A DNA stretch of 42,644 nucleotides from a virus: IMG/VR virus record IMGVR_UViG_3300044695_005517, positions 1 to 42,644 of that record; one strand, written 5' to 3'. Every line of letters starts with the position of its first letter. Positions within the stretch are counted from its first letter, which is position 1. The notes under the pieces were generated by a model, which saw nothing but the letters and a program-made list of their open reading frames with translations, was not told the DNA's origin and did not search any database. Below are positions 1 through 42,644 of the stretch, piece after piece. The translations under genes and the position numbers were made by a program.

Positions 1-1082
1 CTCGGTGGTTGTTTAATGAATGTACTTAAATGTTCTATATCAAAAGTTACTGTTGTTCCAATAGGGAGTGCTGGACTAATAGTGATATTAAATGTATTTG
101 TTGGTGCATATTGTATATTTAATGTTAAAGTGTATGTTACTGGTGATGGCGATGGTGCTAATGTTATTTGTTGACTACTTATTGTACCTACGGAATCTTT
201 TATAAACGCAGAATAGTTACCACCACATAAATTTTGGAAAACTGGTGTTGATTGGTATGTAACACCTCCATTTATTGAATATTGATAAGGTGGTGTTCCA
301 CCTTGTGCTGCAACCGTAATAGAACCATTACATTGACAAGTTGGGTCATTTTTATTTACATTTATTTGTAAAGAATTGGTATTAGTACAATTACCTTCAG
401 TAAATAAAACACTATTTACAATTGTATTTGGTGTATTTACACCAACTAATTGCCAATTTGTTAATGGTAGTGGATCTCCAGTTGATGGATTTGTATATGA
501 ATTATTTGTTATATAACCACTTGTAAGTCCAGATACAATCCAAGAATTTATTGTATCGGCACTCCAATAAATTAATAGATTTTGTGATGATGCTGACCAA
601 CTTGGATACCCATTGTAAAAACCAGAATATGTAAATTGTGTTAATGTGGTATTAGTTGTTTGGAACCCATACTTTAAATTAGTGATATTAAGTGATAAAC
701 AATAATCACTATATACTTTTTGAGTTGTTGTTTCTGGAATTGTTGTAGTTGTCGTTGTAATTCCAGTTAAAACACAAGTTGTTGTTGCTGTAAAATCACC
801 ATAATAATCAACAACAGTTGCTGTATATTCTCCGGCACCAAGATTAAATTTTGCTGGTGCAACACTACCATCGTCCCACAATATTGTAAATGGTGGAGTT
901 CCTCCAGTTATTCCAAGTCCAACAACACCATCATATGAATCTGAAAAAGTAGGTTGTATTGTAAAACAATTAACACCCATTGGGAATATAGTAATTGGGT
1001 CGCACTCATTTTTTGGCTGAATGGGTACATCCGGTCTTGGTTGTGATGTTGTTGTTGTGGTTGTTATACTATATAAACTCAT
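1..1082 (-). CDS. SprB-like repeat tail/adhesin protein (C-terminus beyond left edge)
   Basis: This frame is open from an ATG at 1082 down to the window edge, about 360 codons with no stop, so the C-terminus is missing. The protein starts with a Thr-run (ITTTTTSQ), then a module with GTPPFTILWDDGS and GEYTATVVDYYGD, then a second Thr-rich linker (GITTTTTTIPETTT), a divergent Trp/Tyr-rich domain, and another repeat with GSITVAAQGGTPPYQYSING and CGGNYSAFIKDS. The 'GTPPY...Y.ATV.D' pattern is that of SprB repeats, beta-sandwich modules of Bacteroidota gliding adhesins. No signal peptide is visible, which fits a virion component rather than a secreted host protein. It is the last gene of the host-recognition cluster visible here and starts 24 bp after the glycosyltransferase stop. 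A tail-fibre or decoration role is inferred from repeats and position. Confidence 0.75.
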   Translation of the reverse strand, partial: MSLYSITTTTTTSQPRPDVPIQPKNECDPITIFPMGVNCFTIQPTFSDSYDGVVGLGITGGTPPFTILWDDGSVAPAKFNLGAGEYTATVVDYYGDFTATTTCVLTGITTTTTTIPETTTQKVYSDYCLSLNITNLKYGFQTTNTTLTQFTYSGFYNGYPSWSASSQNLLIYWSADTINSWIVSGLTSGYITNNSYTNPSTGDPLPLTNWQLVGVNTPNTIVNSVLFTEGNCTNTNSLQINVNKNDPTCQCNGSITVAAQGGTPPYQYSINGGVTYQSTPVFQNLCGGNYSAFIKDSVGTISSQQITLAPSPSPVTYTLTLNIQYAPTNTFNITISPALPIGTTVTFDIEHLSTFIKQPP

Positions 1083-1106
1083 TTTATTTATTTAATAAAT
1101 AATCAT

Positions 1107-2084
1107 TTATTTGTTTTTTTCTATAAATGATTTCATAACATCTATATATTTTATTGTTGTACTACCTTTATCAACATAATCAAAATGATTTGGGTCTTCT
1201 TTTAATTTTTCTATTGGGTCAACATTTATGTAATCGCCTTTATAAAATTTTGTATTTTTAAGATTATCAGTTACTCCGGCCATATGTAAAATTGGGTTTT
1301 TATCATATATTACAACTGGATCTGTAGCCCAAGAAAAACTTAATTCATTTGTTATTTTTGTTTCAAAACCAAATAACCATAAGTTCCAAAGTAGTGCCCA
1401 CATTTCAGCAGTCCAAAACTGTATTTGTCCAGGATTGATTGGAAATCTTTTTTGGTAATTCAACATTTGATTATATAGTGGTGTTGAGTCTTTATATATC
1501 TTATCCCAAAGTTCAAATGTCGTATTTTTTAATATATACTGGCCGCCTCCGGAATTTTCTTGATTGTTTTTTATTAAATTTATATCAATACCAACAACAT
1601 CAGCCATTTCTTGTAATAGTTGTCCTTTTTGTGAATTTGTATGTTGTTGTTCATACCTATTACAACAATCAATAATGTATTTATATCCAATATAACTTTT
1701 TGTGTCTGATAAATAATTTATATCATCATCTAATAATATTTCAAAGTTTGGTAATCTTGAGAAGATTATGTCAGCATCGTGTAAGAAAAAACATTTTCCA
1801 TATTCCGGATTATTTTCTAACCATTTTGAGATTAAATATGGTTTTATACTTGGGATATATGTTTTTTTATTTCTTAAATCTTCAAAAAAATGGACATTTA
1901 TTCCATATTCTTTTAATTTTTCAGCATCTAATGATGGTTGTTTTTGTCCATTACATAGGCCAAATATCACATGTATTTGATTTGGGTTAATCCCATTTTC
2001 AATAAAATTATGAACATATAGTTTAACTTGCCAATGAAAATATGAAACATCAGGTTGTGCCGTTACAAATATAATATCTTTCAT
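1107..2084 (-). CDS. GT-A-like glycosyltransferase in the tail adhesin cluster
   Basis: A 325-residue protein starting at ATG 2084. The N-terminus (IIFVTAQPDVSYFHWQ) looks like the first beta strand and loop of a GT-A nucleotide-sugar fold. Residues around 100 (FFLHDADIIFSRLP) hold a DxD motif of the kind that binds the metal and UDP-sugar. SGGGQYILK near 178 and a Trp-rich segment (MWALLWNLW) near 230 may form the acceptor side. The overall look is closest to my memory of peptidyl Ser/Hyp glycosyltransferase-like proteins, but I cannot confirm the family. It lies between two adhesin genes with Thr-rich linkers, which suggests, without proving, that a virion protein is its acceptor; host surface glycans are the alternative. 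No signal peptide or membrane helix is visible, so it should act in the cytoplasm. Confidence 0.6.
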   Translation of the reverse strand: MKDIIFVTAQPDVSYFHWQVKLYVHNFIENGINPNQIHVIFGLCNGQKQPSLDAEKLKEYGINVHFFEDLRNKKTYIPSIKPYLISKWLENNPEYGKCFFLHDADIIFSRLPNFEILLDDDINYLSDTKSYIGYKYIIDCCNRYEQQHTNSQKGQLLQEMADVVGIDINLIKNNQENSGGGQYILKNTTFELWDKIYKDSTPLYNQMLNYQKRFPINPGQIQFWTAEMWALLWNLWLFGFETKITNELSFSWATDPVVIYDKNPILHMAGVTDNLKNTKFYKGDYINVDPIEKLKEDPNHFDYVDKGSTTIKYIDVMKSFIEKNK

Positions 2085-2133
2085 ATTAAAAATATATGAA
2101 AGAATAAACTTTATTAAATATTTTGTTTATTAA

Positions 2134-2361
2134 TTAAGAACAGACAATGAATTCTTCGTAATCACAATTTACACAATTTGACAGTCTAATTAATACCGAT
2201 GAGTAAGTTTCAAATATTGGTGGTAATTGAATTGTTATTGTTGGCGGTATTGAATTATTTATTGTTGCGATTAAAATACAATTATTCCCATAATAGTCAC
2301 AACAATAAACATCAAAAGGTACTGTCATTCCTGTAACACCACTAAAACTAATTTCTGTCAT
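2134..2361 (-). CDS. Small Cys-containing protein following the adhesin gene
   Basis: A 75-residue protein whose ATG lies one base after the stop of the 1119-residue adhesin (TAA-T-ATG), so translation is almost certainly coupled. I do not recognise a family. It has an all-beta look, with alternating hydrophobic strands and a conserved-looking FDVYCCDYYGNNC segment, then a second Cys cluster (SNCVNCDYEEFIVC) that ends the protein. The seven cysteines could bind metal or form disulfides in an extracellular virion part. Its tight link to the adhesin suggests a tail-fibre cap, chaperone or tip protein; this is inference from position only. Confidence 0.6.
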   Translation of the reverse strand: MTEISFSGVTGMTVPFDVYCCDYYGNNCILIATINNSIPPTITIQLPPIFETYSSVLIRLSNCVNCDYEEFIVCS

Positions 2362-2362
2362 A

Positions 2363-5300
2363 TTAAATAGGTCCTCCGTCAGTTATTGTCCAGTTATTAG
2401 GTCCTGTAGTTAACACACCTCTAGCCGTTGCCGCAGCACTTGGTGCTATTGAATATTGTGAATTACCGGCACTAAATATCACATTTGGTTGTACAGAAGG
2501 TAATGTTGCCCAACCAACTAAAAGTGCATTATAATTTGTTGTTGTTAATGTAACATTACTAAACATATTTGCCATACTTGTTACATTTGATATATCCCAA
2601 GAACCAAGGTTTTGTTCAAACTGTATTGCTTGATTAAACATACTTGACATATTTGTAACATTTGAGACATCCCAAGAACTAATGTTTTGATTAAATAATT
2701 GAGCGTTATAGAACATACCTTGCATATTTGTAACAGAAGATGTATCCCAAGAACCAATTGGTTGATTAAAGTTAATACAACTAACAAATAATTGACCCAT
2801 ATTAGTAACAGATGATGTATTCCAATTATCAATTAATGGATTTCCACCATTATTAAAGTTTTGACATGCGGCGAACATAGCACTAATATCAGTTGCACTT
2901 GACATATCCCAATTTGATAGATTACTATCAAATAAAACATCTTTTGTAAACATATTATTAAAATCTGTAACAGATGTTGTAACCCAAAGATTTGAATTAT
3001 TAATTGTTGTTAGGTCTGAACAAGAACCAAATGTATTTCTTAACGTTAATTGACCGGTTAAGTCTGGTACGTCAACAACAGTATTTAAAGTTAAATTACC
3101 ACAACCATTGAAGTGGCCACTGTAAGTATTGCCAAGTTTTAATTGACCCCATTTTTCAACAGTTAATATATTTCTACTATATGCAGAATCAAAACTAAAC
3201 GACCAACCATCAATAGTACCAAATATTTCAACGGTATATACACCAGGTGTTGCATATGTATGTAATTTTTGTGGACTATTCCAAGAATTAATTGTATTAA
3301 ATGTTCCATCACCCCAATAAACAGTAAAATTATAATTCCCAGTATCAACTAATGGTAATCTAATTTTAAACCCACTAAATGTTGTCCAAGTTGTAATAAA
3401 TGATGGAATTACAGATGGTGTTGGAGTAACAGTAGGGGTAACCGTAGGAGTAACCGTAGGTGTAACTGTCATCGTAGGTGTAACCGTAGGTGTAACTGTC
3501 ATCGTAGGTGTAATTGTAGGCGTAACGGTTGGTGTTGGTGTTGGTGGTAAACCACAATAAACACAAGAAATATCATAATCAATTAAAAGATTTATTTTAA
3601 CCTCAGCATCTGATAATGTATTAAAGTTTGTTGGTTTACAATTTTTATTAGTATCAGTACAATTATTTATAATTTTTACTGTATTTTTTTCTAAATCAAA
3701 TTCTACACCGCCAACATCTGGATATTGTAAAAGTAAATCCTCCAAAACTAATACCCATTCTTCGTCGGTTGGGTAGTCAGTTAGTCCAAAAGATGTATAA
3801 AATGTGGTTTCTTTAATAACACCATCAACAGAAACTTGTGCTGTAAATGTTGCACTATTTAATTCACAATTTGTATCATCAAATGTTAAATCATAATAAC
3901 CCTCATTTAACATTTGTAACATACCTCGTCTACCAATAATACCGGTATTTTGGAAGTTTTGACTACAAATTGTAAAAGATTGTGAACCATAAATAAGTTC
4001 AGTTCCAGTTAGTGTTACTGTTTTTGTTAAAACACATCCTTGATTATCAATTACTGTAAGTGTATATGTCCCAGCTGTTAAACCAGTTACATTTGGTGTT
4101 GTTTGTCCATTTACATTTGAACTCCAATTATATGTGAACGGTGGATTTCCACTTGATATTAGTGTTTGAATTTCGCCATCATTACCATTAAATGTTGGTA
4201 TTGTATATAAATCATAGTAAAGGTTCAATGAACTTGCTATTGTAAATCCAACTGATTGTGTACAACCATTAATGTCGAAAACGGTTGCAATATAATTTCC
4301 TGGTGATAAATTAATAAATGTTGGTGTATTTTGTATTGGTTGACCGGTTATTTGGTATGAATATGGTGTTGTACCACCGGTTGATGCCAATATTGTGACG
4401 CTTCCATTATTTAAACCACAACTTGTATCAGTTGTAACGGCTGTTATTGTAAATAAATCTGTATTTGATATTGTAATTGTTGTAGTATAAACACAAGGTG
4501 AACCATTAGATATTTCAAGTGTATAAGTATCAGATGGTAGTCCATTAAAAACGGCAGTTGATAAGTTTGTAAAAGTCTGAACAAGATTACCTAAAGAATC
4601 TAATAAATTAAAAACAAACGAACCGCTTGGTGATCCAGCATTTACAGAAGCAGTTATTGTTCCATTATTATTTGAACAAGTAGAATTTGTTGATGTTATT
4701 GAGGCAATTGTAAATGCATTTGGGTTTAATAAAAGTATGGAACTAATGTCAGTACAAAGCCCAGCATCTTGGACAAAGACTGTTAATAATCCATGGCCTA
4801 AATTTGTAAATGTATATGATGGTGTAAATGTTACTAATGAGTCACCATTTGACCCTGAAAAGAAGTATGGTCCAGTACCACCGGCCACATTGACAATTAC
4901 TTGACCATCATTATTAAAACAAGTCGGTTGAGTAGGTATTATAGATGTGATTGTTATACCTGGAATTGTATTAATTGTTGTCCCAAGTGATGTTGTACAA
5001 CCATTACTATCAGTAACAGTAACAGTATAAGCATTACTTGTTAATCCGGTTATAAAGTCTGTTGTTTCACCATTTGACCATAAATAAGTATATGGTGGAG
5101 TTCCAGTAATACCGGTAATATAAATTTTACCATTATTTACAACACCATTACAACTATTATTATCAATAACGTAAAACCCAAAATTTAAAGGTGTTGATGA
5201 ATATATTATACAACTTTCACTCCTACCAGTACAACCACCACCATCGTCACCAATGACATAATATGTATCAGCAGATAAACTTAATGGGAATGTAAATGTA

Positions 5301-5722
5301 TTTGTAGAAGTTGTCGCACTTTCAATAAAATTATCATTAATATCGTAAAGAAATGCAGTACCTTGACCATAAAATGTGGTAAATGTAACATCAAGAGTTC
5401 CATTATCTAAACCACATGTTGTTCCTGTTGTATCAATTGACACACAAGTACCTGATGAGATATTAATATCAATGTAGTTTATTGATGGTCCAGGAACCAA
5501 ACAAAAATCTTCAACGGCTAGTGTATAATTACCAGCTGGTAAATTATCAACAAAATAATTAAGTGTTGCCGCTGATGTTGGGAACAAACCACTTGTTGTA
5601 ACTTCATAAACTGTATATGGTGGTGCCGTACTCCCGGTAAATTCAAGATATATCGCACCAAGTGAACTATTAGTACAGTCACCAGTTATTGATAAAGTAT
5701 ATTGTATTGTTCCACAACTCAT
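2363..5722 (-). CDS. Modular tail adhesin: SprB-like repeats, Thr-Pro stalk, BspA/DUF285 repeats
   Basis: A 1119-residue protein. Residues about 1 to 575 are a series of roughly 75 to 95-residue modules with the SprB pattern, seen as 'C..NNG.I', 'GTPPYTYLWSNG' and 'G.YT.TV.D..GC'. A distinct globular segment follows (about 575 to 720). A low-complexity Thr/Pro/Val stalk (PTPTPTVTPTITPTMT and on) occupies about 724 to 771. The C-terminal part (about 800 to 1115) carries repeated WDTSSVTNM..MF and WDVSNVTNM..MF units typical of the BspA/DUF285 leucine-rich-like family. These are modules of Bacteroidota adhesins, here in a phage tail context. The start overlaps the stop of the preceding wedge gene by 4 bp (ATGA). 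No signal peptide is seen. Receptor binding is inferred from architecture and from its place at the end of the baseplate cluster. Confidence 0.85.
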   Translation of the reverse strand: MSCGTIQYTLSITGDCTNSSLGAIYLEFTGSTAPPYTVYEVTTSGLFPTSAATLNYFVDNLPAGNYTLAVEDFCLVPGPSINYIDINISSGTCVSIDTTGTTCGLDNGTLDVTFTTFYGQGTAFLYDINDNFIESATTSTNTFTFPLSLSADTYYVIGDDGGGCTGRSESCIIYSSTPLNFGFYVIDNNSCNGVVNNGKIYITGITGTPPYTYLWSNGETTDFITGLTSNAYTVTVTDSNGCTTSLGTTINTIPGITITSIIPTQPTCFNNDGQVIVNVAGGTGPYFFSGSNGDSLVTFTPSYTFTNLGHGLLTVFVQDAGLCTDISSILLLNPNAFTIASITSTNSTCSNNNGTITASVNAGSPSGSFVFNLLDSLGNLVQTFTNLSTAVFNGLPSDTYTLEISNGSPCVYTTTITISNTDLFTITAVTTDTSCGLNNGSVTILASTGGTTPYSYQITGQPIQNTPTFINLSPGNYIATVFDINGCTQSVGFTIASSLNLYYDLYTIPTFNGNDGEIQTLISSGNPPFTYNWSSNVNGQTTPNVTGLTAGTYTLTVIDNQGCVLTKTVTLTGTELIYGSQSFTICSQNFQNTGIIGRRGMLQMLNEGYYDLTFDDTNCELNSATFTAQVSVDGVIKETTFYTSFGLTDYPTDEEWVLVLEDLLLQYPDVGGVEFDLEKNTVKIINNCTDTNKNCKPTNFNTLSDAEVKINLLIDYDISCVYCGLPPTPTPTVTPTITPTMTVTPTVTPTMTVTPTVTPTVTPTVTPTPSVIPSFITTWTTFSGFKIRLPLVDTGNYNFTVYWGDGTFNTINSWNSPQKLHTYATPGVYTVEIFGTIDGWSFSFDSAYSRNILTVEKWGQLKLGNTYSGHFNGCGNLTLNTVVDVPDLTGQLTLRNTFGSCSDLTTINNSNLWVTTSVTDFNNMFTKDVLFDSNLSNWDMSSATDISAMFAACQNFNNGGNPLIDNWNTSSVTNMGQLFVSCINFNQPIGSWDTSSVTNMQGMFYNAQLFNQNISSWDVSNVTNMSSMFNQAIQFEQNLGSWDISNVTSMANMFSNVTLTTTNYNALLVGWATLPSVQPNVIFSAGNSQYSIAPSAAATARGVLTTGPNNWTITDGGPI
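3451..3510. repeat. Two perfect 30-bp tandem copies inside the Thr-Pro stalk
   Basis: Positions 3451-3480 and 3481-3510 are identical 30-bp units lying head to tail. They encode ten residues of the TPTMTVTPTV type within a longer degenerate repeat tract at about 3409-3549. The unit is a multiple of three, so gain or loss of a copy would change stalk length without breaking the frame. Confidence 0.9.
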
Positions 5723-8700
5723 TGATTACATAATATATTAAAGTTTATTGATGCGTTAATTTCAAATGTTTGTAATATGTTTAACGGAATACAATTACTA
5801 TTATATACTGTTATAACACCATTATCATTTAAAAAGTAACTTAACCCATAATTTTGTAAATCCACTAAAGCTAGAATAACACCTTCAATCCATTGTGATA
5901 TTGTTGGTGCGCTTATATTTCCATTATTAAGACCATAACCTTGGAAATATAAATAATTGATAATTGTATTACCATTAAATTTAACATTAACATACCAGTT
6001 TGATTGTATTGTATTTGTTAGACAATTATTTATTGGTATATTATTATTTTGTTTTAAATAATTTGCAACAGTATTAACTAACACATTATTAAATGATTGT
6101 GTTGTTGTTGAACCATTAAACCCTTTTAAATTACATTCAATTGATTGTATTGGACAGTCATATGCAAATATTTGACCCACCAAGTAACAAGGTTTACAAG
6201 GTACTGGAATAATCTGACAACCTCTTTGTCTTCTCCACACAAATTTTTGGCGATGGAATATTGAGTTTTCATATTTAACTCCGGTATTCCAAATGGTTGT
6301 TGCCGGAATCATTTGTTCAATCAATCTAACCCAATAGTCACCCATTCCATTTACATAATCAATCATAGTTTGATATGTGAAATTATCATTTGGGATATTT
6401 ATTGCTTGTTCAGACTCCAAATATCTCCAATAAATTGATTGTAGGGTTGGGTAACCACCTGTTTTACCATCAGTTATAAATTGCCTATTTCTTACATTTA
6501 TTGTATTTTGCCAAAATGTTTGTGCAAACTCAAAAAATGTTTTTTGTTTTGGTTTTGGTACAATCTCGGTCCAGTCAATACCACCTCTTTGTGGATATGG
6601 GGTATTTGGATTTGGGTTACAATATGTTGGTTCAACATAATTTAGACCTTGTTCTGGTATTGGGTAATTATAAGTTCTTGACATACTCCAAACATCATAA
6701 GCTAATCCTTGTGCTGGGTTCATAAAAATATCAACATTCTTAACGTTGAGTACTAATCTATCATCACCAATCGTGTATCTTGCGTTAAAATTACCATCTG
6801 AACTTTGTCTATTTACATCGTTTGTGTCAATCCAACTTTTTTTATTGTCAGTAACTCTTCTTAATCTAAAACCAATATCCATATATGGGAAATTAATATA
6901 TCTTTGTAAATATTGTTCACCATAATTAAAAGGTTGTAATACTGTTTGATATGTTGGGTTTGCACCAGTAAATACACTATTAGTTAAATCAACTTGCTCT
7001 GGCATCCTATGTTGTGGTGTTGATTCAAACCAACCACCACCTATCTGGAAATAATAAGATTCTGATGGTTCAACCATAGCTGGGTAACCATTTTCATCAA
7101 TTGGGTAGTCAGCAATAGTTGTTGCAACATCCTGTATTATAGTTTGTGTTGTAATTCCAGTGTATTGTACCCCCATTATTGAATATATGTCATTAGTATC
7201 TAATACGGGTAATTCTTGTGAATATGTTCCACCGGAAATTTGAGCATATTGTGTATCAAATTGATTAATATTTATTTTTTGATCCGCTAAATATACATAT
7301 TCATTAAATTCAACCAAGGCCTCTGGTGCTCCAATTAGTCTTAATAAAATTTCTATTGATTTTCTGGTTCCTTTTGATTTAAATAGATATGCCGAGTTTA
7401 ATATTAAATTTCTGTAGTACTGATAATTTATTTCTTCTGGTGTCATTCCTTTTGATACACCACTAAAATTACTTTCACTTGTTGAGAACACAGAACTTAA
7501 TAGTTCTTCGTTTGATATTGGTGAAATATTTATATTCCAACCCAATGTTTGTGCTAAATTTTTTAATAATTGTGATGGTATATCATTTTTAACATTATAT
7601 TTTACAGAATTTATTGTTGATAATGCATCAATAAATTGTTTTGTTTGGTCAAAACTTCTACCATATATTTGTAATACTTTTTCAACTTTTTGATCTGGAG
7701 TATCAAACTCTTTAATAGCACCGGTTGTTAAAAACCTTGAAATTAAATTTGTTTGGTATGTGTCTAGGTTTTCTGCAATTGAGTTTATCTGGTCAAGATA
7801 ATTTGTAAATCTAACAGTTCTAATATCAAGATTCCAAAAATTAGAATCTAATGGGAAATTAACAGTTTCTTTAGCAATATAATATGTTCCATTATCAGTT
7901 TCTCTTGGAACCTGGAAAATTGCCGTATATATTGGTGAAATTTGTCTATTTAATAAAAAATTTTCTACCGTATCAAAATCTTCATTAAAAACTTTATTTG
8001 TATAAAAATCATTTGGTCTTATTAATAAAGTTTGATAAGTTACTCCATCAGCACTAAACGGTTTACCTTGAACTACAATACTTAAAACTTGACTTGTATT
8101 ATCTGTTGGTGTTATAAAGTTTAAAGGATAGCTTTCATTACCAATGAATAACGAATATTTTTGAAATTGGTTTGTTAGATTTCTTAATGGTGATATTTGT
8201 ATCTCTGATGCTTGGAAATTAACGTTTGCTCTTGTTGTATAATCAATTCCAAAAGGGTTCCTAATTGAGGAAAGTAAAATTTCAAAAGACGTTTCATCCT
8301 CAACCGGATTGTAAACAATATTTTGTGCTGTTTGTTGTTGTAAATAATTCTGTGTTGTTTCATAAATTTCAAGTCCAGCTGGAAAATAATTTATAATCTT
8401 TGATACTGAAACAGAAAAACGTTTAACTAATGATCCGTATAATGTGAAATTTGTTACTTGTGATAAATCATAGTTTGGGTAAACAGTAAAATTTTTTTCA
8501 ATTATTGTTTTTGTTTCAACAATTGAGTCAATTCCAATTGATTCCAAATTTATTGGGTCAGAAAATGCTCCAATTGAGAATGTCCTATTTTGTTTTTCAG
8601 TTATAGCTGTTGTGAACTCAAAATTTCCCTGAGTAAAACCTCCCCCATCAACCAATTGTAATCCAACAAGGTTGTCTGAAAATGTTCCAGCTCCAGAGGC

Positions 8701-8736
8701 TGATTGTGGTGGACAAGTATATTTTTTAACTGCCAT
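5719..8736 (-). CDS. Baseplate wedge protein, gp7 / tail-protein-I-like
   Basis: A 1005-residue protein, close in length to T4 gp7 (1032), starting at ATG 8736 with a 1-bp overlap (TAATG) with the upstream gene. Around residues 340 to 480 it has a helical region (EKVLQIYGRSFDQTKQFIDA, then LLKNLAQTLGWNI) followed by LFKSKGTRKSIEILLRLIGAP near 450 to 470. That last motif matches what I remember of the P2 gpI / tail-protein-I family, where a 'KGTR..IE..L...G' helix is conserved. The N-terminal third and the C-terminal half are beta-rich and have no family I know. A Cys-rich patch (CQIIPVPCKPCY) lies near residue 845. Position between other wedge genes and the adhesin suggests it links baseplate wedge to fibres. 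The family call is moderately sure, the exact gp7 equivalence is not. Confidence 0.65.
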   Translation of the reverse strand: MAVKKYTCPPQSASGAGTFSDNLVGLQLVDGGGFTQGNFEFTTAITEKQNRTFSIGAFSDPINLESIGIDSIVETKTIIEKNFTVYPNYDLSQVTNFTLYGSLVKRFSVSVSKIINYFPAGLEIYETTQNYLQQQTAQNIVYNPVEDETSFEILLSSIRNPFGIDYTTRANVNFQASEIQISPLRNLTNQFQKYSLFIGNESYPLNFITPTDNTSQVLSIVVQGKPFSADGVTYQTLLIRPNDFYTNKVFNEDFDTVENFLLNRQISPIYTAIFQVPRETDNGTYYIAKETVNFPLDSNFWNLDIRTVRFTNYLDQINSIAENLDTYQTNLISRFLTTGAIKEFDTPDQKVEKVLQIYGRSFDQTKQFIDALSTINSVKYNVKNDIPSQLLKNLAQTLGWNINISPISNEELLSSVFSTSESNFSGVSKGMTPEEINYQYYRNLILNSAYLFKSKGTRKSIEILLRLIGAPEALVEFNEYVYLADQKININQFDTQYAQISGGTYSQELPVLDTNDIYSIMGVQYTGITTQTIIQDVATTIADYPIDENGYPAMVEPSESYYFQIGGGWFESTPQHRMPEQVDLTNSVFTGANPTYQTVLQPFNYGEQYLQRYINFPYMDIGFRLRRVTDNKKSWIDTNDVNRQSSDGNFNARYTIGDDRLVLNVKNVDIFMNPAQGLAYDVWSMSRTYNYPIPEQGLNYVEPTYCNPNPNTPYPQRGGIDWTEIVPKPKQKTFFEFAQTFWQNTINVRNRQFITDGKTGGYPTLQSIYWRYLESEQAINIPNDNFTYQTMIDYVNGMGDYWVRLIEQMIPATTIWNTGVKYENSIFHRQKFVWRRQRGCQIIPVPCKPCYLVGQIFAYDCPIQSIECNLKGFNGSTTTQSFNNVLVNTVANYLKQNNNIPINNCLTNTIQSNWYVNVKFNGNTIINYLYFQGYGLNNGNISAPTISQWIEGVILALVDLQNYGLSYFLNDNGVITVYNSNCIPLNILQTFEINASINFNILCNQ

Positions 8737-9644
8737 TATCCTGTTATGTTATTAAAAGCTTTGCTAAAATCAATGTTATTACCTCTATCTTGTCTAACTT
8801 CATAAAGAAGTTCATTAAATTGGTCTCTAATTTCGTATAAGTTGTATTGTTTATAGATATTATTACCACTATCATAAATTGTGTAAACTCCATCATCAAT
8901 AGACTTGGTTTGATTTCCATAAAGAGCAATTGCTAATGTAGAAATGTCGTGTTCAGCAATTTCTATTTCCGTTGTTATTGGGTTAAAGAAAGTGTTAGTA
9001 ATAATAATACTTTGGTCCGGTTGTCCAATAAATGGTGTTGCATTTGGTTTATTTGTTGGTGCTGATGATGGTGATAATGTACAAAACATTAAATTTGTTG
9101 TACCATCAACATATCTATATCTAATTGATTTTTGTAATGTATTTGTAAGGTTTTGATATACCGGTTCACAATAAAATGATGAGGTTACAATTCTAAAAAA
9201 GTTTGGGATTTTTGTTCCATCACTATTTAGATATTCAACTCTAAATCCAATCAAACCTTGATTTACAAACTTATTTCTATATTCGGAAGGAACATTATTT
9301 AAATCAATAATAATACCTTTAACATTTGGGAGTGCTGATAAAACACCACAATCTGTAATTGTTGTTCTGATTTCAGCAGGTCTAATATAAAGTGTATATA
9401 TTCCGAGTTTATTGAATTGGTCAACTGGAAGTCTTAAATTATATAATCCCCCAAGTATTTCAACATTTGCATTACCACCAGTATTTGCGTTATGAAAATA
9501 TGGTCTTAAAATATTTTTAGCGTCTAACTTTGTTAGAGTAAAATTATCAGTATCATCTCTTGATGGTGTATAATTTAAAAGTATTTCAACATCATCAGGA
9601 CTAACGTCAGAGGGTCTTATTGTTCCGTAAGTTCCAGTAGCCAC
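8736..9644 (-). CDS. Virion protein of unknown family (baseplate cluster)
   Basis: A 302-residue protein. The start is GTG at 9642-9644, because an in-frame TAA sits just upstream and no ATG is available before the conserved-looking MATGTYGTIRPSDVSPDDV. It has a mixed alpha/beta composition, no signal peptide and no membrane helix. Segments such as YTLYIRPAEIRTTI and NVKGIIIDLNNVP look like core beta strands. I do not recognise a family. Its stop overlaps the start of the gp7-like gene by one base, so the two are translationally coupled and probably assemble together. The 49-bp gap before it contains a TATTTATA box (9680-9686) and a TATAAT that overlap each other, and the end of the previous gene supplies a TTGAAA 19 bp upstream. 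This is a possible promoter, but weak. Confidence 0.6.
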   Translation of the reverse strand: MATGTYGTIRPSDVSPDDVEILLNYTPSRDDTDNFTLTKLDAKNILRPYFHNANTGGNANVEILGGLYNLRLPVDQFNKLGIYTLYIRPAEIRTTITDCGVLSALPNVKGIIIDLNNVPSEYRNKFVNQGLIGFRVEYLNSDGTKIPNFFRIVTSSFYCEPVYQNLTNTLQKSIRYRYVDGTTNLMFCTLSPSSAPTNKPNATPFIGQPDQSIIITNTFFNPITTEIEIAEHDISTLAIALYGNQTKSIDDGVYTIYDSGNNIYKQYNLYEIRDQFNELLYEVRQDRGNNIDFSKAFNNITG

Positions 9645-9693
9645 AGTTTATTATTTTTATTTTTTATTGTCTTCAAATTATAAATACTTAAAA

Positions 9694-10863
9694 TCATTGT
9701 TTTTCAACCTTGAAATATCCATATCCATACTTTTCTAAATCTCCGATATTGTCCACTTCACCAAGTCTTTCTATTTGTTCAAGGCCGGTTATTTTACCTC
9801 TTTCGATAAAGATGTTTGTCTGAACTTCTGGTTCGTCAATTACATTTAGGTATGCTTCATTTTTTGTAAGTGCTGATAATATTAAATCATTTTGTGTAAA
9901 TCCAGATGATTCCATAACATAAAGCGTAAAACCATCTTCATAATCATAATAATCAATTTCATTTATTGTATAGGCCGTATATATATTTGTGATATCTGGA
10001 CCCCAAAATGTTCCAATAGTACCGGTTGATCCTGTTACTTGAACGCCAGGTTTAAATTTTCCGGCAAACAAATTTTGTTTTGGTCCATATTGCGCTAAAT
10101 CATTTACTGTTGATTGTGTATATCCAGTTATTATAAATGGAACATTTGTATAATTAAAACTATAAAATGCGTTTATATCTGTATTTGAGTCACCAGAAAA
10201 AATGTAATCATAATTAAACAAAGTTGAGGACCAACTACCTCCAGCTGGAGTAAAAAAAGCAGTTCCGTTTGGATTTGTTATTGGTACATTTGTGAATGGA
10301 ACTGTAATTGTTTTAACAACAGTAGAAATACCCCAAGGTGATGTTGCTTTTAGTGTTATGTTATAATCACCGTCATTCACATAATTATGTGTTAATGGTG
10401 CGGTTCCACTTATTTGTTGTGTTGGTGAAAAATCACCCCAGTCAACAACATATGTGACCAAGGATAGAAATTTCTTTAATTCCAGTTCGGATGTATTATA
10501 GACCGAAAATGTATATGGTGATAGTATAGTTGATTCAAATAAAAAATTATTTATCACTTCTTTTTGTAAAATTGCTCCATCAAATAAAGAATAATATCCA
10601 ATATCAACAGCTGTTTGTGTAAATAGCAGTGGAATTGTAAGTCCGGTTAACACAGATTCACCGTTTGTTCCACCACTTAAAAGTTGTGTAATACCAGTGT
10701 AATATCCGGTTACACCAGTATATGTTTCAACTGTTATTCCCGTAATAGGACAACAAGGATCAACATCATAAAATGTTTCAGTACCGGCCGTATATTTAAC
10801 CTGGACAATATCACTTTTAATGTTTTCTGGTGAAATTTTAAAATAATATATTTGTGCTTCCAT
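9694..10863 (-). CDS. PKD-domain virion protein
   Basis: A 389-residue protein starting at ATG 10863, two bases after the stop of the preceding gene. Residues about 120 to 190 form a PKD-like immunoglobulin fold: VVDWGDFSPTQQ is the typical 'v.WgDGs' strand, HNYVNDGDYNITLKATSPWG is the following 'h.Y...G.Y.vtl.a.n..G' stretch, and TVVKTITV ends it. The N-terminal third has many 'TGVTGYYTGIT' stretches and the C-terminal third ends in a charged helical tail (GLEQIERLGEVDNIGDLEKYG). PKD folds mediate protein or glycan contacts in surface and tail proteins. The gene sits in the run of baseplate genes, so a fibre-attachment or baseplate decoration role is inferred. The stop is TGA within AAACAATGA. 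Confidence 0.65.
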   Translation of the reverse strand: MEAQIYYFKISPENIKSDIVQVKYTAGTETFYDVDPCCPITGITVETYTGVTGYYTGITQLLSGGTNGESVLTGLTIPLLFTQTAVDIGYYSLFDGAILQKEVINNFLFESTILSPYTFSVYNTSELELKKFLSLVTYVVDWGDFSPTQQISGTAPLTHNYVNDGDYNITLKATSPWGISTVVKTITVPFTNVPITNPNGTAFFTPAGGSWSSTLFNYDYIFSGDSNTDINAFYSFNYTNVPFIITGYTQSTVNDLAQYGPKQNLFAGKFKPGVQVTGSTGTIGTFWGPDITNIYTAYTINEIDYYDYEDGFTLYVMESSGFTQNDLILSALTKNEAYLNVIDEPEVQTNIFIERGKITGLEQIERLGEVDNIGDLEKYGYGYFKVEKQ

Positions 10864-10865
10864 TA

Positions 10866-11669
10866 TTAAGGGTCAATGTATTCATACCACATTAGAGGTG
10901 AAGTGAGACTACCAATTCTTTGATTGGTTGTTGTGTCAAAAACTTCATAGGTTTTAGTTTGGTAATCTAAAACCACCTTATAATAAAAATATTTTGAAGT
11001 ATCAAAATTAAATACGTTTGGTGTTATATTTGGTTGTGGTGTGTTTGTCATTTGTTTATATAAACCGTCTTTACCATTGAAGAATTTAGCTTTCATATAA
11101 AATTCAGTTAAGTTAATGTAATCTCTTTTTCTTAACCAATAAATGTAATAACCTTCTTTATCACCGATACAATCTAAAATCATATCTGGTATTTTAACGT
11201 CTACATTACCAATTATTGTGTTTAATGTAACGTTTTGTGTTAATCCTTGTTGAATTGGTAAAATTATTGTAAAGTACAATGTTTGTGTTTTTTCATCTTG
11301 AGTATCATAAAAATCAAGTTTGAAAAAAGACTTTGTAAATGGTTTTGTAAAATAATATAATTCTGTGTCCAAAAATCCTTCTGGTGTGTAATCTACAACC
11401 CAATTTGCTGGTGTTGCGTTTATAATAGGAACTGTATTATTAAAAAAATGAAATTTATAATTTATTTCGGTATTTCCATTTAAAAATTCTTTATGTGAGA
11501 ATCTAACAATCTCAAAATCACCTGGTATACCAATTACCTCTCTAACCATTTCTTCTTGATATTCTTCAACGCTATCAGTTCTGCCGCCAAAATCCCATTT
11601 CATCTCAATAGGAATATTGATAAACTTGTCGTCAATTGGTAATTGTATTTTTATTTTATTCACATCCAT
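10866..11669 (-). CDS. Virion protein of unknown family (baseplate cluster)
   Basis: A 267-residue protein with ATG at 11669, placed inside the last codons of the upstream gene (14-bp overlap). It is beta-rich and aromatic-rich. Recognisable stretches are IKIQLPIDDKFINIPIEMKWDFGGR at the start, TLYFTIILPIQQGL in the middle and YYKVVLDYQTKTYEVFDTTTNQRI near the end. No cysteine cluster, membrane helix or catalytic motif was seen. I do not recognise a family. The overlaps on both sides tie it to the 574- and 389-residue proteins, so a structural role in the same baseplate sub-complex is likely but inferred from context. Confidence 0.6.
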   Translation of the reverse strand: MDVNKIKIQLPIDDKFINIPIEMKWDFGGRTDSVEEYQEEMVREVIGIPGDFEIVRFSHKEFLNGNTEINYKFHFFNNTVPIINATPANWVVDYTPEGFLDTELYYFTKPFTKSFFKLDFYDTQDEKTQTLYFTIILPIQQGLTQNVTLNTIIGNVDVKIPDMILDCIGDKEGYYIYWLRKRDYINLTEFYMKAKFFNGKDGLYKQMTNTPQPNITPNVFNFDTSKYFYYKVVLDYQTKTYEVFDTTTNQRIGSLTSPLMWYEYIDP

Positions 11670-13380
11670 CTATTATAGGTTCAGCAATTTCGGTTATATT
11701 TTGAACACCAGTTCCTTCTGGTGTTATTCTAAAAATTGTATTTACATATGGATAGTGTTTTCCATTTGTAAATGGATAATTAACACCCAAACCATTTTGG
11801 TCAACATACCCATATTCATATATATCTCTCCATCTAAATCCATTTGATAAATTGGAGTAGTAAGCGTAACTTGGTACGTCAGCCACATTTTCATAAATTG
11901 ATTCTTCAATATAATCAGAATAAACTCTTAATGTTATTGGGTTATGTGGTTTATAATAATATCCAAATTGATTTGTTTGTAATGCTGTTGTTGCTGAAAG
12001 TGAAAACCACTGTGGATTATAAGTTATTTTATGATTATATCTTGATATTACTCTTTCTTTTTGATCGTAATCATTCCATTCACAAAAATCACCATCTAAT
12101 GTATCGTCAATACTTAAATTATCATTATAATAGAATGGACCTTGTGGTGGTAATGTATTTGAGTTAAATTGTAGTTGTGGGATGTTAAATAAGTTAGTCG
12201 GATTTGAGTCCTGCCACCAAGGACTTGGTAAATCCAAATAAAGTGGTAAATTAAAATCCCAACCTTGTTTTGTATTTTTTGTCCAACCAAATGAACCTTT
12301 CCATATTGTTGTAAAAAATAATTCAGAAACCGGTCTTTTTTGATTATCAAGTAATGGTTGTAAATCAATATCAGTATTAAATGTTAAAGTATATGATTGA
12401 CTACCTTCTTTAACAGATGATCTTGCCGTATTATTTGGTGTTAAAACAGCTTTCTCAAATTTTGAGACACTCCCATATATATTTTGTTCAAAACCCGCTT
12501 TTACTAAAACAGCGTCTTCAACATTTGTTAGTATTTTGTGTTTTCTAACGTAATACTCTGATGTTGTTTCTTCTTTATTAAAAACATTTATAACTCTCTT
12601 AAATGTTCCAGTAACGTTCTGATTAAATGTTGTTCCTAAATACCCAACATTATCAATATTAAAAATATATTCATCACTACCAAAACCAGAATTACCGAGA
12701 CTTGAGATTTGGAAGTATTCTTCACCATTATAATTTATTGATAATTTAACAAATTCACCAACACTTAAACCATGTTTTATTGGTGATTTAAATGATATTA
12801 TTGTTGAGTTATTATTACTACCAACTAAAATAAAAAATGGTAATCCATCTTGTGCAACCCAAGTCCAAGACGCATTTGATACAGAATCGGCAAGATATAA
12901 TTGTTTATTAAAATCATTTTCATATGCATAACTAAGATAATGAGTCCAATTATAAGTTGGTGCGTTCTTATTTAAAAAATTAATATGATTATTTAGTGGT
13001 TGTGTATAACCAGGTACGTTATTATCGGTTCTTATAAAATCAAATTCAAAATATTGTGGGTATCCATCCCAAGCAGATGAATTACTTACTGTATTTGATA
13101 TTGCATTACTATAGTATAGATTATTTTTAAATGGTACATAACTTGTTTTTCCAACATATTCATTTTTAAATAATAATGTAAATTTTGTTGTTGGTCTAAA
13201 AATTGTAGATTTTTGTCTTTCTTCTGAATATACCTGTTCCAAACTTATATCAACATTCCTATCAAACTCAACCAACTCTTCTTGTGTTTGAGTTAAAGGA
13301 ACGTTTAGTGAATAGTTTGTTTCTGGTGCTGATTTATACCTTGCACTACCTTTAATAAATATTGTTGTTTCGTCTATCAT
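11656..13380 (-). CDS. Virion protein of unknown family (baseplate cluster)
   Basis: A 574-residue protein. ATG 13380 overlaps the TGA of the 1823-residue protein by 4 bp (ATGA), and its own end overlaps the next gene by 14 bp. It is rich in Tyr, Asn and Phe and looks like a beta-structured fibre or baseplate protein: GSARYKSAPETNYSLNVPL at the start, VGEFVKLSINYNGEEYFQIS in the middle, SFGWTKNTKQGWDFNLPLYL further on. No enzyme motif, signal peptide or membrane helix is visible. I do not recognise the family. The coupling with the giant TM-containing protein suggests that they are made in fixed ratio and bind each other; this is inference. Confidence 0.6.
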   Translation of the reverse strand: MIDETTIFIKGSARYKSAPETNYSLNVPLTQTQEELVEFDRNVDISLEQVYSEERQKSTIFRPTTKFTLLFKNEYVGKTSYVPFKNNLYYSNAISNTVSNSSAWDGYPQYFEFDFIRTDNNVPGYTQPLNNHINFLNKNAPTYNWTHYLSYAYENDFNKQLYLADSVSNASWTWVAQDGLPFFILVGSNNNSTIISFKSPIKHGLSVGEFVKLSINYNGEEYFQISSLGNSGFGSDEYIFNIDNVGYLGTTFNQNVTGTFKRVINVFNKEETTSEYYVRKHKILTNVEDAVLVKAGFEQNIYGSVSKFEKAVLTPNNTARSSVKEGSQSYTLTFNTDIDLQPLLDNQKRPVSELFFTTIWKGSFGWTKNTKQGWDFNLPLYLDLPSPWWQDSNPTNLFNIPQLQFNSNTLPPQGPFYYNDNLSIDDTLDGDFCEWNDYDQKERVISRYNHKITYNPQWFSLSATTALQTNQFGYYYKPHNPITLRVYSDYIEESIYENVADVPSYAYYSNLSNGFRWRDIYEYGYVDQNGLGVNYPFTNGKHYPYVNTIFRITPEGTGVQNITEIAEPIIDGCE

Positions 13381-16300
13381 GCGTCAGGATTAAAAATATA
13401 AAGTTTAACAAATTTATCTATTGCTGTTTTACCATTGTTTAAACCAAAATAGAAATGATTTGGTGCTCCGACAATGATTGAATTACCTAAGGCTGTAACT
13501 GATGCATCAGCAACAGCGTCTGGGTTACCGGCTGTAAATTTTGTAATATAACCTCTTTGTGTTGTTGTGAAGTTAGATGACTGGAAATACGGATCAACAT
13601 TATAATCTAAATCTTGGTACCCTTTTGTAAAAAACCCACCTGTTATTGTCACATCTGTATCCCAGTTATTATTTTCATTACCAAAAATATAAGCGGATTG
13701 ATTTTCTAATTTCCATCTATAATTTGGGACATCTTGTGTTTTAGGATAACCGTATTGATAAAAAACTGGTGGTGTCAAACTATAATACTCATAACCAGGT
13801 GTTAATCTTCTTCTGTAGATATATTCTAAATCATCTGTTTCAAAAAATACACCAAAAACAGGTCTAGGGTATCCATCACCAGATTGTAAATCTTCACCAA
13901 AGAAAATACTATTTGGGTTTGGGTAATTTTCAACAAGGAATGGACTTATTTTCCATTCTGAATTTATTGATAACATTTGTGCAAAATCACCATCAATTCT
14001 ATCACCTTCTCTTGTACTATTAAAGAATTGGATTATACCCTTACCTTCAGTATTTCCACCAGATGGATTTGTAATTGGTATAATGGCCTGTCTAAATCTG
14101 TCATTTAATAATCTAGAAAGGAAACCAAGTTGGATAATACTTGAGTTGTCCTGGTATGATGTTGATTTAAACTGATCAACAGAGTATCCATTAAAGTTGT
14201 CGTTATTACATATTTCACTAATAAAAGCTTCTCTTGGTCCCATATCCGTAATTGTTGTTGGGAACTGGATTTGTTTTGTGTTATACCCAACACCTGGGTA
14301 TCCGTTTAATAAAAATGTTGGTATACCGCTTGTTGATGGTGGATTTTTACCAATAAATTTAGTTCCATCCCAAGGTGAGGATCTATAATAAAAATTATTC
14401 TCCAAATCATTAAATACTATAACATCTTCACAATATGAATATTGTGGTGTTGTATCTAAAAAGTTGCTATAAATGGCTGTTTTATTAAAATTAAACATAT
14501 ATAAAACACCATTAATCCAGTTATTTTGGAAAACTTGTGCAAACACACCACGACATGCTGCAAATGTTATTGTAAATCTTGTTTTCCACTCTAAAAATAA
14601 TCTAACATCATCATCTACTTGGAACAAATATTGTTTATTTAATAAACAATAACAACCTTGTACAACTCTATCTGATGGTATTGAGCAGTTTGGGTTAATT
14701 GTTACGTTTGTTCCGGTACCCTGATAACATTCCAATGGTACATATTTTTCACATGTTAATGTATCCAAAATAGAACTACTCAAATCAGAGTCAATATTCT
14801 CACCTGCTGGTAAATCAGATGCAATACCTATTGTTGGTGATGCCTGTTGACCACAAGCGGAATAATAAGTAAAATTATTATTTTGATGTAAAGCATATGA
14901 TGTTGTATTTTCAACACCAAATTCAACTTTTGTTGATGTTGGTAATCTATCACTTCTCATTACAATTTTATTTTTGTTTGAGAAGTTTATAGGTGCTAAT
15001 GATTGTCTAATATAAGATGGTGAATAACAACCGTAAAGTTTAGGATTTCCTTGTTGCGCTGGGTATCCAATTTGTAATTTACCTTCAGCACCTATGTCTG
15101 GGGTGTCACTTTGGAATCCATTTACATCTAATGGTACGGGGTAATTTGGGTTTACATTAAATGCATTTGATGCGATAAAAGACCCACCACCAAAATATTC
15201 AGCTGAACTATATGGTAATTGTCTTGTATTTGGATTTGTAGTATGTCCATTTGATGATTGTAATGCTCTTTGTGGGAAAAACCCTGGATTTGGTGAATAA
15301 GATTGAGACCCAACAGAATCATCATCTGTTGATAAATAATAATATGGTAAAGTTGATGTAAATGGTGTAAAATCATTACCAATTGTAAATGTATATGAAT
15401 CAAAATATAAATTCGTATTACTATTATCCGGAGTAAAATGTGATTGTGGTTTAACTCCAACCCCTTGAATTGGTATATTCATATAGTACTCACCAGTTAC
15501 TACATTAGTACCGAATGAATTTCCTAAAATTCTAGATATATCATATTCAACTGTTTGTTTTGGTGTGTTTGGGTCAACTCCTCTAACAAATATTAAAACT
15601 TCATAATTTCCAGCGTTTGATAATGAATCAATTGCAGCACCACAATTAAAATTGTGAGTTGTTGGTGGTACTAAAAGATCCCCACAATAGTATTGGAATA
15701 CAATCTCGTGATTTAAATACCCTTTAGGGAACAGAGATCCATCATTAAAATCTGCGAGATTTGTAAAATCACCAACAGTAAACCCTTCAATTAGTTGGAA
15801 GTATTCAATGTCTATTGGGTATTGTAAAAATGTATCTGGTAATGTATTTCCATTAATTATAAAAGGTACTTGTGGTGCATTTGAGGTTGGTGTTGCGGCA
15901 TAAGTAACATTTACAGTTGTAGTACCTGTTAATGTTGTTCCTGTAATTGCATTATTGTTAAATTGATTTATTGTTGCACCAGTTAAATTAGGGCCACAAT
16001 TAGATAGTGAACATTCTTGAAATGACATTAAATTACCTAAACCTATAGTATCTTTTGTTCCTGGATTTGCTAAAATTACAACAACTTGGTCTTCATAATA
16101 CCCAGAATTTAATGTTGGGTTTATAGTTGTTCTTATTTTATTAACATTACTAAAAAATTTATCTCTTGTATTAAAATCATTTAATTTTTGTGGGAATGGA
16201 TCTGTAAGTGGGAATGCCCAAGATCTTTTTTGCACCCCCACAAACGGGTAAATTTCAGCCGCAAAAATAAATTGTTGTGGTGCTTTTCTTAATATACCAT

Positions 16301-18848
16301 CATTTCCAAATTGTGGTTCAATACTATCAACACCATATGTTCCACTACCATTATCAACATCATAACCAGAAAAAAGTCTTTTAACATCAATTAACGCTCT
16401 TGCAACAACATCAGCTTCAATGTCTTGATCACTAGCAGCCGCAAGGAGTGACTTAAAATCACAATCATAGTATGGTGGTGTTGGGTAATTACTTGTTCCG
16501 GCTTGATTATTAAATGGTCCTTCAGTATTGCTATCAATATCTTCAGTGTCTGGATTTTTATAATTTGGGTGTTCAAAAATATAAGATTGTGAAATACCAA
16601 TTGGTGCTAAAAATGAATTTGATTGTGATAATGTAGGATTAGGGTCGGCATTTGGGTCTGAATTTTGTTGTGCTTCAATTTCAGCAGATACAGATTGCGT
16701 TGTAATATCATCATCTGGTGAAGCATTTTTACAATCACAATCACAAGTTGTACAGTCCGGATATGAAATCATTGGAAGTCCAATCCTAGGAAAGTTTTTA
16801 ATTCTTATTAAGTATTTTATTGTAAAAATTGTAAATGCGACAGCAAGGGCAAAACGGAAAACAAATCCAAGCGCCTGTACCGCAATTCTAAAATATAACC
16901 CAATATTTACAACAGGACCACCTAGAGGGGAGAAAGCTCCGGCTTCAATTCCTGAGTTAATCCAGTCAATCATATCCCTAACAGCGTCGTAAGCAAAATA
17001 AATACCTAAAATAACAAGTAGATATTTTAAAATTGGCCAAATAAATAAAATTAAGTGGGCAACAAATAATAAAACAATTATTGGGATTGTTAATATGTTT
17101 ATTAGTATGTTAAAAACAAAAAATATAAAATCAAAATTTCGTATAATATCATTTACTGGAAATGTATTTACGGTTGATTTACAAGTTCTATTATCAATTT
17201 CTTTTATTCCTAAATGTTTTGCCCTACCAATTCCTTTTTTATATCTATCAAGAAATTGTGACGTAGTATATACTTTATTATAATTAAATTCATAAAAAGT
17301 ATCATTACAATTTATTGCTGATGATGGGTCAACATAATCATCCCAATCTAAACTAAATGTGTATGATCTTAACATATCAAAATAATCAGATTGATAATAT
17401 GTGAAATTAAAACTTTGTGGTAAGTTTGGGTCAGTTGGATTTGCATCAATTTGGATTGTACCAACTGGTATTGGGATTACATTTGGGTCTCCCGGATAAA
17501 GGACACCATTTATGTAAATATTAAAATCTTCAACATTTGATGTGTTTTCTAAAACCAATCCGCCGGCTCCCGGTAATGTTGTAATTGGACCATTTGTTGA
17601 ACCTTGTGGTATTGTATATACAAATGTTGATGAGTTATTCGGGTCCAATGGGTCATTACCAGAACTTGTCCATCCGTGTTCTTTAATGTTTGGTACTAGA
17701 TAGTTTGCCCTTAAAAATTGATTTTGTAACCCACCTTCGTTATTCCATTTAAATTTAAATCTATATCTACCTTTTGTTGGGATTCCTTTTGTTGGGTCGC
17801 TTGAGATTACTTGTTGTCCAAACTCATTTGTTATAACATAATCCAAATTCATTGGGATATTAACCAAATAAGAACCATCACCATCAATTACATTACCATT
17901 TTGTTCTAACTGATATTCTTCAAGTATTGGTAAATTTTGTTGGTCAAGAAATATTGTTTGTCTTATTGCTTGAATTGACCCACCACCGGCAACTAATTCA
18001 CAAAGATTTCCAGTATTATTTTTTGGTTTACAATTTCTTTTTAAAGCATCATCATCTGTTGTTGAGATAATTGACCCCATAAAAACAGATGTTGGTTGGA
18101 TACTTATATTACTACTTTGTGTTAAATCAAAGTCACATCTTGTAATACCCAAAGAACAGATATTTGGTTCACCCCATAATGGTGACACGTCAATAATTTT
18201 ATTTAACGTTATAAGTTGTGGTAATTCATTTAAATTTGATGAAGTTTTAAATTGTGAACCACTAACTTGTGCTTCAGTTGCAAGTCCAGCTTGTATTAAA
18301 TCCTGTGGTGATAGTGAAAAACAGCCAATATCAGATAAGTCAATATCCATAAAAAGTGTTTGTGAACCTATCGGAACACCAAAAATCATATAATCACCAC
18401 TGTCATTTGTTTTTGCTGTGAATTTATAATATTTGTCGTAAATTTCAATTTGTGTTTGGTCAATAAGAATCTCTTCTTTTGTTGGAAAAGTTCCTGTTGC
18501 TGCGTGAGTTGAGTATGATTGTTCTTTTGGTAATAAATTATACCTATAACCATCTTCATTTAAATCAGATAAGCTTTTATATGGGTATAAATCAGATATT
18601 ATTGGGTTATTTTCATCTTCATCTGATAATGGTATGAAAACAGAAACTTTTGCGTTTGGTAATCCAAACCCATTATTGGCCGACACTCTACCAACAATAA
18701 CACCATAATCAGAACAAGGTCTTATATAAATGTCACTTTGATTAATTTTTAAGGAAAGTATTTCCAAAAAATCAAAATCCTGTTCTAACTTTACGTTGAT
18801 ATGTTTATCTACACCGACTTGGGTTCTTATTCTATATGATTTTGGCAT
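13377..18848 (-). CDS. Giant virion protein with N-terminal carboxypeptidase-regulatory-like fold and internal membrane helices
   Basis: A 1823-residue protein from ATG 18848. Residues about 45 to 165 resemble a split CarboxypepD-regulatory-like beta sandwich (GVIVGRVSANNGFGLPNAKV and TNDSGDYMIFGVPIGSQTL). Residues about 570 to 682 are strongly hydrophobic: about two to three helices in FIFFVFNILINILTIPII..LLFVAHLILFIWPILKYLLVILGIYFAY, then one or two more in the stretch from LYFRIAVQALGFVF to FTIKYLI. A Cys cluster (YPDCTTCDCDC) follows at about 695 to 705, then an acidic/Asn-rich linker. The last 1000 residues are beta-rich with scattered Cys (ECYQGTG, PNCSIPS, GCYCLLNKQY). It lies between the gp6-like wedge gene and unknown baseplate genes. 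I know no phage wedge protein with such a block. A host-membrane contact role is inferred. A TATTTAT box lies at 18866-18872. Confidence 0.7.
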   Translation of the reverse strand: MPKSYRIRTQVGVDKHINVKLEQDFDFLEILSLKINQSDIYIRPCSDYGVIVGRVSANNGFGLPNAKVSVFIPLSDEDENNPIISDLYPYKSLSDLNEDGYRYNLLPKEQSYSTHAATGTFPTKEEILIDQTQIEIYDKYYKFTAKTNDSGDYMIFGVPIGSQTLFMDIDLSDIGCFSLSPQDLIQAGLATEAQVSGSQFKTSSNLNELPQLITLNKIIDVSPLWGEPNICSLGITRCDFDLTQSSNISIQPTSVFMGSIISTTDDDALKRNCKPKNNTGNLCELVAGGGSIQAIRQTIFLDQQNLPILEEYQLEQNGNVIDGDGSYLVNIPMNLDYVITNEFGQQVISSDPTKGIPTKGRYRFKFKWNNEGGLQNQFLRANYLVPNIKEHGWTSSGNDPLDPNNSSTFVYTIPQGSTNGPITTLPGAGGLVLENTSNVEDFNIYINGVLYPGDPNVIPIPVGTIQIDANPTDPNLPQSFNFTYYQSDYFDMLRSYTFSLDWDDYVDPSSAINCNDTFYEFNYNKVYTTSQFLDRYKKGIGRAKHLGIKEIDNRTCKSTVNTFPVNDIIRNFDFIFFVFNILINILTIPIIVLLFVAHLILFIWPILKYLLVILGIYFAYDAVRDMIDWINSGIEAGAFSPLGGPVVNIGLYFRIAVQALGFVFRFALAVAFTIFTIKYLIRIKNFPRIGLPMISYPDCTTCDCDCKNASPDDDITTQSVSAEIEAQQNSDPNADPNPTLSQSNSFLAPIGISQSYIFEHPNYKNPDTEDIDSNTEGPFNNQAGTSNYPTPPYYDCDFKSLLAAASDQDIEADVVARALIDVKRLFSGYDVDNGSGTYGVDSIEPQFGNDGILRKAPQQFIFAAEIYPFVGVQKRSWAFPLTDPFPQKLNDFNTRDKFFSNVNKIRTTINPTLNSGYYEDQVVVILANPGTKDTIGLGNLMSFQECSLSNCGPNLTGATINQFNNNAITGTTLTGTTTVNVTYAATPTSNAPQVPFIINGNTLPDTFLQYPIDIEYFQLIEGFTVGDFTNLADFNDGSLFPKGYLNHEIVFQYYCGDLLVPPTTHNFNCGAAIDSLSNAGNYEVLIFVRGVDPNTPKQTVEYDISRILGNSFGTNVVTGEYYMNIPIQGVGVKPQSHFTPDNSNTNLYFDSYTFTIGNDFTPFTSTLPYYYLSTDDDSVGSQSYSPNPGFFPQRALQSSNGHTTNPNTRQLPYSSAEYFGGGSFIASNAFNVNPNYPVPLDVNGFQSDTPDIGAEGKLQIGYPAQQGNPKLYGCYSPSYIRQSLAPINFSNKNKIVMRSDRLPTSTKVEFGVENTTSYALHQNNNFTYYSACGQQASPTIGIASDLPAGENIDSDLSSSILDTLTCEKYVPLECYQGTGTNVTINPNCSIPSDRVVQGCYCLLNKQYLFQVDDDVRLFLEWKTRFTITFAACRGVFAQVFQNNWINGVLYMFNFNKTAIYSNFLDTTPQYSYCEDVIVFNDLENNFYYRSSPWDGTKFIGKNPPSTSGIPTFLLNGYPGVGYNTKQIQFPTTITDMGPREAFISEICNNDNFNGYSVDQFKSTSYQDNSSIIQLGFLSRLLNDRFRQAIIPITNPSGGNTEGKGIIQFFNSTREGDRIDGDFAQMLSINSEWKISPFLVENYPNPNSIFFGEDLQSGDGYPRPVFGVFFETDDLEYIYRRRLTPGYEYYSLTPPVFYQYGYPKTQDVPNYRWKLENQSAYIFGNENNNWDTDVTITGGFFTKGYQDLDYNVDPYFQSSNFTTTQRGYITKFTAGNPDAVADASVTALGNSIIVGAPNHFYFGLNNGKTAIDKFVKLYIFNPDA

Positions 18849-18922
18849 TAAATTTCACTTTTTTGATAAATAGTTTATTTCCTATTTTAGAAAAATAATC
18901 CCATTATAAAAAAAATAAATCA

Positions 18923-20761
18923 TCAAGAAAAATTGATTGTCTTGAAATTCAATACTCTAACATTAATATCCTTGTTTGGGAACCTAATTTGATAGATTTG
19001 TGTTGGTTCAGCAAAGATTGTATCGGCCACAAGTTCAATTTGTCTTGTTGCTGAATCCGAATATCTTTGTGATGTTTGTGATGATGAATATTGTCCACCA
19101 ACATTATTAAAGAATTGTATATCTGATATTGATATTACACCATTTTCATTTTGGATTAATCTTCTTATTTCAGATACATATATATTTTTACCAAGTTGTT
19201 GGGTTAATGGGTTGAAATAATTTGAAATTATATCTATGATTTTTCCAACGATTGATCCTTGGTTTTGACTTGCATCCAGTACAACATCAACATTAACTGA
19301 AAGGTCAATAACATTTGCTGTTTCAACCGAAATGTAATCATTTATCATTCTGTAATTTGATAGATAATTTGCAACGTTGTTTTTAAGTGTATTTGAATTA
19401 GTTTCAGTTAAATTACCGCTTGTATCATAAGACAACATTTTAATTTTAATTTTGTTGTTTTCTTCTGTTATTGATGCTTTTGCTGGTGCTCCAAATTGTG
19501 ATGGCATCATTCTTAATACTGATTCATAATCATTTACAGTTACAGCTCTATTTTGCGCTGCAAAGTTAAATGAGACATATTGTCTTACTTCTTCTGTTGT
19601 TGGTGCGTCAGCTCCACCGATTGCCGCTGTTACATTGTTTACTTTTAATGAATTAACAACAGTTGTGTTTACAGATTCAGATGGTCCATTAACAAAAAAT
19701 GAAACAGTACCAATTTGATTTATTGTGTTAATACCCAAGTTTGTACTTTGACCACCACCAATTCTATACTGAACAAATAATGTTGAGTTTGATTTAAGGG
19801 CAGCCCCAAGAGCTAAATTGTTTGAGTATTTACTTAAATTCATATCATAACCACCTCTGGCAAACTCTCTTAATTGTTCTTCGGCTGAAACATTTCCACC
19901 ACCAAATGTCATTTTTAAATAACCCTCCGGTGTATATTCAGATATAAACTTTGTGTTTGTTGTAATATATCTACCGACTTTAATTCCTGGTTGGTCAGAT
20001 ACTTTTGTTGGGTCCTCAATAAAAACTCTATCTTCAGCCAGAGCTTTTACTTCATACCATCTATTATCAAGACCTAAAAATTCTTGTGGTTGTGGAACAT
20101 TTGTATATTGTGTTCCATCTTTTAAAAGAACACTAGTAATACCCAACACATTTTTTTCTGGTAAAAATAATTCAAAAAATGGTTTAACATCATTTGGTGT
20201 TATTGCTCTTTTGAATACTTTTGTAACACCATTAACAACAACTTCTCTTTTTGTAATTGTATAATTTAATAATTTACCGTTTGAATCAAAATTTGGAATT
20301 TTTAACCTATTTGGTGCTCCTTCAGAATTTATTGGTGATGAAAAATCAATATCATAAACAGTTTCAAATGGTTGTCCGGCACCACTTACTTGTGATCCTC
20401 GTCTTAAAACACCACAATATCTTAAATCTTCTCTGTCACCAAAAGCCGGTACAATAATTGAAAAGTCAACAAGTGCGACTGATGGTCTCTGTCCGGGTAT
20501 TTTTAAACCGTAAGTCCTTGCAATATTATAGATTGATGATTTTTGTTGTGCATACTGTAATACGGTCTCTTGAATACTTCTATCAATATGAAATTGTAGG
20601 TTGTCTGTTACGGCAGCATTTAAATCCAACATAACAGAAAATACACCAGCATCATTAAAGTTCTGAACTAAATCTGGATAATATGTTCTTGTAAAGTTTA
20701 TTAACTCGGTTCTAATTCCTTGGAAATCCCTAGTTGTATATGATATTTTCTTTTCTGCCAT
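18923..20761 (-). CDS. 6: Baseplate wedge protein, T4 gp6 / baseplate J-like
   Basis: A 612-residue protein, similar in length to T4 gp6 (660). The N-terminus (ISYTTRDFQGIRTELINFTR..YPD) followed by DAGVFSVMLDLNAAVTDNLQFHID is the typical start of gp6/baseplate-J proteins in T4-like phages. The middle has the family's 'YTPEGYLKMTFGGG' and 'YRIGGGQSTNLGINTI' beta strands, then VRQYVSFNFAAQNRAVTVNDYE, the helical turn that precedes the core fold, and a C-terminal half with INVRV-type strands. In the virion, gp6 forms the iris-like ring of baseplate wedges. It directly follows the gp25-like gene (5-bp gap), the same adjacency as in many contractile systems. The ATG at 20761 follows A-rich sequence, and a TATAAATA box sits at 20772-20779 inside the end of the gp25-like gene. 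Confidence 0.85.
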   Translation of the reverse strand: MAEKKISYTTRDFQGIRTELINFTRTYYPDLVQNFNDAGVFSVMLDLNAAVTDNLQFHIDRSIQETVLQYAQQKSSIYNIARTYGLKIPGQRPSVALVDFSIIVPAFGDREDLRYCGVLRRGSQVSGAGQPFETVYDIDFSSPINSEGAPNRLKIPNFDSNGKLLNYTITKREVVVNGVTKVFKRAITPNDVKPFFELFLPEKNVLGITSVLLKDGTQYTNVPQPQEFLGLDNRWYEVKALAEDRVFIEDPTKVSDQPGIKVGRYITTNTKFISEYTPEGYLKMTFGGGNVSAEEQLREFARGGYDMNLSKYSNNLALGAALKSNSTLFVQYRIGGGQSTNLGINTINQIGTVSFFVNGPSESVNTTVVNSLKVNNVTAAIGGADAPTTEEVRQYVSFNFAAQNRAVTVNDYESVLRMMPSQFGAPAKASITEENNKIKIKMLSYDTSGNLTETNSNTLKNNVANYLSNYRMINDYISVETANVIDLSVNVDVVLDASQNQGSIVGKIIDIISNYFNPLTQQLGKNIYVSEIRRLIQNENGVISISDIQFFNNVGGQYSSSQTSQRYSDSATRQIELVADTIFAEPTQIYQIRFPNKDINVRVLNFKTINFS

Positions 20762-20766
20762 TTTAT

Positions 20767-21225
20767 TTAAATATTTATAATTACAAAATCACTTGTTTCA
20801 AACACATCATTTGTTGATTTATATTCAATTTTTATTCTTGCCGTATGTTCTTTTTGTGATATTCCAGGAACTTTATATGCTAACTCACCATTACTATCAA
20901 CATATGTTCCTTTATCCTCGTCCTCTAATGATGCATCTGTAATACTTATATTTGTGATTAACAGATTTGGGAGATACTTTTCAACAGAATCTCTAATTTC
21001 AGATTCAATATCAGAAAATGTTGGTCCATCTAGTGGTTCAAATATATATTCATATAATCTTGTCCCAAAATCTGGTAAAAAGTATCTTGTGCCTTTTCTT
21101 GTTAATAATAAGTGAATTAAATTACTTCTTATTTCTTCAGATTTTGTATCTGAAGCGTCCAAATATTTTCCAACAAAAGAATCTCTAAAGGGAAAATTTA
21201 TACCATAAGTAATACCATTTGCCAT
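20767..21225 (-). CDS. 25: Baseplate wedge protein, gp25-like (GPW/gp25 family)
   Basis: A 152-residue protein (T4 gp25 has 132). The core matches the gp25-like fold: YGINFPFRDSFVGKYLDASD, then EIRSNLIHLLLTRKGTRYFLPDFGTRLYEYIFEP, then DIESEIRDSVEKYLPNLLI. The segment 'LL.T..GTR...PDFG..L...IFEP' is the family hallmark. gp25 anchors the first sheath ring to the wedge. I chose ATG 21225 (MANGITYG). A TTG two codons upstream (21231) is in frame, but it lies within the A/T-rich leader and ATG is much more likely. A TATTTAT box lies at 21231-21237. The gene is followed closely by the gp6-like gene. Confidence 0.88.
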   Translation of the reverse strand: MANGITYGINFPFRDSFVGKYLDASDTKSEEIRSNLIHLLLTRKGTRYFLPDFGTRLYEYIFEPLDGPTFSDIESEIRDSVEKYLPNLLITNISITDASLEDEDKGTYVDSNGELAYKVPGISQKEHTARIKIEYKSTNDVFETSDFVIINI

Positions 21226-21293
21226 ATTCAATAAATATAGTGTTGGTAAATTTTATCTAAATAAAAAACCCATTTTATTAGATAGGATTATAA

Positions 21294-22064
21294 TTAGAAA
21301 CAATTAATTTTTTTTATTTTATTTGCGACTTCAGTAACGTATCCATGTGATGTTATATCAATTTTGTCCCATCTTTTAGTGTTATAATTTGGTAAATAAT
21401 TTTTAACCAATTTATTTGTCACTTTAACATTATTAATCGTTTTACCAGCTTCACTACAAGGTTTTTTTATTTTTGGATTTGATGTTTCACAATACTTTGT
21501 TATTTTATCAAATCCTAGGTTATAGGATGCCACGGCAATGTCCAAAACAGCATTGATTGAATTTGATGGTTTCATATTAACAGATTTTGAGTTTTCACTA
21601 TAACCATTTTTTTTTGCAATATCTATTGCTTTTTTTATGTAAGTATAAACAGCAATTAAAGCCCCTTCTATTGTCAAAACATTTTCTTTAATTTTTAATG
21701 ATTTTATTGTTTCTTTTGTCATTTGAGCCGGACCTATCGAACTATCAGAAAAAATGTGACTTAACTCTTTGAATGGTTCTAAAATGGAATATCGTAATCC
21801 AGAACCAAAAGAACTTTCTCTACCAACGACACCTAAAGCAATTTTTAGTAAAAACTTATCATAACCTTTTTTTATTAGGCTATGTATTGCGGGTATAAAG
21901 GCTGGTGGTATACAGGGGTATTTTTTCTTTAAACTTTCAATTTTATCAGAGAATGGATTTACTTTTTGTTTTGGTTTAAATCTATCCAAACCAACTTGTT
22001 CTTTAATAATATCTTTAATTAAAATGTTAAGTTCGGACTCTGTTAGTCTTACTATGTTTTTCAT
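21294..22064 (-). CDS. Lytic transglycosylase (SLT/lysozyme-like) with a capsid-targeting-like leader
   Basis: A 256-residue protein from ATG 22064. Residues 78 to 90 (GVVGRESSFGSG) contain the catalytic Glu (E83) of the 'ES.fG' motif, 110 to 115 (IGPAQM) match 'GA.G.MQ', and 178 to 184 (VASYNLG) match 'A.AYNaG'. This is the motif order of SLT-type transglycosylases, which cut the glycan strand of peptidoglycan. Residues 1 to 22 (KNIVRLTESELNILIKDIIKE) are an amphipathic, separate leader ending in I-K-E before Q23, which fits the L/I-x-E site of T4-type prohead proteases. A CIPPAFIPAIHSLIKKGYDKF helix lies before the catalytic core. No signal peptide or holin is adjacent, so a virion-borne enzyme is more likely than a lysis endolysin, although the latter stays possible. 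A terminator lies just upstream and a TATTTATA box at 22079-22085. Confidence 0.75.
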   Translation of the reverse strand: MKNIVRLTESELNILIKDIIKEQVGLDRFKPKQKVNPFSDKIESLKKKYPCIPPAFIPAIHSLIKKGYDKFLLKIALGVVGRESSFGSGLRYSILEPFKELSHIFSDSSIGPAQMTKETIKSLKIKENVLTIEGALIAVYTYIKKAIDIAKKNGYSENSKSVNMKPSNSINAVLDIAVASYNLGFDKITKYCETSNPKIKKPCSEAGKTINNVKVTNKLVKNYLPNYNTKRWDKIDITSHGYVTEVANKIKKINCF

Positions 22065-22090
22065 AGTTATTTTTTATTATAAATATACAG

Positions 22091-22121
22091 ATAAAAAAAA
22101 ATCCCTACTTTCGTAAGGATT
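22091..22121 (-). terminator. Rho-independent terminator after the DUF5522-like gene
   Basis: On the minus strand a 9-bp stem (22121-22113 paired with 22108-22100, one T-G wobble) closes a GAAA tetraloop (22112-22109) and is followed by a run of nine T. The stop codon TAG of the DUF5522-like gene (22105-22107) lies inside the stem, so the terminator begins within the coding end. Confidence 0.85.
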
Positions 22122-22332
22122 CTTTTAAGTTTGTACTACCCTTCTCATATGAGGGCTCATAAGGGCAATGTTTGCATTTTGAGCCACAGCATTTGCCACG
22201 TTTTATATGAAAAGATTCGGTCATTACAATATTTCCAAATTTATCTTTATAGAAATCTGGTTCTGGAGTTTTTTTTGTTATCTCCTGAACGTATAATTGT
22301 TGGACCCAATCTTTTGATGCATTTACATTCAT
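22105..22332 (-). CDS. Small Cys-rich DUF5522-like protein
   Basis: A 75-residue protein from ATG 22332, ending with TAG. The segment DKFGNIVMTESFHIKRGKCC followed by GSKCKHCPYEP (residues about 30 to 60) matches my memory of DUF5522, with the pattern 'h.RG.CCG..C.HCPY'. The four cysteines (CC, C, C) plus His probably bind zinc or an iron-sulfur cluster. The biochemical function of this family is not known to me. The N-terminus (SKDWVQQLYVQEITKK) looks helical. It lies between the class II RNR and the transglycosylase with hairpin terminators on both sides, so it may form a single-gene unit. A redox or metal role alongside RNR is only a guess from position. Confidence 0.7.
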   Translation of the reverse strand: MNVNASKDWVQQLYVQEITKKTPEPDFYKDKFGNIVMTESFHIKRGKCCGSKCKHCPYEPSYEKGSTNLKESLRK

Positions 22333-22352
22333 TTTAATTAATTTTTCTTTGG

Positions 22353-22390
22353 TTATAAAACGCTAGCAATACTTGATATGTTAGCGTTAT
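22353..22390 (-). terminator. Probable terminator after the RNR gene
   Basis: On the minus strand AACGCTA (22388-22382) pairs with TAGCGTT (22365-22359), and two further pairs continue inside after one mismatch. The hairpin is followed by TTTTAT. It lies in the 84-bp gap between the RNR stop and the next ATG. The stem is short and the T tract weak, so termination may be partial. Confidence 0.5.
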
Positions 22391-22416
22391 GTCATTACCC
22401 CAGGTTACTTTCATAA

Positions 22417-24276
22417 TTAAACAATTTCACATGCACCTCCAGCACAAGCTGCTTCACCACGAAGATCGGTATTATCTTGTAACTCAATTACTTTTGTAAG
22501 ATCAACATTCTTTAACGTTAGAACCAATCTTTCAAAATCTTCTTTTGTACAATCTTCAAAAGGTGCTTGTGTGTAAGTACCTCCATTATAAGGTAAAACT
22601 GATAATCCGTTATAGAATTTTCTATTTTTCCACATCCAATCACCAACTAATTCCCACTCATCTTCTTTAATTGAAACTGTTGCTGATACATTGTGTGTGT
22701 TTTGACCGGTTCTATGTCCAGATTTAACCCATTCTTGTGATACTTTTTTAACTCGTTCCAACATTTGGAATACAGATTCATATCTCAAAATTGACCCTTC
22801 TGGTGCCATTTGTGGAATTGTGATTACAGCGGTATCGTGTGGTCTAAAATATTCATCTTCAACAAGTTCCGGGTGATTGATTGCAAGATATGAATATATT
22901 GCTTCATTCTTTCCAACACGGATTCTTCTTAAATAATAATCATTATGCCAAGCGTGAATACCAGATGATGTTCCCAATACTAATGATGAGGTGCCAGATG
23001 GTTTAACAGTTGTTGTTCTTGCAGATTTGTTAATACCAATTAAAGTTGCAACTCTTTCGTTTTCTTCTTTAACCGCGTTTGCTGCTGCTTTCATATCGTA
23101 ACCTAATACAACTCCAGAACCAATACCTGTCATCCCAACTCCAATAAGAGCGTCTTTTTCTGTTGTTCTTTTCCATACGTCTCTTAAATAATGGAAGTCA
23201 GTATAACCAGCTTGTAATGTTCCAATAAAGGCCGCCCCTTTAACTCTATTCTCAAAATCTTCTTGAGATTCTAAATCTGAAGCATTCACCTCACATAAGT
23301 TACAGAATTGGTAAGGACGAAGGGCAATCTCACAACAAGGGTTTGTTCCCCAATCTTTATCGTTTGATAAATAGATTCCAGGTTCTCCAGCTCCAGATAA
23401 TTCAATTCTTTTCCAAAGGTCCATAAAATATTCTTGTGTTACCTTATGTCTTAATAGAACAGCCGAATTATTTGCTCTACCTCTTTGTGGATTTGATTCC
23501 CACCAGTTTCCGGATTTACAAGAAATCATTTCTTCATCATCAGCGCTAAATAATGAAATTAAAGCCGCTCTACGAATACCGCCGGCAAGTACAGCATCAG
23601 CAATATGACAAACAATGTCGTGTGTTTCAATTGGTGTTAATTTCTCACTATCATTTTTGTTTTCAAACACCTTTGTAATGTTATGAATACAATCTTTTAA
23701 TGGTTGAGGTCCTGGTGCTTTTCCTCCTGATGTTACAAGAAGAGCTCCTTTTTGACGAATATCTGAAAAGTCAAATATAGGTGTTGAAGATTTAGTTCCC
23801 ATATAAGACTCAATCAACACTTTAATCGCATCAGCCCATCCCTCAATAGAATCTCCAATTAAGTATCTTCTTGTTCTTGTTGGGTTTGGTTTTTTAATTT
23901 CTGGTAATTTATCAACGTGATGTTTTTGTACTGAAAACCCAACGCCGGTTCCACCTAACAATAAAAACATTGTTTCTGAAAATGCGTCTGTGTGGTCTAC
24001 CGGTAAGTAAGCACAGTTATAAACTCTGTTTGGTGAGATTTCAATTGGTTTACCACCGAATTGTAATGATCTCATTGATGGTAAGATTTTCTTATCGTAT
24101 ACCATTTTGTAGACGTTTTCAATCTCGTCTTTAATTTGTGGGTATTTTTTTTGGTGCATTTCTTTATTTCTTGTCACCAATTCTTCCCACGTCTCCCTTC
24201 TATTTAATTCAGGGACGAATTTAGCGTATTTCATATATACTGTAATATCGCTTAATATTTTTTGTGAAATATCCAT
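22417..24276 (-). CDS. nrdJ: Class II (adenosylcobalamin-dependent) ribonucleotide reductase
   Basis: A 619-residue protein, shorter than the 739-residue Lactobacillus leichmannii enzyme. All the working cysteines can be placed. C88 in VYNCAYLP is the first of the substrate redox pair and C325 in FCNLCEV is the second. C314 in TNPCCE is the thiyl-radical Cys with N312 and E316 around it. C611 and C616 at the end (CAGGAC) form the CX4C pair that re-reduces the active site. LLGGTGVGFSV near 107 and SGTSSLVLGTSSG near 415 are further family landmarks. It reduces ribonucleotides to deoxyribonucleotides using B12 and needs no oxygen or small subunit, and no nrdB lies in the window. It sits downstream of the helicase gene (25-bp gap). 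The neighbouring Cys315 (NPCCE rather than the more usual NPCGE) is unusual. I saw no cobalamin riboswitch upstream. Confidence 0.93.
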   Translation of the reverse strand: MDISQKILSDITVYMKYAKFVPELNRRETWEELVTRNKEMHQKKYPQIKDEIENVYKMVYDKKILPSMRSLQFGGKPIEISPNRVYNCAYLPVDHTDAFSETMFLLLGGTGVGFSVQKHHVDKLPEIKKPNPTRTRRYLIGDSIEGWADAIKVLIESYMGTKSSTPIFDFSDIRQKGALLVTSGGKAPGPQPLKDCIHNITKVFENKNDSEKLTPIETHDIVCHIADAVLAGGIRRAALISLFSADDEEMISCKSGNWWESNPQRGRANNSAVLLRHKVTQEYFMDLWKRIELSGAGEPGIYLSNDKDWGTNPCCEIALRPYQFCNLCEVNASDLESQEDFENRVKGAAFIGTLQAGYTDFHYLRDVWKRTTEKDALIGVGMTGIGSGVVLGYDMKAAANAVKEENERVATLIGINKSARTTTVKPSGTSSLVLGTSSGIHAWHNDYYLRRIRVGKNEAIYSYLAINHPELVEDEYFRPHDTAVITIPQMAPEGSILRYESVFQMLERVKKVSQEWVKSGHRTGQNTHNVSATVSIKEDEWELVGDWMWKNRKFYNGLSVLPYNGGTYTQAPFEDCTKEDFERLVLTLKNVDLTKVIELQDNTDLRGEAACAGGACEIV

Positions 24277-24301
24277 ATTTACAAATTTAATTATTTTATT
24301 T

Positions 24302-25693
24302 TTAATTTTCTACTGATTTTTGTTTTTCTTTTTGTTGTCTCTTTTCCAACAATTCCTTAACCCTTTGTCGTTGTCTTTCCTCTTTTTGTTCTTCTAAACC
24401 TAAGAATGTTGTTGTAGATTCTGTATCAATATCTAGCATTGCATTATCAAATTTGCAATTTTCAAATACCACACCGTCATCCCCTATACGAGATTTGGTA
24501 ATTGCTATTGTGGCAAGTTTCATTTCTTTTTGTTGTAATGACTTTGCTACTGTTATAATAACGTGACCTACTTGTGCTTTCTTAATTGACCCACCCATTT
24601 GGTCTGTTGTTACAACATCTGAAGATATTGATGAACGATTACCTTGTGTTGCGGTCCAACCAACTATACTTAGTTCATGACACATCGCTTCAAAAGCTCT
24701 CATTACAGATCCTTCACTCTTCCATTCGTCTCCTAGGTTTTTATCCGGAACAACACAATCAATGTAATCCAAGATAACCATATCAATCTTAATACCGTCA
24801 GCAATCATCTTTCTGATTTCATTTTTAATCTGAAGCATTGTTTTGGTGTCAGATGGTAATTTTTTCAAAATCAACTCGTTTTGCATAGTTTCCTTGATTT
24901 CTTTTACTTTTTTCATCACCTCATCTTTTTTGTCTGACAATTCGTCAGGGTGAATCTTTGTCCAAAGAGTAAAATGTTTCCTTTGTATCACTTTTGGGTT
25001 GTCTTCAAAAAAGATTTGAAGAACATTAAATCCAAGGTTGAATGCGTGGTTTGCAATCTTTGTTGTTAGAGTTGATTTTCCTACTCCGGTTGGTGCAAGT
25101 ATTACACCAATTTCACCTTTTGCCAATCCTCCTTTTAACAGTCTATCTATTCCAGGTATACCCATTGGGATTGGGTGTCTGTAGTCGTCATCTAGCACTT
25201 GGTCTAGGTTTGAAAAGACATCCATTGCACTTGTGTCTTTTGAACCAACCAATAAGGCCTCTCTTACTAATTCTTCTAGGGTGTCATAGTTCTCAAACTC
25301 TCCACCATCAATAATTTTTTGTGCCTTTTTCATCACTTTCTGTAACTCTTGTTGTTTACAGAATTTAAGTGCTTTTTCTTGTACGAAATCCACTCCCTCA
25401 ATAGGCGCATCCTTGATTTTCTTAATAGTATCAAGAACAACTTTAATAGCAGTTTCCTGTTGTAATTCGGATTTGGCTACTTGTTCCAGAGTATCAAATG
25501 ATGGTGTGTGGTCGTATTTTTTATAATACTCTTTTACCATTTGAATAATGATTTTGAAATATTTGTTTTCAAAATAACTATTCTCAATTACATCAATGAT
25601 TGAATGTGAAAATTCTTTGTCTACAATAATTTGGTTAAGTAATTGAATTTGAAAATTGTTTCCGAGATACTCAAAGTTTTTGTTAGTCGCCAT
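24302..25693 (-). CDS. Replicative DNA helicase (DnaB / T4 gp41-like)
   Basis: A 463-residue protein, the size of T4 gp41 (475). The N-terminal 150 residues are helical (the primase- or loader-binding half of DnaB proteins). The RecA-like motor starts at about 175 with GIPGIDRLLKGGLAKGEIGV, Walker A is at 200-208 (APTGVGKST), Walker B at about 303-310 (IDMVILDY), and a TATQGNRSS sensor motif follows at about 347-355. A Lys/Gln/Glu-rich tail ends the protein. It unwinds DNA at the fork, 5' to 3'. No primase gene is visible in the window. The ATG at 25693 is preceded by AGAAGGAAAA, one of the few leaders that look Shine-Dalgarno-like, and by a TATTTAT box at 25718-25724. Confidence 0.92.
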   Translation of the reverse strand: MATNKNFEYLGNNFQIQLLNQIIVDKEFSHSIIDVIENSYFENKYFKIIIQMVKEYYKKYDHTPSFDTLEQVAKSELQQETAIKVVLDTIKKIKDAPIEGVDFVQEKALKFCKQQELQKVMKKAQKIIDGGEFENYDTLEELVREALLVGSKDTSAMDVFSNLDQVLDDDYRHPIPMGIPGIDRLLKGGLAKGEIGVILAPTGVGKSTLTTKIANHAFNLGFNVLQIFFEDNPKVIQRKHFTLWTKIHPDELSDKKDEVMKKVKEIKETMQNELILKKLPSDTKTMLQIKNEIRKMIADGIKIDMVILDYIDCVVPDKNLGDEWKSEGSVMRAFEAMCHELSIVGWTATQGNRSSISSDVVTTDQMGGSIKKAQVGHVIITVAKSLQQKEMKLATIAITKSRIGDDGVVFENCKFDNAMLDIDTESTTTFLGLEEQKEERQRQRVKELLEKRQQKEKQKSVEN

Positions 25694-25733
25694 ATATTTT
25701 TCCTTCTGTTAGTAATGATAAATACTACTACTT

Positions 25734-26177
25734 TTAGATAAATTGTGGATAAAAATAATTAAATTTCTTATCTGAAAAAATGTCAGTAAGTTCCGACAAT
25801 ATACTTTTCAGCTTTGGACGTAGGTCTACGGTATATCTCACCTTTGGTGGGTATACTTTTGCGTCAAATGACCTCTGACAAATTGTCAGGTTTTCTACCT
25901 TAATATAAAGGTTAAAATTTTCATCTCCCTCCGTAATTGAAGTATTTAATACTTCCGGATTTTCCATAATCTCATATTGGTTCTCCAACATATAAACTAC
26001 GGACCTCATCTTTAAATCATTTTGTAGGGAGTTACAAAAAGACTTAATGTAGTCATAAAACTCTTCTGATTTGTGGGCACTTTTATTAAACCCTTTTACA
26101 TTGAAGAATCTTTGTACTACAATGTTGTCGTTACACATTAACAAAAATTCAACTTTTGTTACATCCTGTTCTCTCAT
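25734..26177 (-). CDS. Unknown protein between 5' nuclease and helicase genes
   Basis: A 147-residue protein from ATG 26177, four bases after the stop of the nuclease gene. I do not recognise a family. It has alternating strands and helices: TKVEFLLMCNDNIVVQRFFNV at the start, then a helix with EEFYDYIKSFCNSLQNDLK, a strand RSVVYMLENQYEIM, then NFNLYIKVENLTICQRSF and a C-terminal aromatic tail (KKFNYFYPQFI). No catalytic motif is apparent. Its place inside the replication operon, between 5' nuclease and helicase, suggests a replication accessory protein; in T4-type phages a helicase loader or a small DNA-binding protein would be expected in such a setting, but nothing in this sequence proves either. 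Confidence 0.6.
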   Translation of the reverse strand: MREQDVTKVEFLLMCNDNIVVQRFFNVKGFNKSAHKSEEFYDYIKSFCNSLQNDLKMRSVVYMLENQYEIMENPEVLNTSITEGDENFNLYIKVENLTICQRSFDAKVYPPKVRYTVDLRPKLKSILSELTDIFSDKKFNYFYPQFI

Positions 26178-26181
26178 TTTT

Positions 26182-27198
26182 TTACTTTTTTGGTTTGTTT
26201 CTAAAATTTGTTTTTTCTTTCCTTGATAGTTTTAAAAATGGTCTTAAAAAATTTACCCAAGCGTCATCACCTTTTGGTAGAAATTTGAAGAACCCGTCCT
26301 CCATCATCATCCTAATTAAGTTTCTATGTCCTCTTCCGTCTGGATCCAATGACTCCGAGTAATATAAACTAACCAGTTCTTTTCCTTCATCTGAAATAAG
26401 TGGGTTCGCAAGGTCCACCAATTTCTCATTTATGATAAAAAATTCTTCTCCAAAAATCCCTTCTTTGGTTTTTCCACTAAGTAGATTTTGTAAGGCAACA
26501 TTTCCTTTTTGTTCTGTTAATAACTGTTCAGCCTTTGTTAAAATATCGGTATATTTAACCTCACTTTCAAGTATTTCTGGAAATAATTTAAGAAATGTTT
26601 TTTCACCCAAATAAAAAATACCATCAATATTATCCGAACTATCACCGGTTAATATTTTATAGGTTTTAACATTATAATGGGGGATTTCAGATGAGTCCAT
26701 CTTAATTCCATCCCCCAATTTATAATATCTCTTATGTTGTGGTGAGTATATAGAGACCCTATCAGAAATAAGTTGTGTTAAATCACGGTCAGAAGAAAAA
26801 ATGGTCTTATCTTCATCCTGGGATATTTGACAATAGTAAGCAACCAAATCATCGGCCTCTGATTGTTCAACTTCTAATTGTCTTACAAACATTTCTTCAA
26901 GGTATTGTTTTACCCTTTCTTTTTGTTTTAAAAAAGATTGTTCTTTAAAATCTTCGTCGTCTTTTTGTTTACGATTTAATTTGTATTTTGGGTATATAAT
27001 TCTTCTTTGTGATGAGCCGGTTTCACTATCCCAAAACACAACAACTTTATTGTAATTATTTTCTTCTAAAAATCTTCTTAGAGTGTTTAAAAAATGCCAA
27101 GTACCACCAACGTGTTCACCTTTGTTAAAAAAGTCTCTAACACCGTGGAAACCGATTTTTAGAAGGTTATTACCATCTACCAATAAAGTTTTAGTCAT
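26182..27198 (-). CDS. FEN-type 5'-3' exonuclease (T4 RNase H-like)
   Basis: A 338-residue protein, close to T4 RNase H (305). The metal-binding acidic residues of the PIN/FEN fold can be followed: D8 (LLVDGNN), D57 (VVFWDSE), E114/D116/D117 (EQSEADDLVAYY), D137/D139 (FSSDRDLTQL) and D186/D189 (LTGDSSDNIDGI). The last group introduces the helix-3-turn-helix DNA-binding part. Residues 60 to 95 are basic and form the arch region. It removes RNA primers and 5' flaps during lagging-strand synthesis. The gene overlaps the upstream methyltransferase by 8 bp. A basic C-terminal tail (LSRKEKTNFRNKPKK) may bind DNA. I am sure of the family but less sure that it is a functional orthologue of T4 RNase H. 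Confidence 0.9.
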   Translation of the reverse strand: MTKTLLVDGNNLLKIGFHGVRDFFNKGEHVGGTWHFLNTLRRFLEENNYNKVVVFWDSETGSSQRRIIYPKYKLNRKQKDDEDFKEQSFLKQKERVKQYLEEMFVRQLEVEQSEADDLVAYYCQISQDEDKTIFSSDRDLTQLISDRVSIYSPQHKRYYKLGDGIKMDSSEIPHYNVKTYKILTGDSSDNIDGIFYLGEKTFLKLFPEILESEVKYTDILTKAEQLLTEQKGNVALQNLLSGKTKEGIFGEEFFIINEKLVDLANPLISDEGKELVSLYYSESLDPDGRGHRNLIRMMMEDGFFKFLPKGDDAWVNFLRPFLKLSRKEKTNFRNKPKK

Positions 27199-28213
27199 TT
27201 AATTCTTCGTTTGATTGGTTTGACAATACTGGTTCTTCTTCTACAATGTAATCATTAAGGAACTCACTAAATATTGCCTCCATTACTGGAACACATATTG
27301 AATTTCCAGCAAGTGATACGTGTCCTTTTGTTGATAGTGATGTTGTTAATAATAAATCAATATCTTCATCACGAACACCCATAAATCTATACCCTTCTCT
27401 TGCTGTAATATTTCTTACTCTACCGTCTTCGGTCATAATTTGTGGGGATCCACTTGTTGTAAGACAAGGTGAACAACCATCAATAGAATAAATCCTTCTT
27501 GATTGATCATAACTTATATCATCTCGTCTTGCAATCAATCTACATACCGTATTTCCTTTTGGTTGGTGTATTGTATATGGACAATCAATAAACAATTCTG
27601 GGTCCTGTGTATCCTCAATAAACGGTCTCATTGGTATTCTTGTTTTTTTGTGGTTGTCAACGTTTTCCATTCTTTGTTTTACATCTTCTCTTTCACCATC
27701 TAAAACTGAAATCATAAATACTCTTTCTCTGTTTTGTGGACAACCGAAGTCAGCACCATTAAGTAATCTCCAGTATGACGTATAACCAAGACCTCTTAAA
27801 AAATAGATATGTTTTTTAAAATTTTCATAATGATTTTTTGAGATTAGATTTTTAACATTTTCCATTAACAAATACTTTGGTCTATTTGTTGACAAAATTC
27901 TTTCAACATCAAATAGCAATCCACTTCTAGTTCCTTCTTTAATTCCTCTTTGGACTCCGGAAATTGAAATGTCCTGACAAGGGAATGAATATGTTAATAA
28001 ATCACATTGTGGGAAATTATTGTGGTCAATTTTTGTTATGTCCCCCAAATTACCCATTTGTGATTGATGTAAAACATCATAACACTCATTTGCTTGTTTG
28101 AAGTTGTCACAATTTGCAACATTTTCATAATTAACCCCAACATATTTCAATGCTAGTTCTTGTGTTCCGTATCCGGAAAATAATGAAATAACTTTTAATT
28201 TATTCTTGTTCAT
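27191..28213 (-). CDS. C5-cytosine DNA methyltransferase, solitary
   Basis: A 340-residue protein with the standard motif order: motif I VISLFSGYGTQE (8-19), motif IV YSFPCQDIS (75-83) with catalytic C79, motif VI LLMENV (115-120), motif VIII CPQNRERV (158-165), a target-recognition region at about 190 to 290, and motifs IX/X near the end (AGNSICVPVMEAIF, from about 302). It transfers a methyl group from SAM to C5 of cytosine. No restriction gene is adjacent, so self-protection of phage DNA or a first step to hypermodified cytosine is more likely than a restriction-modification pair. It overlaps the recombinase gene upstream by 14 bp and the nuclease gene downstream by 8 bp, showing that it belongs to this operon. 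Confidence 0.92.
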   Translation of the reverse strand: MNKNKLKVISLFSGYGTQELALKYVGVNYENVANCDNFKQANECYDVLHQSQMGNLGDITKIDHNNFPQCDLLTYSFPCQDISISGVQRGIKEGTRSGLLFDVERILSTNRPKYLLMENVKNLISKNHYENFKKHIYFLRGLGYTSYWRLLNGADFGCPQNRERVFMISVLDGEREDVKQRMENVDNHKKTRIPMRPFIEDTQDPELFIDCPYTIHQPKGNTVCRLIARRDDISYDQSRRIYSIDGCSPCLTTSGSPQIMTEDGRVRNITAREGYRFMGVRDEDIDLLLTTSLSTKGHVSLAGNSICVPVMEAIFSEFLNDYIVEEEPVLSNQSNEELND

Positions 28214-29210
28214 ATACCTTTTCTTCTTTTAAATCAAATTCACCATCAACTCCGATAATTGTTTTCCAATATTCTGCATATTCACTTTTGTAATTCTCAA
28301 TTGATTTCTTTTCTTCTGTTGCATCTTTTCCAGGTAAAAACCCATGTGGTGTTACAATAATCTTACCATCTTCAAAACCAAGTCCATTTATGTGGTTTTT
28401 CATAACAGATACTTTTGTTCTTGAAGCAAACTTAACAGTTCTTTTGTCTTTTGTTGCTGTAATTTTTGTTGTACCGGCACCTTTTTGGTTTCCAAATAAA
28501 AATACTAAAGATGAATTTAACCAAATTGCTTCACCACCTTTTGCTTTAATTTTTGGTTGACCAAATGGATTATCTGGTAATTCAACCCAAGGTTGGTTTA
28601 CAATAATTAAAGTGTTTTCATATTTTGAATCTGCTTTTCTTGATCCGGATATTCTTTGATTGATTCCCATACCAATTTTGTCGGCTAATACACTCGCATT
28701 GTGTTGTTTACCACCTTTACCCTCATAAGTCATTTTACACGGAACTGAACCAACTGAATCCCACATAATACATAGTGAATAGTCTAACTCACCCTTTTCT
28801 TGTGCGTCTAATAATTCATTTATATATTCTGTAATTTGTTCTATATAACTAAAATTATTATTAAATAAGAAGAACCCGTCCCAACCTAACTCACCAGTTT
28901 CTTCATCAACAACTTCTTCACATTCAAAACCCATCAATCTTGCGTGGTCAAACGACCATTTTTGTTCTGTAATAATGAACACAGGAAGAATTTCTTTCTT
29001 TTGTGCGTCAACAGCAGTTTTTACAAGTGCTGTTGTTTTTCCAGTGTCCGAGTGTCCTAAAAACATATTTATATGTCCCATAGCAGGTCCTGGAAGACCA
29101 ACCGCGTCAAGGAATGACTCACCTAAATCAAAATACCTTTGTGGTTTGTATTTTGCATCAGATGAGAATTTTTTCTTAATTGAACTAAAATCTTTTTTCT
29201 TAATTGCCAT
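28200..29210 (-). CDS. uvsX: RecA/UvsX-like recombinase
   Basis: A 336-residue protein. Walker A is LGHSDTGKTT (51-60), Walker B ends in CIMWDSVGSVP (147-157), and IIVNQPWVELPDNPFGQPKIKAKGGEAIWL (about 203-232) corresponds to the DNA-binding loop 2 and the 'GG.A..' region of RecA proteins. The first 30 residues are basic (KKKDFSSIKKKF) and stand in for the N-terminal oligomerisation arm. The protein forms filaments on single-stranded DNA and drives recombination and recombination-dependent replication. It follows the glycosyltransferase gene by 4 bp and overlaps the methyltransferase start by 14 bp. T4-type partners UvsW and UvsY were not found in the window. Confidence 0.9.
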   Translation of the reverse strand: MAIKKKDFSSIKKKFSSDAKYKPQRYFDLGESFLDAVGLPGPAMGHINMFLGHSDTGKTTALVKTAVDAQKKEILPVFIITEQKWSFDHARLMGFECEEVVDEETGELGWDGFFLFNNNFSYIEQITEYINELLDAQEKGELDYSLCIMWDSVGSVPCKMTYEGKGGKQHNASVLADKIGMGINQRISGSRKADSKYENTLIIVNQPWVELPDNPFGQPKIKAKGGEAIWLNSSLVFLFGNQKGAGTTKITATKDKRTVKFASRTKVSVMKNHINGLGFEDGKIIVTPHGFLPGKDATEEKKSIENYKSEYAEYWKTIIGVDGEFDLKEEKVYEQE

Positions 29211-29214
29211 ATTT

Positions 29215-29874
29215 TTAATTTTTTATTAAAAAGTCAGAAGTTGATGTGTTCTTACCGTGAATGTACCAAATCATATTTTCAGTATTATCAACTTCTGCTA
29301 TTTTACATTTATTACACCAACTATCTCTCCACATATTATCTTCAAAACCATAAATTGAAGTAATGTCTTTTATTAAGTTCAGTGCTTTAAGGTTAAAGGC
29401 AAATGTTGCCGGTATTTTAAAATCACACCCTTCTGGATTTGCTCCCAAATTATGATAATTACCTCTTCTTAATAAATTTCCATTTAATTGATATTTGATT
29501 CTTGATGATAAAACATCAACATCATTATTATCAAAATAATCAACTATTGTCTTGATATAATCTTTTTTGTAAATGTCATCATCATCAATCTTCACAAAAA
29601 TATCATATGTTTCATAATCTTCAACAGCAAATATAGCTTTCATATGATTTGTGTGTTGATGGTTATTTACTGAAAATATAAATGAATTTTTTTCAGTTTT
29701 CAAGTCATGAATTAAAACATTAACATTATTAATATTAAAATTTCGTTGATCAAGTGTAACGTTAATACTATGGAATATGTTCTCATAACTTTGGGTTGCA
29801 ATATCTTGGATACAACCCCTTAACATTTTAAACCTATTGTAACTTGGTGTAAAACACAATACTTTCTTGTTCAT
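29215..29874 (-). CDS. Family-2-like glycosyltransferase inside the replication operon
   Basis: A 219-residue protein from ATG 29874. It starts like a GT-2 enzyme (KKVLCFTPSYNRFKMLRGCI). Near residue 97 it has FVKIDDDDIYKKDY, the metal/nucleotide-sugar DxD region. Later FEDNMWRDSWCNKC and a His-Gly pair near the C-terminus (MIWYIHGKN) fit the acceptor half and the final metal ligand of GT-A enzymes. No membrane anchor is present. The gene stands between SSB and UvsX, and near a C5-methyltransferase. That is an odd place for a wall or surface enzyme and suggests DNA as acceptor, as in T4 hydroxymethylcytosine glucosyltransferases, but the acceptor cannot be read from sequence. It begins 15 bp after a terminator, so it may depend on readthrough. 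Confidence 0.7.
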   Translation of the reverse strand: MNKKVLCFTPSYNRFKMLRGCIQDIATQSYENIFHSINVTLDQRNFNINNVNVLIHDLKTEKNSFIFSVNNHQHTNHMKAIFAVEDYETYDIFVKIDDDDIYKKDYIKTIVDYFDNNDVDVLSSRIKYQLNGNLLRRGNYHNLGANPEGCDFKIPATFAFNLKALNLIKDITSIYGFEDNMWRDSWCNKCKIAEVDNTENMIWYIHGKNTSTSDFLIKN

Positions 29875-29888
29875 ATATGAATTTTAAA

Positions 29889-29923
29889 AACTTGGACATC
29901 TTGTCTAAGTAGATGTCCAAGTT
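29889..29923 (-). terminator. Rho-independent terminator after the SSB gene
   Basis: A 13-bp perfect stem: on the minus strand AACTTGGACATCT (29923-29911) pairs with AGATGTCCAAGTT (29901-29889) around a 9-nt loop. It is followed by further T residues (TTT then AAAAT). It lies 9 bp past the SSB stop at 29932. Confidence 0.85.
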
Positions 29924-29931
29924 AATTAATA

Positions 29932-30798
29932 TTAGAATGGTAATTCCTCATCAACTTCATCATTAGCTTGTGGGTCCTCAACTTTTGTTTGAGTTTTTGT
30001 TTTACCACCACCTATTGAGATTTCTTCTTCAGATGTGTTGCTATAGATATATTTTCCAGCATCAGTATCCCATCTTGGTGTTTCACCACGAGCAATAGCT
30101 TCAAGATATTCAGTAGGTTTTTTAGAATAAACATCTTCCCAAGTAAGTTCGTCAGCAATCCATTCTGCCATTGTTTCTTCATCTTCGTGAACCGAAGATG
30201 GGTCGTCATACATAACTGTTTGGATTACAGTGTAGAATGCACCTTTTGGTGTTTTAGCTTTTGTCAATTCTAAAATAAGGTCTCTTCCTTTGTCAGCGTC
30301 AGCAATATCACCTTTTGCCTTATAGATAGGAATAATTTTATCAAAAATCCCTTCTTGTTTGTAGTTGTGTTTGAATCTCCAGAATTTAGGCCCATCTTGT
30401 TCGTTTTCACGGTCAATTACCTTAACAATATAAAACTTACGAGGTTTATACTGTTTTGCTAATTCTTTGTCAGATTCTTTACCAGTTGACATAAGGACAT
30501 CATAAACTTCACTTAAAGGTGAGCGTTCATTGTCATTTTTTCCTGGATCATAAAATTTCTGCCATTTTCCGTCCACAAGAATTTCGTGAAACCATACCTC
30601 TTTAAAAGGTGAAGATCCGTCCGGAGTAGGTAAAATACGGATTTTCTTTTGTGCTTGCTTTTCGTTGTCTTTAAGTATTGCAGCAAAATACTTTTTCATT
30701 CTGTCTTCTTGAGACATTTTTGATCCGGATGTGTAATCTCCAGATTTTGAGTTCTCGTACTGTGAGAGAACCGCGTCTAAAACATTGTTTGTCGCCAT
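29932..30798 (-). CDS. Single-stranded DNA-binding protein (gp32-like) with acidic tip
   Basis: A 288-residue protein, near T4 gp32 (301). The N-terminus (VLDAVLSQYENS) is a small arm. The OB-fold region runs from about 50 to 190, with KKIRILPTPDGSSPFKEVWFHEI, a basic strand YKPRKFYIVKVIDRENEQDGPKFWRFKH, and IFDKIIPIYKAKGDI. These resemble gp32-type proteins of T4-like phages. The zinc-binding Cys/His set of T4 gp32 is not present. The last residues (DEVDEELPF) look like the acidic interaction tip of bacterial SSB proteins. The protein coats single-stranded DNA for replication and recombination. It forms its own transcription unit: a sigma70-like promoter lies at 30832-30860 and terminators lie on both sides. 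Confidence 0.85.
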   Translation of the reverse strand: MATNNVLDAVLSQYENSKSGDYTSGSKMSQEDRMKKYFAAILKDNEKQAQKKIRILPTPDGSSPFKEVWFHEILVDGKWQKFYDPGKNDNERSPLSEVYDVLMSTGKESDKELAKQYKPRKFYIVKVIDRENEQDGPKFWRFKHNYKQEGIFDKIIPIYKAKGDIADADKGRDLILELTKAKTPKGAFYTVIQTVMYDDPSSVHEDEETMAEWIADELTWEDVYSKKPTEYLEAIARGETPRWDTDAGKYIYSNTSEEEISIGGGKTKTQTKVEDPQANDEVDEELPF

Positions 30799-30831
30799 TT
30801 TTATATTTGTTTTTAAAAGTTTACAATAGAA

Positions 30832-30860
30832 ATTATAATTAAAATTTGTGTCGCAGTCAA
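30832..30860 (-). promoter_or_regulatory. Sigma70-like promoter of the SSB gene
   Basis: On the minus strand TTGACT (30860-30855) and TATAAT (30837-30832) are separated by exactly 17 bp, close to the full sigma70 consensus. The expected transcript start is about 30825, about 27 nt before the ATG. It lies directly after the terminator of the preceding gene. Confidence 0.75.
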
Positions 30861-30871
30861 TAGGGTATTAA

Positions 30872-30907
30872 AAAAAATTGTTTAAGGTCGCAAATTACGA
30901 CCTTAAA
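30872..30907 (-). terminator. Rho-independent terminator before the SSB gene
   Basis: A 10-bp perfect stem (minus TTTAAGGTCG at 30907-30898 and CGACCTTAAA at 30890-30881) with a 7-nt loop is followed by CAA and a run of eight T. It lies 3 bp after the stop of the Pro/Gly-rich protein gene and ends the upstream (baseplate) transcript. Confidence 0.85.
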
Positions 30908-30909
30908 CC

Positions 30910-31572
30910 TTATTTGTTAAAATTTTCATCATCACTCCAATCATTAAAAGTGTCTTCAATTTCATTTGGTGAATAATCTTCAACATCATCAGTTGTTAAG
31001 ACATATTCATTTTTGCCACTTTTTTCCATTTCTTCTTGTTTATCAGCAAAGAAATCTGATAATTTTTGTTTAAATGGTCCTGAATCTAAACTTCTCAATT
31101 CTAATTTTTCTTGAGCGGTTTTTGGTCTAAACTTATCAAATTTTTGTTCCAAAGAATTTAATGATGAAACAATATTATCCATTTCTTTCAGTTTGTCTTC
31201 CAAACCTTTAATCTGATTGAAAAGATTTTCAAAGTACTCTTCTTGTTTTGTTTCAATATTTTTTTGAGAATTAACTAAATCTGTAATATCTAATTCTTCA
31301 GTTTCATCACCCTCTTTACCAACTTCTTCAACATCTGGGTCAGTCGCTGGATCTACCGGAGCCGGACCACCTGCCGCAGCATCTGGAGCCGGGCCACCTG
31401 CTGGTGGAGCACCACCCGGAGGAGGAGGAACATCACCACCCGGAGGAGGAGGAACATCACCACCCGGAGGAGGAACATCACCTGGTGGTGGGGGAACTTC
31501 TTGTTCATTTAAATATTTATTGATACTTTTGTATCTATAAATTTCTTCTAGTATTTTTTTTTCAACACTCAT
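30910..31572 (-). CDS. Pro/Gly-rich, coiled-coil virion or core protein with possible targeting leader
   Basis: A 220-residue protein. Residues 1 to 23 are a helical, charged leader (SVEKKILEEIYRYKSINKYLNE) ending in L-N-E before Q24, a possible prohead-protease site. Residues 26 to 75 are a low-complexity stretch of repeated PPPPGGDV and GGAPPA/GGPAP units. An acidic linker (DPDVEEVGKEGDETEELD) follows. Residues about 95 to 150 form a heptad-rich coiled coil (YFENLFNQIKGLEDKLKEMDNI). The end is very acidic (EIEDTFNDWSDDEN). I recognise no family. The layout (helical leader, flexible spacer, coiled coil, acidic tail) resembles internal or scaffold-type proteins. The gene begins 4 bp after the 74-residue protein gene and is closed by a terminator. 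Confidence 0.65.
   Translation of the reverse strand: MSVEKKILEEIYRYKSINKYLNEQEVPPPPGDVPPPGGDVPPPPGGDVPPPPGGAPPAGGPAPDAAAGGPAPVDPATDPDVEEVGKEGDETEELDITDLVNSQKNIETKQEEYFENLFNQIKGLEDKLKEMDNIVSSLNSLEQKFDKFRPKTAQEKLELRSLDSGPFKQKLSDFFADKQEEMEKSGKNEYVLTTDDVEDYSPNEIEDTFNDWSDDENFNK
31411..31479. repeat. 24-bp tandem repeats coding the PPPPGGDV stretch
   Basis: Two identical 24-bp units (31411-31434 and 31435-31458) are followed by a 21-bp shortened copy (31459-31479). They are much richer in G and C than the surrounding DNA and encode Pro/Gly repeats. In-frame copy number changes would alter only the spacer length. Confidence 0.85.
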
Positions 31573-31576
31573 TATA

Positions 31577-31801
31577 TTAACCGTTTAATAAAGTTTTTAT
31601 ACCAGTTTTTGTTTCAACCTGGATTTTTTTGTTCGTTTTCATAGTATTATCAACTCGTTCAATTAAACCGTCTTTTTCTTTTACGACGTAACAATCACCA
31701 GTATCTAAATCACATACTTGTTTCATTCCATTACCCATATCTTTTTCAGACATTCTGGTATTTTTACCAAGGTAATTATCTAATATTAATTTTGTGTTCA
31801 T
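31577..31801 (-). CDS. Small unknown protein
   Basis: A 74-residue protein from ATG 31801. It begins with a helix (NTKLILDNYLGKNTRMSEKD), then GMKQVCDLDTGDCYVVKEKDGLIERVD, a short beta hairpin flanked by two cysteines, and ends KIQVETKTGIKTLLNG. I do not recognise a family and no catalytic motif is visible. It lies 4 bp upstream of the Pro/Gly-rich protein gene, and the two share a leader with a TATTTATA box (31817-31823) within a 14-bp palindrome (31809-31822). Co-expression with the Pro/Gly-rich protein is likely. Confidence 0.55.
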   Translation of the reverse strand: MNTKLILDNYLGKNTRMSEKDMGNGMKQVCDLDTGDCYVVKEKDGLIERVDNTMKTNKKIQVETKTGIKTLLNG

Positions 31802-31848
31802 AATTTTAATTTATATATAAATATCTTTATTTTTAAAAAAGTTTTAAA

Positions 31849-34800
31849 TTAATTACCTGCTGATGTAAGACTTAAACCTGGTACTGGATTTGATGATACG
31901 ATTAAATCATAACCTTCAGTAAACTTATCTTCTAATCTTTTCTTATCTTCCTCAAGTAATTTATCATAAACATCTCTTGGTTGTTCAATTGGCCAATTTA
32001 GAACATAAACCTCAGCATATTTTTTAATATCTGCATTTTTTAATGTTGTTAATTTTCCAGCAAATTTTGAGATAAAGAAATTCAAATAATCTTCAAAAGA
32101 ATTAAAGGCTGCCAACGGTATATTGTTTATATTATCACCTTTATCAACACAGATGTATTTTGAATTAAAGTACTTATTACCGGCAGCCCCATATGTATCT
32201 GAAAGTGGTATTGTTGAGTAATTATTTTCGTAAGCTGAAAACCCTGTTTTAGTTCCAGAATCTACATACATACTTGTAAATATAAATATCATAAACTCAT
32301 TTGTTGATTGTTCTGATAAAGATGGGAAACTAGCTGTTATACCATCAAATATTTTTTTCTTAGCGTCAGCAAATGTTATAGATGTTAATTTTGGACTATC
32401 AACTGTTGTGTATGCTTTATATGCTTGTGCTAATTTATCACTACAAGTTTGTTCTTTTGATAATGTTTCATCACCACCAAAAGCATTATCTAAAACAATA
32501 CTTTTTTGGTTTAGTATATTTCCTTCTGAAAATTTTATTTGTTTGTTTTTCTCTTCAATTTTTTCTTGTATTGTTTTTAACAATTTAACACTTAATGATT
32601 GTATAAAATTTTCAATTTTAGGTAGAGCATAAAACGGTTGTCTTGTTCCTTCAAAAGTTGTATCAAACCCATTTTCGGTTATTGAGTGACTAACACTTGT
32701 AATCAAATAAGGTCCACTAAACATTGGTACATTTCTTAAGTTAAAATACATCATTGGTTGTATCAAAGCATTTCCCATCATATCAACACTACAACCATAA
32801 CTTCTATTTTTATATAGATTATATAATGAATTATTTTGTGTTGATGATGTTCTATTTTTATCAATATTTGCCATTTGGTTTAAAACTTCCAAAGATTCCG
32901 CTGTTGGTTTTCCTGGATTTTGCGATACATCAAATTGTTTAAATATTTGTTGATTTTGTCTTCCAATATCAATATTAAAACCAACAACTTTGTTTGATTT
33001 ATCCCAATCTGTTTTATTTTGTAAATTCTGAATTAATGGGTTGTCACTTGTTCTTCTTAAATCAAATGCATCATTTCTAAATCTATAATCAATATTGTTT
33101 TTCATATCCAAATGTTCACTAGTTTTATTAGCATAATAACATAATAATTTTGGTGATGTTTCTCTATAATCTAAATTTAAAAATGTCCCAAACAAAGTAT
33201 TTGCAAATTCTAATGTTCCTTCATTTCTTGGTATTGGTGTTTTTACAGCGTCTTGTACATTGTAAAAATTAGCAAATGATGGTAGATTGAAGTATACAAA
33301 ATTATTTTGTGTTAATACTGTATTAACAATATCTAAAAAGTTATTATCATATTGTCTTTTATCAATTAACTCTTTTATTTGGAAAATATCAACTAATATT
33401 TTTTGTCCAACATCTCTACTAGCTCTATCAAATATTAATACATCTTCAAATAAAGTTTTGGTTTTTAAGTCATAGCCAGCAATCCAAGTATCATTTATTG
33501 ACTTAAAAAGTTCCCATAATTCAACTTTTGTTTGTTCACCAAAAAGAGTTGATTTACCAGGATTTGTTTGTACAATAGTAATATCTTTTATTCCAGCTCT
33601 TACAGCTGGCATCATAACATTAATTACATTATCAATATATGTTTTAGAATCAATTAAATATTGGTTCATTAAATCAAAAAACTTAGGGCCGTTTAATGTT
33701 GGGTCTTTTAATTTTTCTGTAGCATATATTTTTATAATTGGTGTAAAATCTATAACATTTTTTTCTGTAAATTTCACATTAACATCAATAAAAAAATCTG
33801 TAATGTAAGAACCATTACTACTATATCTTAATTCCGGTATTTCAGAAAATCCAACATAAGTTTCAAGTGCATTCCAAGCTTCTGGGTAAATTGCCTTAGA
33901 TTGTGCTAGTGTAATATTACCACCATTAGAAGGTAATAAACCTGGTGTTCCTTGGTTATAACCTTGATATACTATTGGATCAACGATGTATTGATTTGAG
34001 AATGTATAAAACAATCTTTTATCAAAGTTTGTTGGGTTACCATTTCTTAAAATTACATTGTAATTTAAAAAATTATCCATAATAGATATAAAATTACTTT
34101 TTTGTAAATTTGTCAATTCTGTAATAATAGCATCTGGTGTTGTTTGAGTTGGTTTGGCAACTTTCATTAACTTTCTCATTAAAAATTGAAAGTTTTGATT
34201 ATCCTCTTGAGCTTGTCCGGTTGATGATAATTGACTTAAAGTGTTTGACGACTCTAACGTAGATTTGTAGTCATAACAAGACCGACTAAAATTTAAAAAT
34301 TCATTTTCAAATAAATCTAAAACTTCTTTTTCAAACACACTAAACAATTCATCTATTTTAGTATATTTTGATGGGTCTCCATCAATTAAAAAGTTTTGTT
34401 GTATTCGTTTGTCGTTGAATATTTCTTTTAGGTATTGTTCTGGGTTTGTTTTAGTTAACCTACTATGGTCAAAATAACCATAATGTGGTGACACCCAAAA
34501 TGACCTAACTGATCCATCATAAATTGCCGGATTATCAAATAGTTCAATTTTTGATGTTCCGTTTTGTTTAAAACATTCAGATGATATTTGATTAACATTT
34601 GAACCAAAAGATGGTAATAAATAAACATTACTTTTTGTTGGCGTTAGGCTAGCCGCGGACCAAGTTTTTAAATTTAAACTTCTATTTAAATTGTTTGTAT
34701 CAAATCCTTGTGATTTTGTAATTTTAGAACCGTCTGATGGTAGTAGATATAATTTATTACTATTTATTAAGTTTTGTACTTCAGCTGATGATATACCGGT

Positions 34801-37800
34801 TTTTGGTGCATTTGGTATAACAAATATTGTATCTTGTGGTACCAATTGAGAAATACTCACTGTATATACTCCAGTACTTCCTGTTGTTCCAGAAATTTGA
34901 TTTACAATTGTTGTACCACTAATTATTGAGTTTCCGAATAATACTTGTCCAGGGGCCAAAATATTATCAGAAACACTTACAACTTCCATAGTTGTACCAG
35001 AAATTTTACAAACACCATTTAGTTGTGTTCCGCCTGTAAAAATTTTTAACCCTTGGTAAAAGACATTAAAATCATCTAAAACTTTTGGGTAAAATCCAAG
35101 ATTTATATTTGTGGTGTAACTATTATTAACAATAGGTGAATTATTTTGTAAAATAATTTCATAAGGATTTGTATATGCAGTCACCGAATAGGCTCTAGTT
35201 GTTGCCGAATTTGCCGGGTCATAATTTGATTTATAATCAAAATTTTTCCAAACATCATCTAATATATCAACATTTGTTTTTTTCCAAACTTTATATCTAT
35301 GCCAGATTGATCCATATTTTAATATCCAAGGATATGGTAATTTATGGATTGCTCCGAATTTTTTTAATGTTGCAAATATGTAACTTAAATCTGTTGATGC
35401 GTTAAATGTTTTGTATTTTTCTTTTAGTGTTGATAGTGGTAAACTATTTAAAAATAGATATGCTGCTAATTTATATGATGATAAATCATTAGTATTAAAT
35501 CTATAATTAAAAACACCCCTTTGTATTGCGTTAACAAAATAAGGTGTATTCAACATAGATGTTGTTTGATTGTAAACTAAAGACCCACTATAGTTTATAT
35601 AATTTAAATTACCTTCGGTTACAAATTGTTCTTCTATTTTTCTGTTCGTATAGAATGTTTTTAAATTTGACAAATCCAAAGTTTGATTTATTATATCACT
35701 TTTAAAGTTAAAATTTGTAAATGGTCTTTTAATGTCATTTGTGTCTGTTGTTAAAAAATTAGAAATTGATTTATGTTCAATATTAAACAATAAAACATCA
35801 CTAGTTTTGTACGCGTCTGTTGCGTTTGATAATGCTTTACCGTCAGCTAAATATTTTTTATCCCAATCAAGATTTGTTAATGGATATAAATCACCAAATT
35901 CAAAATTATTTGATGCTGAAACGTTTGAAAGGTAGTCATTTAATTTACCTTCATTTGTAACTGTAACATCCGGTTTTGATGCATCACTAACTAAAATTGA
36001 TTGGTTTATTAATGATGTTGGGTTTTCAATTTCATTTTTTATATATGACGTTGTAAAATCACCTCTTATAAATTTTTGCCAACTTTCCCCTTCTCCTTGA
36101 TTTGATATGTGTCTAAGGAAAGCTAGAAAATTACTTGCGTTAATGTTAAAGTTTTTTAATTTCTTAGATAAAAACGGATTATCATCTCCTAATGCTTTTA
36201 ATATATTTTCTTTCTCAGCTTCAGATTCAACATTATATACACCATAATCATATCCGGATTTTCTATTTAATCTACTATATAATGAGTTCATAATTATTCT
36301 TTCATATATTTCGTAGAAAAATCTTAGTTCTTCAACATTTTGATAAACTTCATTTGTGACAGGAAAATCAAGTGCGTTTAAACTAGCTCTATTTGGTCTT
36401 AATGCTATATTACCTTGAGGGTCTGGTGCTGGTTCTGGTGATTCCCTTTCCGTATACCCTTTAATAAATTGTTCAACAAATTCAACTTCAGGCCAAATTT
36501 CTGGAATAAATGTTTTAAATTGTGCGGCAATTGCAACATCGCCAGGATATTTAATTTCAAATTTTTCTTCTTTATTTTCACCTAAAGATTCAACAATTAA
36601 TTGTGGCCAAGGATAAACCGGTGTATCATTTTCAACAACACTTTTATAATCAACGCTTGGTGCTGTTGAGCTTTTATTAAAAATTGCTGCTTTTCTATAT
36701 TTATTTTCTCTTACTTCCCAAGCTTCTGTATGAACATCATCAAGTAATCTCAAGAATGCTTCAGCTTGTGCAAAAAACACAGCCATCACATTTCTTATCG
36801 TTGGTATAAATCCAAGTGAATTATTTTTTTCTGAAAATTTTTGTTGTATTGCATCTGTAATTAGTTCCTCAACAGTTTTTTTTGTTTCAGAAACTTTTTT
36901 TCCAATATTATTAATTTGATCCACAAATGACCCAACACCTTCAAACCAAAAACCAATAACACCTTCAGCAGTCAATGGTGTAAGTTCTTTTACAATTTTT
37001 TCTTTAAATTCATCAATCACAGTTTGACCACTTATTTTTTTTCCTGGGTTTCTTGCAATATATGTTTCTTTTAAATCTATGTTATTATCAAGTGAAGTTT
37101 TTATATCATTTGTTTTTATAAATGTTTCGTATTTAATTGTATTTGGTATAAATGATGTTTTTTCTTTACCATCAACCACATATTTTCCATTCGTACCAAA
37201 AACTAAATTTTCGGAAAGTATCTTATTATATAAACTTATAAGTTTATCTTTTAGTTCATTAATTGCAGATACTTTATTTTCTAATGTAATTTCTTTTTTA
37301 AAAATATATATTTTTGTTTTTTCTTCATTATTAACAATAAAAGGTTCATCTGTTTCTAAATATTTTTTTGCCCAACTTGACGTTGAAAAAAAAACATCTC
37401 TTTGATAATCATTGAGTGTTGTTGTGTAATTACTTATGTCAGTTAAAACACCTAAATTTTCTTTTTCAAATTTTTCTAAAATTTCTTTTATGAATGTATC
37501 TAATCTAGTTTTTAATTGTGTTATTGTTATTTCTGGAAAATCATCAGGAATTAAACCTTTTGACTTATAGTTCGCATATAATTCTTTCATTTTTGCATAA
37601 CCCTTACTTGTAATTTTTGGGGTAACAGCTGTTGTTGCATTTTGAGTTCCAGTTGTTGAGGTATTAGCAATATTTATGGTTGATGCATACATATGTGGTA
37701 CTGCTAACATACCACCCCAATTTATATGGGACATAATTGTATACTTATAACCATAAAATTTTAACTTAATTTTAAAATTGTGTGTTGATGGATCAAAATT

Positions 37801-38445
37801 TGATGTAAAACTTTGAAGCATAATTGGGAATCTAACAGCTTTTCCATAGTAACCTTTTAATGTTAAATAAAAGATTGGATACGGTAATTGAAAAAACGAT
37901 GCGTAAGGTGAGTTGTCTCCCCCTTCAAATAAGGCTCTACCTTTGACATCTTCAAGGTCAATATCAATAACTGGTTGAAATGAAGTATTGATTGTTACTT
38001 TGATTGATGTTATACCTAATAAACCATTGTCAACGGCACCCGGATTTCCATTTGAATATAAACTTTGAGTTATATAATAATCATTTGGTTTATTTGGGTT
38101 TGCTACGGCATTTAGTTTTGGTTGATTAACTCCTTCACCCTTTAACGTATCTTTTCCGGTTATTTCATCTGTATATGAATTTTGGAGAAATGTTTTACCA
38201 CCTGGATTTAAAAAATTAATTTTAGCAACTGAAACAGTTCTAATTGAATCATTCAATGCTGTTCCCAAAGCTAATTTAGTTCTTGGTAATACATTACATT
38301 CTAAGTTGGCATAATATACCAAGTTTTCTTGTTTTACAAATCTTTCTTGTGGCTTACCCTCACTATCAATTACTTTATTTGGGTCAATAATAGAAATATT
38401 ATCATAATCAAGTTCTACTAAAATATTTTCACCATTATCTACCAT
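31849..38445 (-). CDS. Giant baseplate hub-like protein with possible C-terminal wall hydrolase domain
   Basis: A 2198-residue protein; ATG 38445 overlaps the gp53-like gene by 11 bp. The N-terminal 250 residues (LYSNGNPGAVDNGLLGITSIKV, FDPSTHNFKIKLKFYGYKY) look like a tail-tube or hub beta fold. Residues about 1138 to 1212 carry an insert (QLNGVCKISGTTMEV, then GTTGSTGVYTVSISQ) of a kind common in tail proteins. Near 1910, MFSGPYLITSVSHSITENG resembles the hub motif seen in gpD/gp27-type proteins ('G.Y.it.v.H'). The last 190 residues contain MYVDSGTKTGFSAYENNY, then YGAAGNKYF and FNSFEDYLNFF, which recall glucosaminidase/lysozyme-like domains; this part is tentative. In T4 the hub also carries lysozyme (gp5), so the architecture is sensible. 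The functional call rests mostly on context. Confidence 0.65.
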   Translation of the reverse strand: MVDNGENILVELDYDNISIIDPNKVIDSEGKPQERFVKQENLVYYANLECNVLPRTKLALGTALNDSIRTVSVAKINFLNPGGKTFLQNSYTDEITGKDTLKGEGVNQPKLNAVANPNKPNDYYITQSLYSNGNPGAVDNGLLGITSIKVTINTSFQPVIDIDLEDVKGRALFEGGDNSPYASFFQLPYPIFYLTLKGYYGKAVRFPIMLQSFTSNFDPSTHNFKIKLKFYGYKYTIMSHINWGGMLAVPHMYASTINIANTSTTGTQNATTAVTPKITSKGYAKMKELYANYKSKGLIPDDFPEITITQLKTRLDTFIKEILEKFEKENLGVLTDISNYTTTLNDYQRDVFFSTSSWAKKYLETDEPFIVNNEEKTKIYIFKKEITLENKVSAINELKDKLISLYNKILSENLVFGTNGKYVVDGKEKTSFIPNTIKYETFIKTNDIKTSLDNNIDLKETYIARNPGKKISGQTVIDEFKEKIVKELTPLTAEGVIGFWFEGVGSFVDQINNIGKKVSETKKTVEELITDAIQQKFSEKNNSLGFIPTIRNVMAVFFAQAEAFLRLLDDVHTEAWEVRENKYRKAAIFNKSSTAPSVDYKSVVENDTPVYPWPQLIVESLGENKEEKFEIKYPGDVAIAAQFKTFIPEIWPEVEFVEQFIKGYTERESPEPAPDPQGNIALRPNRASLNALDFPVTNEVYQNVEELRFFYEIYERIIMNSLYSRLNRKSGYDYGVYNVESEAEKENILKALGDDNPFLSKKLKNFNINASNFLAFLRHISNQGEGESWQKFIRGDFTTSYIKNEIENPTSLINQSILVSDASKPDVTVTNEGKLNDYLSNVSASNNFEFGDLYPLTNLDWDKKYLADGKALSNATDAYKTSDVLLFNIEHKSISNFLTTDTNDIKRPFTNFNFKSDIINQTLDLSNLKTFYTNRKIEEQFVTEGNLNYINYSGSLVYNQTTSMLNTPYFVNAIQRGVFNYRFNTNDLSSYKLAAYLFLNSLPLSTLKEKYKTFNASTDLSYIFATLKKFGAIHKLPYPWILKYGSIWHRYKVWKKTNVDILDDVWKNFDYKSNYDPANSATTRAYSVTAYTNPYEIILQNNSPIVNNSYTTNINLGFYPKVLDDFNVFYQGLKIFTGGTQLNGVCKISGTTMEVVSVSDNILAPGQVLFGNSIISGTTIVNQISGTTGSTGVYTVSISQLVPQDTIFVIPNAPKTGISSAEVQNLINSNKLYLLPSDGSKITKSQGFDTNNLNRSLNLKTWSAASLTPTKSNVYLLPSFGSNVNQISSECFKQNGTSKIELFDNPAIYDGSVRSFWVSPHYGYFDHSRLTKTNPEQYLKEIFNDKRIQQNFLIDGDPSKYTKIDELFSVFEKEVLDLFENEFLNFSRSCYDYKSTLESSNTLSQLSSTGQAQEDNQNFQFLMRKLMKVAKPTQTTPDAIITELTNLQKSNFISIMDNFLNYNVILRNGNPTNFDKRLFYTFSNQYIVDPIVYQGYNQGTPGLLPSNGGNITLAQSKAIYPEAWNALETYVGFSEIPELRYSSNGSYITDFFIDVNVKFTEKNVIDFTPIIKIYATEKLKDPTLNGPKFFDLMNQYLIDSKTYIDNVINVMMPAVRAGIKDITIVQTNPGKSTLFGEQTKVELWELFKSINDTWIAGYDLKTKTLFEDVLIFDRASRDVGQKILVDIFQIKELIDKRQYDNNFLDIVNTVLTQNNFVYFNLPSFANFYNVQDAVKTPIPRNEGTLEFANTLFGTFLNLDYRETSPKLLCYYANKTSEHLDMKNNIDYRFRNDAFDLRRTSDNPLIQNLQNKTDWDKSNKVVGFNIDIGRQNQQIFKQFDVSQNPGKPTAESLEVLNQMANIDKNRTSSTQNNSLYNLYKNRSYGCSVDMMGNALIQPMMYFNLRNVPMFSGPYLITSVSHSITENGFDTTFEGTRQPFYALPKIENFIQSLSVKLLKTIQEKIEEKNKQIKFSEGNILNQKSIVLDNAFGGDETLSKEQTCSDKLAQAYKAYTTVDSPKLTSITFADAKKKIFDGITASFPSLSEQSTNEFMIFIFTSMYVDSGTKTGFSAYENNYSTIPLSDTYGAAGNKYFNSKYICVDKGDNINNIPLAAFNSFEDYLNFFISKFAGKLTTLKNADIKKYAEVYVLNWPIEQPRDVYDKLLEEDKKRLEDKFTEGYDLIVSSNPVPGLSLTSAGN

Positions 38446-38761
38446 AATAAAAGAAGTGATTGTCTAATTCGTTTTTATAATCTTGTAAAGATGCTATTAA
38501 TGGGAATGGAACTGTTAAGATAGATCCATCTGGTATGTTTGTCTCAAGACCAGAGAACCTTGGGTTTGCTTGTAAAATTAACCAACCAAATAATGGTGAA
38601 CCATAATATTGTTGTGAAATTTTATCAAGTCTTGATTGACCTACTTTATAGATATAATTCTTATCACTACCTTTATTTGGTAATGTAACATATGGAACAA
38701 CTGTTTGTTGTCCATTTATTAAAAACTCATTATATCTATTATAATATTGTAAACCTGACAT
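38435..38761 (-). CDS. 53: LysM-like baseplate wedge protein (T4 gp53-like)
   Basis: A 108-residue protein (T4 gp53 has 196). The N-terminal strand YYNRYNEFLINGQQTVVPYV precedes a LysM-like fold: YIYKVGQSRLDKISQQYYGS, then LFGWLILQANP and IPDGSILTVPFPL. This pattern ('Y.v..g.rld.ia..yYG.p..wW.i...N.....I..G..L.iP') is found in gp53-like and tail-protein-X proteins, where it clamps wedges together. The gene lies between two giant baseplate genes; its stop overlaps the hub-like start by 11 bp, and its ATG follows the previous stop by 2 bp. Confidence 0.8.
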   Translation of the reverse strand: MSGLQYYNRYNEFLINGQQTVVPYVTLPNKGSDKNYIYKVGQSRLDKISQQYYGSPLFGWLILQANPRFSGLETNIPDGSILTVPFPLIASLQDYKNELDNHFFYYGR

Positions 38762-38763
38762 AA

Positions 38764-41700
38764 TTAATTAAATTTAACTTTTTTATTAAATTTATCATCA
38801 AAATTTTCATTTCCAGTCCTATACACACTTTTCATAATACTTCTTTTTTCCATTTTATCAACAGTTACATCTGTTGTGTAACTCATTTTTGTATCAATAG
38901 CATCAAGTTCAAATTTGTCATAAATTTGATATTCTGGACTTTTTTCATAGTCGTCAAAATTTTTAATTTCAGCGTCAAACTCTTCTTTAAATAAAACTTT
39001 TAAATCACCTAATACTTTTTTAAGTTCATTTTCTAAAATTGTATTTTTCTTAACTAAATCCAAATTAATTAATTCATTAAAAAATGTTTGATATTTTTCG
39101 TCATTAACAAATGTATCAGCATAAACCATATAGAATCTACAATTTTCATCAATAATTAATTTATTTGTAATTGGTACAAATGATGTTTCTTCTTCAAGAT
39201 AATTTTCTTTATTTGATATGTTTTTAGAAATTAGAAGTTCGTCAAATTTAATAAGTGAATTACCAACTTTATTTTGATATTGGTCAAACATCCCGTTGAA
39301 AACGCTGGTTCCGGTTATTTCTGTTAAATCAAAAACTTTTACATCACCGGTCTCTAATTTTTTACCGTCAACACCACTTTTTGTTGTTCCACTAGTACTA
39401 TATAAAACAGCATCAACTTTTTTAAAAGTTTGTATATAGTTTTCTTGTGATTTTGTTATTTCATTAATTGGTTCAACAACAATTTGATTTAATGTATTTA
39501 TTTTAGATTGTGTTAATGATTTTAACTTATCTCTAACTTGTCTAAATGCTGATTTTGGGATATTAGGTACTTTTATTAATTTTGACATTATTGGGTCCAT
39601 ATCATCTTTTATATCTCCAACAACATTATTAACTAATGACTCAACTCTATTTTCAACATCTTCGGGTTTTCCATAAATTTTAACTGGAAATTTATTTGTA
39701 CTATAAAACAATAAATCACCTTCAGAGTATTTTCGTTTAAAACCAACTAATTGTAACATTCCATAATTTGAAGTGTTCTGAATTGTTCTTAATTGATTAT
39801 TAATAGTTTTGAAATGTTTATTTGTATTATCTGAAAGTTCTTTAAATAAAGAAGTGTATTCAATTTCACCACTCTGTATATTACCATTGTCTGCTAAATT
39901 TGTTGTCAACACACTACCAATAGTATCACCACCTTTTACCGGTATTTGATTGTCAATAGTATTACTTTTTACTGGTTGTTGAGCATTTAATATTTTTTCT
40001 ACAACATACTTATCTCTAGCTGATGTGTCTTCAGTTGCTGTTGCTCTTTCATCATATATTTCTGTGTTTGCGTAATAATTAAACGAAAGTGCGTTTTGAA
40101 GTTGGTCAATTGGTTCTTTAAGTCCCATACCACCAATAATGTTAAATGCCATTGTAATATTTGCAATCATTGGTTGTATACCAATTCCTTCTGGGTTTAA
40201 ATCATATAATAATGGTTCATATGAAATATCTAAACTTGTTGGTACAATTTTACTATGATAAAAATCCCCAACTCTTAAAACTAAAATAGGTGGTGCACCA
40301 AAAGAAGTGTTCAAAGCATCATTGTATTTTGGTCTACCATCTGGTCCAATAACTGGTATTGTTTGTCCTGGTCTTGTACATTGATTAAGAAATGTTAATC
40401 TTGAGTTAAGACCTTCCGGTGTCATTGAGTGGAATGCCGGACTAAAATATTTAATTTTTTCTTTAAGAGAATCGTAAATCATAGGATTAGTTTCTTTTAT
40501 TACTTGAAAATAATCACATTCAGAAAAAAGTTGTCTTAATACTTTTTTTGATATACCATCTTTAATTTTTTGTTGTACATCAACTTGTGGAATTGGTTTT
40601 GAGGGTACCGGTTCAACAGTTTGTTGTACTGTTGGTGGTAATGGTTCTTTAATCTCTTGTTCTCCTGGTGGTGTTGGTGGTGTTGGTGGGAAATCAGCTT
40701 TGATTGTTTTTAAAATAACCCTTCTGCATGCCATAGCAGGAAGCGAATTAATTTTTGAGTTTTCTGTTTCAGTATTAGTACTAGCATCTAATGGTATGAT
40801 ATTACAATTTATTTCATCAAATGTTGTTTCACTTTTTGGTATTATTACTTTTTCACCAAGTGGGATTTCTTTAAATGTAATTTTAGATGGTATTTTAGAT
40901 TTGTAAGTTGTACCATCAGAAAATGTTTGTTTCTCAATCCATTTTTTTACAGAATCAATTCTTCTTTCAGATAATCCAAAATTAGATGATTCCGAACCTG
41001 CGGCTGATGATGTACCTTCTAATGTTATATTTACAACACCATTTCTTTTTATTATAACATCTTCCATCGCATCTAAAAACTCTTTTTTTAATTTGTCATA
41101 ATTTCCACTTATAACTTGATTCCAAAAAGTTGGTATTGTGTCTTTTAAAAATGGTTTATCACCAACAAGAACTTTTTGTGGTGCATTTGTTAATGTTTGA
41201 TTATAATTCACATTTTGATAATCAGTAAAATACGTGTCAAAATCTTGTGGTGCGGTTGTTGATCCAACAGGTCCTGGTACTTCATTTGGAAAATAAAAAC
41301 CAAACCCTTCTAATTTTTTAAACGGATCCTCAAATGTATTTGTTGCTTCAGAATTATTATTACCACCTTGATTTGTTTCTTGAATTGGGCTTTCAGGTCC
41401 ACCAATAGTTGTATTTTCAACAGGAACTTCTTTTAAAACTTCACTTAATTCCTCTTCTGTTAATCTTGGATTATTTAATATTTCCTGATAAACAAATAAA
41501 TCTCTTGTTGGTATTTTATTAAATTTTATACCTAATTCGTAAATATCATATTTAACGCAACCAGCAAAAAAAGAATCCATAATTGAATCTAATCTTTCTT
41601 TTGGTGTGTTTACTAATTGTTTTTCAATTATTGTATTAAGTGATGCTGGACTATCAACAATTATTTTCCATTTTAAACTTCCACTTCTTGATGTATTTTT

Positions 41701-42644
41701 ATAAGTGTATATTGGTTCTGGTCTACCAAGAAAACTTGTACCATTAAAATCCGGTTTAGAATTATCACTAAATGTTAAATCATAAGGTGGAAACCACATA
41801 ATTCTTCCACCATTAGGTCCTTTCTCACAATCAGGTAATTCATCATAAGTATATCCAGGTCTATCAGATGTTCTCCAAGCTAAATTCTCAATTGAAAACA
41901 TATATTTTTTAACCCTACTATTAATTATATTTGTTGAGTCAACACCTTTCATTGGTACGATATTTAAATTATATGTATTATCAAAAACTGAATATGAAAA
42001 TTTTCTTCCAGCAGTTGTTATACCATCTGTTTTTTGTAAATCGGCATATGTAAAATATGGTGTATCTTTTTGGAAAATTCTACAATACTCAATACCAGCT
42101 TCAGTACCATCTGTTTGGTCTTTATATGATAATACTTGTGAACCTTTTGTTATTTCTTTATAACCATCATTAAAAACTTTTGAAACTTGGTTTATTGCAT
42201 TTCCAACATGTTTTAATCTAGCTTCACCTTGTAAACTATCCGCAGAATTAATTAATCTTTGTGTGTCATCTAATATTGACCCAGGTTTAAAATCAATATT
42301 TGTTGATAAGTTTTTATTATAGTTTGCTTCAACAATATTAAATTCATTATCTAACGTTGTTGGTGCGCCACCAGGTGACACATAAAAACCAGCATTATCT
42401 TTATATTTTGGTGAAGTCCAAATAAATTCACCATCAATACTTCCACTATTTGTATATGATTTAGCTTTTAAACCAAAATTAATTTTTTCTTGATTTTTTT
42501 CATATTCTTTACCTAATACATCTGGACCAAAAACAATTGCTTGGGTGTCTCTACCAAAAACATCTGTTGGTACAGCGTCAATAGGTGATTCCAAATATGC
42601 TGGTTCTGATAAAGCGGAACCAACATAGTATGCACCTGGTAATT
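38764..42644 (-). CDS. Giant baseplate protein with OmpA-like peptidoglycan-binding domain (N-terminus beyond right edge)
   Basis: The frame stays open through the right edge. A TTG at 42594 could be taken as a start, but 16 further sense codons (LPGAYYVGSALSEPAY) precede it, so the gene is truncated by the window and TTG is just an internal Leu. Numbering from TTG, about 500 to 630 form an OmpA/MotB-type domain: VVNITLEGTSSAAGSESS, then NFGLSERRIDSVKKWI (about 537-552), which fits the N-x2-L-S-x2-R-x3-V-x3-L/I signature, and ACRRVIL (about 620) as the last strand. A Pro-rich linker (PPTPPTPPGEQE) follows, then LRVGDFYHSKIVPTSLDISY and NPEGIGIQPMIANITMAFNIIGG, which look like a tube- or hub-adaptor fold. 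C-terminal helices end the protein. It probably joins tail tube and baseplate and can bind peptidoglycan; the second part is inferred from the motif. Confidence 0.75.
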   Translation of the reverse strand, partial: LPGAYYVGSALSEPAYLESPIDAVPTDVFGRDTQAIVFGPDVLGKEYEKNQEKINFGLKAKSYTNSGSIDGEFIWTSPKYKDNAGFYVSPGGAPTTLDNEFNIVEANYNKNLSTNIDFKPGSILDDTQRLINSADSLQGEARLKHVGNAINQVSKVFNDGYKEITKGSQVLSYKDQTDGTEAGIEYCRIFQKDTPYFTYADLQKTDGITTAGRKFSYSVFDNTYNLNIVPMKGVDSTNIINSRVKKYMFSIENLAWRTSDRPGYTYDELPDCEKGPNGGRIMWFPPYDLTFSDNSKPDFNGTSFLGRPEPIYTYKNTSRSGSLKWKIIVDSPASLNTIIEKQLVNTPKERLDSIMDSFFAGCVKYDIYELGIKFNKIPTRDLFVYQEILNNPRLTEEELSEVLKEVPVENTTIGGPESPIQETNQGGNNNSEATNTFEDPFKKLEGFGFYFPNEVPGPVGSTTAPQDFDTYFTDYQNVNYNQTLTNAPQKVLVGDKPFLKDTIPTFWNQVISGNYDKLKKEFLDAMEDVIIKRNGVVNITLEGTSSAAGSESSNFGLSERRIDSVKKWIEKQTFSDGTTYKSKIPSKITFKEIPLGEKVIIPKSETTFDEINCNIIPLDASTNTETENSKINSLPAMACRRVILKTIKADFPPTPPTPPGEQEIKEPLPPTVQQTVEPVPSKPIPQVDVQQKIKDGISKKVLRQLFSECDYFQVIKETNPMIYDSLKEKIKYFSPAFHSMTPEGLNSRLTFLNQCTRPGQTIPVIGPDGRPKYNDALNTSFGAPPILVLRVGDFYHSKIVPTSLDISYEPLLYDLNPEGIGIQPMIANITMAFNIIGGMGLKEPIDQLQNALSFNYYANTEIYDERATATEDTSARDKYVVEKILNAQQPVKSNTIDNQIPVKGGDTIGSVLTTNLADNGNIQSGEIEYTSLFKELSDNTNKHFKTINNQLRTIQNTSNYGMLQLVGFKRKYSEGDLLFYSTNKFPVKIYGKPEDVENRVESLVNNVVGDIKDDMDPIMSKLIKVPNIPKSAFRQVRDKLKSLTQSKINTLNQIVVEPINEITKSQENYIQTFKKVDAVLYSTSGTTKSGVDGKKLETGDVKVFDLTEITGTSVFNGMFDQYQNKVGNSLIKFDELLISKNISNKENYLEEETSFVPITNKLIIDENCRFYMVYADTFVNDEKYQTFFNELINLDLVKKNTILENELKKVLGDLKVLFKEEFDAEIKNFDDYEKSPEYQIYDKFELDAIDTKMSYTTDVTVDKMEKRSIMKSVYRTGNENFDDKFNKKVKFN

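Follow-up and report, generated by a model that had tools for sequence, protein, structure and literature searches.

The internal proteins of T-even phages are highly diverse, and the only part of them that is conserved is the capsid-targeting sequence, or CTS (PMC3012670). In T4 the CTS is removed by gp21 and measures 6 residues in Alt and 10-20 residues in the internal proteins, or IPs (PMC5694885). The giant phages phiKZ and SPN3US hold many packaged proteins, and their S80 prohead protease removes N-terminal propeptides from head proteins after a glutamate (PMC5694885, PMC10052503). Here we describe a 22-residue leader encoded in an IMG/VR virus fragment of 42,644 bases (the window; all window coordinates refer to the full fragment). 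Judged from comparative sequence analysis, and with a probability that we put at roughly 80%, this leader is a capsid-targeting propeptide that works like the T4 CTS and is predicted to be cleaved by a gp21-type protease.

The leader begins a minus-strand ORF (22064..21294, stop included; 256 codons plus stop, 256 aa) whose product starts MKNIVRLTESELNILIKDIIKE/QVGLDRFKPK, the slash here and below marking the boundary between leader and core. Residues 1-22 (21999..22064, minus strand), delimited by translation and leader alignment, form what we call a class A leader, and residues 23-256 (21297..21998, minus strand) form a 234-residue cargo core, by motif order a candidate GH23/SLT-like lytic transglycosylase (LT). 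A preliminary description of this DNA had residues 1-22 end in I-K-E ahead of Q23, and translation confirms it: the predicted prohead-protease site, I20-K21-E22/Q23, occupies codons 20-23 (21996..22007, minus strand) and is proposed from the fixed position of [ILVM]xE in related leaders, the site in gp23 and its retention when leaders are swapped.

T4-like baseplate genes follow, namely a gp25-like wedge gene (20767..21231, minus strand; PF04965, 3.5e-11) and a gp6-like wedge gene (Baseplate_J; 18923..20761, minus strand; profile match), and the same strand carries further genes whose T4-like character was judged only by eye. The other border of the variable slot that holds the cargo gene is a conserved 75-aa Cys-rich ORF (22105..22332, minus strand), found in 30 fetched ORFs. 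Using the gp6-like gene as the query for fetching relatives, we obtained at least 595 IMG/VR stretches, among them the 296-kb record G001, whose gp6 is 84% identical to that of the window; the nearest named relatives by gp6 (LR756508, Microcystis phage Mel-JY01 and Flavobacterium phage immuto) are just 25-27% identical. Elsewhere in the window, an 1119-aa protein (2363-5722, minus strand) carries repeats that by eye resemble Bacteroidetes gliding-adhesin (SprB-type) repeats, as well as a stretch of Pro and Thr and, at the C-terminus, a repeat region, and is likely a tail or adhesin protein.

Other copies of the leader were retrieved with a pattern for its first half only, M-K-x-RLTES[DE]L, which left the second half free to vary. 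At least 120 IMG/VR stretches match, and retrieval by this first half alone placed the class A leader on at least 169 phage proteins. In these 169 leaders the free second half reads [IL][VI][KR]R[VI][IVL]xE. Counted from the last L, the E stands at +10 in 82% of them, a second length class has it at +14, and the first [ILVM]xE falls at one or the other of these offsets in 159/169 (~94%), a position that was not selected for. The E carries 3.3 bits of information and the positions behind it 1.0, 0.8, 0.55 and ~0.3, and the consensus of 148 non-redundant leader proteins reads MKKIIRLTESDLxRIVKRVIxE followed only by x, with no consensus outside the leader. The P3 residue is I in 64%, L in 29% and V in 7% (I+L, 93%); P1 is always E in this set, since the regular expression requires it. 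BLAST clustering of the parts behind the leader sorted 225 proteins, collected with a looser leader pattern and including a few false positives, into 180 unrelated cores, of which 151 are singletons. A nicotinamide phosphoribosyltransferase (L071:3386-4465) was one such false positive and was rejected as a cargo. The preliminary description had mentioned RLTESEL-type starts on many unrelated phage proteins and had proposed testing for a conserved I/L-x-E before unrelated domains, and both are borne out by these sets.

By its sequence the leader resembles an amphipathic helix whose start, LTE[SN][DE], is N-cap-like, and leader genes frequently adjoin the gp25-gp6 baseplate genes. Both observations would also fit a docking helix that is never cut and that anchors small accessory proteins to the head, tail, baseplate or a phage protein, the terminal E being a helix-end feature. 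We consider such an anchor unlikely; it would not predict that conservation ends sharply after the E.

Outside the fetched phages the leader is rare. The full pattern occurs at 3 places on 2 contigs only among 84,980 GTDB bacterial and archaeal species genomes, one contig in a Prochlorococcus single-cell assembly (L323/L324, QCKH01000009) and one from a MAG (L325), and both are probably phage contigs within those assemblies. The exact pattern is not in LR756508, Flavobacterium phage immuto or Microcystis phage Mel-JY01; tblastn of short leader queries against named phages gave no match, a result made weak by the low-complexity filter; and the string RLTESDL returned no match in a literature search.

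Near-complete genomes hold 7-20 class A matches each (loose pattern), often in tandem. Tandem arrays of at least five small leader genes with unrelated cores (L074 4359-5932; G003 36500-40325) resemble the hypervariable internal-protein locus of T-even phages. Arrays of this kind, together with the leader swapping described below, suggest spread by recombination, and one could suppose that the 5' end common to these genes is a cassette serving recombination or translation and does nothing for the mature protein. This is the least probable of the explanations that we weighed, and we give it almost no credence: codons differ even among the five leader copies of a single genome (G001) while the amino acids stay conserved, so that selection acts on the peptide; conservation stops at the E; and the avoidance of [IL]xE downstream is a protein-level signal.

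A propeptide of the T4 kind calls for a matching protease, and the preliminary description had suggested looking for a gp21-like enzyme in leader genomes. Among 20 leader-bearing records, gp21 (PF03420) and gp23 (PF07068) score above the cut-off in the same 13, the protease family being gp21-type (Pfam Peptidase_S77), so that the enzyme is present wherever the head region is present (13/13 records). All 13 also have a gp23 with a LINE/A-type site, comparable to the point at which T4 gp23 is cleaved: LINE, LIYE, LISE or LLKE closes the N-terminal region of this protein and is followed by A or S in 13/13 (LINE/S in one). The NHP, SSRG and DFE..D segments of the gp21 homologues are invariant in 13/13, and gp21 is separated from gp23 by a gp22-like scaffold rich in Glu and Asp. 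The other seven records lack gp21, and six of them lack any gp23; we counted these seven, two of which exceed 200 kb, as assumed fragments, which they probably are, and not as counter-examples. Because the 42.6-kb window is itself a fragment without the head region, we infer the protease of its genome from relatives (gp6 84% identical), where alone it was seen. We also entertained the idea that the leader is a copy of the N-terminus of the gp22-like scaffold, and rejected it: the likeness is good by eye, but a matrix scan ranks gp22 no higher than chance, with a weak exception in the gut genome G006 and with several freshwater gp22 proteins lacking the E.

Class A has counterparts. Classes B, C, E and F, which were defined by eye and are less tested than class A, likewise end in the xE of the protease rule: class B, the less rigid, reads MKIIITESQYxxL.xE, class C reads MNL[KQ]E[ST]IR[RK][IV]LxE, class E reads ITEEE[RK].RILGMH...[FY][LI]xE and class F reads LG[ND]VKPL.xE. 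The window holds a further leader type, INKYLNE/Q, on a 220-aa protein (30910-31572, minus strand) whose residues 1-23 (MSVEKKILEEIYRYKSINKYLNE, followed by Q; 31504..31572, minus strand) are a second candidate propeptide; most fetched homologues keep [ILV]xEQ there, followed by a Pro-rich linker that is hypervariable and then by a C-terminal core that is conserved, and this protein is probably another prohead-protease substrate. A ~149-aa class B protein (MKIIITESQYKLIKENVSLKEKL...) is present as four or more paralogues in L231 (G001 ~237.6-257.6 kb), and two long proteins of 1207 and 533 aa, encoded at 185771-191152 in G006, start IIRQVINE/QILLTE/GDSRI, with two stacked [IL]xE sites.

The class A module also occurs inside proteins, once behind a small MPSKSKAQQRFFG... 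domain (L297/G010 280820-281296). Together with other mid-protein modules (G006 105098, 135963, 214307, 228743 and 235738; L316), this looks as if a polyprotein were cut between domains. Leader-like helices ending in [IL]xE stand at or near both termini of two proteins, G003 127606-128337 (close to gp23) and G006 146606-147358, which recall T4 Alt, a protein cut near both ends (PMC5694885). The earlier proposal that the RLTESEL leader is a tag thus keeps its central point, a modular leader, but RLTESEL turns out to be just one of at least five swappable classes and to occur at internal and C-terminal positions as well.

If proteins with the leader encounter a protease cutting after [IL]xE, this triplet should be avoided in the remainder of each protein. 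We counted [IL]xE against its reversed control, Ex[IL], in one core per cluster, and found 190 versus 270 in 175 cores (ratio 0.70), compared with 5148 versus 5011 (ratio 1.03) in the other proteins of five genomes (OR 0.68, p=9e-5; 0/1000 random sets as low). [IL]xE was the strongest of 18 patterns tried in this first set, where patterns were compared after the fact. The cleaner test is a replication set of new leaders retrieved with two further patterns and restricted to clusters unrelated to the first set (n=93); here the counts were 101 versus 145 (ratio 0.70, OR 0.68, p=0.003), and both sets pooled gave p=1.3e-6. Depletion is absent for VxE, AxE, [IL]E, [IL]xxE and [IL]xD, and in the new set LxE, which is part of the rule, is significant and no pattern outside the rule is. 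ORFs adjoining leader genes have a ratio of 0.94, from which the leader cores differ (p=5e-4). Depletion of [IL]xE alone in the cores would not be predicted if the leader stayed in place as an anchoring helix. The avoidance is only statistical, because the LT core keeps ILE-96 and IKE-127 and mature gp23 keeps some [IL]xE. Just behind the leader, a second [IL]xE is slightly raised in the first 5 residues only (12/645 versus ~1%).

Leaders are also exchanged on homologous cores. When cores were searched against all fetched ORFs for homologues whose class-A-free start aligns near the core start, [ILVF]xE lay within -6..+4 of the boundary in 33/35 swapped homologues, which are not all independent and some of which are diverged class A, against a background of 24% in windows elsewhere in the same proteins. 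One core is preceded by RVLEE/QGSDRYMFF, KVLKE/ESRSGRYMFF or QVLRE/DKESSRYMFF, and that of a gene adjoining the terminase by KIINE/APIDY, TKINE/APIDY, TRLNE/APIDY or EFLNE/RAVSY. An uncut helix would not predict that [ILVF]xE is kept at the boundary after an unrelated leader has replaced the original. Leader swapping and the avoidance of [IL]xE point to a protease with the T4 rule, and we are very probably dealing with a capsid-targeting code of the T4 style, new to this phage group, in which several types of leader are interchangeable on a large and rapidly changing set of cargo proteins. With less assurance, we lean toward a broader interpretation, in which huge phages predicted to infect Bacteroidetes would use a general, exchangeable address code of at least five unrelated leaders under one protease rule and would load tens of proteins per genome, peptidoglycan enzymes as well as many rapidly changing ones of unknown kind, into the capsid for delivery to the host.

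Most leader cores have no known domain, and those with recognisable domains are often cell-wall enzymes or binders. Class B cargo includes a 478-aa protein with GDSL lipase, PG_binding and Phage_lysozyme2 domains and, in two genomes, a Phage_lysozyme protein with LysM; class A cargo includes LysM and PG_binding proteins. Directly behind the LT, L002 and L003 encode an L,D-transpeptidase domain of the YkuD/Tlde1 type whose leader is class-A-like but diverged, and then a YkuD_2 protein with a signal-peptide-like start (L002 2938-4488, L003 3354-4902), a pair that is missing from the window and L004. In related phages, different leader cargo occupies the slot immediately upstream of gp25 that the LT fills in the window. 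The cell-wall domains would suit a leader that addresses proteins elsewhere in the infected cell (membrane, replication compartment) or that has a regulatory role, such as that of a prosegment inhibiting lysis enzymes. We find this quite improbable, given that the majority of leader cores carry no cell-wall domain, that the leader contains no long hydrophobic stretch and that proteins in need of export have signal-peptide-like starts, as do the YkuD_2 protein of L002 and the true SLTs of related phages (L528, L531), which lack the leader.

We judge it likely, at a strength just short of that given to the propeptide, that the core (residues 23-256) is a lytic transglycosylase, as its sequence motifs suggest. 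ESSFG (83-87), IGPAQM (110-115), ASYNLG (179-184) and YLPNY (223-227) match the order and spacing of the catalytic E, GxxQ and YNxG...Y motifs of bona fide phage SLTs, and a combined motif, written after seeing both L528 and the window protein, is carried by the window protein and, among 2118 ORFs from five genomes, by a single one, the true SLT L528. The L,D-transpeptidase neighbours in relatives further support this assignment. Searches of the core against Pfam, PHROGs, NCBIfam and PDB gave no lytic-transglycosylase match, a loose PF01464 (SLT) search over whole records gave no candidate, and hhalign against phage SLTs gave nothing significant; an AlphaFold2 model of the LT from 4 close sequences has a mean pLDDT of 34. 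The enzyme identity is thus the weaker half of the preliminary description, supported by motif order and spacing but not by profile searches. As for LT homologues that might lack the leader, all three that were found, one of them from nearly the same virus, keep it.

If residues 1-22 are a capsid-targeting propeptide, the amphipathic N-terminal helix would dock the precursor on the prohead core late in infection, a gp21-type serine protease would cut after I/L-x-E, here IKE-22, and the mature protein, starting at Q23, would be freed inside the head, kept with the DNA and ejected with it. We infer docking, cleavage, packaging and ejection, and likewise the enzyme activity. In this instance the most likely cargo is an enzyme that cuts peptidoglycan, which would be delivered from the head instead of serving as an endolysin and would perhaps open the cell wall for passage of the genome. 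No virion proteome of Bacteroides jumbo phages turned up in the literature searched.

In huge uncultured phages, most genes have no known function. Should the leader be a tag for head cargo, a 22-residue signature flags hundreds of proteins that otherwise defy classification as probably packaged and as injected together with the genome; in T4, the head is where anti-restriction and host-takeover proteins are kept. If the address code holds, head cargo, and hence candidate early-acting anti-host proteins, could be read straight from metagenomic sequence, and the question of which proteins enter the cell together with the DNA is opened to direct test. The tag would also be a ready peptide for loading proteins into the heads of this phage group, and avoidance of the cleavage motif in cargo offers a sequence-only test for protease substrates that is usable in other phages.

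The phages concerned are huge T4-like phages that match published ones predicted to infect Bacteroidetes. One report describes bS21-encoding huge phages of freshwater lakes with predicted Bacteroidetes hosts (PMC9723584), and G002 and G003 share the layout described there: a small ORF, bS21-like by eye, lies on the opposite strand between the portal-side genes and the prohead protease and MCP, and serves as a marker of these published phages. No mention of the leader was found in the passages of that report that were searched (PMC9723584).

Compared with giant phages, the leader shares with the propeptides of phiKZ and SPN3US its N-terminal position before a glutamate, cleavage being predicted here. 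Their propeptides are mostly >100 residues, protein-specific and cut at AxE or SxE, whereas the leader is short and shared, its predicted cut falls at [IL]xE, and the cores show no avoidance of AxE. T7 gp16 is a large internal core (ejection) protein with a transglycosylase domain and without a cleaved tag. It resembles the proposed cargo in its role, that of a peptidoglycan-cutting enzyme inside the head that is ejected so that DNA crosses the wall, and differs in that the candidate enzyme here is small and would carry a removable tag. The closest likeness is to the T4 CTS of IPI-III and Alt, also a short N-terminal propeptide on diverse proteins with an I/L-x-E end, and gp21, gp23 and scaffold partners occur in the same genomes as the leader. 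By eye, only the I-x-E end is common to the two, and the leader is too short for a homology test; our claim is that it works like the CTS, not that it descends from it. The leader measures 22-26 residues against 6 in Alt and 10-20 in the IPs, and, unlike T4, the present phages have several interchangeable leader classes with internal and C-terminal copies, ~180 unrelated cores, and up to ~20 class A matches per genome, more when the other classes are included.
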